Below are positions 1 to 64,000 of a stretch of 64,000 nt of DNA, one piece after another. Position 1 is the stretch's first letter. Each line of letters opens with the position of its first letter. The stretch is from positions 124,001-188,000 of the forward strand of contig JAODME010000005.1 of assembly GCA_025465095.1 (NCBI GenBank), in the 5' to 3' direction. The translations under genes and the position numbers were made by a program. The notes beneath the pieces are model-generated. The model was not told the DNA's origin. It did not search any database and worked only from the letters and a program-made list of their open reading frames with translations. The DNA is from Microbacteriaceae bacterium. Its GTDB lineage: Bacteria; Actinomycetota; Actinomycetes; Actinomycetales; Microbacteriaceae.

Positions 1-962
1 CTCCGGATGCCCAACTGGATCCAGCGAGGAAAAGACGCGACTCCGTTGCCCAGGGTGAGGTTGCTCCACGGGTTGTGGACCATGCTCGCTCCGGCATCCG
101 CGATCAGCCGCAGCTCGTCCTCGCTGCACCAGACTCCGTGCGCTGCTGACAGCCGTTCTGTCAGCAGGCCGTGATCGCCGAGCCGCGACACTAGGCCTCT
201 CTCGCCCGCCAGCGGGGAGCTGCATTGGGCTCGCGATTCGAGGAGGTGCGTGTGCACTATCGTGTCAAATTCCTCTGCCGCTCGAGCGCTCCACGCGAGC
301 AGTTCGTCACTGCACCGCTGCGGGCCAGACGGACCGAGGGCGATCTTCACCCTCGAGTCTCGGCCATGCCAGGAGCGCACGAGAGTGTGCTGCAACTCGG
401 CGAGGGTTGCCAAGTCCGGTGTTTCCCTAGCGTCCAAGCGCTTCAAAAGCATCGGCTCGAATGACGGCACGGGCGTGACCGTGCGGTGGGCGGGCATATC
501 GGCCACCATCGGGGCTAGCGTGACGCGGATGCCGAGCTCGACGTACGCCTGAAGGGCCCCCTCTATCGACTCGAGTGTGCCGCCGAGGTGGTCGAGTACG
601 GTGGTGGTGCCCGTGCGGAGAGCCGCGATACCGCCGATCATCGCGCTCACATAGCCTTCCTCGAAGTTGCGTCCAGCGGTGATGGCCGACGAGAAGGGCA
701 CCCAGGCCTCGAGCGTGAGCCCGTCAAACATGCCGCTGCCGAGATTCCCGTAGGAATGTGTGTGCGCGTTGACGAGCCCGGGAAAGACTAGACGCCCATG
801 GGCGGTGATCAGATCGTCATCCCCCGTCGGTGCGACACTGCCCGACGCGACGATGTTGCGGATCAACCCGCCCTCGATAATCAGATCCTGGGGGGACAGG
901 CTCATTTCTCCGGCCGCGCCCGTGACCACTTGTGCACCGACTATGAGGGTCCGACGTGACAT
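1..962 (-). CDS. Amidohydrolase (cytosine/guanine deaminase-like, TRZ/ATZ superfamily), 3' end cut by window edge
   Basis: The minus strand reads open from an ATG at 962 to the window edge; the ORF track misses it because the stop lies outside. The first 320 residues begin MSRRTLIVGAQVV. They carry the metal-binding NAHTH signature of the amidohydrolase TIM barrel, then HTHLLES, AHGVWC and a VHNPWSNLTLGNG strand, all typical of chlorohydrolase/cytosine-deaminase-type enzymes that release ammonia from ring C-NH2 groups. It would act in the cytosol. The gene is divergent from the ABC-importer operon and shares its 295-bp upstream region, so it probably works on the same imported N-heterocycle or ureide. 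Family assignment is firm; the exact substrate cannot be read from sequence. Confidence 0.85.
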   Translation of the reverse strand, partial: MSRRTLIVGAQVVTGAAGEMSLSPQDLIIEGGLIRNIVASGSVAPTGDDDLITAHGRLVFPGLVNAHTHSYGNLGSGMFDGLTLEAWVPFSSAITAGRNFEEGYVSAMIGGIAALRTGTTTVLDHLGGTLESIEGALQAYVELGIRVTLAPMVADMPAHRTVTPVPSFEPMLLKRLDARETPDLATLAELQHTLVRSWHGRDSRVKIALGPSGPQRCSDELLAWSARAAEEFDTIVHTHLLESRAQCSSPLAGERGLVSRLGDHGLLTERLSAAHGVWCSEDELRLIADAGASMVHNPWSNLTLGNGVASFPRWIQLGIR

Positions 963-1257
963 CCGCACTCCTTCGACGCTCGCCAGTATGTCCGATTATT
1001 TCATGTCACGGAAACCGATTCGCTGAAAGCGAGTGAGACCCGGGCCCGGCTCGCGGGCGGGGTGACGCGATGAACCAGGCCGACAGCCGTTCTACGCTCT
1101 TCCCGCGCTTCGGTGCCTCATTCGCGAACATGATCGGCGCCTTCCGTGGAAACGCAAATGTCATGAGATGGAAACATTACGGTCCTAGCCTTAGTCGAGT
1201 CGCCCGCATCCTGCGACAGACCGAGATGCAAGCGACAGAGAGAGAAGGGCTTGAGTA
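963..1257. other. Divergent intergenic region between amidohydrolase and ABC operon
   Basis: These 295 bases must contain the promoters of the divergent amidohydrolase and the 10-gene plus-strand operon. I see no strong operator; only weak inverted repeats occur, such as AATGT...ACATT near 1152-1176. A purine-rich AGAGAGAAGGG stretch just before 1258 serves as ribosome binding site for the ATPase gene. A 62-codon plus-strand ORF at 1070-1258 has no recognisable features and is not called. Confidence 0.5.
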
Positions 1258-2121
1258 GTGAGAGAGAATCTCAGCAAGAAGGCCAGTGCTGCCGGCCAGG
1301 GTGAAAACCCCGATGGAGTCGACGCGGTGGCCATCTCCGCGCGCAACATCGTCAAGACGTACACGATCGGACGTGAGGGCAAGCCCATGCTCGTCCTTGA
1401 TGACGTTTCCCTTGACGTCCGTCGCGGCGAATTCCTCGCAATCATCGGGCCAAGTGGCTCCGGAAAGACGACCCTCCTGCGAATTATCGCCAGCCTCGAG
1501 AGTGCAGACTCCGGTCAGGTCATCGCCCAGGGGCGACCGGTAACGCAGCCGAGCGCCGAACGAGCGATGGTCTTCCAGCACTTCGGGCTCTTTCCGTGGA
1601 AGAACATCATCGACAACGTCAAGTTCCCGCTGAAGATTCGTGGGGTCAAAGACGCTGAGGCGACGGCAATTGCACGAGATCAGCTACGGCGCGTAGGACT
1701 TAAGCCGCAGTTCGAGCAGAGCCATCCCCACCAGCTATCGGGCGGCATGCAGCAGCGGGTCGGCCTCGCACGTGCGCTTGCCACCGACGCGGATGTGCTG
1801 TTGATGGACGAGCCGTTCGGCGCGTTGGACGCTCAGACTCGTGAGGTCCTGCAGGGCGACCTGGCACGAGTGTGCGCGCAGACCTCCAAGACGGTCATCC
1901 TCGTCACTCACGACATCGACGAGGCAGTACTCCTCGCCGACCGCATTCTCGTGCTGACCGCCGGCCCCGGGCGGGTGGGCGAGATTGTCGACGTCGACCT
2001 GCCTCGTCCTCGCTGGGAATACGACGTGCGCGCTCACCCGAAGTATCCGGAGGTGCGCCGTCACGTCTGGGATCTGTTGCGTTCGCACATCACCGAGGAC
2101 GGCGCAAATGACGGCGACTGA
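1258..2121 (+). CDS. ABC transporter ATP-binding protein (nitrate/sulfonate/taurine type)
   Basis: This 287-residue nucleotide-binding subunit would energise import through the two permeases downstream. Visible motifs are Walker A GPSGSGKTT (about residue 67), a Q-loop VFQHFGLFPW, the signature LSGGMQQRVGLARA (about 160), Walker B VLLMDEPFGALD and a switch histidine in LVTHDIDEA. The size and FGLFPW-type Q-loop fit the SsuB/TauB/ThiZ-like subfamily. The start is GTG at 1258, preceded by a purine-rich ribosome binding site. The 3' end overlaps the first permease gene by 14 bases, indicating translational coupling. The family is known to take up small organic anions or N-heterocycles; the actual ligand is inferred only from the neighbouring catabolic genes. 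Confidence 0.93.
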   Translation: MRENLSKKASAAGQGENPDGVDAVAISARNIVKTYTIGREGKPMLVLDDVSLDVRRGEFLAIIGPSGSGKTTLLRIIASLESADSGQVIAQGRPVTQPSAERAMVFQHFGLFPWKNIIDNVKFPLKIRGVKDAEATAIARDQLRRVGLKPQFEQSHPHQLSGGMQQRVGLARALATDADVLLMDEPFGALDAQTREVLQGDLARVCAQTSKTVILVTHDIDEAVLLADRILVLTAGPGRVGEIVDVDLPRPRWEYDVRAHPKYPEVRRHVWDLLRSHITEDGANDGD

Positions 2122-2908
2122 CACAAAACGATTGCGACGGTTCAACACGGCCCGTACTCTGCGCCAGTCGCCGATGTGGGCCAAGCACCTCACGCTCGGG
2201 CTTGGGCTCATTGCGCTGTGGGAGCTGTCCTCACTGTTTCTCGACCCGATCGTGCTCCCACCGTTCCATTCGGTTGTGGTCGCATTCTTCGTGCTCCTCT
2301 TCAACGGTTCGCTCATCGCAGCGCTCGGACAGAGCCTCCTGCTCCTGGTCCTGGGCCTCGCGGCCGCGCTGGTGACCGGGCTCGTTGTGGGGATTATCGT
2401 CGGGCGGGTTTCGATTGTGGAACGCATGGTCGTCCCATTTCTGGGCGCCCTCTACGCGATGCCAACGATCGCGCTGATTCCTCTCATGCTGGTCTGGTTC
2501 GGCTTCGGTCTCGGCGGGCGAGTAGTTGTGGTCTGGCTGGTCGCGTTCTTCCCGATGCTGGTGGCGGTGCATGCCGGAGTGAGGGACGCACCGCGTGATC
2601 TGACAGAGGTGGCGCGTTCGTTCGGCGTTCGCCGAGAGATCACCCTGCTGCGCACTGTCATCCTGCCGAGCGCGCTGCCCATGATTCTCAACGGCCTGCG
2701 ACTCTCGGTGGGACGCGGCATCGTCGGCATGGTGATTGCGGAAGTTTACTTGCGGCTCGGAGGCATTGGCGGCCTGATCTCCGAATACGGCGCCGTCTTC
2801 CGTACCGACTACGTCATTGCGGCGATCGCGTCCCTCCCCGCGCTTGGCTTGCTGCTCGCCGCGGGCGTCGAGTACCTAGAAAGGCGCGTCCGCCACTGGC
2901 GGCGGTAA
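2108..2908 (+). CDS. ABC transporter permease (SsuC/TauC-like)
   Basis: The ORF track begins this frame at 1985, but the supported start is the ATG at 2108 (MTATDTKRLRRF), inside the end of the ATPase gene. The product has about 266 residues with six hydrophobic segments and a cytoplasmic loop EVARSFGVRREITLLRTVILPSALP matching the EAA motif that docks on the ATPase. The fold is BPD_transp_1. It is the first of two permeases in the operon, which suggests a heterodimeric channel. The second permease lies after the binding-protein gene, an unusual interleaved order. Confidence 0.92.
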   Translation: MTATDTKRLRRFNTARTLRQSPMWAKHLTLGLGLIALWELSSLFLDPIVLPPFHSVVVAFFVLLFNGSLIAALGQSLLLLVLGLAAALVTGLVVGIIVGRVSIVERMVVPFLGALYAMPTIALIPLMLVWFGFGLGGRVVVVWLVAFFPMLVAVHAGVRDAPRDLTEVARSFGVRREITLLRTVILPSALPMILNGLRLSVGRGIVGMVIAEVYLRLGGIGGLISEYGAVFRTDYVIAAIASLPALGLLLAAGVEYLERRVRHWRR

Positions 2909-2976
2909 AACCCGAGCCTCGATCCCCCGAGTCCGCAATCCGCGACTAGGGAACATCTTCCACTGAAACAAGCGAA

Positions 2977-4065
2977 ATGGAGTCTCCAATGCTGCACACC
3001 AGCCCAATGCTTCGCCGTAGCGTCACGTTTATAGGAGTGGCCGGTTTGAGTCTGGCCCTTATTACGGGTTGTTCGAGCGCTGAAAATAGTGCAGAACTAG
3101 ACGACTCGAGCCAGACCGGGGAGAAGCCCTCCTTCGAACTGGACGGCGAGAACATCCGAATCACCTTCGGTGACGCGAGCGCCCAGTCGCTCGGCAACCG
3201 GTACATGATCGCCCAGCTTGAAGGATGGGGCGCGACGGTCGACGACATCGCTTTGACGACAGCTACCGGGCTGTCGGCAATAATCGCCGGCCAAGCGGAT
3301 TTCGCGGCCGGCCAGGGTGCGGACGAGGCCATTCTGGGCCTCGCGATGGGCGCCGACCTGACGGCGATCGGCGCACCCGACAGTGCTAATTCGTATGTCG
3401 TCATCGCGAGGAGCGAAATCGAGTCGATCGAGGACCTTCGAGGTGCACGGATCGCGACGTCGGGACCCGGCGGATTCAACACCGCGCTCATGTACCTTGC
3501 GCTTCAAAACGCGGGTATTGACCCCGACTCCGATGCGAGCTTGCTCTCCATCGGCGGCAGTCCGGAGCGCGCGGCCGCGCTGCTCACCGGCAACGTCGAC
3601 GCCACCGTCGTGTTTTATGCCGACTGGGCTCAGATTCAGGCGCAGTCTGACGACGTGCACCTGCTCGCGGTCATGGACGAACTCGTCCCGAATATCCCTG
3701 ACCTGTACTACTACGGGGAGACGGCGTATTGGGATGAGCACCCAGAGGTGGCCTTGGCAGTTGCCTGTGCGAACTTGAACGCGAATGCGATCATCTCCCA
3801 GGACAAAGAAGCGTTCGTCGACTTCGCGGCGTCATCGATCACCGGCTCCGATCGCGAGATCACGGATTACACGTACGATCGGCTCATCGAGCTCGACAAC
3901 TGGCCGACCGAGCCGGAGGAGATCATGAACCTGGATGGTCTTGACGCCCTTCAAGAGCTCCTTCTACAGACCGGCGACCTCGAGTCGCCCACCGACATCG
4001 GCGATCTCGTCGACCTGAGCTACCTCGAGGAGGCTCAGGAAATGGGTTGCGGTGTGAGCGACTGA
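2977..4065 (+). CDS. ABC transporter substrate-binding lipoprotein (NMT1/SsuA-like)
   Basis: This is the extracytoplasmic binding protein of the importer, 362 residues from the ATG at 2977 (an alternative ATG at 2992 is possible). The N terminus has a positively charged stretch (MLRRS), a hydrophobic core and a lipobox LITGC, with the lipidated Cys at about residue 32. The mature part has the periplasmic-binding type II fold of NMT1/THI5 and sulfonate-binding proteins: ATGLSAIIAGQADFA, then DLRGARIATSGPGG, then GNVDATVVFYADW. Relatives bind taurine, nitrate, riboflavin or pyrimidine precursors of thiamine, so a small N-containing ligand is plausible. It ends in TGATG, overlapping the second permease start by one base. 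Confidence 0.9.
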   Translation: MESPMLHTSPMLRRSVTFIGVAGLSLALITGCSSAENSAELDDSSQTGEKPSFELDGENIRITFGDASAQSLGNRYMIAQLEGWGATVDDIALTTATGLSAIIAGQADFAAGQGADEAILGLAMGADLTAIGAPDSANSYVVIARSEIESIEDLRGARIATSGPGGFNTALMYLALQNAGIDPDSDASLLSIGGSPERAAALLTGNVDATVVFYADWAQIQAQSDDVHLLAVMDELVPNIPDLYYYGETAYWDEHPEVALAVACANLNANAIISQDKEAFVDFAASSITGSDREITDYTYDRLIELDNWPTEPEEIMNLDGLDALQELLLQTGDLESPTDIGDLVDLSYLEEAQEMGCGVSD

Positions 4066-4937
4066 TGCAGACTCCTCCAAGCCAAGCGGCCAGTCTGCGC
4101 CCAGACGCTGTCACAGCGGAAGCAGCATTGGTGCCTTCGCCGGTAGCGGGGCGGCCACCGGGTTCGGTGCTGCGAGCATCGTGGTGGCAACTTGCGCTTC
4201 GGCGGTGGTGGCCCCCGGCCGTCTTCGGGCTCGCCGCGCTCATCCTGTGGGAGCTCATCAGTCAGTCGATCAACCCGCTTCTCTTCGCCGCACCTAGTCG
4301 CACCGTAGAGGCGTTCGGCGAGCTCATTCTGAGTGGTGAACTGCTCGATGCGCTGATCGTGACGTTGTCTTATCTGGTTCCCGGGCTCCTGATCTCCGTA
4401 GTCCTCGGTATCGCACTCGGAATCTTCATGGGGCGCTCGGTGACCTGGGGCACGCTTCTGCAGCCCTATCTCGACGCCATCTACGCTCTGCCAAGGGTGG
4501 CGATCATCCCGCTCGTCATCCTTTGGTTCGGCGTGGGCTACGAGGCACGAATCTTCATCATTGTGCTTGGTTCAGTGGTCCCCATCGCTATGAGCACGTC
4601 CGCTGGTGTCAGATACACGAGCGTGAAGCTACTGGAGGCCGCGCGAAGCTTCCAGGCCACCGAGTTGCAGATAATCCGGCATGTCGTCATCCCCTCCTCG
4701 ATTCCGTTCATCATTTCGGGACTTCGGATTGGTACTGAACGTGCCCTTGTCGGCGCGGTCATCGCCGAAGTGTTCCTGTCGCTCACAGGTCTGGGCGGCA
4801 TCATCCAGACCGAGGCAGAGCGTTTCAACGCCCCCTACGTGATTGCCGCCGCGCTGGTGTACGCACTACTCGGTGGGCTTTCCATGACGGCGCTCGGCGC
4901 GATCGAACGACGCATTGCGGCCTGGAAAGCCGCTTGA
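4065..4937 (+). CDS. Second ABC transporter permease (SsuC/TauC-like)
   Basis: The ORF track starts this frame at a TTG (4047), but the ATG at 4065 overlapping the lipoprotein stop is the better choice, giving about 290 residues. A roughly 50-residue cytoplasmic N-terminal tail precedes six membrane segments. The EAA-like loop is LLEAARSFQATELQIIRHVVIPSS. It resembles the first permease in overall plan but differs in sequence, fitting a heterodimeric membrane domain rather than a recent duplication. Its stop overlaps the upstream frame of the next gene, so the operon continues without a break. Confidence 0.91.
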   Translation: MQTPPSQAASLRPDAVTAEAALVPSPVAGRPPGSVLRASWWQLALRRWWPPAVFGLAALILWELISQSINPLLFAAPSRTVEAFGELILSGELLDALIVTLSYLVPGLLISVVLGIALGIFMGRSVTWGTLLQPYLDAIYALPRVAIIPLVILWFGVGYEARIFIIVLGSVVPIAMSTSAGVRYTSVKLLEAARSFQATELQIIRHVVIPSSIPFIISGLRIGTERALVGAVIAEVFLSLTGLGGIIQTEAERFNAPYVIAAALVYALLGGLSMTALGAIERRIAAWKAA

Positions 4938-4966
4938 CCGACCACCAATCAAGAAAAGGACCAATT

Positions 4967-5986
4967 GTGGAGCAGAGACCATTTACCTATGTCTCGAATC
5001 AGGATGTCCGTGCGATTCTCACCCCGGCGGACGCGGTTCGCATCGCACGGGACACCCTCGTCGAGCACGCTCGCGGTCAGGTGGATTGGGGTGACCCTCG
5101 GCAGGCGAACGTGAAGGTGAGGCAGTCACCGACGCACTACAAAATGAAGGGGTGCGTGTTGCACGGCATCGGCGTCGCGGGATTCCGCGTCGTGGGCCTG
5201 CGGCGTACCGATGAGGGCTACGCGGTCGCGGCGCACCGTCCGACCAAGAGCGTCCTCCTAAGCGATCCCTTGACTGGTGCGTTTTTTGGAATAGTGGACG
5301 AGCGCTGGGCCTACGGACTGCGCACCGGGGCGTGCGCCGCCGTAGCGATTGAGGCACTCATGGTGCCCGATGCCACCGACCTGACCATCATCGGTACCGG
5401 ACACATGGCTTACGCGACCGTGCAGACGGTGAATGAGATCATGCCGCTAGAGCGCATCCGGGTGTTCTCCCGGAGTCAAGATCGGCGCGAGGCATTTGCC
5501 GCCCGCCTGGCCCAGGATCTAGGCATCACAGTAGAGGTGATGGATTCCGTCGAGGCGGCTGTACGCGATGCCGCCGTGATCGTCACAGCGACGGAGGCTG
5601 CCCAGCCGATCATCCATCACGAATGGCTTCGACCGGGCGCAGTCGTCTACGCGATGGGCACCAACCAGGAGTGTGACACCGCGAGCTACGATCGAATGCG
5701 CTTCATCGCGGACGAGCGGCAGCAGATCGAAGTTTGTTTTGAAATCAAACGGTGGATCGAAGAAGGTACCTACGACCCATCAATGATCGAGGGCGACCTC
5801 GCCGAGGTCATCACCGGCAAGATCCGACGGGAGTCCGCGGATGACCAGTTTCTCGTGCGCAGCCAGGGCCTGGTCACACAGGACGTTGCCCAGGCCTACT
5901 GGATCTACCAGCAAGCCGTCGAACGCGGTCTCGGGGTCGACCTCGAGGCGTCGCTCGTCGATGACTTCGGCGCGGATCTGTTCTAG
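4967..5986 (+). CDS. Ornithine cyclodeaminase / mu-crystallin family NAD(P)-dependent enzyme
   Basis: The track start (TTG, 4934) is unlikely. GTG at 4967 lies six bases after an AAAAGGA ribosome binding site and gives MEQRPFTYVSNQDV, about 339 residues. The Rossmann fingerprint is IIGTGHMAYATVQ at about residue 130. The N-terminal substrate domain holds a conserved-looking KMKG strand and RRTDEGYAV, and the C-terminal part has YAMGTNQECD. Members deaminate or reduce amino or imino acids (ornithine cyclodeaminase, alanine dehydrogenase, ketimine reductase). In this operon it could process an amino acid or imine product released by ring opening. The specific reaction is not readable. Confidence 0.85.
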   Translation: MEQRPFTYVSNQDVRAILTPADAVRIARDTLVEHARGQVDWGDPRQANVKVRQSPTHYKMKGCVLHGIGVAGFRVVGLRRTDEGYAVAAHRPTKSVLLSDPLTGAFFGIVDERWAYGLRTGACAAVAIEALMVPDATDLTIIGTGHMAYATVQTVNEIMPLERIRVFSRSQDRREAFAARLAQDLGITVEVMDSVEAAVRDAAVIVTATEAAQPIIHHEWLRPGAVVYAMGTNQECDTASYDRMRFIADERQQIEVCFEIKRWIEEGTYDPSMIEGDLAEVITGKIRRESADDQFLVRSQGLVTQDVAQAYWIYQQAVERGLGVDLEASLVDDFGADLF

Positions 5987-5988
5987 TG

Positions 5989-6420
5989 ATGTCGTCATTT
6001 CTGGGAGAGGACAGACCCATTTCCAAAGTGAAGATCACGACGCTCGACGACGGCGTGATGATCCCAATGAACGACGAGAAGGGGATCTCCCGCTCGCTCG
6101 TCGGAGCGGCGGACGGAGCCAGGCTCGTTGATGTCCACGTCAACGTGATCAAAGCTTCCGTGCCGCCCGCGCCCTATCACGTCCACGATGTCGCTGAGAA
6201 CGTGTACATCATTCTCGAGGGTACCGCTCACGCGATTGTCGATGGGGTGCACTACATGTTGAAGCCGCGCGACGTCGTATTCATCCCGCCCGGCGTCCCG
6301 CACGCCGCTGGGAGCACGCCGGACGGACCAGTGACACTGATCGAGATCTACGCGCCTGTCGGGAAGGACTACCGACGCGTCCCGGCCTCGACTCCCATCG
6401 GAGCACCCGACGGTGAGTGA
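5989..6420 (+). CDS. Small single-domain cupin protein
   Basis: This is a protein of about 143 residues with one cupin barrel. Motif 1 reads YHVHDVAENVYIILEG (HxH...E...G metal site) and motif 2 reads IPPGVPHAAG. ATG 5989 follows the upstream TAG directly; GTG 5986 overlaps it and is an alternative start. Small cupins are metal-dependent enzymes or sensor-like proteins. Some bicupins of ureide pathways are aminohydrolases, but this one has only one barrel and lacks the length of (S)-ureidoglycine aminohydrolase. Its place between the deaminase-like and phosphoribosyltransferase-like genes suggests a step in the same pathway. Confidence 0.8.
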   Translation: MSSFLGEDRPISKVKITTLDDGVMIPMNDEKGISRSLVGAADGARLVDVHVNVIKASVPPAPYHVHDVAENVYIILEGTAHAIVDGVHYMLKPRDVVFIPPGVPHAAGSTPDGPVTLIEIYAPVGKDYRRVPASTPIGAPDGE

Positions 6421-6488
6421 GTCGATAACCGTCCCAGGCGACCTCGAAGGGATCAGCCCGGTTCTCACAAGAATCGGCTGAAGACTAC

Positions 6489-7103
6489 ATGGACGATCTG
6501 CTCACTGCCCTGCTCGGCCGCAACGGCGACGTGTTCCAGGACCGACTCCAGCGCAAAGCGGAACTGGCCCGCGACATCATCGCTTCGTCGTACCTGACGG
6601 GCGAGTTCACCATGTCAGACGGTCTCAGCTCGACCTACATCTTTCATCCTTCCCTGTTCATGACGAAACCGACGGTCCTCAGGCGCCTCGTAAGCGTGCT
6701 GGCCGCCCTCGTCCCTCAGCGCATCGACCGTTTAGCCGGCTCGGAGCCCGGTTCTCTGCCCATCGCGACGGGGTTGGCTCTCGAGACGGGAATACCGTTC
6801 ATCGCGCTGCGGGAGGTTCCTGAAGCGGCTCCCCTGAGCTTCGCGGCACTGGGGGAGGTGCACGCGGGTGAGCGGGTGGTCGTCGTCGAAGACGTGGTGA
6901 AGTCTGGATCTCGTGCGCTGGCTGCAGCCCGCGCGATCGAGCGCTCCGGCGCGATCGTGGACCGAGTCCTTTGCGTGATCGATCGGGAGGAGGGCGGCTC
7001 GGCGCTGCTATCGGAGGCAGGTCTCCTGCTCGAACCCCTTTTCACCGCTCGTGAGCTGTTAGTCACACCGGGCCGGGCTCCGGGGTCAAGGGGAGGGCGA
7101 TGA
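6489..7103 (+). CDS. Orotate phosphoribosyltransferase-like protein with altered catalytic loop
   Basis: This 204-residue protein has the type I phosphoribosyltransferase fold. The N-terminal hood region reads GEFTMSDGLSSTYIFHPSLF, as in PyrE (tGeFtLkSG...Y). The PRPP-loop strand is VVVVEDVVKSGS at about residue 134. Two oddities stand out. The flexible catalytic loop, which in OPRTs carries the KxxKxHG lysines and histidine, reads LREVPEAAPLSF and has none of them; and the loop after the ED pair is KSGS rather than TTGG. It may bind a nucleotide, PRPP or an orotate-like ligand without normal catalysis, perhaps as a sensor. Overlap of four bases with the M20 gene (GATGA region) ties it to the catabolic operon. 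Confidence 0.78.
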   Translation: MDDLLTALLGRNGDVFQDRLQRKAELARDIIASSYLTGEFTMSDGLSSTYIFHPSLFMTKPTVLRRLVSVLAALVPQRIDRLAGSEPGSLPIATGLALETGIPFIALREVPEAAPLSFAALGEVHAGERVVVVEDVVKSGSRALAAARAIERSGAIVDRVLCVIDREEGGSALLSEAGLLLEPLFTARELLVTPGRAPGSRGGR

Positions 7104-8410
7104 CCAGGGGAAAGCTCGACGCGCCCGTAGTGCTTGGTTCAGCGCGTGCCGAGCACATCGAGTCGATGATAGGGCAACTCGCGGAGCTCAGCGAAGGTGG
7201 TCCCGGTGTAACCCGCCTCGCCTACTCGCCCCTCGAACGCCGTGCCCACGCGCTCTTCGCCCAATGGATGAGCGATCTCGGCTGCTCCGTCACTACAGAC
7301 GCTGCCGGCAACACAATCGCGGAGCGGCCGGGAGCAGTGCCGGGAAGACCGGCCATCGGGGTTGGCAGTCACCTCGACTCTGTCTACTCGGGCGGGCGCT
7401 TCGATGGAATCGCGGGCGTTGTCGCGGGCGTTGAACTAGTACGCCTGTTGGCGGAAGCGGGTATGACCCTGGAGCATCCACTTCGCATTGTCGCCTTCGC
7501 GGGCGAGGAAGGCGCCCGCTTCGGGCAGGCCTGCGTCGGATCCAAACTTGCCGCGGGGCTCACCGCCCGGCACGTCCTTGACGAGCTGACAGACCGCAGC
7601 GGAACCAGTCTTTCTGCGGCGATGCGCGAGATCGGCCTCGACCCGGACTCCGCCGCCGCACAAGGGTGGGATGCCGACGACTGGGCAGTCTTCCTCGAAC
7701 TGCACATCGAGCAGGGCAAAGTGCTTGAGAACTCCGGCGCGGCGGTCGGACCCGTCGACCTAATCTCCGGATCCACCCGGCTTTCATTCGTCATGACCGG
7801 ACGGCCGTCGCATACGGGTGGCACCCCCATGCTCAATCGGTCCGACGCGCTCGCGGCGGCGGCCGAGGCGGTTCTCATCGCCGAAACGCTCGCTTCCGAC
7901 GACACTCACCGCGGTACGCGGGCGACGGTAGGGCGACTTTCTGTCGAACCCAATTCGATCACCACAATTCCCGGACGCGTGACATTCAGTCTCGATGTGC
8001 GTGACATCGACGCAGATCGGCAACGCCGCGCTGTCACCGAGATAGTTGGCCGAGTCATGGCGACGTGTCGACGCCGGAAGGTCACGCTTGAGGTGAATCT
8101 CATCGCCGACACGTCGCCGGTCGTGATGCCGCTGTGGGTTCGCCAGGCGCTGGTCGCAGGCGCCAAGGAACTCGATGTGCCCTATCGGGTACTCGGTTCG
8201 GGCGCGAGCCATGACGCTCAGATGATCAATACGTTTGTGCCGACGGCGTTGTTGTTCGTGCCTAGCCGTGACGGGCTTTCGCACGTGCCGGACGAGTGGA
8301 CAGAGTTCGCGCAGGTGGCTACGGGAGTCGACGTTCTCGCGCGCGCGGTGATCGGCTTGGACAAATCTATGACGGCGTCGGAGCGCGTCGCGTCAAAGGA
8401 GGAACTGTGA
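7100..8410 (+). CDS. M20-family Zn amidohydrolase (N-carbamoyl-L-amino-acid hydrolase / ureidosuccinase / allantoate amidohydrolase type)
   Basis: This 436-residue cytosolic metallohydrolase of the hydantoinase/carbamoylase (HyuC/AllC) branch has its metal ligands in order: GSHLDSV, GRFDGIAG, GEEGARFG, LELHIEQG and LSHVPDEW, with the dimerisation domain between about residues 210 and 325. The family hydrolyses N-carbamoyl amino acids or allantoate to an amino acid plus CO2 and ammonia. Next to a dihydroorotase, the simplest role is hydrolysis of N-carbamoyl-L-aspartate to aspartate, but beta-ureido acids or allantoate are possible. It overlaps both neighbours (GATGA upstream, GTGA downstream), so stoichiometric coupled translation is likely. 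Confidence 0.88.
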   Translation: MTRGKLDAPVVLGSARAEHIESMIGQLAELSEGGPGVTRLAYSPLERRAHALFAQWMSDLGCSVTTDAAGNTIAERPGAVPGRPAIGVGSHLDSVYSGGRFDGIAGVVAGVELVRLLAEAGMTLEHPLRIVAFAGEEGARFGQACVGSKLAAGLTARHVLDELTDRSGTSLSAAMREIGLDPDSAAAQGWDADDWAVFLELHIEQGKVLENSGAAVGPVDLISGSTRLSFVMTGRPSHTGGTPMLNRSDALAAAAEAVLIAETLASDDTHRGTRATVGRLSVEPNSITTIPGRVTFSLDVRDIDADRQRRAVTEIVGRVMATCRRRKVTLEVNLIADTSPVVMPLWVRQALVAGAKELDVPYRVLGSGASHDAQMINTFVPTALLFVPSRDGLSHVPDEWTEFAQVATGVDVLARAVIGLDKSMTASERVASKEEL

Positions 8411-9702
8411 CCGCGCTGACCATCAGGGGGGGAACCCTGCCAGGAGGCTCCCGCCGGGACCTGTTTGTCGAGAGGGGAGTCTTCGTCGAGTCAGAGGTTC
8501 ACGGTGCGACGGTCATCGATGCCGACGGGCTCGCGATACTGCCCGGCCTCGTCGATTTGCATACACATCTCCGTGAACCAGGATCCGAGCAGTCGGAGAC
8601 AGTGCTGTCCGGGAGTCGTGCGGCAGCCGCCGGGGGATTCACCGCGGTTTTCGCCATGGCAAACACCAGTCCGGTCGCCGACACTGCTCGTCTGGTCGAA
8701 CAGATTCAGTTGCTGGGAGTAGCGGCCGGATATGTCACGGTGCGTCCGATTGGTGCAGTAACCGTCGGTCTCAAGGGTGAGAGACTCGCTGACCTGAGGG
8801 CGATGGCGCGAAGTTCCGCCGCGGTACGCGTTTTCAGCGACGACGGAGCCTGTGTTTCTGATCCGCTCCTGATGCGTCTCGCTCTCGAGGAGGTTTCAGC
8901 ATTCGGCGGCGTCATCGCTCAGCACGCCCAAGAGCCGCGACTCACCGAGGGGGCGCAGATGAACGAAGGAAGCGCCTCCGCCAAGCTCGGCCTGACGGGG
9001 TGGCCGGCCGTGGCGGAGGAGGCCATCATTGCCCGGGACGTGCTGCTCGCGGAGCACGTCGGCGCGCGAGTCCATATCTGTCATCTGTCCACCGCGGGGA
9101 GCGTCGACGTGGTGCGCTGGGCGAAGGCACGGGGAATCCGAGTCACGGCAGAGGTGACGCCGCATCATCTGCTCCTCACCGACAATCTGGTCGCCACGTT
9201 GGACCCGCGCTACAAAGTGAATCCTCCGTTGCGTACCGGGGAGGATGTCGCGGCACTGCGTGCGGCGGTCGCCGACGGCACGATCGATATTGTTGCAACC
9301 GACCACGCGCCGCATCCTGTGGAGGCGAAGGAGGTCGAGTGGAGCGTTGCCGCCAACGGCATGGTAGGGCTCGAGTCGGCACTGTCGGTCGTGCAGGCTA
9401 GTCTGGTCGACACGGGGATGCTCGACTGGCAGGACGTGGCGCGGATTCTCTCCTCCGCGCCCGCCCTTATAGGCGGTCTCCCCGGCTACGACGCGCCGTT
9501 CGTGCCAGGAACGCCCGCCAACCTTGTCGTGCACGATCCGTCTGCGAGCAGGGAATTCGATACGACCGATCTGCATGGCCGGAGCGTCAACTCGCCGTAC
9601 CTGGCTCGTCGACTCCCCGGCCGTGTGATAGCCACCGTGCATGAGGGGCGCCCCACCGTTCTGCAGGGCGAGCTGCTGCCTGTCGATGAGGTCGCACGGT
9701 AA
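8407..9702 (+). CDS. Dihydroorotase-type amidohydrolase (type I PyrC-like)
   Basis: The track ORF begins at 8296, but the supported start is GTG 8407, with AAAGGAGG upstream and a four-base GTGA overlap with the M20 stop; this gives 431 residues. Motifs match type I dihydroorotases: VDLHTHLREPG (metal HxH plus the Arg that holds the dihydroorotate carboxylate), MANTSPVADT (the Asn of the same site), FSDDG, HAQEPRL, HICHLST, TPHHLLLTD and TDHAPHP. Allantoinases have NEPG and dihydropyrimidinases lack the R/N pair, so cyclic amide cleavage or formation of dihydroorotate/carbamoyl-aspartate is favoured. Sitting with an importer and a carbamoylase instead of with pyr biosynthesis genes, it may run in the degradative direction. 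Confidence 0.86.
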   Translation: MTALTIRGGTLPGGSRRDLFVERGVFVESEVHGATVIDADGLAILPGLVDLHTHLREPGSEQSETVLSGSRAAAAGGFTAVFAMANTSPVADTARLVEQIQLLGVAAGYVTVRPIGAVTVGLKGERLADLRAMARSSAAVRVFSDDGACVSDPLLMRLALEEVSAFGGVIAQHAQEPRLTEGAQMNEGSASAKLGLTGWPAVAEEAIIARDVLLAEHVGARVHICHLSTAGSVDVVRWAKARGIRVTAEVTPHHLLLTDNLVATLDPRYKVNPPLRTGEDVAALRAAVADGTIDIVATDHAPHPVEAKEVEWSVAANGMVGLESALSVVQASLVDTGMLDWQDVARILSSAPALIGGLPGYDAPFVPGTPANLVVHDPSASREFDTTDLHGRSVNSPYLARRLPGRVIATVHEGRPTVLQGELLPVDEVAR

Positions 9703-9726
9703 TATTCCAGAGAACGAGGGAACATT

Positions 9727-10107
9727 ATGTCCACTGAGATCGCGCGTGTGTTGGCGGACGGGCGTGCCCGGTTGGGTGACGACCCTGGAGCGGCCGAGCG
9801 CATCGGTCGGCAGATGGCCCTATCGATTCGCCCCGCTGAAGCGAGCATCGTCCTCCATTGGGCGGGCGATGCGGACAGCGTTCTGGCCCATGTGGTGGCT
9901 CGCGAGCTGAATGTCGCGCGGGTATGCATCACCATCGACGAGGGTCTGATGTATTTCTCGAGCCCGCTCCCGGAAGCGTGTTCCGCAGCGCTCGTAGGGT
10001 TCGCCTTCACCGCCGATCGGCCGGCGACGGCGATCGGAGCCTATCTCGAGTCGCGAGGCCACCGGCTCGCGCGTACGGCCGACGTCGCTGGGCTCACTGA
10101 GTCCTGA
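9727..10107 (+). CDS. Uncharacterised small protein, possible degenerate phosphoribosyltransferase-like domain
   Basis: This is 126 residues, start ATG 9727 with GAACGAGGGA upstream, last gene of the operon. I do not recognise a named family. The pattern ASIVLHWAGDADSVLAHVVARELNVARV followed by AALVGFAFTADRPATAIGAYLESRGHRL resembles the two core strand-helix units of type I PRTases (predicted: ligand-contact strand, then PRPP loop). However, the acidic pair and TTGG of the PRPP loop are replaced by GF...TAD. If real, it is a second non-catalytic PRTase relative in one operon, possibly a partner of the 6489 gene product. It has no signal peptide or membrane segment. Confidence 0.6.
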   Translation: MSTEIARVLADGRARLGDDPGAAERIGRQMALSIRPAEASIVLHWAGDADSVLAHVVARELNVARVCITIDEGLMYFSSPLPEACSAALVGFAFTADRPATAIGAYLESRGHRLARTADVAGLTES

Positions 10108-10370
10108 CTGCACTCCCGGTTCGATTCGCCGTCTGCTCATGCGCCCGTGCTGTGTAAAGGCACGAATCCGCTCCTCCCGCTCCTTTTTTCCCGGGGTTGA
10201 GCCCGCTTAGGCTCCGTCGACACGGTTCGCCTCATCAGGAGTTCACCTCACGGTTTCGTGCACCTCGAGGCGAACGGCGGCTTCGGGGTGCCTCTAGGCC
10301 TCGACGAGTCCTTCGGTGCGCTCGCCGGTGTGCTGTCGATCAGGGGCCGGATCGATGCGAATCACCCCAA
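10108..10370. other. Intergenic region upstream of copper operon
   Basis: These 263 bases between the pyrimidine-type operon and the copper operator show no convincing gene. A short GTGC...GCAC hairpin near 10147-10163, followed 30 bases later by CTTTTTTCC, could contribute to termination of the upstream operon but is not a textbook terminator. ORFs here lack family features. Confidence 0.4.
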
Positions 10371-10389
10371 CGTACCCCGTGGGGGTATG
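10371..10389. promoter_or_regulatory. CsoR/RicR-like copper operator
   Basis: The sequence TACCCCGTGGGGGTA (10373-10387) is a GC-rich inverted repeat with TACCC/GGGTA ends, the form bound by CsoR-family Cu(I)-responsive repressors. A TATGCT hexamer at 10386 could be the -10 element, so bound repressor would cover the promoter. It lies about 105 bases before copZ. No csoR gene is present in the window, so the regulator would be encoded elsewhere. Confidence 0.75.
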
Positions 10390-10493
10390 CTTGATACCCG
10401 GAACGGTAACACGGGATCCGCCAGGGGGCCGACACCCGAGTGCGCCGCGCAGTTGTGAACGCCACTTTCGCCACCACGAACAGGAGAACCGCT

Positions 10494-10718
10494 GTGTCAA
10501 CCACGACTGAATACCTTGTCTCGGGAATGACCTGTGGCCACTGCGTCGCGAGCGTCACCGAGGAGCTATCAGAGCTGGCGGGTGTTGAATCCGTCTCCGT
10601 CGACCTGAGCGCCGGCGCAGCATCCCGCGTCACCGTGGCGAGCTCGACGGCGCTGAACACGGATGCCGTACGCGCCGCAGTCGAGGAGGCGGGCTACCGG
10701 CTCGTCCCGGCGCCGTGA
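10494..10718 (+). CDS. copZ: Copper chaperone, heavy-metal-associated (HMA) domain
   Basis: The track frame starts at 10440, but GTG 10494 with CAGGAG 10 bases upstream gives the expected 74-residue CopZ. One ferredoxin-like HMA domain is present, with metal site GMTCGHC (residues about 13-19) and the typical ending AGYRLV. It binds Cu(I) in the cytosol and passes it to the HMA domain or membrane site of the ATPase encoded next. Its TGA overlaps the CopA GTG start (GTGA), so the two are co-translated. Expression is expected to be derepressed by copper through the palindromic operator upstream. Confidence 0.92.
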
Positions 10719-12940
10719 GCACGGACGTCTACCTCGAGATCGGTGGCATGACCTGCGCCTCGTGCGCGACGCGCATCGAGCGCAAGCTCAACCGTCTTCC
10801 GGGCATCGACGCGACAGTGAACTACGCAACCGAGAAGGCGCACGTGCGAGGTGGAAGCGACACCGCCGCCCTCATCGCCGCGGTGGAGTCCGCGGGATAC
10901 ACCGCAACGCTCCCCGAGGTCGAGACGGATGGCGTGGCGGCGCGGGACCCAGGGGAGGGATTGTCCCGTCTGCGCCACCGATTCCTCGGCACAGCCGCGC
11001 TGAGCGTGCCCGTCGTCATTCTGTCCATGATCCCGGCCCTCCAATTTCCGAACTGGCAATGGCTCGCGCTGACCCTCGCGGCTCCCGTCGTCGTGTGGGG
11101 TGCCTGGCCGTTCCACCGCGCCGCGTGGGTCAACGCACGCCACCGCGCCGTCACCATGGACACCCTCATCTCCATCGGCGTCCTGGCCGCCTTCGGCTGG
11201 TCGCTCTACTCGTTGTTCTTCGGCATGGCAGGCATGCCCGGCATGACCATGAGCTTCTCGCTAGTCACCGAGCCGGGGGCGGGCGCCGACGAGATCTACC
11301 TCGAGGTCGCGACCGCCGTCACGGTGTTCATTCTTGCCGGGCGGTATGCGGAGGCGAGGGCGAAACGTGACTCCGGATCGGCCCTCCGCGCGCTGCTCGA
11401 GCTCGGAGCAAAGGATGCGACAGTGCTTCGGGACGGAGCGGAAACGCGCGTGCCCGTGGACAACCTCGTCGTCGGGGATCGCTTCGTGGTGCGCCCGGGA
11501 GAGAAGGTCGCCACCGACGGACTCGTCGTGGACGGGGCATCCGCCGTGGACATGAGCCTGCTCACCGGCGAGTCCGTCCCCCGGGAAGCGGTGGTGGGCG
11601 ACCGGGTGGTGGGCGCCACCGTCAATGTGGGGGGCCGACTCGTCGTCGAGGCTACCCGTGTCGGAGCCGAAACCGAGCTCGCCCGCATCGGCCGACTCGT
11701 CACCGAGGCGCAGACCGGCAAGGCCGAGGTGCAGCGCCTGGCCGATCGGGTCTCCGCGATCTTCGTGCCCATCGTGATCGCGCTTGCCATCCTCGCCTTC
11801 GCCGGCTGGGCGATCTTCGGCGGCTCGATGGAGATCGCATTCACCGCGGCCGTCGCCACGCTCGTGGTGGCGTGTCCGTGCGCGCTCGGCCTCGCGACAC
11901 CGACCGCGCTGCTCGTCGGCACCGGTCGAGGCTCGCAGCTCGGCATCATCATCCGAGGTCCGCAGGTTCTCGAGCAGACCCGCCGCATCGACACGATCGT
12001 GCTCGACAAGACCGGAACGGTGACGACCGGAAAGATGACGCTCGCAGAGATCGTTCCCGTCGAGGGGGAAACCCGCGCCGAGGTGTTGCGTGCTGCCGCG
12101 GCCGCCGAGCGCGGGTCGGAGCATCCGGTCGGGCTCTCAATCGTTGCGGCGGCAACAGAGGCGGGCCTGAACGTTGCGGGCGCGGAAGGGTTTGCGTCGA
12201 TGCGCGGGCAGGGGGTGAAGGCCCTCGTGGAAGGGCGCCTCGTGCTTGTCGGCAACGCGTCCTGGCTCGCGAGCGAATGGTCGATTCCGGTTCCCTCGGC
12301 GGTCAGTGCGGCCGTCGAGGAGTCGGAAAGCCGCGGGAGCACCGCCGTCGTCGTGGCTTGGGACGGAGCCGTCCGGGGCATGATCGCCGTCGGCGACACC
12401 GTAAAGGCGACCAGCGCTGACGCGGTGGCGGTGTTCCGGCGGCTCGGCCTGTCTCCCGTGCTCCTCACCGGCGACAACGCGGGAGCGGCCGCCGAAGTCG
12501 CTTCGAAGGTCGGGATCACGGATGTCCGAGCCGGGATCACGCCGAAAGGCAAGCTCGACGCGATCAGGCAGCTCCAGGCGCAAGGGCACGTCGTCGCGAT
12601 GGTGGGGGACGGGGTGAACGACGCGGCGGCGCTTGCCGCCGCCGACCTCGGCGTCGCCATGGGAGCGGGAACGGATGCCGCGATCGCTGCGGGCGACGTG
12701 ACAGTTCTGAGCGGGGACCTCGTTGTCGTCGGTGACGCGATCCGACTCGCCAGGAGCACGCTCGGCACGATCAAGGGCAATCTCTTCTGGGCGTTCGCCT
12801 ACAACGTCGCGGCCATTCCGCTCGCGATGCTCGGGCTGCTCAATCCCTTGATTGCGGGCGCGGCGATGGCGCTGTCTTCGGTCTTCGTCGTGACCAACAG
12901 CCTGAGACTGCGGCGGTTTCGCGGAACCACGCCGATTTAG
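10715..12940 (+). CDS. copA: Copper-exporting P1B-type ATPase
   Basis: This 741-residue Cu(I) efflux pump starts at GTG 10715. It has an N-terminal HMA domain with GMTCASC (residues about 10-16) and eight predicted membrane segments. The actuator motif is LLTGES, the ion-binding CPC lies in [16 protein letters not shown], the phosphorylation site is DKTGTVT, the SEHPVGLS motif carries the HP pair of P1B ATPases, and the hinge is [10 protein letters not shown]. The transmembrane segment before the actuator contains a Met-rich [10 protein letters not shown] stretch that could capture copper. No accessory copper genes follow; the operon appears to be just copZ-copA. Confidence 0.96.
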
Positions 12941-13086
12941 GCCTCGCTTGCATTCGTCGTTGTGGTCGGTCTGCTTGCGATGCGCTGAATCTCCTCGAAT
13001 CCGAGATTCATCCGACGGGGGAACTCCTCGCATGTCGCTTCACCGGCCGATGATCGTCGCGGGGGCTGGGTCGATGGCTGCTGAGG

Positions 13087-13953
13087 CTACGCCTCGCCCA
13101 TCATGAGGCCCTCAATGGAGTGCTTCTGGTAAATCGGCTCGAGCTTGTCGACGACAGGGCAGACGAGGTGAGCGCGAAGCCGCTCGGGCAGTCGCTCCCA
13201 GTACTCGCGGGTGACCGCCATGTCGTGGTGCTCGGCGTTACCGGCACCGGGAGCGTCGACGCCGAGCACGAGCACCGGGCGGGACTTCTGCGAGAAGTTG
13301 CGTGTTCCCCGATGGATGGTCAGCGCAGAACGGGCTGAGATGTCACCCATCTTCGGATATTTTCGCACGGCGCGCTCCGCGTAGCGCGAGTACATCGACT
13401 TCGGCGGGAACATCCCGTGTTCGAACTCTTCCGACCAGTCCCACTGCGTTCCGGAGGCGATTTCGAACGGGCCCATCTCCTCCGCGGTGTCCACGGCGGT
13501 CGCATTGAACGCGAGAGAGGTGAGCCGCTTGTTCTGGCGGGTCTCGTCGGGCATGGGAAAGTCGCGATGCCAGGGCTGGTTCATCGCCCCAGGTCGCGGA
13601 ACGTCGAAGCCCAACTCGATGATCTGGTATTCGGGGCCGAGCACGGCCTCGCAGACGGACCGAACCCATGGATGATCTGCGAGCTCGACGAAACCTCGAA
13701 GTTGTTCGGGGTGGATCTCCACGTAGTGACGGTTCGGCCCGCGACCGACGGCGCCATTCGGCCTGGACAGGGCCTCTTTGAAGGCCGTGTCGATGTCTTC
13801 GGCGAGCTGCTCGGCCCATGCCCGCGGAAGCGCCCCTCTGGCCGCGATGATTCCGTCAACGTAGATTCCCCTCACCTGCCCGGCAACCTCTTCGTCGGCA
13901 CCGATCGGAATCGGAACCTCGGCGGGTCCTTCACTCGTCACGACGTTCGTCAC
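13087..13953 (-). CDS. Phytanoyl-CoA dioxygenase (PhyH) family Fe(II)/2-oxoglutarate oxygenase
   Basis: The track starts this frame at 14163, but GTG 13953 with GGAGGAG upstream gives 288 residues with normal family length. The iron triad is visible as HRD (H129 and D131) and H214 in TIHRGTRNFSQKSRP; R225 in the same segment should bind the 2-oxoglutarate carboxylate. The enzyme would hydroxylate a small molecule in the cytosol; PhyH relatives act on ectoine, acyl-CoAs, halogenated or siderophore-type metabolites, and nothing nearby identifies the substrate. It is divergent from arsC across a 255-bp region containing a perfect 12-bp palindrome 50 bp before its start. Confidence 0.85.
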   Translation of the reverse strand: MTNVVTSEGPAEVPIPIGADEEVAGQVRGIYVDGIIAARGALPRAWAEQLAEDIDTAFKEALSRPNGAVGRGPNRHYVEIHPEQLRGFVELADHPWVRSVCEAVLGPEYQIIELGFDVPRPGAMNQPWHRDFPMPDETRQNKRLTSLAFNATAVDTAEEMGPFEIASGTQWDWSEEFEHGMFPPKSMYSRYAERAVRKYPKMGDISARSALTIHRGTRNFSQKSRPVLVLGVDAPGAGNAEHHDMAVTREYWERLPERLRAHLVCPVVDKLEPIYQKHSIEGLMMGEA

Positions 13954-14003
13954 GTCAGCTCCTCCGTTGGCGGATGCATCGCGCTGCGTTGCGCATCTCA
14001 ACT

Positions 14004-14015
14004 TACAGCGCTGTA
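14004..14015. promoter_or_regulatory. 12-bp perfect palindrome TACAGCGCTGTA
   Basis: A perfect inverted repeat lies about 50 bp upstream of the PhyH gene start and about 195 bp before arsC. Its size and position suit a transcription-factor half-site pair. The factor is unknown; there is no regulator gene next to it. The call rests on symmetry and location only. Confidence 0.35.
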
Positions 14016-14208
14016 CCGCGAAGCGACACCCCTCCCTTGCGGCACGGAGAGCCGAATGCACGCACTCGCCCCGAGCATGCGCTCTCGCACGGGCACACGC
14101 GCGGCGAGTACGCACACTCAGCTGCTCTCGTCTGGTGCGGGCCGGATCGACTCCTACCGCCACCGGTACCCTCGATTAGGCTTAGGCAGCCAAAAGCTAA
14201 GGAGCACG

Positions 14209-14619
14209 ATGTCGACGAAGCCGACTGTCCTGTTCGTCTGTGTCCACAACGCGGGCCGCTCGCAGATGGCCGCGGGTTACCTGAAGGCGCTCTCGGACGG
14301 TCGAGTCGAGGTGCTGTCGGCCGGGTCCGAGCCGAAGGCCGCGATCAATCCCGTCGCAGTACAGGCGATGGCGGAGGAGGGCATCGACATCTCCGGCAAC
14401 GTGCCGAAAATCCTCACCTGGGGTGCCGTCAGGGAGTCGGATGTCGTGGTCACCATGGGCTGCGGTGACACCTGCCCGATCTTCCCCGGCAAACGCTACG
14501 AGGACTGGGACCTCGACGATCCCGCCGGTCAGGGCATCGAGTCGGTGCGTCCGATCCGCGACGACATCAAGGCCCGCATCGAACAGCTGCTCAGCGAACT
14601 GATCCGCGCTGAGGAGTGA
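14209..14619 (+). CDS. arsC: Arsenate reductase, low-molecular-weight phosphatase type (ArsC)
   Basis: This is 136 residues from ATG 14209 with AAGGAG upstream (the long track ORF from 13417 is an extension in frame). The P-loop CVHNAGRS (nucleophile C11, R17) opens the protein, and the reducing cysteines lie in TMGCGDTCP (C85, C89) before the general-acid region EDWDLDDP. This pattern is typical of actinobacterial ArsC proteins coupled to thioredoxin or mycothiol, reducing arsenate to arsenite in the cytosol. No arsR, acr3 or other ars gene is adjacent, so it is a stand-alone detoxification gene or a phosphatase relative. Confidence 0.88.
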   Translation: MSTKPTVLFVCVHNAGRSQMAAGYLKALSDGRVEVLSAGSEPKAAINPVAVQAMAEEGIDISGNVPKILTWGAVRESDVVVTMGCGDTCPIFPGKRYEDWDLDDPAGQGIESVRPIRDDIKARIEQLLSELIRAEE

Positions 14620-14624
14620 AGTCC

Positions 14625-15935
14625 TCAGTGCAGCAGGTCGTAGCGCGCGAGGGCGTCCGCGTCGCGCGAGTAGGTCGCCGAGCTGCGGGCGGTGTCGAGT
14701 GCGACCACCGGATCGGCCTCCGCTTCCGCGATTGAGAGCAGGCGCTCCGCCTCAGCCAGTCGGGTGCGAGCCTCCGCTCCTGCTCCTCCGCGTCGACCCC
14801 TGATGTACGCCTTGGTGGTCTCTATCTGGCTGCGTGCCGTGAGCAGGGCGCCGTCAAGCGCTTCGCGGGCATGGCTGAGGCGTTGCTGCTGGTTGCGGGC
14901 GCCGGCGAGCGCCGTGTCGAGAGCATCGGTCGTCGCCTCGATGCGGGCGATGGCGGCATCCGGGTCCGTTCGCTGCCCATGGGCCAGAACCCCGGCGATG
15001 GTGCGCTCGACCCGGGTGACCGCATAGGCGACGGCAGATCCGGTCGCCGGGTCGGGCGGATCTTCACGCACCCTCTTCGCCCTCTCAACGGCGTCTCTCG
15101 CGCTGTCGAGAACCTCTGTCAGGCGCACGGATGACGTGTGCAGAGCGCTCGCGTGCCGATCGAGATCGTCCAGCAGCTGCACAGCCCTCCTCGCATCCCG
15201 CTCGGCAGAGTGGACTGTCGCTGCGATCGCGCCGACGTCGTGGAGTCCCACGGACGCGTCCTCGGCGGTGTTCGCGGCCGAGTCGAGCAGTCGCGCTGCC
15301 TCTGACGGGTGATTGGCCACGGGCGCGATCGCCGAGGGCGCGTAGCGGGCGGTCAGGGACTCGAGGGTGGCCACGGCGGCCGCGATCCGGTCCCGAGTCG
15401 CGTCCACGGCCCGGCGGAGGGTTTGCAGTTCCTGCGGAGCGGCCCGCTCCTGCCCGCGAAGCTCATCGAAGACGGCCCGCTCCGCGGCCAGCTTCTCACT
15501 CGTCGTCTCGCACAGCGTCAGGATCCGGGCGTTCCACTCGCGTTGCTGCGTCGCGCTGTCGGGGGTCGCGTCGTCGAGTTGTTGCTTGAGGGCGAAGGCA
15601 GCGGCGAGGTTGGCGCGAGCGGCACGCAATGCCTCGGCCAGGCCCGCGGCGCGATCCTCCCCGAACTGCGCCACGGCGAACCCCAGTTCGTCGGCGCTCG
15701 ATGCGACCGCGTCATCCAGCCGCACAAGCGCGATGTTGGCACGCCGTCCGGAATCGTCGGACCGGGGACTCTTCCTCGCCGATCGAGCACGGCGAATGAG
15801 CACGGCGAAGCCGACCATGAGAACCACGGCGAAGACGGCGCCCGCGGTGACCACCGCGACACCCAACCCGATCACGGCATCGGACCGGGCGCTCGCCGCG
15901 GCAACGAGGGAGAGGAGCGCCAGCATGGTGAGCAC
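14625..15935 (-). CDS. Membrane-anchored coiled-coil protein, like the C-terminal part of TPM-domain proteins
   Basis: The track frame runs to 16418, but its first 160 codons are antisense to the neighbouring gene. GTG 15935 (or ATG 15926) gives about 436 residues. Two hydrophobic segments (MLALLSLVAAAS and VIGLGVAVVTAGAVFAVVLMVG) are followed by RRARSARK and then roughly 350 residues of Ala/Glu/Arg-rich helix, including ELGFAVAQFGE, LKQQLDDATPD and GGAGAEARTRLAEAERLL. This helical region matches what I know from actinobacterial TPM-domain membrane proteins, but the extracytoplasmic TPM domain that should precede it is missing. The gene converges on arsC with five bases between stops. Function unknown, probably envelope-associated. 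Confidence 0.7.
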   Translation of the reverse strand: MLTMLALLSLVAAASARSDAVIGLGVAVVTAGAVFAVVLMVGFAVLIRRARSARKSPRSDDSGRRANIALVRLDDAVASSADELGFAVAQFGEDRAAGLAEALRAARANLAAAFALKQQLDDATPDSATQQREWNARILTLCETTSEKLAAERAVFDELRGQERAAPQELQTLRRAVDATRDRIAAAVATLESLTARYAPSAIAPVANHPSEAARLLDSAANTAEDASVGLHDVGAIAATVHSAERDARRAVQLLDDLDRHASALHTSSVRLTEVLDSARDAVERAKRVREDPPDPATGSAVAYAVTRVERTIAGVLAHGQRTDPDAAIARIEATTDALDTALAGARNQQQRLSHAREALDGALLTARSQIETTKAYIRGRRGGAGAEARTRLAEAERLLSIAEAEADPVVALDTARSSATYSRDADALARYDLLH

Positions 15936-16010
15936 TTTACGGGCAACGGATAGGGCGAAACTCCACGTCCGCTCCCAACTGTTGCCGCCCGGTAGCCGTA
16001 CAGTGTCGGT

Positions 16011-19000
16011 GTGTGGCGCGCTGATAGACGAGACGAGACGGGGGACTTCCTGTCTGAATTCGAAGAGAACCCGACCCATGCCGAGCCGCAGGTCACTGCA
16101 CCTCACGTGGTCAGTGTCGGGGATTCCTCCCACCGGCTCGGGAATGTCGCCGAGTCGACCTGGCAGAGCTGGCGCGAGGAGCTGTCCCGTGTCGGCGGGC
16201 GATCTCCGCTGCTGCATTTCGTCGACGCCCCGCGCACCCGCATCGAACTGTCCACGACGCACCCCGGTGGGCTCGCGCGGTTCATCACCGGCAAGACGAC
16301 GCTGCTCTCCAATCTCATCCGCGACGACCTCGCTCTCCGCGCGGCGAGGACCGCCGCTGCGGAGATCACTGCCAAGGGCGTGGAGCTGCAGACGGCGCGT
16401 GGCATCGATTCCGTTCACCTAGGCATCGGCATCGCCGAGTGGCAATACGATTCGGAGGCGTTCTGCGCGCCGATCCTGCTGCGCCCCCTCGCGATCCGCC
16501 GCTACGGGCGCGACTTCGAGATCCGGCTCCGCGGTTCGGCCTACCTCAACCCCGAACTCGCCCGCGCACTCAAGGCCCAGTTCGCGATCGAACTCGACGC
16601 GGCCTCTTTCGCCGCGCTGGCCGAGACGGATGGCTCGTTCAAGCCCAACCCGGTCATCGATCGCCTGCGTGGCCTGACCTCGCACCTGGAGTGGTTCAAC
16701 GTCCAACCGCGACTCGTCGTGTCGTCCTTCGCCGACGTTCAGGCCCGCTTGTTCGAGGACGCGGCCGAGCTCGATCACCCTGTTCTCGACGCGCTTGCCG
16801 GAAACGTGAACGCCCGCCGCATAGTCGAGGACGACTATGCCCCGGTCGAACCTCAGCACCAAGACCTGCGGGCACCGGAGACGGACACCCTCCTGCTGGA
16901 CGCCGACGCGGAGCAGGAGAACATCGTTGCGCAGATCGCGGCCGGAAACTCGGTCGTGGTCAAGACCCTTCCTGGCACGGGAGGCACCCAGACCGTGGTG
17001 AACGCGGTCGGCTGTCTCGTCGCCCAGAACAAGAGGGTGCTCGTGGTGAGCCCGCGCCGCTCGAGTCTCCTCGGGCTGCAGGCTCGGTTCGCCGACATCG
17101 GGCTCGGCGGTGTGGCGGTCTCACCGGCGACGCTTCGGCGCGACCTGATCCGGTCGATCGCACGCAACGAGAAGGCGAAGCAGCCCCACGTCGGCGAAGT
17201 CGACGAGGCGCTCGTGCGGCTGCGGAAGGTGCTCCTCGACTACCGCACGGCCATCGCGCGCAAGGACGATGTCCTGGGGATCTCCGTGCTCGACTGCCTC
17301 ACCGAACTCTCCCGCCTCGCCCTGCTGACGAGACCACCGTCGACGACTGTTCGTCTCAGCCGCAGTTCGGTCGAGCGGATGGCGGATGCCCGGGGCAGGG
17401 CCGCGGAGGCGATGGTGCAGGCCGCCACCCTCGGGGAATTCAAGTATGGACCGGGTGATTCGCCCTGGTACGGAGCGACCTTCGCAACGAGCGAGCAGGC
17501 CAGTCGCGCGCACTCGCTCGCGAAGAAGCTGCACCAGACTGATCTGCCGCGACTGCTCGTACGCGCGGGGGAGCTCATCGGTTCCACTCGGATGCGCCCG
17601 TTCGGGAGCATCATCCAGCTCGGCGTGTACCTTCGACTGCTCACCGATATCCGCGACACGCTCGACAAATTCCAGCCGGTCGTCTTCGACCGGTCGCTGA
17701 GCGAACTCGTCGCCGCCACCGCGTCGCGGCGCGAGTCGCCGGAGATGTCCGGGGCCAACCGGCGCCGTCTGAAGAAGCTGGCGCGTGAGTACGTGCGGCC
17801 GGGCGTGCACGTGAGCGACCTGCACGACAGCCTCGCGCGTATCCAGCAGCAGCGCATCCTGTGGCAGCGTTTCGTCGCTGCCGGTGCACCGCCGGAGGTT
17901 CCCGTGGGCATCGCCGACGTTCAGGCCGCGTGGCAGCGAGTTGAACAGGACCTCGCGTCGATCGACGAGCCGCTCAACACGACGCTGCAGAGCGAGCAGC
18001 TCGTGCATCTGCCGATCGCGGAGCTTGGCGATCGACTCGCCCTGCTCGCCGCGGAGTCCGATGTGCTGCACAACCTGCAGGAGCGTGCGGAGATTCGCCA
18101 GATGCTGCGATCACTCGAACTCGACGGGCTCATCGCCGATCTCGCGTCCCGTCACGTGCCCGCAGAGGAAGTAGCCGCCGAGCTCGAACTGGCTTGGTGG
18201 CAGTCCGCACTCGAGTCACTGCTCGAGTCGGACCGTGCCCTCCTCGGAGCCAACACATCTGTCCTCGACCGGCTGGAAGCCGATTTCAGGCTCGTCGACG
18301 ATGCCCACGCCGCGGGCAGCGCTCAGCTGCTCGCTTGGCAGCTGGCGGAGAACTGGAGCATCGGTCTCGTCGACTGGCCGGACGAATCGGCCGGACTGAA
18401 GAGCGCGCTCCGGCAGCCCGCGATCACCTCCGCGAAGCTCCAGTCTGTCGCACCCCACCTGTCCCGGGCGGTGGCCCCGGTGTGGCTAGCTTCGCCATAC
18501 GAGATCGACACCATCACCGACTCCATGCCGGTCGATACCGTGATTCTCGTCGACGCGGGCGCGATGACCCTCGCGGAGAGCATCGGCGCGATCCGACGAG
18601 CCAAGCAGGTCGTCGCCTTCGGTGACCCGGTGACCCAGACACCCGCCGCGTTTCAGATCGCCATCTCGGATGATTTCGAGCAGCCGGCACCGCCGCCGGA
18701 TGAGCCCGACCTCGACGCGCTGCACGCCGACTCGGCGCTCGCCAGGCTCGGCACACTGCTTCCCACCCTCGCTCTCACCAGGAGCTACCGCGCTGGAGGC
18801 GAAGACCTCGCCGAATTGGTGAACAGACGCTTCTACGCCGGAAAGATCGACTCGCTGCCCTGGGCGGGCTCCTTCCTCGGGCATCCCAGCATCAAGGTCG
18901 ACTTCGTGTCGGGCGGACACGGGATGCCGGACCCGGAGAGCGGCGCCGTCGAGAGTGTGGACGCTGAAGTGGCGCGAGTGGTCGAGCTCGTGCTCGAGCA

Positions 19001-19793
19001 TGCCGCAACGCGCCCTCGGGAGTCGCTCATGGTCATTACGGCGAGTGCAAAGCACGTCGTCCGTGTGCAGCACGCGGTGCTGACGGCCGTTGCCGCGCGA
19101 CCGGAATTGAACGAGTTCATCCTGAGCGACCGTCCTGAACCGTTCACCGTGATGACGCTCGATCAGGCCGTCGCGGAAAGCCGGGACCGGGTCATCTTCT
19201 CGATCGGGTACGGACGCACGCCGCACGGCCGGGTTCTCTCCGATTTCGGTGCCCTCGGTCATCCGGGAGGCGAGAGACTGCTCGCCGTCGCCATGACGCG
19301 CGCCCGGCGTTCGATGGTGATCGTCACCTGCTTCGAGTCGTCGGACATCGACGAGTCGCGCATGAACTTCGGCGCCGTTGCGCTTGCCGACATTCTGGCG
19401 GATGCTGCGGGCCGTGCTCTCGAGACCGCTCCGGTGGACAGCGACGACCCGATGCTCGTCGACCTCGCGCGCCGACTCCAGGCTCGCGGCCTTCGCGTAG
19501 CCGTCGGGCATCGCGGCAAGCTTCCGCTGGTCGCATCGCACGGGGGGATGTGCCTCGCGATCGAGACCGACGCGGAGCTGAACGGCACCGACGGTCAGAT
19601 CACGAGCTTGCGGGAGTCGTTGCGCCTGCGCCCGGAGATGCTTCGTCGACTGGGCTGGCACTATCTTCGCGTGCACGCATTCGAACTGTTCAGCGACCCG
19701 GACGCCGTCGCATACCGAATCGCGAACATGCTCGGCGTATCCTCCGCCCCTCATACAGAACCGATCCCGATCGTTGCCTCCCCGAACGCCTGA
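16011..19793 (+). CDS. Large SF1-helicase-like protein with degenerate Walker motifs and C-terminal endonuclease-like domain
   Basis: This 1260-residue cytosolic protein starts at GTG 16011, divergent from the coiled-coil gene by 75 bp. The N-terminal WQSWREELSRVGGRSPLLHF resembles DUF4011-type leaders of SF1 helicases. At about residues 317-328 the P-loop reads LPGTGGTQT where GxxGTGKT is expected, so the lysine is Gly. At about residue 845 the DEAS position reads VDAGAM. Later motifs remain: VVAFGDPVTQTP, LTRSYRAGGEDLAELVNRRFY, and VAMTRARRS. The last 110 residues (LAIETDAE ... RPEMLRRLGWHYLRVHAFELFSDP) resemble the MTES_1575/Vsr-like endonuclease tail. The protein is probably a nucleic-acid binding pseudo-helicase, though all motifs were read by eye. 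Confidence 0.8.
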   Translation: MWRADRRDETGDFLSEFEENPTHAEPQVTAPHVVSVGDSSHRLGNVAESTWQSWREELSRVGGRSPLLHFVDAPRTRIELSTTHPGGLARFITGKTTLLSNLIRDDLALRAARTAAAEITAKGVELQTARGIDSVHLGIGIAEWQYDSEAFCAPILLRPLAIRRYGRDFEIRLRGSAYLNPELARALKAQFAIELDAASFAALAETDGSFKPNPVIDRLRGLTSHLEWFNVQPRLVVSSFADVQARLFEDAAELDHPVLDALAGNVNARRIVEDDYAPVEPQHQDLRAPETDTLLLDADAEQENIVAQIAAGNSVVVKTLPGTGGTQTVVNAVGCLVAQNKRVLVVSPRRSSLLGLQARFADIGLGGVAVSPATLRRDLIRSIARNEKAKQPHVGEVDEALVRLRKVLLDYRTAIARKDDVLGISVLDCLTELSRLALLTRPPSTTVRLSRSSVERMADARGRAAEAMVQAATLGEFKYGPGDSPWYGATFATSEQASRAHSLAKKLHQTDLPRLLVRAGELIGSTRMRPFGSIIQLGVYLRLLTDIRDTLDKFQPVVFDRSLSELVAATASRRESPEMSGANRRRLKKLAREYVRPGVHVSDLHDSLARIQQQRILWQRFVAAGAPPEVPVGIADVQAAWQRVEQDLASIDEPLNTTLQSEQLVHLPIAELGDRLALLAAESDVLHNLQERAEIRQMLRSLELDGLIADLASRHVPAEEVAAELELAWWQSALESLLESDRALLGANTSVLDRLEADFRLVDDAHAAGSAQLLAWQLAENWSIGLVDWPDESAGLKSALRQPAITSAKLQSVAPHLSRAVAPVWLASPYEIDTITDSMPVDTVILVDAGAMTLAESIGAIRRAKQVVAFGDPVTQTPAAFQIAISDDFEQPAPPPDEPDLDALHADSALARLGTLLPTLALTRSYRAGGEDLAELVNRRFYAGKIDSLPWAGSFLGHPSIKVDFVSGGHGMPDPESGAVESVDAEVARVVELVLEHAATRPRESLMVITASAKHVVRVQHAVLTAVAARPELNEFILSDRPEPFTVMTLDQAVAESRDRVIFSIGYGRTPHGRVLSDFGALGHPGGERLLAVAMTRARRSMVIVTCFESSDIDESRMNFGAVALADILADAAGRALETAPVDSDDPMLVDLARRLQARGLRVAVGHRGKLPLVASHGGMCLAIETDAELNGTDGQITSLRESLRLRPEMLRRLGWHYLRVHAFELFSDPDAVAYRIANMLGVSSAPHTEPIPIVASPNA

Positions 19794-19872
19794 GCCGCCC
19801 GAGAATCCGGCCCCCGGGGGCGCCCCGGACCCGCGGCATCGCGCTGATCGTGTGCCGCGCCAACGCCGGCGC

Positions 19873-19989
19873 GTGACGACGGATGCGGTGCCGGGCTCGG
19901 ACCCGACGCCGCAGAATGAGCCGCCGCGGCACGCCGACGACGAGAACGACGACCGCCTGCGCGGGGACAAGCCGCCGCACTGGGGGTGA
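19873..19989 (+). CDS. Small acidic/charged hypothetical protein (possible)
   Basis: A 38-codon frame from GTG 19873 (longer version from TTG 19774) encodes a hydrophilic peptide ending in NDDRLRGDKPPHWG. The ending is compositionally unlike the Pro/Arg-rich shadow frames around it. It follows the helicase-like gene by about 80 bp on the same strand and may be co-transcribed. I recall similar K/R-PPHWG endings in relatives but cannot verify that; confidence is therefore low. Confidence 0.35.
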   Translation: MTTDAVPGSDPTPQNEPPRHADDENDDRLRGDKPPHWG

Positions 19990-20017
19990 AGGGCGGCCTA
20001 GCGCCGCGGAGCTGAGA

Positions 20018-20470
20018 CTAGCGACCAGTCGGCAGCGAGTGATTGCCCTCGGCGGTCGGCCGGCCGGCCAGGAGGTCGCGGATCTCGATGAGCAGCTCCG
20101 TCTCGGTGGGCGGCACGTTCGGCGGCGTCGCATCCTCCTCCTGCTTCTGGCGGAGGAATGCGACCTTCTTGAGATGGTTGATCGGCACCACGAGGGCGAA
20201 GTAGACCACCGACGCGACCAGGAGGAACTGCACGAGCGCCGCGATCACCGCGCCGAACGCCAACTCCGCCACCGCCCCGCTCGTGGTGGGAATCTCCACC
20301 ACGAACGCCGTCTTGAGGCTTTCCGCGTTGAAGAGCGCCCCGATGGCCGGGTTGAAGATGCCCTCGACCAGAGAGTTCACGATCGCGGTGAACGCCGCGC
20401 CGATCACGACGGCGACCGCGAGGTCGATGACGTTGCCCCGCAGGATGAATTCCTTGAACCCCTTGATCAT
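20018..20470 (-). CDS. mscL: Large-conductance mechanosensitive channel
   Basis: This 150-residue MscL starts with MIKGFKEFILRGNVIDLAVAVVIGAAF, the diagnostic N-terminal amphipathic helix and TM1. TM2 is ALVQFLLVASVVYFALVV, followed by the C-terminal helix TETELLIEIRDLL. The homopentameric pore in the plasma membrane opens under membrane tension to release solutes during hypo-osmotic shock. The C-terminal tail (GRPTAEGNHSLPTGR) is slightly longer than in E. coli. It is the last gene of the fmdB/cyclo-ligase group on this strand. Confidence 0.97.
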   Translation of the reverse strand: MIKGFKEFILRGNVIDLAVAVVIGAAFTAIVNSLVEGIFNPAIGALFNAESLKTAFVVEIPTTSGAVAELAFGAVIAALVQFLLVASVVYFALVVPINHLKKVAFLRQKQEEDATPPNVPPTETELLIEIRDLLAGRPTAEGNHSLPTGR

Positions 20471-20483
20471 GAGGAGCGGAAGC

Positions 20484-20867
20484 TTATGCCGCTGTCGTCG
20501 CGGACGACTTGGGCGCAGCCGATGACGTGGCAGCAGCGGCAGCCGGCTTCGGCTCCGACTTCACGGAGTCCGATTTCCCGGCATCCGAGCCAGAGCCGCT
20601 CGAGTTCGACGAGTCGCTCGAGGACGAGCTCGAGTCGCTTGAGGATGACGATCCGGATGACGATCCACTCGAGCCCTTGCCGCCCGCGGCCGCCCGGGAG
20701 TCGTTGCGGTAGAACCCCGAGCCGTTGAAACTCACGCCGATGGCGGTGAACACCTTGCGGAGTCGCCCGGCGCAGGCGGGACACACGGTGAGCGAGTCAT
20801 CCGTGAATGACTGCTGAATGTCGAAGGCGTTCGTGCACTCGGTGCAGCGGTAGGAATAGGTGGGCAC
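20484..20867 (-). CDS. FmdB-family zinc-ribbon protein with Ser-rich tail
   Basis: This is 127 residues, beginning MPTYSYRCTECTNAFDIQQS; CTEC and CPAC form the four-Cys zinc ribbon of the FmdB/putative regulatory protein family. After about residue 65 the chain becomes low complexity, with long Ser and Ser-Asp runs and then Ala/Ser, likely disordered. In mycobacteria the equivalent gene also sits between mscL and the 5-formyl-THF cyclo-ligase. FmdB was originally linked to regulation of amidase/formamidase genes, but no function is established for this branch; a zinc-binding regulatory or chaperone-linked role is inferred. Confidence 0.88.
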   Translation of the reverse strand: MPTYSYRCTECTNAFDIQQSFTDDSLTVCPACAGRLRKVFTAIGVSFNGSGFYRNDSRAAAGGKGSSGSSSGSSSSSDSSSSSSDSSNSSGSGSDAGKSDSVKSEPKPAAAAATSSAAPKSSATTAA

Positions 20868-20924
20868 GAAGACCTCCGTTGTGGCGCTGAGGAGCGATGG
20901 GGAGAAGAAGTAGAGGTGGCGGAC

Positions 20925-21503
20925 TCAGAAGGTGACGACACCGCTGGGGGTGACGACGCCGTTCACACGCTTGTCGTGCACCTCGCTGGGCACGGAGTCC
21001 ACAAACTCGTTGTCGAAGGTCACAGCATAGACCGGCGGGCAGCGTTCCATCGATCCGAGGGTGCGGTCGAAGTAGCCCCTGCCCCAACCCATGCGCATTC
21101 CTGTCTTGTCGACGGAAGCCGCGGGCACGATGATGAGGTCTACGTCGTTGATCGCGATCGGGCCGAGCAGTTCACCGACCGGCTCGGGAAGGCCGAACAG
21201 CCCCTCCGTCTCCTGCTTCCCGTCGGCGACCGCCCAGTCGAGCAGCCCGTCGTCGCGCGAGATGGGCACCAGAACCCGAATGCCCTGCTCGATCGCCCAG
21301 TCGACGAAGGGACGGGTATCGGGCTCGTCGGTCGTTGACAGGTACGCCGCCACGGACCGTGCACCCGACTCGGTCGTCAGCCGGATCAGTTGATCGCGCA
21401 GCGCCACGGTCGCGTTCGCCCGGTCTCGGGGGCTGAGCTGCCGGCGCCGCTCACGCAGTTCGGCGCGAAGCGCGCGCTTCTCGTGGCTCGCGTCGCGGGT
21501 CAT
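20925..21503 (-). CDS. 5-formyltetrahydrofolate cyclo-ligase
   Basis: The track frame begins at 21542, but ATG 21503 (MTRDASHEKRALRAELRERRR) matches the family N terminus and gives 192 residues. Basic N-terminal residues that contact the folate glutamate tail are followed by the nucleotide/substrate motif GMRMGWGRGYFDR near residue 140. The enzyme converts 5-formyl-THF plus ATP to 5,10-methenyl-THF, recovering an otherwise inhibitory folate form. It is divergent from galU with a 65-bp shared promoter region, an arrangement also found in other actinobacteria. Confidence 0.93.
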   Translation of the reverse strand: MTRDASHEKRALRAELRERRRQLSPRDRANATVALRDQLIRLTTESGARSVAAYLSTTDEPDTRPFVDWAIEQGIRVLVPISRDDGLLDWAVADGKQETEGLFGLPEPVGELLGPIAINDVDLIIVPAASVDKTGMRMGWGRGYFDRTLGSMERCPPVYAVTFDNEFVDSVPSEVHDKRVNGVVTPSGVVTF

Positions 21504-21568
21504 CCTGTCATCATAAACCGACCGCGTCGTGAACCCGCGCAAAAGGCACGACCGTATAACGTTGGCCC

Positions 21569-22459
21569 ATGGCGTTCCAGATAACCAAAGCAGTCATTCC
21601 AGCCGCCGGGCTCGGCACGCGGTTCCTTCCGGCAACGAAGGCAATGCCGAAAGAGATGCTGCCGGTCGTTGACAAGCCGGCCATCCAGTACGTGGTCGAA
21701 GAGGCAGTCGCCGCGGGCCTTGATGACGTGCTGATGATCACCGGACGCAACAAGAACGCGCTCGAGAATCATTTCGACCGGATCGGCGAACTCGAGGCGA
21801 CCCTGGAGGCGAAGGGCGACACCGAGCGGCTTCAGAAGGTGAACTTCTCAAGTGACCTCGCCGAGATGCACTACGTTCGCCAGGGTGACCCGCTCGGTCT
21901 CGGGCATGCGGTGCTGCGCGCGAAGATGCACGTCGGTCGGGAGCCGTTCGCGGTGCTCCTCGGCGACGACATCATCGACGAGCGGGACGTTCTGCTCACC
22001 CGGATGATCGAGGAACAGTCGAAGCGCAACGCGAACGTCGTCGCGCTGCTCGAAGTCGACCCTGCGGTCGCTCACATGTACGGTATCGCCACCGTCGAGG
22101 CCACGGAAACGGATGATGTCGTGCGTATCACCGGGCTGGTCGAGAAGCCCGCCTCGGGCACGGCACCGTCGAACTACGCGATCATCGGACGCTACGTGCT
22201 GCGCCCCGAGGTCTTCGAGGTTCTCGAGAACACCGAGCCGGGAAAGGGCGGCGAAATTCAGCTCACCGACGCCCTCCAGACCATGGCGGAGGACTCGGCA
22301 AGCGGAGGAGTCTTCGGCGTCGTCTTCCGCGGCCGCCGGTACGACACCGGCGACAGGCTCGACTACATCAAAGCGATCGTGCAGCTCGCGGTCGAGCGCG
22401 ACGACCTCGGCCCGGAACTGCGGCCCTGGCTCAAGGCGTTTGCTGGCGGCCTGGACTGA
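21569..22459 (+). CDS. galU: UTP--glucose-1-phosphate uridylyltransferase
   Basis: This 296-residue nucleotidyltransferase has the sugar-nucleotide signature VIPAAGLGTRFLPATKAMPKEMLP at the N terminus, then VDKPAIQYVVEEAVAAG, LGLGHAVLRAK, the metal-binding GDDI, and the C-terminal EIQLTDALQ of bacterial GalU. It makes UDP-glucose for glycolipids, trehalose and cell-wall glycans. It leads a plus-strand group, with rimJ-like and sepX-like genes five and about 50 bases downstream of each other. In mycobacteria a moeA paralogue lies directly after galU; here it is absent. Confidence 0.97.
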   Translation: MAFQITKAVIPAAGLGTRFLPATKAMPKEMLPVVDKPAIQYVVEEAVAAGLDDVLMITGRNKNALENHFDRIGELEATLEAKGDTERLQKVNFSSDLAEMHYVRQGDPLGLGHAVLRAKMHVGREPFAVLLGDDIIDERDVLLTRMIEEQSKRNANVVALLEVDPAVAHMYGIATVEATETDDVVRITGLVEKPASGTAPSNYAIIGRYVLRPEVFEVLENTEPGKGGEIQLTDALQTMAEDSASGGVFGVVFRGRRYDTGDRLDYIKAIVQLAVERDDLGPELRPWLKAFAGGLD

Positions 22460-22464
22460 CCGCG

Positions 22465-23127
22465 ATGGCGACGTCCATCCCCACATTGCGCGAAGGTGGC
22501 GTGACGATTCGCCCCATCCGTTTGCGCGACGCACGGGTGCTCGAACGCGAGCTTCTCGAGAACCGGGGGTGGCTGCGCAAGTGGGAGGCCACCAATCCGA
22601 ACGGCCCGCTCAGCTTCGACACGCGTGCGAGCATCCGCAGCCTTCAGGCCAACGCGCGAGCCGGCTTCGGGTTGCCGTTCGCGATCGAGCAGGACGGCGA
22701 TTTCGCCGGCCAGCTCAACGTGTCCTCGATCACCTACGGCTCGCTCGGGTCGGCCACGATCGGATACTGGGTGTCCGAGCGGTTTGCCGGAATGGGGGTG
22801 ACCCCCACCGCGGTGGCCCTCGCCACCGACTTCTGCTTCTTCCAGGCCGGGCTGCACCGTATGGAGATCTGCATCCGCCCCGAGAACGAACCGTCGCTGC
22901 GCGTCGTCGAGAAGCTCGGCTTCCGCTACGAGGGGCTTCGGCGGCGCTATATCCACATCAACGGTGACTGGCGCGACCATTTCTGCTTTGCGCTTGTCGT
23001 CGAGGAGCTGCCCACCGGGGTGCTGCGTCGGTGGCTTGACGGGCGCGTGCCGGCGGCGAACGCGGTCATTCCCGAGGCCGATCGCGTCGCCGCGAAGGTG
23101 CCGATGCGACTGGGCTCATCCGGCTGA
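22465..23127 (+). CDS. GNAT N-acetyltransferase, RimJ-like
   Basis: This is 220 residues with the RimJ/RimL-type GNAT layout: VTIRPIRLRDARVLE at the start, GQLNVSSITYGSLGSATIGYWV (beta strands around the acetyl-CoA site), a degenerate A-motif VSERFAGMGVTPTAVAL, and PENEPSLRVVEKLGFRYEG near the C terminus. It would acetylate an N-terminal amino group or other amine using acetyl-CoA. It begins only five bases after galU, so the two are co-translated. Position between galU and the SepX/GlpR-like gene matches mycobacterial synteny (galU-moeA-rimJ-glpR), minus moeA. Confidence 0.9.
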   Translation: MATSIPTLREGGVTIRPIRLRDARVLERELLENRGWLRKWEATNPNGPLSFDTRASIRSLQANARAGFGLPFAIEQDGDFAGQLNVSSITYGSLGSATIGYWVSERFAGMGVTPTAVALATDFCFFQAGLHRMEICIRPENEPSLRVVEKLGFRYEGLRRRYIHINGDWRDHFCFALVVEELPTGVLRRWLDGRVPAANAVIPEADRVAAKVPMRLGSSG

Positions 23128-23180
23128 CACACCTTCCGGTATTGGCGGTTTTCGCTCGTCTGATCCCCTAGCTTTGAACC

Positions 23181-24101
23181 ATGGGAATAGAAGGCGTCGG
23201 ATCGAGCGTGGTGATCGCTCTCGCCGCCGTGCTCTGGCTTGTCTATCTCATCCCCACCTGGTTCCGTCGTCGCGAATACCTGGCGACCGAACTCAACGCC
23301 GTGCGACTTCAGCAAACCCTCCGCATCCTCGCCGAAACCGCTGAGGTGCCCGAGACTGTGCGCGCCGAGGCGACCGCTCGCAGCGTCGCCGCCCAGCAGA
23401 GGGTCCTGCGGCAGAACTTTCAGCGAGAGCAGGCTGTTCAACGAGCGAGGGAGGCCGTGATGAGCCGCGCCGCGGCGCGGACGCTCGCAAGTCTCAAGCC
23501 GGAGGTGGCCTCGGGCGTGGTCGTGCACTCGGCCGCGGCGCGTCGGCTGCGGCGTTCCCGGGCGACGACGAGCGGTGTGCTGCTGTTCGCTCTCGCCGCC
23601 ATCGGGCTCGGCCTGACCCCGCTCTTCGCGCCCGCAGCGACCCTTCTGGTCGCGACCGGCGGAAGCGTCGCGGTCGGGTCCGTCGCGCTGCTCAGCGCTC
23701 TGGCTTCTGCCGCCCGCAAGCGATCCCGGATCGCGCGCGAACTCCGCACCGCGACGCAGACGTCGAGCGCGATCGTCCCGCCGAACAGGGCTGCCCAGTC
23801 GAGTGAACGGGCGGCGTCCGGCTGGACCCCCGTGCCGTTGCCGAAGCCGCTCTACCTCGGCAAGCCCGCCCCGCAGTCGATCGTGTCCGATGCGACGTTG
23901 GCCCAGACCCGTGCCGCCCTGCTGGCGGAGGCGGAAGAGGCGGAGCGGATGCTGCGTGAAGCCGAGCGCGCCGCGAAGGTGACGCCGATCATCCGTCTCG
24001 CTGCGGCCGAGAGTCGTTTCGCTCGGATGGGAATCATCGACGACAGCGAGAACACCGTCACGAACCTCGACGACGTGCTCCGCCGTCGCCGCGCAGTCTG
24101 A
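23181..24101 (+). CDS. SepX/GlpR-like membrane protein (cell-division associated family)
   Basis: This is 306 residues from ATG 23181. An N-terminal membrane segment (VVIALAAVLWLVYLIPTWF) is followed by RRREYLATELNAVRLQQTLRIL and an Ala/Arg/Glu-rich helical region. A hydrophobic hairpin lies at about residues 128-175, then a long cytoplasmic C-terminal tail ending in a helix rich in Ala/Glu/Arg. The gene order galU-rimJ-this protein is that of SepX in Streptomyces and GlpR in corynebacteria, membrane proteins that support FtsZ-ring function together with the MoeA-like Glp. Assignment rests on topology and synteny, since pairwise similarity cannot be measured here. Confidence 0.7.
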   Translation: MGIEGVGSSVVIALAAVLWLVYLIPTWFRRREYLATELNAVRLQQTLRILAETAEVPETVRAEATARSVAAQQRVLRQNFQREQAVQRAREAVMSRAAARTLASLKPEVASGVVVHSAAARRLRRSRATTSGVLLFALAAIGLGLTPLFAPAATLLVATGGSVAVGSVALLSALASAARKRSRIARELRTATQTSSAIVPPNRAAQSSERAASGWTPVPLPKPLYLGKPAPQSIVSDATLAQTRAALLAEAEEAERMLREAERAAKVTPIIRLAAAESRFARMGIIDDSENTVTNLDDVLRRRRAV

Positions 24102-24244
24102 GCTCTCGAGCGCGCACGGCGTCGAGACCCGGGTTATTGCGCTCAAATCGCGCGGCGGGCGACAATCTCCCCACTTCCGGTGGTGAAGTCGCGAGGCGAG
24201 CGCGAATTCGCCGGCCGGAATCCTGATATCGTGAATGTCGGTAC

Positions 24245-24320
24245 GGGCCCTTGGCGCAGTTGGTAGCGCGCCTCGTTCGCATCGAGGAGGTCAGGAGTTC
24301 GAATCTCCTAGGGTCCACCA
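24245..24320 (+). tRNA. tRNA-Ala (anticodon CGC)
   Basis: A complete 76-nt cloverleaf with encoded CCA. The acceptor stem GGGCCCT pairs with AGGGTCC (one G-U), the D arm is GCGC...GCGC, and the anticodon stem CCTCG/CGAGG frames the loop TTCGCAT with anticodon CGC, which reads GCG. The T arm is AGGAGTTCGAATCTCCT. It reads alanine codons common in this GC-rich genome. A perfect hairpin terminator begins three bases after CCA. Confidence 0.96.
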
Positions 24321-24322
24321 CC

Positions 24323-24364
24323 GGAACAAGCCCCGACCGCAAGGTCGGGGCTTGTTCCGTTTCT
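24323..24364 (+). terminator. Strong intrinsic terminator after tRNA-Ala
   Basis: A perfect 16-bp stem GGAACAAGCCCCGACC / GGTCGGGGCTTGTTCC with a GCAA tetraloop is followed by GTTTCTC. It ends the tRNA transcript and also blocks read-through toward the convergent yihY-like gene. Confidence 0.9.
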
Positions 24365-24467
24365 CTCCGAGCGCCATATCCCGGCGCGGCCGCGCAAGCC
24401 CCGTCTGACCACGCCGGAGGTGCTTCAGCTGAGGAGTCTCGAGGCGGTCGACCTGCCGAGGAGGGGT

Positions 24468-25535
24468 TCAGCGGCCCTTCGCATCGGATTCCGAAGCCCT
24501 CGCGCCCTGCTCACGAATGCGCCGGCCGTCCGCAACGTCCTTCTCCTCCTTGTCCGCAGCCTTGGCGCTCTTCTTCGTGCCACGTGGCGGCAACTGAATG
24601 TCTTCCTCGGCCGCGATCCCGGCCTGCAGCTGTCGGCCACGCTCGAGTTCGGCGTCGAACTCCGCGCCGAACAGGAGCGCCATATTGGCGAGCCAGAGCC
24701 ACAACAAGAAGATGACGACGCCCGCGAGGGATCCATAGCTGCGGCTGTAGTTGGAGAAGTTCGCGACGTAGAACGCGAAGGCCACTGACGCGAGGACGAG
24801 CACCACGATCGCGAGGAGCGCCCCGGCGCTGACCCAGCGGAACTTCGGCTGCTTCGCATTCGGTGTCGCGTGATACAGGATCGCGACCATAAGCACGAGG
24901 ATGAGCGCGAGGACCGGCCATTTCGCGATGGACCAGACGACCCGTGCGGCCTCGCCGACGCCGAGGGCGTTACCGACCGCATCCGTCACCGGTCCGGAAA
25001 TGGCCAGAATGATTGCCATGAGAAGGATGAGGAGGATCCCGGTCACCGTCACGAGCAGTTGGACGGGCTTGAGCTTGAGGAACGTTCGCCCCTCGTCGAT
25101 TTCGTAGACGCGGTTCATTGCGCGGGTGAAGGCGCCGACGTAGCCCGAAGCCGACCAGATGGCGAGAACGATGCCGGACACGAGCGCGAAGCCCGCCGCG
25201 GGGGATCGGCTGAAGTCTTCAATCGGCCCGCGCAGCACCTCGACCGCGTCCGGCGGAGCGATGTCCTCGAGAATCGCGATCAACGCGTTCGCCGACTGCC
25301 CGAACACGCCAAGCAACGACACGAGCGCGATGAGCGCCGGAAACAGCGAGAGCACGGCGTAGTAGGTGAGCGACGCCGCGATGTCCGTGCACTCGTCCGC
25401 GCTGAACTCTCTCAACGTCTTGCGGAAAACGTACTTCCATGACGGCTTCTTCAACTTCGCCGGTGAATCCGGCTTGCGTTCGTCGTCTGGTGATGGAGCG
25501 TTTGCGAGCCGCTCGCTCGCGCCTGCCTCGGCCAC
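24468..25535 (-). CDS. YihY/BrkB-family inner-membrane protein
   Basis: This is 355 residues from a GTG at 25535. A charged cytoplasmic N-terminal tail leads into FRKTLREFSADECTDIAASLTYYAVLSLFPALIAL, the characteristic YihY N-terminal helix and first membrane segment. About six membrane segments follow, and conserved-type motifs LAIWSASGYVGAF and FSNYSRSYGSLAGVVIFLLWLW are present. The C-terminal 60 residues are a charged Lys/Glu/Arg tail. Members were once called ribonuclease BN in error; their function is unknown, with envelope or virulence links reported. It lies downstream of a terminator and should have its own promoter near 25540-25560. Confidence 0.92.
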   Translation of the reverse strand: MAEAGASERLANAPSPDDERKPDSPAKLKKPSWKYVFRKTLREFSADECTDIAASLTYYAVLSLFPALIALVSLLGVFGQSANALIAILEDIAPPDAVEVLRGPIEDFSRSPAAGFALVSGIVLAIWSASGYVGAFTRAMNRVYEIDEGRTFLKLKPVQLLVTVTGILLILLMAIILAISGPVTDAVGNALGVGEAARVVWSIAKWPVLALILVLMVAILYHATPNAKQPKFRWVSAGALLAIVVLVLASVAFAFYVANFSNYSRSYGSLAGVVIFLLWLWLANMALLFGAEFDAELERGRQLQAGIAAEEDIQLPPRGTKKSAKAADKEEKDVADGRRIREQGARASESDAKGR

Positions 25536-25561
25536 TACGATCCTTCCCTACAGCATTCGCG

Positions 25562-25601
25562 GAAAAAAACACGGGGGCCGCGGCCGACCGGCCGCGGCCC
25601 C
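25562..25601 (-). terminator. Intrinsic terminator of the DUF3618/holin/LEA-like operon
   Basis: Read on the minus strand, GGGGCCGCGGCC - GGTC - GGCCGCGGCCCC forms a 12-13 bp GC-only stem followed by CGTGTTTTTTT. It lies 20 bases after the DUF3618 stop and between that operon and the yihY-like gene start. Confidence 0.88.
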
Positions 25602-25621
25602 TCGAAAGTCACCTGAGAAAC

Positions 25622-26197
25622 TCAGGGCCCTGTGCTGCCGTCTTGGACGGCGTGCTTCGCCTGGCCGGCCTCGTCCTTCATGTCGCCCGCAGCGGAAGAC
25701 GCGTCGGACTTGACGTGCTCCGCGCCATCCGTCGCCTTGTCCTTGACGGCGGCCACCGCATCCTGGGCTGGTTCGCGCAGGTTCTCGGCGACCTCTTTCG
25801 CGGCGTCGGTCACCTCGTGCACCAGCGGCTCGGCGGCGTCCTTTATCGACGAGGCCATCTCCTTCTCCTTCTGGCTCGCCGGGACGAGCGACGCGGCGAG
25901 CCAGCCCACACCAAACGCGATGAGTCCGACGGCGAGAGGGTTGCCTTTCGCCTTGTCCACCGCGTGATGCGGCGCGCCCGCGATGCTGCCGCCCGCGGAT
26001 GAAGCCCGGTCGCCGACGTCGGAGGCGACTCCCATCACGCGGTCCTTCACCGAGCCGACAGCACCTTTCACCTTGTCGGTCTGGCGTCCGACAATCTTCG
26101 ACGGAGTCACCTTGTCGGCGAGCGCATCCACGTCGCCTCCGAGTTCGCGCCTCGTGCGCTCGATGTCTGCGCGGATCTGGTCCGGGTTGTTCGTCAT
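25622..26197 (-). CDS. DUF3618 domain protein
   Basis: This is 191 residues. The DUF3618 motif spans the N terminus: DQIRADIERTRRELGGDVDALADKVTPSKI. After a helical linker comes a single membrane segment, LAVGLIAFGVGWLAASLVP, at about residues 90-108. The C terminus is an Ala/Lys/Asp-rich amphipathic helix (AKEVAENLREPAQDAVAAVKDKATDG) resembling LEA/apolipoprotein-type repeats. It overlaps the upstream holin-like gene by four bases (ATGA) and is third in a coupled trio. The family occurs in actinobacterial stress-related membrane operons; its biochemical role is unknown. Confidence 0.88.
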   Translation of the reverse strand: MTNNPDQIRADIERTRRELGGDVDALADKVTPSKIVGRQTDKVKGAVGSVKDRVMGVASDVGDRASSAGGSIAGAPHHAVDKAKGNPLAVGLIAFGVGWLAASLVPASQKEKEMASSIKDAAEPLVHEVTDAAKEVAENLREPAQDAVAAVKDKATDGAEHVKSDASSAAGDMKDEAGQAKHAVQDGSTGP

Positions 26198-26613
26198 CGG
26201 TTCTCCTCATTCTTTCTAAGCGTTTCAGGAATCTTCTTCAGGGAATCGACGGTGCGTGGCGCGCCCTGCACGGTCTTCAACTCCTTCTTGCCCTGTAGAT
26301 ACAGGACGAGCGCGATGATGCCCCAGATCACTGCGACAACGACAGCAGACCAGGCGTTGTTGTTGAACAGGTAGCCGAGGGCCCACCACAGCGCGACGGA
26401 CAGGAAGAACACCGCCATCAGTCCGGCGTAGCCAGCGCCGCCCATCAGGCCGGCGCCCTTTCCTGCCTTCTTGCCGCTCTGGGCCAGTTCAGCCTTCGCG
26501 AGTTCAATCTCCTGGCGCATGAGGGTGGAGAGGTCTCTTGTCACCTCACCGAGCAGGTCGCCGAGAGAAGTTTGCGCCGCCTTCTCCTCTGACGGGGTCG
26601 GGACGTCAGTCAT
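26194..26613 (-). CDS. Phage-holin-like (Actinobacterial Holin-X / PF07332 type) membrane protein
   Basis: This is 139 residues with an amphipathic N-terminal helix (SLGDLLGEVTRDLSTLMRQEIELAKAEL), which is the family hallmark. It is followed by two membrane segments (GLMAVFFLSVALWWALGYLF and SAVVVAVIWGIIALVLYL) and a basic C-terminal tail. Despite the name, chromosomal members are not prophage genes; no phage genes are nearby. Overlaps of four bases with both neighbours make it the middle gene of a co-translated trio probably acting at the membrane during stress. Confidence 0.88.
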   Translation of the reverse strand: MTDVPTPSEEKAAQTSLGDLLGEVTRDLSTLMRQEIELAKAELAQSGKKAGKGAGLMGGAGYAGLMAVFFLSVALWWALGYLFNNNAWSAVVVAVIWGIIALVLYLQGKKELKTVQGAPRTVDSLKKIPETLRKNEENR

Positions 26614-27383
26614 CGTTGCGCATCCCCGATGAACGGGTCGTCACCGAGGGCCGTAGTGCCGCCCGGCGTCACGGTGCCTCCGGACACCGTTGCGCCAGTC
26701 GTGCCGTAACCGCCAGACTGCCCGGTGAGCGCCGGGTCCGAGTAGGCGGGATCGGCGTAGGTTACGGGGGTAGCCATCGGTGGCTGGGCCAGCCCGGTCG
26801 TACCGGGCGTGGTCGTGTCCGCTCTGGCGTCCGCAGCAGCGGACGTGACCGATCGGGTGAGGCGTCCGGCGAGCACGCCGGCGACGGCGGCCATCGCGAT
26901 GAAGGTTCCGGGCCGTCGGCGGGCGAAGCCGCGCACCTCGTCGAGCAGTGATCCTGGGTCGCGTTCATCGAGCCAGTCGGCGACACTCCCCGCCCTGGTC
27001 GCGGCCTGCTGCACGAGGTCCGATGCCACGCCGTTGCCCTCGGAGTTGGCGGCCATCGAGCTCAGCTCGTCACTGATCGAGTGCAGCCCGGTCGCCACGC
27101 GATGCTGTTGCGAAGAGGCTTGGTCCCTCAGTTCACTCTTCGCATCGGTGTAGAGATCCTTCGCCTGCGTCTTCGCCTCGGACGCGACCTTCGTCGCCTC
27201 CTGCTTCGCAGTGCTGGCTACCTGGTGTCCGGCCTCCGACGCCTTACCGCCGAGGTGGGCGGCCTGGTCCTTCGCAGCGTCGGCCATTCCGCCACCCGTG
27301 CCGGTGGTGCTGCCGGTGGTGGTCGTCCCCACGGGAGGCACCCCTGAACCGACAGGAGGCACCCCTGAATAGCTGTTCGACAT
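26610..27383 (-). CDS. Ala-rich LEA-like/membrane-associated hypothetical protein
   Basis: This is 257 residues, start ATG 27383 with GAAAGGGA upstream, first gene of the trio. An N-terminal Gly/Pro/Thr/Val-rich repeat (GVPPVGSGVPPVGTTTT) precedes a helical stretch with LEA-like Ala/Lys/Glu content (AKQEATKVASEAKTQAKDLYTDAKSEL). A segment GFARRRPGTFIAMAAVAGVLAGRLTRSV then probably dips into or anchors at the membrane, and a Gly/Thr-rich tail follows. Homologous layouts occur in actinobacterial osmotic or nutrient-stress operons alongside holin-like and DUF3618 proteins. No enzyme motif is visible. Confidence 0.8.
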   Translation of the reverse strand: MSNSYSGVPPVGSGVPPVGTTTTGSTTGTGGGMADAAKDQAAHLGGKASEAGHQVASTAKQEATKVASEAKTQAKDLYTDAKSELRDQASSQQHRVATGLHSISDELSSMAANSEGNGVASDLVQQAATRAGSVADWLDERDPGSLLDEVRGFARRRPGTFIAMAAVAGVLAGRLTRSVTSAAADARADTTTPGTTGLAQPPMATPVTYADPAYSDPALTGQSGGYGTTGATVSGGTVTPGGTTALGDDPFIGDAQR

Positions 27384-27525
27384 GTTGGTCCCTTTCGTCG
27401 CGCGGGTACGGCACCCGGTTCCCGGGCGCGCGCCGCATCTGTCGTTGGTACCTCCAGCTTTCGCGCTCAGGAATCAATCAGCAACCCCCTCGCGGTTCGC
27501 CAGCAGCGAAGCTATAGTCGTGCCT

Positions 27526-28773
27526 TCAGCGGCCTATCCAGCGGTCGACGAAGTCGTTTCGGAAGACCGCATCCGGGTCCATTCGAGCCGCAAGGTCGCG
27601 GAATACCGGCAGTTTCGGGTAGAGCTCTGCGAGACGGTCGCGGTCCGTCTCGAACACCTTTCCCCAGTGCGGCCTCGCATCGAACGGAGCCAGCGCCGCG
27701 TCGACGAGCGGCAGCAGCGCCGACACTTCGGGGATGTGCTGACGCCAGGTGAAGTGGATGCCGGCGCAGTCCTCGTGCAGGGCCGGGCTGAGCCACAGAT
27801 CGTCCGCCGCCATCGTGCGCAGCTCTGAGACGAACAGGTGTGGCCGGAGGCGCGCGGCGATGCCACGGATCGCCTCGACCGCCGCGAGAGCGTGCCTGCG
27901 CGGCATCAAGTACTCGCTCTGCAACTCCTCCCCGTTGCTCGGCGTGAACCCGAGCCGGAAATGCGGCAGCCGGTCCCACCAGGGGCCGGCGACGCCCAGT
28001 TGCTGTGTGGTGTTCTCGGCCGAGACGTCAGGAAGCGGATGCATCTCGCGCTTGGCCCGGGTGGCCCCGAAGAAGCGGTCGTCCAAATCCGCCGCGGCAT
28101 CAACTCGCGACTTGCGCCACGCCTGAGTGATCCCCTCGTCACCCCAGTGGGTGAACAGGCTCACGCTGTAAGCGCTTGAGGTGATGGCGTCGAAATTGTC
28201 GGCGAGACTCGACCAGGCGAGGTTCTCGTAGACGTCCTGCCTCACTTTGAACGCGGGCACGATATCGAGACTGATCCGCGTGAGGATGCCGAGCATGCCG
28301 AGGGCGACCACCACTCCATCAAAGTCGGGCTCGCCGCGGCGCATCACCACGAGGGTGCCGTCGGCCTTCACCATTTCGACGCCGGCCACGGCGGCAGCGA
28401 GGCTCGGGTTGGAATCGCCGGAACCGTGAGTTCCGGTGGCGATCGCGCCGGCGACCGAGATATGCGGCAGGGAGGCGAGATTGTGAACGGCAAAGCCGGC
28501 GGCGTCCAGCCGCTCGGCGAACTCGCCGTACCGGGCTCCCGCGTTCACGGTCACGGTGCGCGCCGCCTGATCGATGGTCAGCTCCGCGGGCATCCTCTCC
28601 AGCGAGATGTGGGCGCCGGTCGTGTCTGCGATGTGGTTGAACGAGTGCCGGCTGCCGAGGGCCCGCGCGAGGGGAGCGGCGGCGACGACCTCGCTCAGCT
28701 CATCGACGGATTGCGGACGGTGGAAGCTCGCCGCCGCGTAGTTCAGGTTGCCGGCCCAGTTAGTAGAGGTCAT
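27526..28773 (-). CDS. FAD-dependent alditol/xylitol oxidase-like (D-arabinono-1,4-lactone oxidase family)
   Basis: This 415-residue flavoprotein has a PCMH-type FAD domain: ARALGSRHSFN, whose His43 is in place for covalent flavinylation as in Streptomyces AldO, then SVAGAIATGTHGSG and LGMLGILTRISL. The C-terminal ALO domain contains SELRTMAADDLWLSP and HWGKVFE, and ends FRNDFVDRWIG. The length agrees closely with AldO (about 418). It would oxidise polyols such as xylitol or sorbitol to aldoses with release of hydrogen peroxide. It is divergent from an aldo/keto reductase gene with 102 bp between starts, which suggests shared polyol/aldose metabolism. Confidence 0.88.
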   Translation of the reverse strand: MTSTNWAGNLNYAAASFHRPQSVDELSEVVAAAPLARALGSRHSFNHIADTTGAHISLERMPAELTIDQAARTVTVNAGARYGEFAERLDAAGFAVHNLASLPHISVAGAIATGTHGSGDSNPSLAAAVAGVEMVKADGTLVVMRRGEPDFDGVVVALGMLGILTRISLDIVPAFKVRQDVYENLAWSSLADNFDAITSSAYSVSLFTHWGDEGITQAWRKSRVDAAADLDDRFFGATRAKREMHPLPDVSAENTTQQLGVAGPWWDRLPHFRLGFTPSNGEELQSEYLMPRRHALAAVEAIRGIAARLRPHLFVSELRTMAADDLWLSPALHEDCAGIHFTWRQHIPEVSALLPLVDAALAPFDARPHWGKVFETDRDRLAELYPKLPVFRDLAARMDPDAVFRNDFVDRWIGR

Positions 28774-28875
28774 GGTCCATTGTCGTGCGCACGGGCGCAG
28801 AGTCGGCTGGTCGAGAGCAACGCACGCGCAACGGGCACGACCTCTCGCTCGTTCCCGGCGGGCTACGCTCGAACG

Positions 28876-29859
28876 ATGCAGACACGAACTCTCGGCCGCA
28901 CCGGCCGCGCCGTCTCCGTTCTCGGCCTCGGCACCTGGCAGCTCGGCGCCGACTGGGGTGACGTGGATGAGAGCGACGCGCGCGCGATCCTCGACGCGGC
29001 CGTCACGTCAGGGGTCACACTGTTCGACACCGCCGACGTATACGGGGACGGACGCAGCGAGCGTTTCATCGGCGATTTCCTCCGCGATAATCCGGGGCAC
29101 CGCATCACGGTCGCGACCAAGATGGGCCGCCGGGAGGCGCAAATACCCGAGAACTTCACCCTCGGCAGGTTCCGGGAGTGGACGGATCGGTCAAGGCGCA
29201 ACCTCAAAGTCGACACGCTCGACCTCGTGCAGCTTCACTGCCCGCCCACTGCGGTGCTCTCCAGCGACGAGGTCTACGACGCGCTCGACGTGCTCGTCGA
29301 GAATGAAGCCATCGCCGCGTATGGGGTGAGCGTCGAACGCACCGACGAGGCCCTCGCGGCGATCGCACGGGGCGCGTCCACCGTGCAGATCATCCTCAAC
29401 GCGTTCCGCATCAAGCCGCTCGATGAGGTGCTGCCCGCAGCGATCGCGGCCGACGTCGGAATCATCGCGCGGGTGCCACTGGCATCCGGACTCCTCAGCG
29501 GCAAGTACAGCACCGCCACCACATTCGCCGAGAACGATCACCGCAACTACAACCGCGACGGGTCGGCCTTCGACGTGGGGGAGACGTTTTCCGGCGTCGA
29601 CTTCGAGCAGGGAGTCGCCGCCGCGCAGGAGTTCGCCGCGCTCGCCGCCGCCACCGGGCTGACTACCGCGCAGGCGGCACTCGCCTGGGTCGCGCAACTG
29701 GACGGAGTGAGCACGGTGATTCCCGGCGCCAGGTCGGTGGAGCAGGCACGGTCCAACGCCGTCGCGGGATCGGCGCAAGCCCTGCCCGCAAGCTTCAACG
29801 CCGGTGTCGTGTCGCTTTACGACCGCTATTTCCGCGCCGCCGTGCATCCGCGCTGGTAG
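28876..29859 (+). CDS. Aldo/keto reductase
   Basis: The real start is ATG 28876 (MQTRTLGRTGRAVSVLGLGTW), within a longer track frame; 327 residues. The catalytic Asp/Tyr lie in TLFDTADVYGDG, the Lys in VATKMGRRE and the His in LVQLHCPP, with NADP-binding elements at the C terminus (STVIPGARSVEQARSN). The layout is that of the YajO/YghZ-like AKR branch reducing aldehydes or ketones with NADPH. It is transcribed away from the alditol-oxidase-like gene and converges on the GT2 gene eight bases beyond its stop. Confidence 0.92.
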   Translation: MQTRTLGRTGRAVSVLGLGTWQLGADWGDVDESDARAILDAAVTSGVTLFDTADVYGDGRSERFIGDFLRDNPGHRITVATKMGRREAQIPENFTLGRFREWTDRSRRNLKVDTLDLVQLHCPPTAVLSSDEVYDALDVLVENEAIAAYGVSVERTDEALAAIARGASTVQIILNAFRIKPLDEVLPAAIAADVGIIARVPLASGLLSGKYSTATTFAENDHRNYNRDGSAFDVGETFSGVDFEQGVAAAQEFAALAAATGLTTAQAALAWVAQLDGVSTVIPGARSVEQARSNAVAGSAQALPASFNAGVVSLYDRYFRAAVHPRW

Positions 29860-29867
29860 CTCGGGCG

Positions 29868-31409
29868 TCAGCGAGGCGCAAGCCGCGCGGTGCGCACGCG
29901 GGCTGCCCTGCGTGCCGGAAGCGCCCCGAAGGAGGCGAAGGCCAGCGCGGCGATGGCCGCACCCGCGACCGGCAGGGCGGGGATCAGTGATCCGGTGAGC
30001 GCGAGCGCGACCCACACCGCCGCGACCGTGACCGCGAGCTCGAGCCACAGGGCCACCAGCGTGCCCCACCGACCCGCTCGACGTTCTGTCTTCGGGGTCA
30101 CTCGGAAGACCGCCGCGCCGCCGAAGATCACCTTCGCCGTCGCCCGGAGCGTCACGATCAACGTCGAGCCGTAGAGAGCGCTCGCCATTGCGAGGAATGT
30201 TCCTCCGGCGACGAGTCCCCGTTGTCGCACGACGCGCACCGTCTCCGGCAGAAGCGGAGCTGCCGCGCAGAGGCCCGTGACCGCGATCGCCCACAGCGGC
30301 TGATCCGCGGTGCCCCCGAGCGCGGCGAGCAGAAGGTTCGCGAGCATCAGCACAGCCCCGGCGGTGGCCAGGAGTGGAAAGGTGAGCTGCTCGAGCAGCA
30401 GGTCGAGCTTCTCTGCGACGGACAATCTCGAGCGGATGATGCGCCGCCAGTAGTTCCGCAGGAATTCGGTCGTGCCCTCGACGATTTTCGTATGCTGCGT
30501 GCGGAACGCGTGGTAGTCGACGGGGTAGTCCTCTTCGCACACGAGGTCATGGTCGTAAGCGATGCGGTATCCGGCGATGCGCGCCTCGAAGCTGAACGCG
30601 AGATCTTCCGCGACCGTCTCGGGGATCGGACCCGCGGCCCGGTAGCAGGCGGAGCTGATCATCGCCCCATGGCCGAGGAAGCTGGAGAAGCCGATGCGAG
30701 CACGTGCCGCCTGGCTGATACCGATGTGAGTGCCCAGGATCCCGGCGAACGTCGTGGCGAAGGCGGTCCTGCTCGGCGAAGCCCGGTGCCTGGCCTGCAC
30801 GATCCCCGTTCGCCGGTGATCGGCGAAACCCTGGAGTGCCCTGTGGACGAAGTGCGGAGGCAGCACCTCGTCGCTGTCGAGGACGACGAAATAGTCGAAC
30901 CGGCCGAGAAGGAGCTCAATGCCGTGATTCAGGTTTCCCGCCTTGAAGCCGCTGCGCGTGGACCGCCGGATTACCTCCGCCCCGTTCTCGATCGCGAAGG
31001 CGTCGATCGCGCTCCGCAGCTCGTCGCGCGCGGAGTCGTCGAGGATGACCGTCGTGACCGGGTGCTGCTGAGCCATGCTGCTGTGAAGTGCGGTGGGATC
31101 GAAGTCATCCGCGGTGCAATAGAGCAGGGCCACTCGTCGGCTCGGTGAGGACGACGCCGCTACGGGCGACGTGCCCGCAGGTCGAAACCAGAATCGGGCG
31201 GTCGCCCACATGGCGAGGTGCCGTACTCCGTTCAGCCAGATGGCACTTGATGCGGCGCCGATGAGGACGATCGCGGTGGTCTCGAGCAGGTGACTCGATG
31301 CGACGGTGGCGGCGTAGATGCCAAGGAGCGTCAACCAGATCGTGCCCACGCCGCCCCAGAACAGCGCGACCGCGCGGCCCCCCGCGGATCTTCCTCGACT
31401 CGAATGCAA
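29868..31409 (-). CDS. Membrane-bound processive glycosyltransferase family 2
   Basis: This is 513 residues. Two N-terminal membrane segments precede a GT2 domain: RRVALLYCTADDFD, the donor-binding VVLDSDEVLPP, GHGAMISSACYRAAGPIPETVAEDLAFS (acceptor side and the catalytic ED), and the Q-x-x-K-x-x-x-G-T replacement of QxxRW in RTQHTKIVEGTTEF. Four or more membrane segments follow. The plan matches cellulose-synthase/hyaluronan-synthase-like enzymes that polymerise and export a beta-linked glycan. No export or regulatory partner is adjacent. The end of the protein is a basic tail (RRAARVRTARLAPR). Confidence 0.88.
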   Translation of the reverse strand: MHSSRGRSAGGRAVALFWGGVGTIWLTLLGIYAATVASSHLLETTAIVLIGAASSAIWLNGVRHLAMWATARFWFRPAGTSPVAASSSPSRRVALLYCTADDFDPTALHSSMAQQHPVTTVILDDSARDELRSAIDAFAIENGAEVIRRSTRSGFKAGNLNHGIELLLGRFDYFVVLDSDEVLPPHFVHRALQGFADHRRTGIVQARHRASPSRTAFATTFAGILGTHIGISQAARARIGFSSFLGHGAMISSACYRAAGPIPETVAEDLAFSFEARIAGYRIAYDHDLVCEEDYPVDYHAFRTQHTKIVEGTTEFLRNYWRRIIRSRLSVAEKLDLLLEQLTFPLLATAGAVLMLANLLLAALGGTADQPLWAIAVTGLCAAAPLLPETVRVVRQRGLVAGGTFLAMASALYGSTLIVTLRATAKVIFGGAAVFRVTPKTERRAGRWGTLVALWLELAVTVAAVWVALALTGSLIPALPVAGAAIAALAFASFGALPARRAARVRTARLAPR

Positions 31410-31547
31410 CGTGACCTCGATCTGCTCGGCAAGCGGCGCGCGAATTGAAGCTGGGTGCAGTTTTTCTCAGGTGATCCAGCATCGATGCTCAGCCTTCAAG
31501 TTCGTTGTGAATCCTCGAGGCGGGAGGGCGACAACGGCGCGAGCTTC

Positions 31548-32390
31548 TCAGCCGTTGTCGTCGGGGTCCATCCCGGTGCGCTCGCCCGATTCGAGACCGG
31601 CGATGTCGGCGAGGTCGGCGGCATCCAACTCGAATCCGAAGACGTCCGCGTTCTCGCGGATCCGCTCCGCCGTCACCGACTTCGGAATCACCACGAGCCC
31701 CTGCTGTAGGTGCCAGCGGATCACCACGCGCGCCGGGCTCACCCCGTGCTTCTCGGCGAGAGTGTCGAGCACGGGGTTTTCGAGCACTCGACCCCGGGCG
31801 AGCGGCGACCACGCCTCGGTCAGAATCGCGTGCTTCGCATCGAACTTGCGCACCGTGCGCTGCGGGAGCCAGGGGTGCAACTCCACCTGATTGATCACCG
31901 GCACCACCTCCGACTCGCCGAGGAGCCTCTCGAGGTGCTGGGGATGGAAGTTTGAGACGCCGATCGAGCGGATCGCACCATCCGCCCTCAACTTCTCCAT
32001 CGCTTTCCAGGTCTCGAGGTAGCGGTCCTGTCGCGGCGCCGGCCAGTGAATCAGGTACAGGTCGAGGTAGTCGAATCGGAGCCTGGCCAGGCTCTGCTCG
32101 AATGCGCGGAGCGTGCTGTCGTAGCCGTGGTCGTCCTGCCACACCTTGGTGGTGACGAAGATGTCCTCGCGCGGAATTCCGGATGCCCGCACTCCGTCGC
32201 CGACGCCGGTCTCGTTGTCGTAGAGGGACGCCGTGTCGATGTGCCGGTAGCCTGCGTCGATCGCCGTGCCGACGACTGCCGCGGCAACATCGTTCGGCAC
32301 CTTGTAGACGCCGAGCCCCAGCTGCGGGATGCCGCGGCCGTCGTTCATCGGGAGCACGGGGGAGAAGGGAGAGGAGGCCATCGCGGTCAC
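31548..32390 (-). CDS. Aldo/keto reductase (2,5-diketo-D-gluconate reductase-like, AKR5)
   Basis: This is 280 residues with the complete catalytic tetrad in context: GYRHIDTASLYDNE (Asp, Tyr), FVTTKVWQDD (Lys) and LDLYLIHWP (His). The C terminus, VIPKSVTAERIRENADVFGFEL, is the NADPH-binding segment. It reduces small aldehydes or ketones such as methylglyoxal or 2,5-diketogluconate. Its start overlaps the stop of the DUF1206 gene by four bases, so both are translated from one message. It is about half identical by eye to the AKR at 52825, suggesting paralogues. Confidence 0.93.
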   Translation of the reverse strand: MTAMASSPFSPVLPMNDGRGIPQLGLGVYKVPNDVAAAVVGTAIDAGYRHIDTASLYDNETGVGDGVRASGIPREDIFVTTKVWQDDHGYDSTLRAFEQSLARLRFDYLDLYLIHWPAPRQDRYLETWKAMEKLRADGAIRSIGVSNFHPQHLERLLGESEVVPVINQVELHPWLPQRTVRKFDAKHAILTEAWSPLARGRVLENPVLDTLAEKHGVSPARVVIRWHLQQGLVVIPKSVTAERIRENADVFGFELDAADLADIAGLESGERTGMDPDDNG

Positions 32391-33190
32391 AGCCGCGCGG
32401 ATCGGGCGCGGGCGAAGCTGTACAGGCCGAACGCGACGAAACCCGCACCGACGAGACCCAGAATGATCGCGCCGAACGGCAGCTCGACGAGTGCCTTGAG
32501 CGCCCCGTCGAGACCGGTGGCCCGGCTTGAGTCGGAGGTCACGGCAGCGATCACGAAGAGGATTCCGACGATGGCGAGAGCGATGCCCTTCGCGATGTAG
32601 CCGACCTTACCGAGGGTCACGATGGCCGTGCCGCGCTTGCCCGACGGAACCGCGATGTCTTCGCGGAACTTCTCCTTCGCTCCCTTGGCGCAGAAGTAGC
32701 CGCCGATTACGACGACGGCGAGCCCGATGGTGACGAGCAGCACGACACCAGCCGGCGTGGCGATCAGGGTCGCACTGAAGCTCTGGGTGTCGGAGGAGGA
32801 AGAGGATGACCCGCCGCTGGCGAACGTGAACGCGGTTGCCGCGACCCCGAAATAGGCGACCGCTTTGCCGAACTCGATGACCCGGCGCGCCCACTTGCGC
32901 TTCTCCTCCTGCATCGGCACGAGGATCGCCTCGATTGTCTGCCATAGCCCGAGCGCCACGAGCCCGACCACGACCGCCCACAGCATGAAGACGCCGCCCG
33001 GACGGGAGGCCAGGCTCTCGAGCGCGCCCGACTGGTCCGCCTTACCGCCGGCCCCGCTCGCGACGCCGATCGCGATGCCCCCGATGAGAAGATGCAGCAC
33101 TGCGTTGACGGCGTACCCACCTCTGGCGAACACCTGGAAGTACCGGTTGTTGCTCACGGTTCGCGCCGTGCCGGTCGCTCGATCAGTCAT
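32387..33190 (-). CDS. DUF1206 membrane protein
   Basis: The track frame extends to 33430, but ATG 33190 (MTDRATGTARTVSNNRYFQVFARGGYAVNAVLHLLIGG) is the natural start, giving 267 residues. Three repeats of two membrane helices, each opening with a (F/K)x(G)YxxxGxxxxxxG-type motif (ARGGYAVNAVLHLLIGG, EFGKAVAYFG, KVGYIAKGIALAIVG), are the DUF1206 signature. A Ser-rich loop GGSSSSSSD separates the second pair. The role is unknown. It is coupled to the downstream aldo/keto reductase by a four-base overlap. Confidence 0.9.
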   Translation of the reverse strand: MTDRATGTARTVSNNRYFQVFARGGYAVNAVLHLLIGGIAIGVASGAGGKADQSGALESLASRPGGVFMLWAVVVGLVALGLWQTIEAILVPMQEEKRKWARRVIEFGKAVAYFGVAATAFTFASGGSSSSSSDTQSFSATLIATPAGVVLLVTIGLAVVVIGGYFCAKGAKEKFREDIAVPSGKRGTAIVTLGKVGYIAKGIALAIVGILFVIAAVTSDSSRATGLDGALKALVELPFGAIILGLVGAGFVAFGLYSFARARSARL

Positions 33191-33233
33191 CGAACCAGCG
33201 TAGTTGTCACGCCGCGGAGGACGAGAACTACGC

Positions 33234-34442
33234 TCAGCTCGGCTGCACCGAGATCGGCTCGGTGTCGGGAATGGGGCTCGCGTCACGGCCACGCAGATCC
33301 GGATGCCAACGGCGGAACACCGTCGGGACGAGAAACCCGACCGCGGCGAACGACGCAGCCGCCCAGAATCCGCCGACGGCGCCGTTCGCGTCGATGAGGA
33401 AACCTGCCGCGGCTGATCCGATCGCCGCACCGATGAGCTGGCCGGTGCCGACCCAGCCGTACGCCTCCGCCGTCTCGCTGAACTTGACGCTCGCCGAGAC
33501 GATCGCGAACATCACGGCGAGAGCGGCGGCGAGCGTGATTCCGGCGACGATGAGCGCCACCGAGAGGGACCAGAACTCCCACGCGAAGATCGCGAGGAAC
33601 ATTCCGACGAAGACCACGAACATTCGTCTCGACAGAGACCATGGTCCGACCGGGGTGTGGCCGAACGACAGGCCGCCGATGAGCGATGCGACCGCCCAGA
33701 TTGCGAGCACGAAGCCGGATTCGGCCGAACCCTCCCCGAAGCTTGCGACGACAGCGGCTTCGACCGCCGCGCAGGCTCCGACGAGCAGGAACCCGGTGAT
33801 GGTTGCGAGCAGTACGGGGCGGCGCGCGAGCACGCGCCCCAACTTGCGTCGGCTTCGAGGAACGCGCACTCGCCCGACCTCCGGAGAGGCGATGAACCAC
33901 GCTCCGCCGCCGAGGAGGAAAACCATGGCTACGGTGATTGCGAGCACTGTCGAGATCTGGGTGGCGATGAAGGTCGTCACGACCGGGCCTGCGATCCAGA
34001 TGATCTCCTGTGCGGACGCGTCCAGGGAGAACAGCGGTGTGAGCTGCCTGGAGTTGACCATTTTCGGGTAGATCGTGCGAACGGCGGGCTGCACGGGCGG
34101 CGTGCTCAGCCCACTGATGAGACCGACGAGCATGTACGCCCAGAGCGGAAGCACGAAGAAGGCGATGCAGCCGATCGACACCGCGCAGATCACCAGGGTG
34201 ACCGTGAGCACGCGCCGCATGCCCCACACGCCCATCCACCGGCTCGTGAGAGGTCCGGCGACGGCCTGACCGACGCTGGTGGCGGCGAGCACGAGCCCTG
34301 CGGCGCCGTAGGAGCCTGTGATCCCCTCGATGTGGAGCAGGTAGGCCAGCGACAGCATCCCCGTCGGGAAGCGGGCGGTGAGCTGTGCGCTGATGATCCG
34401 GGCGACTCCCGGTGTCTTCAGCAGGCTGGCGTAACTACTCAC
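33234..34442 (-). CDS. MFS transporter
   Basis: GTG 34442 (MSSYASLLKTPGVARIISAQLTARFPTGMLSLAYLLH) is preferred over the upstream track start at 34550; about 402 residues with 12 membrane segments. The cytoplasmic loop between helices 2 and 3 (TSRWMGVWGMRRVLTVTL) has the GxxxDR-type MFS A-like motif in altered form. Halves are joined by a basic loop RRKLGRVLARR. The topology fits small-molecule/drug efflux MFS proteins of actinobacteria; substrate unknown. It is divergent from the ribonucleotide reductase operon. Confidence 0.88.
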   Translation of the reverse strand: MSSYASLLKTPGVARIISAQLTARFPTGMLSLAYLLHIEGITGSYGAAGLVLAATSVGQAVAGPLTSRWMGVWGMRRVLTVTLVICAVSIGCIAFFVLPLWAYMLVGLISGLSTPPVQPAVRTIYPKMVNSRQLTPLFSLDASAQEIIWIAGPVVTTFIATQISTVLAITVAMVFLLGGGAWFIASPEVGRVRVPRSRRKLGRVLARRPVLLATITGFLLVGACAAVEAAVVASFGEGSAESGFVLAIWAVASLIGGLSFGHTPVGPWSLSRRMFVVFVGMFLAIFAWEFWSLSVALIVAGITLAAALAVMFAIVSASVKFSETAEAYGWVGTGQLIGAAIGSAAAGFLIDANGAVGGFWAAASFAAVGFLVPTVFRRWHPDLRGRDASPIPDTEPISVQPS

Positions 34443-34502
34443 AACAGGTGAGCCTAGCGGCGTCGATCGCCCGCGCGGCGGTGTCCGACGCCCGCGATAG
34501 CC

Positions 34503-34531
34503 TGTGGATAACTTCGTCGAACTTATACACA
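34503..34531. promoter_or_regulatory. DnaA-box pair upstream of ribonucleotide reductase operon
   Basis: TGTGGATAA at 34503-34511 is a perfect DnaA box (TTATCCACA) on the minus strand. TTATACACA at 34523-34531 is a one-mismatch box on the plus strand, and TTGTGGAC follows at 34533. They lie 126-154 bp before nrdE. DnaA control of ribonucleotide reductase is established for E. coli nrdAB; here it is inferred from the boxes alone. Confidence 0.6.
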
Positions 34532-34546
34532 GTTGTGGACGACACG

Positions 34547-34594
34547 CCACTAGATGTGGGGGTGGGCGAATGTCAGAAGCCCGCTATATAGTGG
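34547..34594. promoter_or_regulatory. Possible NrdR-like palindromes
   Basis: Two imperfect palindromes, CCACTAGATGTGG (34547-34559) and CCGCTATATAGTGG (34581-34594), lie about 35 bp apart and 63-110 bp before nrdE. NrdR boxes (consensus ACACWATATATWGTGT, often paired) resemble them, but inner spacing is shorter here, so the match is only suggestive. Confidence 0.35.
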
Positions 34595-34656
34595 TGGAAC
34601 CGTCTGGCCGGCAAACCGGTTTCAGTCGCTTCGTGGGTAGGTAAGAGGAGTTTTTC

Positions 34657-37137
34657 GTGGGAATTACGGTAGTCAAGCGCAATGGTGAACGAGAGCCTTA
34701 CGACGCCAACAAGATCAACCTGGCGATCGAGCACGCGAGCGCCGGTCTCGACGACAACATTGCGTGGGTGACCCAGATCGCGTCGGAACTCGAGATCACG
34801 CTGTTCGACGGGATTTCGACGCAGCAGCTCGACGAGGCCGTCATTCAGGTCGCCCTTCAGAACGTGAAGGACGACCCGGCGTTCGACACCGTCGCCGCGC
34901 GGCTCCTGCTCAAGACCATCTACAAGCGCGTGCTCGGCGACTACGAGAACGATGACGAGCTCAAGTCCCTGCATGCTGCCCACTTCGGCGCCAACATCAT
35001 GCGCGGCGTCGAGGAGAAGCTGCTCGACCCGCGTCTTGGCGAGCTGTTCGACCTCTCGGTTCTTGCGAACGCGCTCGAGCCCGCGCACGACGAACTGCTC
35101 AAGTACATCGGCGTCGTCACCCTCAACAACCGCTACGGCATCAAGGGGCGCAACGGCGACACCCTCGAGGTTCCGCAGTACTTCTGGATGCGCATCGCGA
35201 TGGGGCTCTCGCTCAACGAGGCGAACCCGACAGCACATGCCATCGCCTTCTACGAGAAGATGTCGAAGCTCGAGTACCTGGCCGCCGGATCGACGCTCGT
35301 CAATGCCGGCACGATCTACCCGCAGCTCGCGAACTGCTTCGTCATGGAGATGCAGGACGACATGGAGCACATCGCGAAGACCACTCGCGACGTGATGTGG
35401 CTCACCAAGGGCACCGGCGGCATCGGGCTCTCCGTCACCAAGCTGCGCGCGCAAGGCTCGCCGATCCGCTCGAACAACACGACCTCGACCGGCCCCATCC
35501 CGTTCATGCACACGATCGACTCGATCCTGCGCGCCGTCAGTCGCGGCGGCAAGAAGTTCGGCGCGCTGTGCTTCTACATGGAGAACTGGCACCTCGACTT
35601 TCCCGAGTTCCTCGACCTCCGCCAGAACTCGGGCGACCCCTACCGCCGCACCCGCACCGCGAACACCGCAGTATGGATCAGCGACGAGTTCATGAAGCGC
35701 GTGCAAAACGACGACGACTGGTACCTCTTCGACCCGCTCGAGGTCGCCGACCTCAACGAGCTGTACGGCAAGGCGTTCTCCGCCCGCTACAACGAGTACG
35801 TGGCGCTCGCCGACTCCGGCCAGCTGCGCATGCACAAGAAGATCAAGGCACGCGAGCAGTTCAAGTCGATCCTCATCTCCCTGCAGACGACTTCGCACCC
35901 GTGGCTCACCTGGAAGGACACGATCAACAACCGCGCCCTGAACAACAACACGGGCACGATCCACCTGTCGAACCTGTGCACCGAGATCACGCTGCCGCAG
36001 GACGAAGACAACGTGTCCGTCTGCAATCTCGCATCGATCAACCTGTCCCGGCACCTGCTGTTGGCGGGGGGCGTCGCCAAGCCGACGATGGATTGGGCCA
36101 AGATCGAGGAGAGTGCCCGCCTCGCCGTGCGGCAGCTCGACAACCTGATCGACATCACCAAATCGTCGGTGAAGGAGGCGGACTTCTCTAACCAGCAGAA
36201 CCGCGCCATCGGGCTCGGCGTGATGGGCTTCACCGACATCGTCGAGAAGCTCGGCATCAGCTACGAGAGCGAGGAGTCTTACGACCTGATCGACCAGATC
36301 ATGGAACACGTCTCCTACGCGGCGATCGACGAGAGCGCGGACCTCGCACGGGAGCGTGGCGCCTACTCGAACTTTGAGGGCTCCGGCTGGTCGAAGGGAA
36401 TGGTGCCCATCGACAGCATCGCCCTGACCGAAGCGGATCGCGGAATCGACATCAAGGTCAACCGCACCACACGCCTCGACTGGGACGCCCTTCGAGTCAA
36501 GGTCAAGGGTGGAATGCGCAACGCCACCCTCATGGCGATCGCGCCGACAGCATCCATCGGTCTCGTCGCGGGCACGACTCCGGGTCTCGACCCGCAGTTC
36601 TCGCAGATCTTCAGCCGCGCGACCTCGAACGGCAAGTTCCTCGAGGTCAACCGCAATCTGGTCACCGACCTGCAGCAACTCGGCATCTGGGATTCGACCC
36701 GCGAGCTGATCCTGCGCAGCCAGGGTGACATTCAGAACATCGCCGCCATCCCGGATCACGTCAAGGCCGTCTACAAGACGAGCTTCCAGCTGTCGCCGTA
36801 CGCCTTCATCGAGGTCGCCGCGCGTGCCCAGAAGTGGATCGACCAGGCGATCAGCCGCAACATGTACCTCGAGACGCGGGATCTCGGCGACATGATGGAC
36901 ATCTATTCAGCGGCATGGGAGCGGGGCGTCAAGACCACCTACTACCTGCACATGAAGCCGCGACACACGGCGGAACAGTCGACTGTGAAGGTGAACAAGG
37001 CGGAGCAGATCGGCACCGGCGAGCGCCGCGGCTTCGGGTCGGCGTCGTCCGCATCCGCCGTTGCGGACGCGGAGCCGGCCGCAGCCGTGAGCGCGGGACC
37101 GCGCAAGGGGTTCGGTTTCGGAAAGGCGGGCAACTGA
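34657..37137 (+). CDS. nrdE: Ribonucleoside-diphosphate reductase, alpha (catalytic) subunit, ATP-cone type
   Basis: This is 826 residues. An N-terminal ATP-cone (TVVKRNGEREPYDANKINLAIEHAS) gives allosteric activity control. The active site shows ANCFVME (first redox Cys), NLCTEITLP (Asn, thiyl-radical Cys, Glu) and VSVCNLASINLS (second redox Cys). The radical-relay Tyr pair is KTTYYLHMK. It reduces ribonucleoside diphosphates with the beta subunit encoded downstream. After the catalytic barrel the chain continues as Gly/Phe/Ala-rich linker (RRGFGSASSA, RKGFGFGKAGN) and stops at 37137 without the C-terminal Cys pair needed for re-reduction. That pair is in a different frame immediately after. 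Confidence 0.95.
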   Translation: MGITVVKRNGEREPYDANKINLAIEHASAGLDDNIAWVTQIASELEITLFDGISTQQLDEAVIQVALQNVKDDPAFDTVAARLLLKTIYKRVLGDYENDDELKSLHAAHFGANIMRGVEEKLLDPRLGELFDLSVLANALEPAHDELLKYIGVVTLNNRYGIKGRNGDTLEVPQYFWMRIAMGLSLNEANPTAHAIAFYEKMSKLEYLAAGSTLVNAGTIYPQLANCFVMEMQDDMEHIAKTTRDVMWLTKGTGGIGLSVTKLRAQGSPIRSNNTTSTGPIPFMHTIDSILRAVSRGGKKFGALCFYMENWHLDFPEFLDLRQNSGDPYRRTRTANTAVWISDEFMKRVQNDDDWYLFDPLEVADLNELYGKAFSARYNEYVALADSGQLRMHKKIKAREQFKSILISLQTTSHPWLTWKDTINNRALNNNTGTIHLSNLCTEITLPQDEDNVSVCNLASINLSRHLLLAGGVAKPTMDWAKIEESARLAVRQLDNLIDITKSSVKEADFSNQQNRAIGLGVMGFTDIVEKLGISYESEESYDLIDQIMEHVSYAAIDESADLARERGAYSNFEGSGWSKGMVPIDSIALTEADRGIDIKVNRTTRLDWDALRVKVKGGMRNATLMAIAPTASIGLVAGTTPGLDPQFSQIFSRATSNGKFLEVNRNLVTDLQQLGIWDSTRELILRSQGDIQNIAAIPDHVKAVYKTSFQLSPYAFIEVAARAQKWIDQAISRNMYLETRDLGDMMDIYSAAWERGVKTTYYLHMKPRHTAEQSTVKVNKAEQIGTGERRGFGSASSASAVADAEPAAAVSAGPRKGFGFGKAGN

Positions 37138-37199
37138 TGGACGAGTATGAAGTTCCGGTCGACCCGATGGACGACCTTCAATGCGACAGCTGCCAGTAA
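37137..37199 (+). CDS. 20-codon ORF encoding the RNR alpha C-terminal redox tail (CxxC) in another frame
   Basis: ATG 37137 overlaps the nrdE TGA by one base (TGATG) and encodes MDEYEVPVDPMDDLQCDSCQ. A CxxC at the extreme C terminus after an acidic linker is exactly what class I RNR alpha subunits carry to shuttle electrons from thioredoxin/glutaredoxin to the active site. Either one base is missing in the preceding GGCGGGC run (insertion of one G restores a continuous ...GKAGQLMDEYEV... protein), or the tail is made by frameshifting or coupled reinitiation. A purine-rich GGAAAGGCGGG could act as ribosome binding site. Confidence 0.65.
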   Translation: MDEYEVPVDPMDDLQCDSCQ

Positions 37200-37244
37200 G
37201 CCCGCGGGCATTCGGTACACAGACTAAGAGAGCAGAATAACGAC

Positions 37245-38237
37245 ATGGGCATTCTCGGCACCGGACTGCAGGACGGACTCCTGCTCAAGCCGATCAAGTA
37301 CCAGTGGGCGATGGATCTGTACGACCAGGCGGTGGCGAACACGTGGTTTCCGAACGAGATCCAGTTGGGTGAGGACATCGCCGACTTCAAGAAGATGACG
37401 GATGAGGAGCGTCACGCCGTCACCTTCCTGATGAGCTACTTCAACCCCAACGAGCTGCTCGTGAACAAGGCCCTCGCCTTCGGTGTGTACCCTTACGTCT
37501 CCGCGGCGGAGTGCAGCCTGTACCTCGCCAAGCAGATGTGGGAGGAGGCGAACCACTGCATGTCGTTCGAGTACGTGCTCGAGACGTTCCCAATCGACCG
37601 CGAGGCCGCCTACAACTCCCACGTCGACATCCCCTCGATGGCGCGCAAGGAAGAGTTCGAGATGAAGTACATCCGTCGCATGACGGAGAACACGCTCGAC
37701 ATCACCACCACCGAAGGCAAGAAGGACTTCGTGCGCAATCTCGTCGCGTACAACGTGGTGCTCGAAGGCATCTGGTTCTACTCGGGCTTCATGGTGGCGC
37801 TGTCGTTCCGCCAGCGGAATCTGCTGCGCAACTTCGGGTCGCTCATGGACTGGGTGGTGCGTGACGAGTCGCTGCACCTCAAGTTCGGTATCAATCTGAT
37901 CCTCACGGTGCTGGAGGAGAACCCGGACCTGCAGACGGAGGAGTTCGCGGCAGAGATCAAGCAGATGATTCTGGATGCTGTGGAGATGGAAGAGGCGTAC
38001 AACCAGGATCTGCTGCCGGGCGGCATCCTCGGCCTCAACGCGAACTACATCAACCAGTACGTGAAGTACCTGGCCGACCGCCGGCTCGAGGAGCTCGGCT
38101 TCGAGGCCGAGTACAACGTTTCGAACCCGGCGAAGTGGATGGCGGCGGCGAACGACACGCTGCAGCTCGTGAACTTCTTCGAGTCGACGAACACGTCCTA
38201 CGAATCGAACGCATCGGCGACCGTCAGCTCGAGGTAG
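37245..38237 (+). CDS. nrdF: Ribonucleoside-diphosphate reductase beta subunit, class Ic-like (Mn/Fe)
   Basis: This 330-residue ferritin-like radical-generating subunit starts at ATG 37245, 45 bp after the alpha tail ORF. Metal ligands by position are E70 (NPNELL), E101 and H104 (WEEANH), E174 (VVLEGIW), and E208 and H211 (VRDESLH). The residue four after H104, which is the radical tyrosine in classes Ia/Ib, is F108 (HCMSF). The first ligand, Asp in E. coli, is Glu. Both changes are the hallmark of class Ic enzymes such as Chlamydia trachomatis NrdB, which use a Mn(IV)/Fe(III) cofactor in place of a tyrosyl radical. The symbol follows operon convention; nrdB would be equally apt. Confidence 0.94.
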   Translation: MGILGTGLQDGLLLKPIKYQWAMDLYDQAVANTWFPNEIQLGEDIADFKKMTDEERHAVTFLMSYFNPNELLVNKALAFGVYPYVSAAECSLYLAKQMWEEANHCMSFEYVLETFPIDREAAYNSHVDIPSMARKEEFEMKYIRRMTENTLDITTTEGKKDFVRNLVAYNVVLEGIWFYSGFMVALSFRQRNLLRNFGSLMDWVVRDESLHLKFGINLILTVLEENPDLQTEEFAAEIKQMILDAVEMEEAYNQDLLPGGILGLNANYINQYVKYLADRRLEELGFEAEYNVSNPAKWMAAANDTLQLVNFFESTNTSYESNASATVSSR

Positions 38238-38290
38238 GTTCCGCTATCGCCTGCGGCGATGCCGGCTCGGGCCGAGCGGGCCGAACTCGC

Positions 38291-38800
38291 TCAGCCCTGA
38301 AAGTCCTCGGGGTCGACGTCGTCGAGGAATCTCTTGAACTCGGCGAGCTTGGCATCCTCGTCAGTTGCGTCTGCAGTCGCCGCGGCCGCCGTCTCGTCCG
38401 GGATGCCCGCGTCGTCGAGGACCTCGTCAGCAACCCAGATCGGTTTCTCGGTGCGGGCCGCGAGCGCGATGGCATCCGATGGGCGAGCATCGATGACCCG
38501 TCGGCCGTCCGCGGTGCGCAGCGTGATCTCCGCGTAAAAGGTGCCGCCCTCGATGCGCGTCACCTCGACGCGCTCCACCTCGGCACCGAATGCGTCCAGG
38601 AAACTCTTCATCAGGTCGTGGGCCAACGGTCGCGGCGGCGTTGCACCTTCAATGGCGATGAAGATGGATGTCGCCTCCTGGGCGCCGATCCAGATGGGAA
38701 GCAACCTTCCCGCACCGGGCTCGTCGGAGAGGGGTTTCAATAGGATGACCGGTTGCGAACTGGAATCAACCGCGAGGCCTATGACTCGGACCTGGACCAT
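38291..38800 (-). CDS. Bifunctional nuclease family (BFN/DUF151) protein
   Basis: ATG 38800 with GGGAG nine bases upstream gives MVQVRVIGLAVDSSSQPVILLKPL, 169 residues; the track start is a TTG three codons earlier. The BFN domain shows LPIWIGAQEATSI, RPLAHDLMKSFLDAFGAEVERVEV, GTFYAEITL and RPSDAIALAARTEKPIWVADEVL, all standard for the family. Plant BFN members cleave RNA and DNA; bacterial ones are uncharacterised. The C-terminal 45 residues form an acidic tail (DDVDPEDFQG). It converges on nrdF with 53 bp between stops. Confidence 0.9.
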   Translation of the reverse strand: MVQVRVIGLAVDSSSQPVILLKPLSDEPGAGRLLPIWIGAQEATSIFIAIEGATPPRPLAHDLMKSFLDAFGAEVERVEVTRIEGGTFYAEITLRTADGRRVIDARPSDAIALAARTEKPIWVADEVLDDAGIPDETAAAATADATDEDAKLAEFKRFLDDVDPEDFQG

Positions 38801-38953
38801 GAGTGGCAACTCCCGGGAACGGGAACGGGAAAGGGTGAACGTCCCATGATAGGTCGTCCACGCGGTGTTGGTTCCCTTGATTGCTGAGCGCCGGAAGCCT
38901 CGACGTGCCGCTTCTCGCGGTGTGTCCGGCCGCGAACTGGTGTCGGAGAGTGG

Positions 38954-39709
38954 CTAGCGTGGCGGCATCCGGATCGCCCCATCGAGACGGATGGTCTCGC
39001 CGTTGAGCATCGGGTTCTGCACGATATGCAGGGCGAGTGCGGCGTATTCGGATGGCCTGCCGAGGCGAGACGGATGCGGCACTTGCGCACCGAGGGCATC
39101 CTGCGTCGCCTGCGGAAGGCCCGCCATCATCGGCGTCGCGAAGATGCCGGGCGCGATCGTGACGACGCGAATGCGATGCTGCGCGAGCTCGCGGGCGATC
39201 GGGAGCGTCATCCCGGCTACGCCCGCCTTGGACGCGGAATACGCGGCCTGTCCCACTTGCCCGTCGAACGCGGCGACGGAGGCGGTCGACACGATCACGC
39301 CACGCTCCTCGCCGATTCGGTCGGCGGCGATCATCGCGGCGGCGGCGAGCCGGATGACGTTGAAGGTTCCGGTGAGGTTGACCCGGAGGACGCGCTCGAA
39401 ATGCTCGAGCGGAAGCGGACCGCTGCGGCCGACAGTTCGGCCCGGCGTAGCGACGCCGGCGCAATTGACCACGATGCGCAGCGGACCGAGGCCCGCCGCG
39501 GTCTCGACGGCCGTCGTCACCTGAACCTCGTCCGCGACGTCGGCCGCAGCGAAAGTGAAGCCATGTTCGACAGCGACCGCCTCGCCCTCCGAACTCGGCA
39601 GGTCGACGATCACTACGATCGCGCCCGCGTCGCGCAGCGCGCTCGCCGTCGCAAGTCCGAGCCCGGACGCCCCGCCGGTCACGAGCGCGACGGATCCGAC
39701 GATCTCCAT
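38954..39709 (-). CDS. SDR-family dehydrogenase (3-hydroxyacyl-CoA dehydrogenase type 2-like)
   Basis: The track ORF runs to 40876 in this frame, but that extension is antisense-like noise over the thiolase gene. ATG 39709 gives MEIVGSVALVTGGASGLGLATA, 251 residues. The Rossmann TGGASGLG, NCAG, catalytic Ser (STASVAAFDG) and YSASK are all present. The sequence resembles human HSD10/FadB2-like SDRs that oxidise 3-hydroxyacyl-CoA with NAD+. Its ATG overlaps the thiolase TGA by one base (TGATG), so the two make a coupled beta-oxidation pair (dehydrogenase plus thiolase). Confidence 0.92.
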   Translation of the reverse strand: MEIVGSVALVTGGASGLGLATASALRDAGAIVVIVDLPSSEGEAVAVEHGFTFAAADVADEVQVTTAVETAAGLGPLRIVVNCAGVATPGRTVGRSGPLPLEHFERVLRVNLTGTFNVIRLAAAAMIAADRIGEERGVIVSTASVAAFDGQVGQAAYSASKAGVAGMTLPIARELAQHRIRVVTIAPGIFATPMMAGLPQATQDALGAQVPHPSRLGRPSEYAALALHIVQNPMLNGETIRLDGAIRMPPR

Positions 39710-40863
39710 CAGATGCGCTCTATGATCGTCGCATTGGCCATGCCACCGCCCTCGCACATGACCTGCAAGCCGAAGCGTCCCCCGGTCTGCTCGAGTGTGT
39801 TGAGCATCGTGGTGAGCAGCCGCGTTCCCGATGAGCCGAGCGGATGCCCGAGCGCGATCGCCCCACCTCGCGGGTTCACGCGTGCAGGATCGGCCCGCAG
39901 CTCCCGTTGCCAGGCGAGCGGAACGCACGCGAAGGCCTCGTTCACCTCGAAGGTGTCGATGTCGTCGATGCCGAACCCGGACCTGGCAAGAATGCGTTTG
40001 GTGACCGGGATGATGCCGGTCAGCATCTCCACCGGGTCGGACCCCAGCACCGCTGTGGCGCGGACCCGGGCTCGCGGGGTGAGCCCGAGCAGCGCAGCCT
40101 TCTCCTCGCTCATGATCAGCACGGCCGAGGCGCCGTCGGTCAGCGGTGACGAGTTGCCGGCGGTCACCCGCCATTCGATCTCGGGGAACCGTTTCGCTAT
40201 CGCGTCGCTGTGGAAAGCGGGCCGAAGTTCGGCGAGCTTCCGGACGCTCGTGCCGACGCGCACCGTCTCGTCGACCGAGAATCCGCCGACCGGAACGATC
40301 TCGTTCGAGAAGTCCGCCTTCGCGGCGAGCAGGTGCGAGCGTGCGGCGAACTCGTCGAGCGCGTGGCGATCGAGCTTCCAGCGTGCCGCGACCAGCTCGG
40401 CGGAGATGCCCTGCCCGATCAGTCCCTCCGGGTAGCGTTCGCCGATCATCGGCCCGAACGGGTCCTGGCCGAGCGTCGCGAAGTTGATCGGGTTCTGGCT
40501 CATCAGCTCGACGCCGCAGGCGATCACGATGTCGTAGGCGCCGGCGATTACTCCCTGCGTGGCGAAAGCGGTGGCCTGTTGGCTGGATCCGCACTGTCGG
40601 TCGATCGTCGCGCCGGGCACGGACTCCGGGAAACCGGCCGCGAGCACGGCATTTCGCGTGATGTTGACGGCCTGGCGAGCGACCTGGGACAGGCATCCGC
40701 CGATCACGTCGTCGATCATCCCCGGATCGAGATCGCTGCGCGTGACGAGCGCGCGCAGCGTCTCGGCGAGCAGATCGACCGGATGGAATTCGGAGAGCTG
40801 ACCTCCTGGCTTGCCGCGGCCGGAAGCAGTGCGGATGGCGTCGACGATGATGGCTGCGGTCAT
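39709..40863 (-). CDS. Acetyl-CoA acetyltransferase / thiolase
   Basis: This is 384 residues. The acyl-accepting Cys is in VIGGCLSQV, the substrate loop is IDRQCGSSQQATAFA, and the C-terminal catalytic His and Cys lie in NPRGGAIALGHPLGSSGTR and VMCEGGGMANATI. It cleaves 3-ketoacyl-CoA to acetyl-CoA plus a shortened acyl-CoA, or runs in reverse. It lies upstream of the SDR gene in a two-gene unit. An 11-codon leader ORF with a good ribosome binding site precedes it by nine bases, and its own start lacks a clear Shine-Dalgarno sequence. Confidence 0.94.
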   Translation of the reverse strand: MTAAIIVDAIRTASGRGKPGGQLSEFHPVDLLAETLRALVTRSDLDPGMIDDVIGGCLSQVARQAVNITRNAVLAAGFPESVPGATIDRQCGSSQQATAFATQGVIAGAYDIVIACGVELMSQNPINFATLGQDPFGPMIGERYPEGLIGQGISAELVAARWKLDRHALDEFAARSHLLAAKADFSNEIVPVGGFSVDETVRVGTSVRKLAELRPAFHSDAIAKRFPEIEWRVTAGNSSPLTDGASAVLIMSEEKAALLGLTPRARVRATAVLGSDPVEMLTGIIPVTKRILARSGFGIDDIDTFEVNEAFACVPLAWQRELRADPARVNPRGGAIALGHPLGSSGTRLLTTMLNTLEQTGGRFGLQVMCEGGGMANATIIERI

Positions 40864-40872
40864 GGTCCGACT

Positions 40873-40908
40873 TCAATCGCGGGTGCTGGCGATGCAGGCA
40901 AGTGACAT
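40873..40908 (-). CDS. Possible 11-residue leader ORF upstream of thiolase
   Basis: On the minus strand GCAGGAGAACAATCA precedes ATG 40908, which encodes MSLACIASTRD and stops nine bases before the thiolase ATG. The leader has a far better ribosome binding site than the thiolase itself, so thiolase translation may be coupled to it. No amino-acid run typical of attenuation leaders is present. It may equally be the remnant of a longer gene. Confidence 0.3.
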   Translation of the reverse strand: MSLACIASTRD

Positions 40909-40958
40909 TGATTGTTCTCCTGCTGAGGGTAGGGGGAGGAGGGGGCGGTCTGAGCAGA

Positions 40959-41870
40959 TCAGGTGCCGCCGAGCCCCGTCGTGGAGATGCCCTTGATGAT
41001 CTGCCGTTGGAAGAACAGGAACACGATGATCAGCGGCAACGCGGCGAGAATCGCCGATGCCATGTTCTGTGCGTACTGCACACCGAACGCGCTCTTCACT
41101 GTTTGCAGCCCGACCGGCAGCGTCATGAGGGATGTGTCGTTGACGACGAGAAACGGCCAGAGGAAGTTGTTCCAGGCGCTGATGAATACGAAGATCGAAA
41201 CCGCGGCGAGGATGGGCCGGGAGAGCGGCAGCACGATCGACCAGAACACCCGCAGGCGGCTCGCGCCGTCGACTCGCGCAGCCTCCTCGAGTTCGATCGG
41301 CACCTGATCGAAGAACTTCGCCAGGATGAAAACCATCGCCGGAGCGACGACCTGCGGCAGAATCAAGCCCAAGTAAGTGTCCACCGTGTTGAAGGCAAGG
41401 GCCTGATAGAACAGCGGAATGATGAGGACTTGCGGTGGAACGATAATCGCCGCGACGATGGCGATGTACCAGGTGCGGCGGCCGGCGAAGTCGAGACGTG
41501 ACAGAGCGTACGCGGCCAGAGCGCCGGTCGCGACGGTCAGCGCTGTGATCACTACCGCGGTGAGAATGCTGTTGACGGTCCACAGCGGGATGTTGCCCTC
41601 CGCGAGCACCTGCGAGTAGGCGCCGAGTGTGAAGCCGTTTTCGGGGATCCACGAGGCTGAGCTCGCCGCATCCGTCTCCGATTTCAAACTCGTCACGATC
41701 GCCCAGGCGAAGGGCAGCAGCCAGGCGATGGCGAGGACGATGAGGATCGCGAACGCGATGACGCGTCCGGCGCCGAAGCTCTTCTCGCCGGGGCGATGAC
41801 CGGTCCCGTTGCTGCCGCGAGCGCCTGTGGTCAGCGGCGCTTTCGGCGTGGTGATGACGTCCGTTGTCAT
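40959..41870 (-). CDS. Carbohydrate ABC transporter permease (MalG-like)
   Basis: ATG 41870 (MTTDVITTPKAPLTT) is the start; the track frame extends upstream to 42167 by chance. About 303 residues, six membrane segments after a polar N-terminal tail. The EAA loop ELEEAARVDGASRLRVFWSIVLPLSRP is the classical CUT1 permease motif that contacts the ATPase. It pairs with the permease encoded one base upstream. No ATPase gene is in the cluster, as is usual for CUT1 systems sharing an MsmK/UgpC-type ATPase encoded elsewhere. Confidence 0.93.
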   Translation of the reverse strand: MTTDVITTPKAPLTTGARGSNGTGHRPGEKSFGAGRVIAFAILIVLAIAWLLPFAWAIVTSLKSETDAASSASWIPENGFTLGAYSQVLAEGNIPLWTVNSILTAVVITALTVATGALAAYALSRLDFAGRRTWYIAIVAAIIVPPQVLIIPLFYQALAFNTVDTYLGLILPQVVAPAMVFILAKFFDQVPIELEEAARVDGASRLRVFWSIVLPLSRPILAAVSIFVFISAWNNFLWPFLVVNDTSLMTLPVGLQTVKSAFGVQYAQNMASAILAALPLIIVFLFFQRQIIKGISTTGLGGT

Positions 41871-41871
41871 G

Positions 41872-42816
41872 TCACAGGCTCTTCCGTGAGGTCGCTCGCA
41901 ACTGCACGAGCGAGACGATGATGATGAGGGCGAAGAAGATGTAGGAGATGGCGGAGGAGTAGCCGAACCGGTAACCGGTGAAGCCGGTCTCGAAGATGTA
42001 GACGACCGCAGACCGCGTGGACGGCGTAATCGCCTGATTGAGCAGCTGGTAGATCTGGTCGAAGACCTTGAGAGATGCCAACACCTGCAGGATGAGAATG
42101 AGTACCGTAGTGGGAGCCAGCTGGGGAATAGTGATCGAGAAGAGCTGGCGCCACTTGCCCGCGCCATCGAGTGCCGCAGCCTCGTATTGCTGGTCTGGAA
42201 TGTTCTGTAGCGCCGCGAGGTAGAGCAGGAAGTTGAATCCGACTGTCCACCACACCGTCGCGATCACGATCGAGACCATCGACCACCGGGGGTCCTGCAG
42301 CCAGGCGACCCCTTCGATTCCGAAAGTGGCGAGGAAGGAGTTGATGAGGCCGAGCGAGGGGTTGAACAGCCAGGCCCAGATCAACGAGACGACCGTCGAT
42401 GCGAGCAGGAACGGCATGAAGAAGCTGAGGCGCCACAGCCACTGTGCGGGAAGGCCCATCTGCACGAGCAGCGCCATGGCGAGGGCGATGAGGACGAGCG
42501 GAACGGTCGAGAGCAGGGTGAACCACAGCGTGTTGAGGATGGCCCCCCACATCTGAGAGTCGGTGAACGCCTCGAGGTAGTTCGAGAAGCCGATGATCTG
42601 CCCACCGGAACCCGTGAGCGACTGGTTGGTGAAGCTCAGATACACGCCGTGAACCACCGGCCAGATCAGGAACAGCAGGAAGAAGACGAGGAACGGCGCC
42701 ATGAACGCGTAGCCGGTCAGGGTGCTTCGTCGTCTGTTGCGAGCTGGGCCTGCAGCCTTGCGTGCCGCAGGCCCAGCGCTTGCCACAGCACGATTGCTCA
42801 CGGTGGATGTCGTCAT
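41872..42816 (-). CDS. Carbohydrate ABC transporter permease (MalF-like)
   Basis: This is 314 residues with a basic cytoplasmic N terminus (ARKAAGPARNRRRSTLTGYAFMAPF) and six membrane segments. The EAA loop QYEAAALDGAGKWRQLFSITIPQLAPTT defines the CUT1 permease family. The stop lies one base before the MalG-like start, so translation is coupled. Together with the binding protein encoded 32 bp upstream it forms an oligosaccharide or glycoside importer controlled by the adjacent LacI regulator. Confidence 0.93.
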   Translation of the reverse strand: MTTSTVSNRAVASAGPAARKAAGPARNRRRSTLTGYAFMAPFLVFFLLFLIWPVVHGVYLSFTNQSLTGSGGQIIGFSNYLEAFTDSQMWGAILNTLWFTLLSTVPLVLIALAMALLVQMGLPAQWLWRLSFFMPFLLASTVVSLIWAWLFNPSLGLINSFLATFGIEGVAWLQDPRWSMVSIVIATVWWTVGFNFLLYLAALQNIPDQQYEAAALDGAGKWRQLFSITIPQLAPTTVLILILQVLASLKVFDQIYQLLNQAITPSTRSAVVYIFETGFTGYRFGYSSAISYIFFALIIIVSLVQLRATSRKSL

Positions 42817-42848
42817 CGATATCTCCTTGTGGGATTGGACCTGGTGGA

Positions 42849-44198
42849 TCAGACCGGGCTGGGCTTGGACAGCAGTCTGTTGATCGCGGTCCGGAATCCC
42901 TGTATTCCCTCGAGGGGGTCAGCTCCGCTGAGGAGCACCGGCTGAAGGTTCTGCCCGAAGACGTTTTGGAAGTCCGACCCAGACCCGGTGAACCAGGCGA
43001 CCGGGTCATAGTTGACGATCTCGGCGATGTTCACATAGTCGGCCTGCGGGTCGAGGCCCGCATAGCCGGGGTCCTCGGTAACCGGCAGATAGGTCGGAAC
43101 GTGACCGGCAGCGGCCCAGTCGAACGAGTTCCGGATGATGCCGCTGACGAATCGGTAGGTGTCCCGTCTCTTCCCCTCATCCGGGTCGTTCTGGTGCGGA
43201 AGCACGAATGAATGCGAGTCGGCGTAGGCGGCGGGAGTGCCGAATAGTGTGGGGATGGGCATCGCGCCGAGAGGAATCTTCGCCGCCTGGGCCGTGGGCA
43301 CCTCCCATACTCCGGAGAAGAACATCCCTGTCTTACCGCCGGTGAATTCGGCGACGGCCGTGGCATAGTCCCCTTTGGATGTGGCGATTTCGTCGTCGAG
43401 GATCTGCCTGATGAACTCGAAGGACGCGACTGCGGCGTCATCGTCCATCTCGATTCGCCCGCCCTCCGGAAGAGACATCGTCGCGCCCTGCTGCAGGTAG
43501 AACGTGTACCAGAGTCGCCACAGCTGTGCACCGTCGTTGAGATACCCGTACGACACCGCACGTCCGCCGGTGACCTGCTGCATCGCCTGGGCCACTTCGA
43601 TGAACTGCTCAGGCGAGGTCATCCCGACCAGCTTGCCGTCGCTGCCGAGCACACCGGCCGATTCGGCGATGTCACGGTTGTACATGAGCACGAACGGATG
43701 GATGTCCAACGCGATCGAGTACAGCTTGTCGCCCGAGAATCCCTTCTTCCAGACGAGCGGCGGGAAGTCCTCCTCGCGGAGCTCCAACTCGGCCAGCAGA
43801 TCGGTGTCCCATGGGTCGAGCAGTCCGCCGGGCGCATAACCGGGCACGCGCGAGGCATGCATGATCGCGACGTCGGGCGCACGACCCCCGGCAGAGGCCA
43901 TCGCGAGCTTCGTGTAGTAGGGCGGCCCCCAGGTGAGCACGGTCTGCTTCGCCAGGAAATCCGGGTTGTCGCCATTTGCCCGATCGACGAGTTCCGACAT
44001 CCGGATGCCGTCTCCGCCACTGAGCAGATGCCAGAACGCGAGCTGATTGACCTGGTCGACACCGGCTGCGGCCAAGGGGGCGCACCCGGCGAGACTCGTC
44101 GCAGCCCATGCCCCGCCGATGACGGCTGCTCCACCGGTGATCAGGGTGCGGCGCGTGAGCGCGCCTCCGTGACCGACGGGTACGAGTCTCTGGTTCAT
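42849..44198 (-). CDS. Extracellular sugar-binding lipoprotein of CUT1 ABC transporter
   Basis: This is 449 residues. The N terminus carries a twin-arginine-like LTRRTLITGGAAVIGG followed by lipobox SLAGC, so it may be a Tat-exported lipoprotein. The mature protein has the solute-binding type 1 fold: NQLAFWHLLSGGDGIRMSELV, FLAKQTVLTWGPPYYTKLAMA, and GKTGMFFSGVWEV. It would deliver a sugar or oligosaccharide to the two permeases downstream. Its start lies 44 bp after a perfect LacI-type operator, so it is the first gene of the regulated transport operon. Confidence 0.92.
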   Translation of the reverse strand: MNQRLVPVGHGGALTRRTLITGGAAVIGGAWAATSLAGCAPLAAAGVDQVNQLAFWHLLSGGDGIRMSELVDRANGDNPDFLAKQTVLTWGPPYYTKLAMASAGGRAPDVAIMHASRVPGYAPGGLLDPWDTDLLAELELREEDFPPLVWKKGFSGDKLYSIALDIHPFVLMYNRDIAESAGVLGSDGKLVGMTSPEQFIEVAQAMQQVTGGRAVSYGYLNDGAQLWRLWYTFYLQQGATMSLPEGGRIEMDDDAAVASFEFIRQILDDEIATSKGDYATAVAEFTGGKTGMFFSGVWEVPTAQAAKIPLGAMPIPTLFGTPAAYADSHSFVLPHQNDPDEGKRRDTYRFVSGIIRNSFDWAAAGHVPTYLPVTEDPGYAGLDPQADYVNIAEIVNYDPVAWFTGSGSDFQNVFGQNLQPVLLSGADPLEGIQGFRTAINRLLSKPSPV

Positions 44199-44241
44199 GC
44201 GTCACTCCTTCGTGCCTCGCACCGTTGCGTTCCATCGATGC

Positions 44242-44255
44242 TTACATCGATGTAA
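44242..44255. promoter_or_regulatory. LacI-family operator palindrome TTACATCGATGTAA
   Basis: A perfect 14-bp inverted repeat with central CG, the usual form for LacI/GalR operators, located between lacI and the sugar-binding-protein gene and 44 bp before the latter. It is the probable site where the adjacent LacI protein represses the transport operon. A second partial ATCGATG overlaps just upstream (44234-44240). Confidence 0.8.
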
Positions 44256-44295
44256 TGGGATGGCAAGAGCGAAGTGCCACCCAAAATCCACCGGC

Positions 44296-45303
44296 TCAAC
44301 GGGCTGTGGTGCTCGCTCGAGCCTCGATTGCGTGCGGGATCGCCACGCGGACCGGTGGAGCGTCGGGAGTCGACATCCGTTTGACGAGGAGTTCGAGGGT
44401 CTGCTCGGCGAAGTACCGCTTGTTGAACGTCACCGTCGTGAGCGGGGGAGTGGCGAATTGACCGTCGGCGATGTCGTCGAACCCGGCGACCGACACGGCA
44501 CGCCGCGCGCTGAGACCAGCCGACCAGAGCGCGCTCAGCGTGCCGATGGCCATCGAATCCGTGAAGCAGAAAAATGCGTCGGGAGGGTCGTGATGAGTGA
44601 GAAAACTGGACACCCTCTCCGCGGCGGATCGTGGAGTCCACGCCTCACACGACAGCTCGATCGAGGGGTCACGAGCGATGCCCGCTTCGGCGAGAGCCGA
44701 GTGATAGCCCTCCTGTCTGAGTCGAGCGGTCGCCGTGTCGAACCGACCGCCGATGACGCCCACCACACTGATCCTCCGGTGGCCAAGCCCGATCAGGTGT
44801 CTAGTCATGTCCCTGGCCGCTGCGAAACTGTCGACCCAGACCTGGTCAACCGCGTTCTGTTGGACGTCGCCGATCATGACGAGGGGAGGAAGCACACCGC
44901 TTCCGGTGACGATGCTCTCTTCGAGTCGGATCGGGTTCAGGATGACGCCGTCCACGAGGTGGGCTCGGGCGCGCGAGACCAGGTCCCAAGCTCGACCAGG
45001 TTCGACCGCGGTTTCTTCGAACTGAACGCCCCACCCCTGCTCGTGCGCCACCTCCACGAAGTGATGAGCCATCTCTGCCGAGTAGGGCGTGCTGAGGTCG
45101 GGCATCGCGAGGGCGATCACGCCGGAGCGGCCGTTTCTGAGGCCCCTCGCGCTGAGATTGGGAACGTAGCCGAGTTGGGCGATCGCGTGCTCGACACGGG
45201 AACGAGTTTCCGGGCGCACGTACACGATTCCGTTCATGACGTTCGAGACCGTCTTCGGCGAGACGCTGGCAAGAGCGGCAACATCTTTCACCGTCGGGCG
45301 CAT
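44296..45303 (-). CDS. LacI-family transcriptional regulator
   Basis: ATG 45303 (MRPTVKDVAALASVSPKTVSNVMNG) places the helix-turn-helix at residues 4-23, as expected; the track start at 45324 would overlap hrpA. The hinge is VRPETRSRVEHAIAQLGYVPN. The ligand-binding core runs to the end (about 335 residues) with RRISVVGV, FFCFTDSMAIGTLSA and VAGFDDIADG. It should bind the TTACATCGATGTAA site 40 bp beyond its stop and sense the sugar imported by the next three genes. It lies 10 bp after the hrpA stop on the same strand. Confidence 0.92.
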   Translation of the reverse strand: MRPTVKDVAALASVSPKTVSNVMNGIVYVRPETRSRVEHAIAQLGYVPNLSARGLRNGRSGVIALAMPDLSTPYSAEMAHHFVEVAHEQGWGVQFEETAVEPGRAWDLVSRARAHLVDGVILNPIRLEESIVTGSGVLPPLVMIGDVQQNAVDQVWVDSFAAARDMTRHLIGLGHRRISVVGVIGGRFDTATARLRQEGYHSALAEAGIARDPSIELSCEAWTPRSAAERVSSFLTHHDPPDAFFCFTDSMAIGTLSALWSAGLSARRAVSVAGFDDIADGQFATPPLTTVTFNKRYFAEQTLELLVKRMSTPDAPPVRVAIPHAIEARASTTAR

Positions 45304-45313
45304 GTTCCACAGG

Positions 45314-48300
45314 TTAGCCTGCAAGCGCCTTCACGATGCGCTGAGTCGAGACCGGCTCTGCGGTGCGCAACTGCTGCGCGAACAGGCTCACCCGTAACTC
45401 CTCGAGCAGCCAGCGCACTCGCACGAGTCGCTCCGGCGCGTCGGCGGGCAGCGGGATCCGGCCCCCCGCCGCGACGAACCGCGCCGTCGCCGCGGCAACC
45501 TCGTTCTGGCTCACCCGATCCTGGGCGACACTCGTCGGGAGCTTCTCGAGCCGTGCCACGATTGCGCGCAGGTAGCGGGGCAGGTGCTTCAGTTGAGCGC
45601 TGCCGGTGCGGGCGATGAAGCCGGGATAGATGAGCCTCCCCAACTGTTCACGCACATCCGAAAGCGCGGGAAGCAGCGTCATACTCGTCGTCGCCGTGAT
45701 CGCCCGCTCGACGTCGCGAGCTGCCGCGAGGGTGCTCGTGACGACGTTCACGACTTCGTACAGCGCGTCGATGAGCCCCGCAGAGACACTCGTTCTCGCG
45801 CGTTCGAACTCGGCCCGGGTCCACAGGAGCCCTCCGGGTGCGATGTCGCGCAGCGCAGCGTCCGTCACCGCGACCAGGCAGTCGTCGAACAGGGACTGCA
45901 CGTTCTGGTAGGGGCTCGTCGCGAGGGTGAGCTTCTCGCTCTGGCTGAGGTGCTCGCGCACCCACGACAGCGGAGACGGAACAGCGAGGAGCAGCAGCCG
46001 ACGGATGCCGCTCGGCAGGGCCTCGGCCTGATCCTGCGCGGTGCTCATCACCCGGATCGCGACGCTCGACCCCTCGTCGACGAGCGTCGGATAGCCCCGG
46101 ATGACCGTGCCGCCGCGGCGCGTGTCGACGAATCTCGGCAGCTCATCGAAGTCCCAACTCGTGAGGCCGCTCCGCTCCAGCGCGTGCGGGGTGCTCTCGG
46201 TGACTTTCACCACGGACTCCCGCGCGCGCGACTTGAGCTTGTGCTGCAGGGCGGTCAGGTCCTTTGCGGCCGCGACCTGACGGCCGCGGTCATCGAGAAC
46301 GGCGAAGGTGATGCGAAGGTGCGGCGGGATTCGATCGGAGTCGAAGTCGTCCGCGGTCACCGGAGTGTGGGTCTTTCGCTGGATCATCTCCGCGAGGTAC
46401 TCTGTGATGCTCGTGCCCTCGAGCTCCTCGACGGGCAGGCCGGTCGCGTTCTCGAGCAGTCGGCGCGCCCACTCGCCGGCGGGGACGACGTTGCGGCGGA
46501 TCGCCTTCGGCAGGCTCTTGATGAGAGCCGTGACGAGTTCCTCGCGGAGTCCGGGCACCTGCCAGTCGAAGCCGGCCGGCGAGAGCCTCGCCACGAGGGC
46601 GAGCGGAACGTGAGCGGTGACCCCGTCCTCCTCCGAGCCCGGTTCGAAGCGATAGCTGAGTGTGAGCCGCTGATCGCCCTGCTCCCAGCTGCTCGGGAAC
46701 GCGTTCTCATCGATGCGCGCCTCCGCGTCGGACTCATCGAGGAGGTTCTCCGCGGTCATCGTCAGCAGGTCGGGTGTCTCAAGGCGGGCCTTCGTCCACC
46801 AGCTCTCGAATGAGCGGGTGGAATGCACCTCTGCCGGAATGCGACGATGGTAGAACTCGAAGACCGTTTCGTCGTCGACGAGGATGTCCCGGCGCCTCGT
46901 GCGCTCCTCGAGCTCGGCCAGCTCTTTGCGGAGAGCACGGTTGGCGCGGTCGAACGCGCCGACCCGCTTGTCGAGCTGGTCGAGGTTCCAGTCGCCCTCG
47001 ATGAGCGCGTGCCGGATGAACAGCTCGCGCGCGTAGGCGGGGTCGATTTTCGAGAACTGGGTGCGGCGGCGCTCGATGATGGGCACGCCATAGAGCGTCA
47101 CCCGTTCCCAGGCGACGATCGCGCCCTGCTTCTTCTCCCAGTGCGGCTCGCTGTAGCTTCTTTTGGCGAGGTCACCGGCGAGGGGTTCCGCCCAGGACGG
47201 ATCGATGGCCGCGTTCACGCGGGCGAACAGGCGACTCGTCTCCACCAGCTCGGCGCTCATGACGGCATCCGGTTGCTTCTTCGCCAACGCGGAACCGGGA
47301 AAGATCAGGAAGCGCACCTGTCTGGCGCCGGCGTAGTCCTTCTTCTGCCGGTCCCTGATGCCGATCTGGCTGAGCAGCCCGGCGAGCAGCGACTTGTGGA
47401 TGCCCACGGGGTTGACGCTCGCGTCACCGATCGTGAGGCCGAGCGGCTTGGCCATCCGCTGTAGCTGGCGGTAGACGTCGCCCCACTCCCGAATTCGAAG
47501 GAAGTTGAGGTACTCGGCCTTGCACAGTCGCCGGAACGCGCTGCTGGAAAGCTCGTTCTCCTTCGTCTTCAGGTAGTTCCAGAGGTTCAGCAGGGTGAGG
47601 AAATCGCTCGTCGGATCGACGAATCTGGCGTGCTGCTGGTCGGCCTGCGCGCGCTTGTCGAGTGGGCGCTCGCGCGGATCCTGAATGCTCAGCGCGGCGA
47701 CGATCGCCATGACCTCCCGTGTGGTGCCGTGCTGCTTCGACTCGGTCACCATCCGGGCGAGCCGCGGATCGATCGGCAGCTGCGTGAGTTGCCTGCCGAT
47801 GCGGGTGATCTCGTTCTTCGCCGTCACCGCGCCGAGTTCGCGCAGCAGGTCGAGCCCGTCTTTGATGCCGCGTGAGTCCGGCGGCTGCAGGAACGGGAAC
47901 GCGCCGATGTCGCCAAGCCCGAGTGAGATCATCTGCAGGATGACCGCCGCGAGGTTCGTGCGCAGGATCTCCGGCTCGGTGTACTCGGGCCTCCGCTTGA
48001 AGTCGTCCTCGGAGTAGAGGCGGATCGCGATACCGTCACTCGTGCGGCCGCTTCTCCCGGACCGCTGGTTCGCGGACGCCTGAGAGATCGCCTCGATCGG
48101 CAGCCGTTGGACCTTCGCGCGCACGCTGTAGCGCGAAATGCGGGCCATCCCGGCGTCGATGACGTAGCGGATGCCCGGGACGGTGAGGCTCGTCTCGGCG
48201 ACGTTCGTGGCGAGGATGATGCGGCGGCGGGTTCCCGCGGTCGTCGACGGTCGGAACACCTTGTGTTGGTCGGCGGCGCTGAGCCGACCATAGAGCGGGA

Positions 48301-49144
48301 GGACTTCGGTTCCCGGAAGGTTCCGGCCGCGAATCGCCTCCTCGGCATCCCGGATCTCATTCTCCCCACTGAGGAAGACCAGGACGTCACCGCTCGACTC
48401 CCGCGCCAGTTCGTCCAGCGCCGCGTTGATGCCGTCGATCGGGTCGATGCTCGCCTGCGGCCGCTCGTCGAGGTCGTCGCTCTCGACCGCGTCCGCGACG
48501 AGCGGACGGTAGCGGATCTCCACGGGAAAGGTGCGCCCGGAGACCTCCACGATCGGGGCGGGCCTGCCGATGGCATCCGCGAAGTGCTTCGCGAAGCTCT
48601 CCGGATCGATCGTCGCCGAGGTGATGACGACCTTCAGATCGGGGCGGCGGGGAAGCAGCTGCTTGAGGTACCCGAGCAGGAAATCGATGGTGAGGCTGCG
48701 CTCGTGCGCCTCGTCGATGATGATGGCGTCGTACTTCTTGAGGAGGCGGTCGCGGTGGATCTCATTGAGCAGGATGCCGTCGGTCATGAGCTTGACCTTG
48801 GTGTTCTTGCCGACCCGGTCGGTGAAGCGCACCTGGTACCCGACAAGCTCACCGAGTTCCTGGCCCAGTTCCTCCGCGATGCGCTCCGCGATGGTGCGGG
48901 CGGCGATGCGCCGCGGCTGGGTGTGCCCGATGCTCTCGCGACCGAGCTCGAGCAGGATCTTCGGAAGCTGGGTCGTCTTGCCCGATCCGGTCTCGCCCGC
49001 GACGATCACCACCTGGTTGTCGCGGATGACCCTCGCGATCTCCTGCCGCATCCGGCTGACCGGCAGCTCTTCGGGGTAGGTGATGACGAGCGGCGTTGCG
49101 CGGTCGAGCGGCGGCTGCGGTGGCGGGACTTCGGTGGCAGACAT
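45314..49144 (-). CDS. hrpA: ATP-dependent RNA helicase HrpA (DEAH box)
   Basis: This is 1276 residues, full length. Helicase motifs in order: GETGSGKTTQLPK (Walker A), TQPRRIAARTIAERIAEEL, IIIDEAHERSLTIDF (DEAH), ITSATID, FLSGENEIRDAE, ATNVAETSLTVPG and QRSGRSGR (motif VI). Winged-helix, ratchet, OB-fold and the long HrpA-specific C-terminal domain (DUF3418) follow. It is a 3'-5' RNA helicase; in E. coli it rescues stalled or collided ribosomes. It is divergent from the prp operon and followed 10 bp later by lacI, with no terminator visible between. Confidence 0.96.
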   Translation of the reverse strand: MSATEVPPPQPPLDRATPLVITYPEELPVSRMRQEIARVIRDNQVVIVAGETGSGKTTQLPKILLELGRESIGHTQPRRIAARTIAERIAEELGQELGELVGYQVRFTDRVGKNTKVKLMTDGILLNEIHRDRLLKKYDAIIIDEAHERSLTIDFLLGYLKQLLPRRPDLKVVITSATIDPESFAKHFADAIGRPAPIVEVSGRTFPVEIRYRPLVADAVESDDLDERPQASIDPIDGINAALDELARESSGDVLVFLSGENEIRDAEEAIRGRNLPGTEVLPLYGRLSAADQHKVFRPSTTAGTRRRIILATNVAETSLTVPGIRYVIDAGMARISRYSVRAKVQRLPIEAISQASANQRSGRSGRTSDGIAIRLYSEDDFKRRPEYTEPEILRTNLAAVILQMISLGLGDIGAFPFLQPPDSRGIKDGLDLLRELGAVTAKNEITRIGRQLTQLPIDPRLARMVTESKQHGTTREVMAIVAALSIQDPRERPLDKRAQADQQHARFVDPTSDFLTLLNLWNYLKTKENELSSSAFRRLCKAEYLNFLRIREWGDVYRQLQRMAKPLGLTIGDASVNPVGIHKSLLAGLLSQIGIRDRQKKDYAGARQVRFLIFPGSALAKKQPDAVMSAELVETSRLFARVNAAIDPSWAEPLAGDLAKRSYSEPHWEKKQGAIVAWERVTLYGVPIIERRRTQFSKIDPAYARELFIRHALIEGDWNLDQLDKRVGAFDRANRALRKELAELEERTRRRDILVDDETVFEFYHRRIPAEVHSTRSFESWWTKARLETPDLLTMTAENLLDESDAEARIDENAFPSSWEQGDQRLTLSYRFEPGSEEDGVTAHVPLALVARLSPAGFDWQVPGLREELVTALIKSLPKAIRRNVVPAGEWARRLLENATGLPVEELEGTSITEYLAEMIQRKTHTPVTADDFDSDRIPPHLRITFAVLDDRGRQVAAAKDLTALQHKLKSRARESVVKVTESTPHALERSGLTSWDFDELPRFVDTRRGGTVIRGYPTLVDEGSSVAIRVMSTAQDQAEALPSGIRRLLLLAVPSPLSWVREHLSQSEKLTLATSPYQNVQSLFDDCLVAVTDAALRDIAPGGLLWTRAEFERARTSVSAGLIDALYEVVNVVTSTLAAARDVERAITATTSMTLLPALSDVREQLGRLIYPGFIARTGSAQLKHLPRYLRAIVARLEKLPTSVAQDRVSQNEVAAATARFVAAGGRIPLPADAPERLVRVRWLLEELRVSLFAQQLRTAEPVSTQRIVKALAG

Positions 49145-49257
49145 CAGCCCTCCATCGTAGAACGCCTCGCCCCGCCCCGCGTGCCCCCTCGGTGCCTATG
49201 CGTCGGCGCGTCGGCCCGCTTCTCCTTCTGCCTTGGCCAGACCCATAGGCTGGACCG

Positions 49258-50763
49258 GTGCGATCACACGATGTGCGGGTTCACCGCAGCGACGAGAATC
49301 TGGCGCGCGAGCAGCAACTCGCCTGGAAGATCGCCGAGGTCGCGGTCGATCCCGTCGAGGTGACGGATGACGCGATCGAAATGGTCATCAACCGCGTCAT
49401 CGATAACGCGGCGGTCGCCACGGCGTCGCTGACCCGGGCTCCCGTAGCCGCGGCCCGGGCTCAAGCTGAGGCACACAGCTACCGACCGGGTTCGACCGTG
49501 TTCGGCGCCACCGGCCGGTACAGCCCCGAGTGGGCTGCGTGGGCCAACGGCGTCGCCGTGCGAGAGCTCGACTACCACGACACGTTCCTCGCCGCCGAGT
49601 ACTCGCATCCCGGCGACAACATTCCACCGATCCTCGCCGTGGCCCAGCACTGCGGCCGCACCGGCGCCGAGCTCGTGCGGGGCATCGCCACCGGTTACGA
49701 GATCCAGGTCGACCTCGTCAAGGCGATCAGCCTGCACAAGCACAAGATCGACCACGTCGCACACCTCGGACCCAGCGCCGCCGCAGGCATAGGCACCCTC
49801 CTCGGCCTCGACACCACGACGATCTTTCAGGCAGTCGGGCAGGCGCTGCACACCACGACCGCCACCCGTCAGTCGCGCAAGGGCGAGATCTCGAGCTGGA
49901 AGGCGCACGCCCCTGCCTTCGCCGGCAAGATGGCCGTCGAGGCCGTCGACAGGGCCATGCGCGGCCAGACCAGCCCTACCCCGATCTACGAGGGAGAGGA
50001 CGGCGTCATCGCGTGGCTCCTTGACGGACCCGACGCCCGCTACCGGGTGCCGCTTCCGAGCGCAGGCGAGGCGAAGCGCGGCATCCTCGACACGTACACG
50101 AAGGAGCACTCTGCTGAATACCAGGCGCAGGCGCTCATCGACCTCGCGAGAAGACTGCACCGCGAGTATCCGCAGATCGATGCCGGCACCGTCGAGCGCA
50201 TCGTCATTCACACCTCGCATCACACGCACAACGTGATCGGGTCCGGTTCGAACGACCCGCAGAAGTACGATCCGACCGCGAGTCGCGAGACGCTCGATCA
50301 CTCGATTCCGTACATCTTCACGGTTGCTCTGCAGGACGGCGCCTGGCATCACGAGCGTTCATACGCGCCGGAGCGTGCGGGTCGCCCGGACACCGTGGCG
50401 CTGTGGCGGAAGGTGACCACGGCCGAGGATCCCGAGTGGACTCGCCGCTACCATTCGACCGACCCCGCGGAGAAGGCGTTCGGCGGGCGTGTGGAGATCG
50501 TGCTCACCGACGGACTCACGATCGTCGACGAAATCGCGGTCGCCGACGCCCACCCGCTCGGCGCGAAGCCGTTCGCCCGCGCCGAGTACGTGGACAAGTT
50601 CCGCACCCTCGCCGACGGGGTGCTAGAGGAGGGCGAGATCGAGCGCTTCCTGGAGGTCGCGCAGCGGCTCCCCAGGCTCACGGCCGACGAGCTCGGTGGT
50701 CTCACCGTCGCCGCGCGTCCGGGACTTCTCGGTCCCGCCAGCGCTTCGAAGGGGCTGTTCTGA
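49258..50763 (+). CDS. prpD: 2-methylcitrate dehydratase (MmgE/PrpD family)
   Basis: This is 501 residues from GTG 49258. The N-terminal helical domain contains [36 protein letters not shown] and the family signature [34 protein letters not shown]. The C-terminal lid contains [37 protein letters not shown]. It dehydrates 2-methylcitrate to methylaconitate in propionyl-CoA breakdown. It begins the prpDBC operon, overlapping prpB by one base (TGATG). No prpR-type regulator is adjacent. Confidence 0.95.
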
Positions 50764-51662
50764 TGCTGTACTCCCAGGTGACCCCCGCCGCCAAGCGCGT
50801 GAACCTCCGCGCTGCCCTCGACACGGGCAGGCTGCTCCGCTTCCCCGGGGCCTTCAACCCGCTGAGCGCGAAGCTCATTCAGGACAAGGGCTTCGAGGGC
50901 GTGTACATCTCAGGAGCGGTCATCTCCGCCGACCTCGGACTCCCGGACGTCGGCCTCACGACCCTCACGGAGGTCGCTGGTCGTGCCCAGCAGATCAGCA
51001 GGATGACGGATCTCCCGTCACTCGTCGACGCCGACACCGGATTCGGCGAGCCAATGAACGTCGCCCGCACGGTGCAGACCCTCGAAGACGCGGGCGTCGC
51101 GGGGCTGCACATAGAGGACCAGGTCAATCCGAAGCGCTGCGGGCACCTCGACGGCAAGGCGGTCGTCGACGCCGACACGGCGATCAAACGCATCCGGGCC
51201 GCCGCGGCCGCGCGCCGCGACCCCAACCTGCTCATCATGGCGCGCACCGACATTCGCGCCTTGGACGGCCTCGACGCCGCAATCGACCGTGTGAAGGCGC
51301 TCGTAGATGCCGGAGCGGACGCCGTCTTTCCGGAGGCAATGCGCGACCTCAGCGAATTCGACGCGGTCTGCGCTGCCGTCGACGTGCCGGTGCTCGCGAA
51401 TATGACCGAGTTCGGGAAGAGCGAATTGTTCGCCACCCAGCAACTTGCGGATGTCGGCGTGCGAATCGTCATCTACCCGGTAAGCCTTTTGCGCCTCGCG
51501 ATGGGGGCGGCCGAGCGCGGACTCGATGCCCTCGCCGCCGAGGGAACGTTGCAGTTCACCGTGGGCGACATGCAGACGCGCGCGAGGTTGTACGAGCTGC
51601 TCGACTACGAGGCCTACAACGAGTTCGACACCTCCGTCTTCAACTTCGAACTCGACCACTGA
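50763..51662 (+). CDS. prpB: Methylisocitrate lyase
   Basis: This is 299 residues from ATG 50763 (the track frame begins upstream at 50403). The isocitrate-lyase superfamily barrel shows FPGAFNPLSAKLIQDKGFEGVYISG, LVDADTGFGEPMNVARTV (metal site) and the catalytic loop KRCGH, then MARTDI and VLANMTEFGKS. It cleaves 2-methylisocitrate to pyruvate and succinate. Overlap with prpD and the 41-bp gap to prpC place it in the middle of the methylcitrate-cycle operon. Confidence 0.96.
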   Translation: MLYSQVTPAAKRVNLRAALDTGRLLRFPGAFNPLSAKLIQDKGFEGVYISGAVISADLGLPDVGLTTLTEVAGRAQQISRMTDLPSLVDADTGFGEPMNVARTVQTLEDAGVAGLHIEDQVNPKRCGHLDGKAVVDADTAIKRIRAAAAARRDPNLLIMARTDIRALDGLDAAIDRVKALVDAGADAVFPEAMRDLSEFDAVCAAVDVPVLANMTEFGKSELFATQQLADVGVRIVIYPVSLLRLAMGAAERGLDALAAEGTLQFTVGDMQTRARLYELLDYEAYNEFDTSVFNFELDH

Positions 51663-51703
51663 GCATCCAAAGCGCCCGACAACACTTCACACGAGGGGGA
51701 ACA

Positions 51704-52828
51704 ATGAGCGATTCGGACATCCGGAAGGGTCTCGCCGGGGTCGTCGTCGACTACACCGCGGTCTCCAAGGTCAATCCCGACACCAATTCGCTGCTCTACC
51801 GGGGCTACCCGGTGCAGGAACTCGCCGAAAAATGCTCCTTCGAGGAGGTCGCTTACCTGCTCTGGCACGGCGAGCTGCCGGATGAGCGCCAACTCGCCGA
51901 ATTCGAACAGCTTGAGCGGTCGCTGCGCCCCCTCGACGCCCGCACGAAGCGGGTCATCGACGAACTGCCGCTCACCGCGCATCCGATGGACGTGGTCCGC
52001 ACCGCCGTGAGCGTGATCGGCGCGACAGACACGACGCTGAACGAACACAACGGCAGCTCCGACCCGAAGCTCAACGAGCGCCGCTCGATTCAGCTGCTCG
52101 CCCAGCTGCCCGCCGTCGTCGCCTACGACCAGCGTCGGCGTCGCGGCGAACACCTCATCGCGCCGCGGAGTGACCTCGGGTACAGTGCCAACTTCCTGCA
52201 CATGACCTTCGGCGAGGTGCCGGACCTCGTCGTCGTCGACGCGTTCGACGTGTCGATGATCCTCTACGCCGAGCATTCGTTCAACGCCTCCACGTTCACG
52301 GCACGCGTCGTCACCTCGACCCTCGCCGACCTGTATTCGGCGGTAACCGCTGCGATCGGCGCGCTCAAGGGGCCCCTGCACGGCGGAGCGAACGAGGCCG
52401 TCATGCACGTCTTCGACGAGATCGGCCGTGCGGACAAGGCGGAGCAGTGGCTAGATGCCGCGCTGGCCGAAAAGCGCAAGATCATGGGTTTCGGTCACCG
52501 GGTGTACAAGAACGGCGACTCCCGTGTGCCGACGATGAAGGCCGCGCTGGACACGCTCATCGACAAGTTCGACCGTCACGACCTCGCGGAACTCTACGAC
52601 ACTCTCGAGAGCGCGATGGAGGAGCGCAAGGCGATCAGACCGAACCTGGATTACCCGAGCGGCCCCGCGTACCACCTGATGGGGTTCGACACACTCACCT
52701 TCACCCCGCTTTTCGTCGCCAGCCGAATCGTCGGCTGGACGGCGCACATCGCGGAGCAGCTCGCGTCGAACGCCCTCATCCGACCGCTCAGCTCGTACAC
52801 CGGACCAGATGAAAGGCACCTGCCATGA
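51704..52828 (+). CDS. prpC: 2-methylcitrate synthase / citrate synthase
   Basis: ATG 51704 with ACGAGGGGGA upstream gives 374 residues (track frame starts at 50696 by chance). Citrate-synthase family elements: SLLYRGYPVQELAEKCSFEEVAYLLWHGELP, LKGPLHGGANEAVM (catalytic His), KIMGFGHRVYKNGDSR (second His region) and NLDYPSGPAYHLMGFD. It condenses propionyl-CoA with oxaloacetate to 2-methylcitrate. The length and the prpD-prpB context support PrpC rather than the housekeeping GltA. Its last four bases (ATGA) contain the next gene's start. Confidence 0.95.
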   Translation: MSDSDIRKGLAGVVVDYTAVSKVNPDTNSLLYRGYPVQELAEKCSFEEVAYLLWHGELPDERQLAEFEQLERSLRPLDARTKRVIDELPLTAHPMDVVRTAVSVIGATDTTLNEHNGSSDPKLNERRSIQLLAQLPAVVAYDQRRRRGEHLIAPRSDLGYSANFLHMTFGEVPDLVVVDAFDVSMILYAEHSFNASTFTARVVTSTLADLYSAVTAAIGALKGPLHGGANEAVMHVFDEIGRADKAEQWLDAALAEKRKIMGFGHRVYKNGDSRVPTMKAALDTLIDKFDRHDLAELYDTLESAMEERKAIRPNLDYPSGPAYHLMGFDTLTFTPLFVASRIVGWTAHIAEQLASNALIRPLSSYTGPDERHLP

Positions 52829-53652
52829 CCGTTCCCACCCTGACCCTCAACGATGGAAACACCATTCCGCAACTCGGCTTCGGAGTGTTCAAGATCGACG
52901 CGGAGCAGACCGAGCGGATCGTCACCGATGCCCTCGAAGTCGGCTACCGGCACATCGACACCGCAGCAATCTACGGAAACGAGGAAGGCGTCGGCAAGGC
53001 GATCGCGGCATCCGGAATCCCGCGGAACGAGCTGTTCATCACGACGAAGCTGTGGAACGACGACCAGGGGACGCAGTCGGCGTTCGACGCGATCGACAGG
53101 AGTCTCGAGAAGCTCGGCCTCGAGCAGGTGAACCTGTACTTGATCCATTGGCCGACCCCCAAGCGGGACCGGTACGTCGAAAGCTGGAAGGCCCTCGAGC
53201 AGATCAAGGCTGATGGCAAGTCCGCGTCGATCGGCGTCAGCAACTTCCTCGTCGAGCACCTCGACCGAATCCAGGTTGAGGCCGACACGGTTCCGGCTGT
53301 GAACCAGATCGAACTGCACCCCTATCATCAGCGTCCGGCCGAAACCGCGTACGGGCACGATCACGGCATCGTCACCGAGGCGTGGGGTCCGCTCGGGCAG
53401 GGAAAGTATCCGCTGCTGGAGCTGCCGGAGATCACGGAGGTCGCGTTCGCGCACGACCGGACGCCCGCCCAGGTCGTCCTGCGCTGGCACATCCAGCAGG
53501 GACACGTCGTGTTCCCGAAGTCGAACAGCCGCTCGCGGATCGAGGAGAACTTCGCCCTGTTCGACTTCGAGCTCACTGCGGAGGAGCAGGCGCGCATCAG
53601 CGGCCTCGAGCGCGGCGGTCGCGTGGGCGGGCACCCGAACGAGGTCAACTGA
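52825..53652 (+). CDS. Aldo/keto reductase (AKR5, 2,5-diketo-D-gluconate reductase-like)
   Basis: This is 275 residues. The tetrad appears in GYRHIDTAAIYGNE (Asp, Tyr), FITTKLWNDD (Lys) and VNLYLIHWP (His); VVFPKSNSRSRIEENFALFDFEL binds NADPH. It overlaps prpC by four bases, so it is co-translated with methylcitrate synthase, an uncommon partnership that might reflect detoxification of an aldehyde by-product or simple operon accretion. A perfect hairpin right after its stop ends the operon. Confidence 0.92.
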   Translation: MTVPTLTLNDGNTIPQLGFGVFKIDAEQTERIVTDALEVGYRHIDTAAIYGNEEGVGKAIAASGIPRNELFITTKLWNDDQGTQSAFDAIDRSLEKLGLEQVNLYLIHWPTPKRDRYVESWKALEQIKADGKSASIGVSNFLVEHLDRIQVEADTVPAVNQIELHPYHQRPAETAYGHDHGIVTEAWGPLGQGKYPLLELPEITEVAFAHDRTPAQVVLRWHIQQGHVVFPKSNSRSRIEENFALFDFELTAEEQARISGLERGGRVGGHPNEVN

Positions 53653-53676
53653 CGCATCCCGGGCAGCCGGGATGCG
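53653..53676. terminator. Hairpin between convergent genes
   Basis: CGCATCCCGG - GCAG - CCGGGATGCG is a perfect 10-bp stem directly after the aldo/keto reductase stop and five bases before the MBL gene stop. It lacks a T-run on either side, so it may act as a bidirectional terminator or an RNA 3' end stabiliser. Confidence 0.65.
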
Positions 53677-53680
53677 GGGG

Positions 53681-54442
53681 TCAACCGCCTGGGCCGAGTA
53701 ACACGCGCTCCCCGCGGGGGCTCGCCACGAGTAGACCGGTGTCGGCGAAGGCCTCCTCGAGCTCGGCGGGGCCTTCGCTGAAATGCTCCCAGTCCTCAGT
53801 GTGCAGGCCGACCACCTCGACGGCGCCGAGGATGCTGGCCGCCTCCGCGGCATCCGCCGACGTGAGTGTGAGCGGAGCGTCGATTCCGGGCAGACGAGCC
53901 GCCCCCGCGCACAGTAGTGCGACGTCGATGTCGGGGAACCTGTCGGATATCTGTTCGACAAGCCCGAGTGACGCATTGTCGCCGCTGAAGTAGATCGTCG
54001 ACTCACCGGATGCCTGGAGCACGAATCCGACGACAGGCCCGACCCGAGTCTCCGATCCGGGCGGTCCATGCAGGGCGGGCACGATGGTGATGGTCACCCC
54101 GCTCACCTCGTACGTCTCCCAGTCGTCGAAACCGAGCACGCTGCCGCCCCACAGGTCGTTCGCCGCGCGCATCGTGCTGAGCGTGACCGGCCCCTGCGCG
54201 ATCAGCTCCAGGCCCTCCCAGTCGAGGTTGTCCTTGTGACCGTGATGTGACAGCAGCACCAGGTCGACCGGCCAGACGTCTTTTCGGCTGACGCCCGGCC
54301 CCGCCGTCTTCACGAGCGTGGTCGCCCCGGCCTCCACGTACTCCTGCGGATGATCGAAGGTGGGATCGGTGACGATCCGAAGCCCCGCATACTCCAGGAG
54401 CACGGTCGGTCCGCCGATGTAGGTGAGGGCTGTCTGAGACAC
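53681..54442 (-). CDS. MBL-fold metallo-hydrolase (UlaG-like)
   Basis: This is 253 residues. Metallo-beta-lactamase fold elements: [24 protein letters not shown], then [12 protein letters not shown] (an HxHxD metal motif in which the usual final His is Asn), [16 protein letters not shown] and [11 protein letters not shown]. Relatives with a DN ending of the motif form a recognised branch of small actinobacterial hydrolases, so the Asn need not mean loss of activity. Substrate unknown. It is divergent from the YyaL-like gene with about 35 bp between starts. Confidence 0.87.
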
Positions 54443-54477
54443 ACTGCGAGCCTAGCCGCGTGCCTATGCTTTCAGGC

Positions 54478-56364
<1,887 letters not shown>

Positions 56365-56394
56365 GCGGGTCCGCCAGGGTGGTCTCCAGAGGCT

Positions 56395-56418
56395 GGGTCC
56401 CCTGTGACGAGGGGACCC
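56395..56418. terminator. Hairpin between convergent genes
   Basis: GGGTCCCCT - GTGACG - AGGGGACCC, a 9-bp perfect stem midway between the YyaL-like and CoA-binding protein stops. Without a T-run it is probably a bidirectional terminator or transcript-end structure. Confidence 0.6.
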
Positions 56419-56451
56419 TCCGCAGGTCGCGGCTCGATCTGGATCGAGCGC

Positions 56452-57117
56452 TCAGCGCACTACCTTGCGGGAGGTGATCACTCCGGTGTCGAAGCCGAGC
56501 AGGTGAAGTCCGCCGTGGAATCGCGCGTGCTCAACCTTGATGCAACGGTCCATGACGATCGTGAGACCCTGCGTCTCGCCGTAGACCGCGGCATCCTCAT
56601 TCCAGATGCCGAGCTGGATCCACACGGTTTTCGCGCCCACCGCGAGCACGTCGGCGATGACCGAGGGGATGTCGCTCGCCTTGCGGAACACGTCGACGAT
56701 GTCCGGCACCTCCGGCAGCGAGGCGAGGTCGGGGTAGGCCTTGTGGCCGAGGATGGTGTCGGCGTTCGGGTTGACGAAGTACACGCGATAGTCACTCGAC
56801 TGCAGAAGGTAGGTGCCGACGAAGTAGCTCGAACGCGCCGCGTTCGGCGAGGCGCCGACGATCGCGATGGACTTGGCTCTTCGCAGGATGCCGAGTCGTT
56901 CCTTCGCGGTCGGTCCGACCCAGGTGCGCTGCGACTTGAGCAGCCTCGCGAGCGGGCTGTTCGCGGGCATGCTGCAGGTGAGCCCGTTGGAGAGCTGCAC
57001 CGTCTCGGTGATCGCGGAGTCGGCTCGTTCTGCGCTTACAGGCGCAGCGGCGTCGGGCGCCGTGTCGGGCGCCACGGTCGGGGTCGAGGTGATGGGTCCG
57101 CCGGTGTCGAAGCTCAT
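56452..57117 (-). CDS. CoA-binding (YccU-like) Rossmann protein
   Basis: This is 221 residues. The CoA-binding domain begins near residue 80: KSIAIVGASPNAARSSYFVGTYLLQSSDYRVYFVNPN, then LPEVPDIVDVFRKASDIP and GAKTVWIQLGIWNEDAA, ending VMDRCIKVEHARF. The first 75 residues are an extra Thr/Ala/Pro-rich extension absent from minimal YccU proteins. YccU-type proteins bind CoA or nucleotides; the role is unknown. A four-base overlap with metY makes them co-translated, hinting at a link to sulfur amino-acid or acyl-CoA metabolism. Confidence 0.88.
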   Translation of the reverse strand: MSFDTGGPITSTPTVAPDTAPDAAAPVSAERADSAITETVQLSNGLTCSMPANSPLARLLKSQRTWVGPTAKERLGILRRAKSIAIVGASPNAARSSYFVGTYLLQSSDYRVYFVNPNADTILGHKAYPDLASLPEVPDIVDVFRKASDIPSVIADVLAVGAKTVWIQLGIWNEDAAVYGETQGLTIVMDRCIKVEHARFHGGLHLLGFDTGVITSRKVVR

Positions 57118-58433
57118 GAGCTGCCCTTCGTCGTGTCGCCTCTGACGGCGCTGTCGAGCGCCTGATCGAGGTCGTAGAGGATGTCGTCGACGTCTTCTAT
57201 TCCCACACTAATTCGCACGACGCCGGGAAGCACCCCCGCCTCTACCAGCTGCTGTTCGCTGAGTTGCGCGTGGGTGGTCGACGCCGGGTGGATGACGAGA
57301 GTCTTCGCGTCGCCGATGTTGGCCAGGTGGCTGGCCAGGTTCACCGCCTCGATGAACCCCTGGCCCACCTCGCGACCGCCCTTGACCACGAAGCTGAACA
57401 CGGAACCGGCGCCCTTCGGCAGGTACTTTCTCGCCCGGTCGTGGTGCGGGTGCGCGGGCAGTCCGGCCCAGAGGACGCTCTCGATCCGGTCGTCCGCGTC
57501 CAGCCACTCGGCGACCCGGCGGGCGTTGTCGACGTGCGCCTGCATTCGGTACGGCAGCGTCTCGACGCCCTGGGCGAGCAGGAAGGCCGAGTGCGGGGCG
57601 AGGGACGGTCCGATATCGCGTAGCTGCTCCGCGCGCAGTCGCGTGAGGAATGCGTACTCGCCGAAGTTGCCGTCCCAGTTGAGCCCGCCGTAGCTTGGCA
57701 CCGGCTGATCGAACAGCGGGAAGTGCTCGTTCGCCCAGGCGAACCGGCCGCTTTCGACGACGACGCCGCCGAGGGTCGTGCCGTGCCCGCCGAGGAACTT
57801 CGTGGCCGAGTGAACGACGACGTCCGCCCCCCATTCGATCGGACGATTCAAGTAGGGAGTCGAAATGGTGGAGTCGATGATGAGGGGGAGGTCGCGGGCG
57901 TGGGCGACGTCGGCGAGCCCCTCGATGTCCGCGATCTCCCCTGAGGGATTCGCAACCGTCTCGGCGAAGACCAGCTTCGTCTTGTCGGTGATCGCTGCGG
58001 CGTAGTCCTCGGGGTCGCTGCCCTTCACAAAGGTCGTCTCGACGCCGAACCGGCGCAGGGTGACATCGAGTTGGGTGATCGAGCCGCCGTACAGGTTCGC
58101 GGACGCGACGATGTGATCGCCGGCACCGGCGAGGGACGCGAAGGTGATGAACTGGGCGGAGAGACCGGATGCCGTGGCGACAGCGCCGAGGCCACCCTCG
58201 AGACTTGCGACGCGCTCCTCGAACGACGCGACGGTCGGGTTGCCCACCCGGGAGTAGATGTTGCCGTACTTTTGCAGGGCGAACCGGGCGGCCGCATCCG
58301 CCGTGTCATCGAAGACGAACGCGGACGTCTGGTAGATCGGTAGCGCGCGGCTGCCGGTCACCGCGTCCGGAATATTGCCGGCATGGATTGCGCGCGTGCG
58401 GAATCCCCATTCTCGATCCGTTTCAGTTGCCAT
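57114..58433 (-). CDS. metY: O-acetylhomoserine sulfhydrylase (Cys/Met metabolism PLP enzyme)
   Basis: This is 439 residues. The N-terminal FRTRAIHAGNIPDAVTGSRALPIYQTSAFVF and NPTVASFEERVASLEGGLGAVATASG are typical of MetY. The PLP lysine lies in VVHSATKFLGGHGTTLGGV. The length (over 420) and insertions separate MetY from cystathionine gamma-synthase. It converts O-acetylhomoserine plus sulfide to homocysteine. No SAM riboswitch is recognisable in the 78 bp between this gene and the PMT gene. Confidence 0.94.
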   Translation of the reverse strand: MATETDREWGFRTRAIHAGNIPDAVTGSRALPIYQTSAFVFDDTADAAARFALQKYGNIYSRVGNPTVASFEERVASLEGGLGAVATASGLSAQFITFASLAGAGDHIVASANLYGGSITQLDVTLRRFGVETTFVKGSDPEDYAAAITDKTKLVFAETVANPSGEIADIEGLADVAHARDLPLIIDSTISTPYLNRPIEWGADVVVHSATKFLGGHGTTLGGVVVESGRFAWANEHFPLFDQPVPSYGGLNWDGNFGEYAFLTRLRAEQLRDIGPSLAPHSAFLLAQGVETLPYRMQAHVDNARRVAEWLDADDRIESVLWAGLPAHPHHDRARKYLPKGAGSVFSFVVKGGREVGQGFIEAVNLASHLANIGDAKTLVIHPASTTHAQLSEQQLVEAGVLPGVVRISVGIEDVDDILYDLDQALDSAVRGDTTKGSS

Positions 58434-58511
58434 GCGGCAACGCTACCTGAGCGCGAGAACCGGATTGTGCGCCTCGTAACAGTGTGACGTTGCTTTGCGC
58501 GCCGAGGCACG

Positions 58512-60158
58512 TCAGCGCCAGGTCGGCAACCAGTAGTGCAGCTGCTGGTACTGGCCGGAAACCTGCAGTCCCGTCCACGCCGGCCAGAAGAAGGCGCTGA
58601 CGAGGACGATGAAGCCGAGCACGATCGCGGTTACGCGGATGCCGCTGAGTCGCCGCGAAGACGCATCCGTCGGTCTCCCGAGAATGAGCCCGAGCGCGAA
58701 GGTGAGACCTAGGACCAGGTACGGCAAGAATACGATCGTGTAGAACTGGAACACCGTGCGCTCTGTGTACAGCAGCCAGGGCAGGTACCCGGCGGCGACC
58801 CCGGTCAGAATGAGGCCGACCTGCCACTCCCTGCGGCGGATGAGTCGGTAGAGGAGGTACAGCGCGGCGGCGACCGCGAGCCACCAGAGCAGCGGATTCG
58901 CGATCGAGGTGATGAATCTCGCGCAAGTGCTGACCACGCATCCGTCCTCACCCTCGACGCTGCCGTCGTAAAGGAACGCAGTCGGGCGGATGAGCAGGAG
59001 CCAACCGAGCGGATTCGCCTGGTACGCGTGCGGCGACTCCTGTCCGACGTTGGTGGTGTAGATCGACACCTGGTAATGCCAGAGGCTCTGCAGTGACGCC
59101 AGGATCCCGGACTCGCCTTGCGTCTTCGCCCAGTCGCGGTCGTAACCGCCATCGGTGACCAGCCAGCCCGTCCAGCTGGCAAGGTAGGCGGCGGCCGCGA
59201 CCGGCACCGTGAGCAGGAAGCTAACGGGCGCCTGGCGCAGCAGCGTCGAGCTGAGCCAGAACTGCACCCCGGCGCGGCGCCGGGCGACCGCATCGACGAC
59301 GAGGGTGTACACCGCGAACGCGGCGAGGAAGTAGAGGCCGCTCCATTTCACGGCGGTCGCGAGTCCGAACAGCAGGCCGGCGGTGAGGAGCCACGGGCGC
59401 CACCACAGGGCCGGGCCCCAGTGGGTGCTGCCGCCGAGATGCGCTCTCCCGGTCATCCAGCGGGCGAGACGGGCGGCGCTCTGTCGCCGGTCGAGGAGGA
59501 CAGCGCCGAAGCCGAGCAGGGCGAGGAACATGAGCGAGTTGTCGAGGAGTGCGGTGCGGGACATTACGATCGCCAGACCGTCGACCGCGAGGAGGCCTCC
59601 CGCGACCGTCGCAAGCAGCGTCGATCGGAACAGCGCGAAGGCGATCAGGCAGATCAGTGCGACGGCGAGCACTCCGACGATCGCGGTACTGATCCGCCAG
59701 CCGGCCGGATCCTCGGCGCCGAACACCTGCAGGCCGAGTGAGATGATCCACTTTCCGAGCGGCGGATGCGCGATGTATGCGGCATCGGACGAGAAGATAT
59801 CGACGTTGCCCGCGACGAACCTCGCGTCCGCGCCCTCCGGCCACCGGCCCTCGTAGCCGAGCTTCACCAGGCTGTATGCGTCTTTGACGTAGTAGGTCTC
59901 GTCGAAGACGAGCCTGCGTGGGCTGCCGAGATTCCACAGCCGCAGCACCGCGGCCAGCAGCGTGACCGCGATCGGGCCGCCCCACACCCATACCCGTCGG
60001 CGGAGGGGAGTGCTCAGTGTGCGGGACCACCAGACGTCGATACGGGTGCCGACGGGCTCGACGCTCACCGTCGTGCGTGCGCGCGCGTCGGAGATCTCGG
60101 TGGCGAGGGTCACACCGGCAATGGTAATCGCGCCGCGTTCGCGTGTGACTGTTACCAC
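58512..60158 (-). CDS. Dolichyl/polyprenyl-phosphate-mannose--protein mannosyltransferase (PMT, GT39)
   Basis: This is 548 residues from GTG 60158; GTG 60113 is a plausible alternative, because upstream DNA appears to be a mobile-element fragment. After a cytoplasmic tail comes the first membrane helix and the catalytic loop PRRLVFDETYYVKDAYSLVKLGYEGRWPEG with the acidic DE pair of GT39. About 11 membrane segments follow; the C terminus ends QYQQLHYWLPTWR. It transfers mannose from a polyprenyl-phosphate carrier to secreted proteins, as M. tuberculosis Rv1002c does. The family is normally divergent from and adjacent to rsmI. Confidence 0.93.
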   Translation of the reverse strand: MVTVTRERGAITIAGVTLATEISDARARTTVSVEPVGTRIDVWWSRTLSTPLRRRVWVWGGPIAVTLLAAVLRLWNLGSPRRLVFDETYYVKDAYSLVKLGYEGRWPEGADARFVAGNVDIFSSDAAYIAHPPLGKWIISLGLQVFGAEDPAGWRISTAIVGVLAVALICLIAFALFRSTLLATVAGGLLAVDGLAIVMSRTALLDNSLMFLALLGFGAVLLDRRQSAARLARWMTGRAHLGGSTHWGPALWWRPWLLTAGLLFGLATAVKWSGLYFLAAFAVYTLVVDAVARRRAGVQFWLSSTLLRQAPVSFLLTVPVAAAAYLASWTGWLVTDGGYDRDWAKTQGESGILASLQSLWHYQVSIYTTNVGQESPHAYQANPLGWLLLIRPTAFLYDGSVEGEDGCVVSTCARFITSIANPLLWWLAVAAALYLLYRLIRRREWQVGLILTGVAAGYLPWLLYTERTVFQFYTIVFLPYLVLGLTFALGLILGRPTDASSRRLSGIRVTAIVLGFIVLVSAFFWPAWTGLQVSGQYQQLHYWLPTWR

Positions 60159-60430
60159 TTTGTGGCGGCGTTTTGTGATCGCTTCGCGGCGCTAATTTCC
60201 GATGACGAGGATGCTAGTCGTTTCCAGTGGCGGTCGAGGACGAAGAGGAGTTCGTCGCGGTCGAGGGCGCGGTAGCGGTGGGAGAAGCCCAGGCGGCTGT
60301 AGAGCTGAGGGTAGTGACGAAAGCGTTGGTCGATTCCGGGCGTGCTGATGAGGATCATGGCAAGGTGTTCGCGGTCGTGTCGGTCGCGGAGCAGCTCAAG
60401 CGCGGTGGGTGTGAGACGTTCGGCTTCGTC
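60152..60430 (-). pseudogene. Fragment of a transposon-type AAA ATPase (TniB/IstB-like)
   Basis: On the minus strand the frame reads IDEAERLTPTALELLRDRHDREHL (Walker B region) then LISTPGIDQRFRHYPQLYSRLGF and YRALDRDELLFVLDRHWKRL. These phrases are characteristic of TniB/IstB-type ATPases from actinobacterial transposons (DEADRL..., GxPGxExRLARYPQLYSRxGF). The Walker A half is missing and after KRL the sequence diverges into junk (SSSSEISAAKRS) up to a stop at 60152. It abuts the PMT start, so an element inserted here and decayed. Confidence 0.7.
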
Positions 60431-60761
60431 GATGGTGTTCGCCGGCGCAGATCCCGACCTTGATTTGCCAGTGATCGATCTCGCTCATAAGTGTCCTGGG
60501 CCGGCAGAGCACTTCGGGTGTGGAGAAGGTGCGGGAGCAGTTTGCGAGGGAGTAATGCTTGGCGTCGTGGTCGCCGTGCGGCCCCCACTCGTTGATGTAG
60601 GGCTCCGCGAGGCTGCACTGCAGCGGCTCTTGGCGGAAGTAGGCAATCCCTCGGGCGCAGCGATTAGAACCACAATCATGCTGACACCGGCAAGCACCGC
60701 AACCGCCCACGTCATCGCAATTCCGCCACGAAGGAGCCCGGCGGACTGACTGACTTCCCCC
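60431..60761. other. Gene-poor accessory DNA, probable mobile-element debris
   Basis: About 330 bases with no convincing gene. The minus strand has short open frames (60396-60710, 60485-60715); one begins with a hydrophobic stretch MTWAVAVLAGVSMIVVLIAAPEG but soon turns into low-complexity sequence in competing frames. It joins the AAA-ATPase fragment on one side and the membrane-protein gene on the other. Confidence 0.5.
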
Positions 60762-61331
60762 TCACGTTGGCGCTCCGGCGACCTTATGGGTCACGGAAGG
60801 CGCTTCCGCTGGCTTGCGGGGGAAGATGGTGTAACTGAGAGCCCAAATGAAGTCGATCGCCAGCACGATTCCGAGCACCCGATACCACTGCGTGAGGGCC
60901 TCGGTTCGTGACAGGTCGTTTACCCACCAGGTGATGAGAGCAAGAATGCCAGAGGCGACAGCGATGGCGCCGAGGGTCCGCAAAACGTCTCCCCAGCATT
61001 TCTTCGTGTAGCTCCAACCGGTCAGCTTCGTGGGCGCGGGTCCGTCGGCGAACCGCTGTGCAAAGCGGGTGTCGGCCCAGACGATCATGCGGTGGCCGTA
61101 CGCCAGGGAGAAGCCGATGTACAGCGCGGCCAAGCCGTGGTGCCAGGAGGCGGCAGCCCCACTCGACAGATGTGCGACGACCGCCACGAGTAGAACCACG
61201 TCGATGAGGGGCGCGCAGACCAGAAGGGCTGCACCGAGACGTTTAGCTCGAAGTAGATACCGTGCCGCCAGGCCCCCGACGATGGCGACCCAAAAGCCGA
61301 TTTCGCCGGCGATGATCAGGGCAAGGATCAT
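60762..61331 (-). CDS. Hypothetical integral membrane protein, TetR-linked
   Basis: This is 189 residues with about five hydrophobic segments (LALIIAGEIGFWVAIVGGLAARYLL; LGAALLVCAPLIDVVLLVAVVAHL; HHGLAALYIGFSLAYGHRMIVW; LGAIAVASGILALITWWV; VLGIVLAIDFIWALSYTIFP). Its cytoplasmic loop is rich in Lys/Trp (KLTGWSYTKKCWGDVL). I do not recognise a characterised family. It is divergent from a TetR regulator across a long inverted repeat, the usual layout for a TetR-controlled membrane or efflux-related gene. Confidence 0.75.
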   Translation of the reverse strand: MILALIIAGEIGFWVAIVGGLAARYLLRAKRLGAALLVCAPLIDVVLLVAVVAHLSSGAAASWHHGLAALYIGFSLAYGHRMIVWADTRFAQRFADGPAPTKLTGWSYTKKCWGDVLRTLGAIAVASGILALITWWVNDLSRTEALTQWYRVLGIVLAIDFIWALSYTIFPRKPAEAPSVTHKVAGAPT

Positions 61332-61342
61332 GGCGTCTCCAA

Positions 61343-61388
61343 TTTTGGTACAACTGTGTTAGCAAGTTATCATACAGTCGTGCCAAAA
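61343..61388. promoter_or_regulatory. Long interrupted inverted repeat, probable TetR operator
   Basis: TTTTGGTACAACTGTGT (61343-61359) and ATACAGTCGTGCCAAAA (61372-61388) are inverted repeats matching at 14 of 17 positions, 12 bases apart. The right arm ends seven bases before the tetR ATG and the left arm starts 11 bases from the membrane-protein start, so a bound regulator would shut off both genes. Confidence 0.75.
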
Positions 61389-61395
61389 TGTCGTT

Positions 61396-61980
61396 ATGCC
61401 GAGGAGAATCGATAGGCTCGCGAAAGAGCGCGCTGTTGGCGAAGCCGCCTGGCGGGTCGTGGTCCGGGACGGTGTCACGAAGCTATCCGTCCGCAACGTA
61501 GCGGCGGAGGCTGAAATTGCAGCGGGCTCTTTGCGCTATCTCTTTCCGACTCAAGAAGCCCTGCGCACCTATGTCCTAGACCTGGTGCGGCGAAGGGTCG
61601 CCGACCGCATACGCGGCCTTACGCCTCAGCGGACGATGCGGCAGACGGTGGAGGGCTATTTTGCCCAACTCTTACCGCTCGACGCTGAGCGGCGCGTGGA
61701 GATGGAGGTATTCCTATCGGTAGGAGTCCTCGCCTTCACCGACCCAACCCTCCGGCCAGCCTACGAGCGCGCTCACAAGGATCTGCGCGAAGGATGCCAG
61801 CGGATACTCGAGATGTTAGCAACCGACCCCGAATACTCAGCTCTGGACGCGGGCGGCGAGACAGCAAGAACTCATGCCCTGATTGATGGACTCGCTTTTC
61901 ACCTTGTCCGCCAGCAAGCGAACGAAGCCACAACGTGGGCTTGCGAAGAACTTGCTCGGCACCTTGACTCATTGCGTTGA
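61396..61980 (+). CDS. TetR/AcrR-family transcriptional regulator
   Basis: This is 194 residues. The N-terminal helix-turn-helix is recognisable: EAAWRVVVRDGVTKLSVRNVAAEAEIAAGSLRYLFPTQEALRTYVLDLV, in which GSLRYLF replaces the common GTLYHYF-type recognition helix ending. The C-terminal helical domain (about residues 65-194) should bind a small ligand and dimerise. It probably represses itself and the divergent membrane protein via the long inverted repeat between them. Base composition looks lower in GC than the flanking core genes, fitting the accessory nature of this segment. Confidence 0.9.
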   Translation: MPRRIDRLAKERAVGEAAWRVVVRDGVTKLSVRNVAAEAEIAAGSLRYLFPTQEALRTYVLDLVRRRVADRIRGLTPQRTMRQTVEGYFAQLLPLDAERRVEMEVFLSVGVLAFTDPTLRPAYERAHKDLREGCQRILEMLATDPEYSALDAGGETARTHALIDGLAFHLVRQQANEATTWACEELARHLDSLR

Positions 61981-62138
61981 GCGTAAGTGCGCACAGTTGC
62001 GGCAGCGCGTCCGGATTCTTCTTTCGGACACAGCGTTCGCGACCCCGGGCGATAACCGCCGTCGCCGGTGCTGAAACCGTGGTGTTATCCACCGAAACAC
62101 GATTGAGTTATGGTGCGACGCGCTCAGAAAGGGATGTC

Positions 62139-62924
62139 ATGTCCGGATCGGTTGTCTCGCGGGATGGCACCCGCATCGCCTTCGACCGTCAGGGAGACGG
62201 TCCACCGGTCATCCTGGTCGGCGGGGCGATGCAGTTCAGGGCATTCGACCCTGAGACGAGCGAGATGGCTCGGCAGTTGGCCGGGAAGGGGTTCACGGTC
62301 GTGAACTACGACCGGCGTGGTCGAGGAGGAAGCGTGGATGCGGCGTCCTTCACTCTCCGGGACGAGATCGACGACATCGCAGCGCTGCTCGAGGCAGCAG
62401 GAGGCGAGGCGGCGCTGTTCGGCAACTCTTCCGGGGGCGCCATCAGCCTGGCCGCCGCAGCTGCCGGGCTGCCCGTTACCAAACTCGCCCTGTGGGAGCC
62501 TCCCTTGGGGGTCGAGGGCGGAAGCGAAGGCACCGAGTTCCTCGACGGTCTTCGCGCCCGGATCGAAGCCGGTGACCAAGACGGCACGATCGAGTACTTC
62601 ATGAAGGACATGCCGCCTGAGTGGCTCGAGGGAGCGAGAGACGGTCCAGGCTGGTCGACGATGGTGGGGATGGGCCGCAGCCTCGCGCCGGATGCCGAGG
62701 CGCTCGCGTGGGCCCAGTCCGCTCCTCGCACCGGGCTGTGGGCCGCCGTGTCACAGCCCGTAATCGTTCTCGTCGGCGAAGATACGCTACCGATGATGGT
62801 CCCGGCCGCCGACGCCATCGTCGCCGCCATCCCCACCGCTCGTAAGGCGACCATCCGTGCCGCGGACCACCGCTGGGAGCCGAAGGTGATGGCCGCGGCG
62901 CTCGCCGACTTCCTCGCCGAATAG
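62139..62924 (+). CDS. Alpha/beta-fold hydrolase
   Basis: ATG 62139 (MSGSVVSRDGTRIAFDRQGDGPPVILVGG), preceded by AGAAAGGGA, is the best start within a longer track frame; 261 residues. The nucleophile elbow is LFGNSSGGAISLAAA (Ser in GNSSG), the oxyanion region GGAMQFRAFD, YDRRGRGGS follows strand 4, and the catalytic His is in RAADHRWEP near the end. The fold is that of small esterases/haloperoxidase-like hydrolases. It lies between tetR and rsmI, about 160 bp after tetR; an independent promoter is likely. Substrate unknown. Confidence 0.9.
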   Translation: MSGSVVSRDGTRIAFDRQGDGPPVILVGGAMQFRAFDPETSEMARQLAGKGFTVVNYDRRGRGGSVDAASFTLRDEIDDIAALLEAAGGEAALFGNSSGGAISLAAAAAGLPVTKLALWEPPLGVEGGSEGTEFLDGLRARIEAGDQDGTIEYFMKDMPPEWLEGARDGPGWSTMVGMGRSLAPDAEALAWAQSAPRTGLWAAVSQPVIVLVGEDTLPMMVPAADAIVAAIPTARKATIRAADHRWEPKVMAAALADFLAE

Positions 62925-62981
62925 GATGCGGCCGGCGTCGACGGAAAGTCGACCTGCGCCGCCGGGTGGGACAATGGGCGG

Positions 62982-63797
62982 GTGATCATCCTCGCGGCGA
63001 CGCCCATCGGCAACCTAGGTGACGCGTCCCGTCGGCTCGTCGAGGCGCTCGGCAACGCGACGGTGATCGCGTCGGAGGACACCCGTGTGACGATCCACCT
63101 CATGCGCGCGCTCGGCGTCGAGAACCGCCCGCGGCTGATCGCGCTGCACGAGCACAACGAGGCCGCGAAGGCTGCCGAGATCGTCGAGCTCGCGAGGGAC
63201 ACCGATGTTCTCGTGCTTACCGATGCAGGCATGCCCGCGATCAGCGACCCCGGGTTTCCCCTCGTCGCCGCCGCCGCGGCCGCCGGGGTGACCGTGACCG
63301 CTCTGCCGGGACCGTCCGCCGTGCTCACCGCGCTCGCGCTCTCGGGGCTGCCGACGGATCGCTTCAGCTTCGAGGGCTTCGTTCCCCGCAAGGGCCGGCT
63401 CGCGGCTTTCCGTGCGCTCGCCAGGGAGCAACGCACCATGGTGTTCTTCGAGTCGCCGCACCGCGTCGCCGAGTCGCTCGCCGATATCGCCACGGCCCTC
63501 GGTGCGGACCGCCGTGTCGCCGTCTGCCGCGAGTTGACCAAGCTCTTCGAGGAGGTGCGCCGGGGCACGGCCGCCGAGTTGGCGGAATGGGCGGCCTCCG
63601 GTGTGAAGGGTGAGATCTGCATCGTCGTCGAGGGTGCCGCGCCGCTCGAGCTCGACCTGGCTGCGGGCGTCGTGCAGGTGCTCGAGCTCGTGGCATCCGG
63701 TGTCCGGCTCAGGGACGCCTCGACCGAGGTCGCCGACGCGAGCGGGCTAGGCCGCCGCGACCTCTACGAAGGGGCGCTGGCGGCGAAGAAGGTGTGA
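62982..63797 (+). CDS. rsmI: 16S rRNA (cytidine(1402)-2'-O)-methyltransferase
   Basis: This is 271 residues from GTG 62982. Family motifs: IILAATPIGNLGDASRRLVEAL, VIASEDTRVTIHL, LHEHNE, VLVLTDAGMPAISDPGFPLV and LPGPSAVLTALALSGLPTDRFSFEGFVPRK, then FFESPHRVAESLADI and CRELTKLFEEVRRG. It uses SAM to 2'-O-methylate C1402 of 16S rRNA in the decoding centre. In mycobacteria it is divergently adjacent to the PMT gene (Rv1003/Rv1002c); here about 2.8 kb of accessory DNA separates the two. Confidence 0.97.
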   Translation: MIILAATPIGNLGDASRRLVEALGNATVIASEDTRVTIHLMRALGVENRPRLIALHEHNEAAKAAEIVELARDTDVLVLTDAGMPAISDPGFPLVAAAAAAGVTVTALPGPSAVLTALALSGLPTDRFSFEGFVPRKGRLAAFRALAREQRTMVFFESPHRVAESLADIATALGADRRVAVCRELTKLFEEVRRGTAAELAEWAASGVKGEICIVVEGAAPLELDLAAGVVQVLELVASGVRLRDASTEVADASGLGRRDLYEGALAAKKV

Positions 63798-63885
63798 CCT
63801 GGGCTGTGCGAGAGCACCGGGCGCCGAGGGAATCGGTGTCCGACTGTCGATCAGATGCTTGGCGACGCGTCTACGACACGGTCGA

Positions 63886-64000
63886 TCAGTCGATCGTGAT
63901 CGGTGTTCCGAGCGGAAGCATCGCGGCAAGCGCGGCGATGTGTTCGTTCGACAGCCGGATGCACCCGTGGCTCGCGGCTGTTCCGATGCTCGCCGCGTCG
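63886..64000 (-). CDS. L,D-transpeptidase (YkuD) family, C-terminal end only
   Basis: The last 37 codons of a minus-strand gene whose start lies beyond the window. AASHGCIRLSNEHIAALAAMLPLGTPITI contains the SHGCIRL signature with the catalytic Cys of the YkuD domain, and the protein ends ITID. Such enzymes form 3-3 cross-links in peptidoglycan or attach proteins to it outside the membrane. It converges on rsmI with 88 bp between stops. Confidence 0.9.
   Translation of the reverse strand, partial: DAASIGTAASHGCIRLSNEHIAALAAMLPLGTPITID

Follow-up and report, generated by a model that had tools for sequence, protein, structure and literature searches.

Results

The operon and the P2 gene

The window analyzed here is the whole 64,000-nucleotide stretch of contig JAODME010000005.1 from a Microbacteriaceae bacterium, and the genes at the locus of interest, including the two PRTase-like proteins that we call P1 and P2, are listed in Table 1. 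P2 starts 24 bp past the dihydroorotase stop (9702), and a purine-rich stretch precedes its ATG. The window DNA is GC-rich and chance open reading frames as long as P2 do arise, so its standing as a gene rests on homology; the 126-residue frame and coordinates given by a first-pass annotation of this DNA are correct, and eight other loci encode homologues (below).

Table 1. Genes of the P1/P2 operon and its surroundings in the window
Feature	Coordinates	Strand	Remarks
Divergent amidohydrolase	1..968	-	Cut by window edge; relatives in G049 and G065 loci
ABC transporter ATPase, taurine/nitrate type	1258..2121	+	
Second ABC transporter permease	2177..2902	+	Coordinates are the extent of the tblastn match
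NMT1/THI5-like ABC substrate-binding protein	2977..4065	+	
ABC transporter permease	4047..4937	+	
Ornithine cyclodeaminase/mu-crystallin (OCD) family protein	4934..5986	+	Relatives in G049, G065 and G358 loci
Small cupin protein	5986..6420	+	Same operon
P1	6489..7103	+	PyrE-like, TIGR00336 branch; PRPP loop EDVVKSGS; catalytic RKxxK loop lost; 4-bp overlap with next gene
M20-family N-carbamoyl-amino-acid hydrolase / allantoate-amidohydrolase-like enzyme	7100..8410	+	Homologue adjoins the pair in 9/9 loci
Extra dihydroorotase	8404..9702	+	Exceeds NF006836 and TIGR00857 cut-offs
P2	9727..10107	+	ATG at 9727, stop ends at 10107; 126 aa; PRTase fold; TIGR01367-branch OPRT ancestry; GFAFTAD replaces PRPP loop; no curated family

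Pfam, NCBIfam and PHROGs searched with P2 alone gave no meaningful match, a plasmid search gave no match, and a P2 scan of the wider genome-contig collection yielded nothing that was confirmed; a pteridine reductase match (E 0.007) was dismissed as chance. We found no curated family or paper that describes P2, and the open-licence papers searched contain no account of the P1/P2 pair or of any orotate-degradation gene cluster.

The window operon carries a dihydroorotase and an N-carbamoyl-amino-acid hydrolase (both substrates are predicted) and no dihydroorotate dehydrogenase (DHODH). The single DHODH of the genome lies outside the operon on contig C26, another strong dihydroorotase on contig C31 is probably the biosynthetic one, and further PRTases are also present. 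Next to the operon, both in the window (10715-12940) and in one of the other P2 loci, G085 (L029 1094-3364), lies a gene for a heavy-metal P-type ATPase, 61% identical between the two.

Fold and ancestry of P2

An AlphaFold2 model of P2, built from the window protein aligned with four relatives, is confident (pLDDT 87.6, pTM 0.83), and its secondary structure (H20-37 E41-45 H48-61 E64-71 E74-77 E86-91 H100-109 E113-119) contains the two strand-helix units that the first-pass annotation had read as a PRTase core. The modeled protein is one short domain with only one short helix ahead of the core and no DNA-binding part. When the model was searched against the PDB, all 26 matches at E<=1e-3 were type I PRTases, the top one being an OPRT (4paw), followed by PurR and other OPRTs; no unrelated fold was seen, and by the model and these matches P2 has the type I PRTase core fold, in agreement with the original proposal.

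Which PRTases are its closest relatives? A profile made from the nine P2 proteins found OPRTs of other actinobacterial classes (E 5e-12 to 6e-5); those that were read mostly adjoin pyrF/pyrD-like genes, and 4/4 scanned exceed the TIGR01367 (pyrE_Therm) cut-off. In the reverse test a profile of those TIGR01367-type OPRTs recovered 9/9 P2 proteins (E 5e-9 to 0.011) and matched 0 of 2000 shuffled sequences, and no P2 was found with profiles built from six further PRTase groups, one of which was the biosynthetic OPRT of Microbacteriaceae. These profile searches superseded an earlier hhalign comparison of P2 with the PRTase groups, which had been borderline (best P 0.015-0.04). The tree places P1 on the PyrE side and P2, as a single clade (100/100), on the TIGR01367 side, with 98/100 support for the branch that separates them; the exact placement of P2, which sits on a long branch, is weakly supported (71/69). 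P2 thus descends from an OPRT, specifically from the TIGR01367 branch. Measured against the curated OPRT cut-offs, the window P2 matches no OPRT model and falls far short of the family cut-off, and TIGR01367 is matched by one of the nine P2 proteins (E 0.058). P1 matches TIGR00336, with a score below its cut-off, and since it groups on the PyrE side while P2 groups with TIGR01367, P1 and P2 appear to be derived from separate OPRT lineages.

Loss of catalytic motifs

As first noted from the letters of the DNA, GFAFTAD stands at the PRPP-loop position of the window P2, where it aligns with VEDVITTG of the OPRTs. The other eight P2 proteins read GVAASSA, ASTFTSE, ATTFDTR, SAVWNDD, ATRWSES, APQFSAE, ATSWTRY and ASSFDDR there, so that none of the nine has the PRPP motif ([DE]DxxTTG or TAG), neither its acidic pair nor its TTG. 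The catalytic Lys/Arg loop, the N-terminal orotate-side SSG..S..Y segment and the C-terminal CPLC/PGSR region of OPRT are also missing from P2, and loss of the N-terminal segment makes orotate binding by P2 alone doubtful. Judged from these sequence features P2 is a trimmed, non-catalytic protein; W45, G73 and L74 are invariant in it.

The model of P1 is poor (pLDDT 56.6) and was unfit for a fold search, so P1 is described here from its motifs. Seven of the nine P1 proteins lack both the PRPP motif and the N-terminal segment. The other two are the window P1, in which the loop is degraded to EDVVKSGS, and the OPRT-like P1 of G170, which retains EDVLTTGAQ and a RREAKNYATG loop and is the only P1 with a full PRPP motif. 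The suggestion that both proteins look non-catalytic therefore stands for the window pair, both members of which have lost the PRPP loop, and does not extend to the G170 P1. G170 (L032 / L046) is the sole locus at which a P1 with OPRT-like PRPP and catalytic loops is paired with a degenerate P2, and it may represent an intermediate step on the way from enzyme to pseudoenzyme.

These features bear on whether P1 and P2 together are a working enzyme, one that performs OPRT-type salvage in G170 and elsewhere an altered reaction with orotate, orotidine or a nucleotide as substrate. The intact loops of the G170 P1, the invariant P2 residues and a uridine-phosphorylase-like gene that flanks three loci would fit such an enzyme, but a full PRPP motif is found in no P2 and one P1, the N-terminal segment is gone from seven P1 proteins, and within one genus P1 and P2 have diverged to 53-57% identity while the hydrolase remains at 78%. 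We consider an enzymatic role unlikely.

Co-occurrence and selection

Nine P2 loci are known, the window included. The eight others are G049 (Homoserinimonas MAG RYN_87), G085, G529, G074 (Microbacteriaceae MAG FW021_bin.57), G065 (Compostimonas suwonensis), G358 (Jiangella asiatica), G170 and L091 (MAG RYN_102); the window genome and most of these loci belong to one family, and G170 and G358 to other families of the class. P1 and P2 occur together in 9/9 loci, which bears out the expectation that the pair would be conserved across genomes. A survey of 149 relatives of the window genome found P1 of the operon type in G000, G049, G065, G074 and G085, the same five that have P2; the P2 search of these relatives, run with one sequence, had lower sensitivity than the P1 profile, and G065 was secured only by profile. 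A P1-profile scan of the genome-contig collection gave five loci, with P2 at the same locus in 5/5.

In three genomes P1-related OPRT paralogues are present outside such operons, with no P2 nearby (L102 6290-6850; L103 6286-6819; L104 6278-7225). Three P1-profile matches of this kind, in G033, G062 and G093, were rejected as operon-type P1; the two that were scanned are above the TIGR00336 cut-off and have an intact PRPP loop.

For the closest pair of loci, G085 and G529, NG86 dN/dS is about 0.37 for P2, 0.31 for P1 and 0.15 for the hydrolase, values that are rough since dS is near 1. P1 and P2 are constrained but fast-evolving, which argues against a dead gene. Motif loss, truncation and fast divergence are what functionless, decaying remnants of captured OPRT genes would display, but decay is a very improbable explanation given that the frames are intact in nine divergent loci, that the linkage is constant and genes overlap, that dN/dS is well below 1 and that the P2 fold is confident.

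Gene neighborhoods

P1 and P2 are adjacent in 7/9 loci, in the gene order P1-P2-hydrolase, and overlap by 4-8 bp in six. The window and G049 have P2 farther along the locus, and there a 4-bp overlap joins P1 to the hydrolase gene. The M20 hydrolase beside the pair is the most constant neighbor (9/9). A second dihydroorotase is present in 7/9 loci and was not found in L091 or on the short G170 contig.

Four loci (G085, G529, G074 and L091) contain a class-1B DHODH with PyrK, and three of these PyrD-type loci have the flanking uridine-phosphorylase-like gene. Their gene content suggests orotate breakdown, from orotate through dihydroorotate and N-carbamoyl-aspartate to aspartate. This direction is known from Clostridium oroticum. 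PyrD/PyrK are missing from the operon in three loci and in the window, and orotate may therefore not be the substrate at every locus. G065 and G358 have UbiD and UbiX instead of DHODH/PyrK, and an arylmalonate-decarboxylase/EutA-like protein, an SDR and an OCD-family protein are encoded in G065, G358 and G049. Loci in which such UbiD, UbiX, arylmalonate-decarboxylase/EutA-like, SDR and OCD genes accompany the pair are L093 12386-20491 and L092 9904-16612, and their gene sets suggest a pathway for a heteroaromatic acid in which dihydroorotase and N-carbamoyl-amino-acid hydrolase would act last.

In G170 and the PyrD-type loci the gene immediately ahead of P1 encodes an IclR regulator, which raises the question of whether P1 and P2 might be a PurR-like transcriptional or transport sensor that binds orotate or a nucleotide and exerts its effect via this regulator or via the ABC transporter. 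IclR proteins normally have their own ligand domain, which counts against this, as do the single short P2 domain with no DNA-binding part, the finding that the hydrolase (9/9) is the most constant neighbor, and the window operon, in which an IclR gene was not found close to P1. In favor of a sensor of this type, the best P2 fold matches include PurR structures, and the haloarchaeal regulator GfcR, encoded by pyrE1, controls sugar catabolism (PMC11519228). On balance we regard it as rather improbable.

Discussion

A possible role for the P1/P2 pair

P2 and P1 are probably a paired helper or sensor rather than an enzyme. From the linkage, and from the precedents of PurR, GfcR and the PRPP synthetase-associated proteins, we infer a complex, a ligand and a target as follows: P1 and P2 would be a mostly non-catalytic, OPRT-derived hetero-pair whose task is to bind a ligand of the pathway and to tune the operon's enzymes or scaffold them, a reading to which we give an even chance. 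P2 would be the constant partner of P1 in a hetero-oligomer built like the OPRT dimer, with a pocket retained for orotate or a later intermediate and PRPP no longer usable. The pair may regulate or hold together the co-translated hydrolase and dihydroorotase, and ring opening would thereby be matched to hydrolysis to aspartate. More tentatively, and with some doubt, two OPRT lineages may have been separately recruited and stripped of catalysis to give a constant pair of proteins that acts in pyrimidine-ring degradation as an orotate sensor or an assembly factor; if true, this would be a sensor or assembly role for the PRTase fold that is absent from the open-licence papers found.

The fold of a biosynthetic enzyme would then have been reused as a pair, apparently without catalysis, in a pathway that seemingly runs pyrimidine synthesis partly backwards, and the set of P1, P2, hydrolase and dihydroorotase genes could serve as a marker for aerobic breakdown of orotate or related heterocycles.

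Comparison with known systems

OPRTs of the TIGR01367 branch share with P2 the core fold and a specific profile relationship, but they have the PRPP loop, the N-terminal segment and the C-terminal region, and P2 has none of the three. The Bacillus subtilis pur operon repressor PurR is a PRTase fold in a regulatory role; it is about 270-290 aa long, however, has an extra DNA-binding domain and holds cPRPP or ppGpp in solved structures, whereas P2 has 126 aa, no PRPP motif and no DNA-binding domain fused to its PRTase domain of the kind present in PurR and GfcR. GfcR, an activator of sugar degradation (PMC11519228), resembles the pair in being a pyrE-annotated protein that acts in catabolic regulation, and differs in being a single transcriptional activator, where the pair consists of two short proteins in a dihydroorotase operon. 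The PRPP synthetase-associated proteins PRPSAP1/2 are non-enzymatic complex partners of the active mammalian PRPP synthetase (PMC11476008). Their partner is an active enzyme, whereas both P1 and P2 look inactive in most genomes; the likeness is that PRPSAP1/2 are non-enzymatic relatives of a PRPP-linked enzyme and that P2, too, is found with a related partner, at every one of its nine loci.
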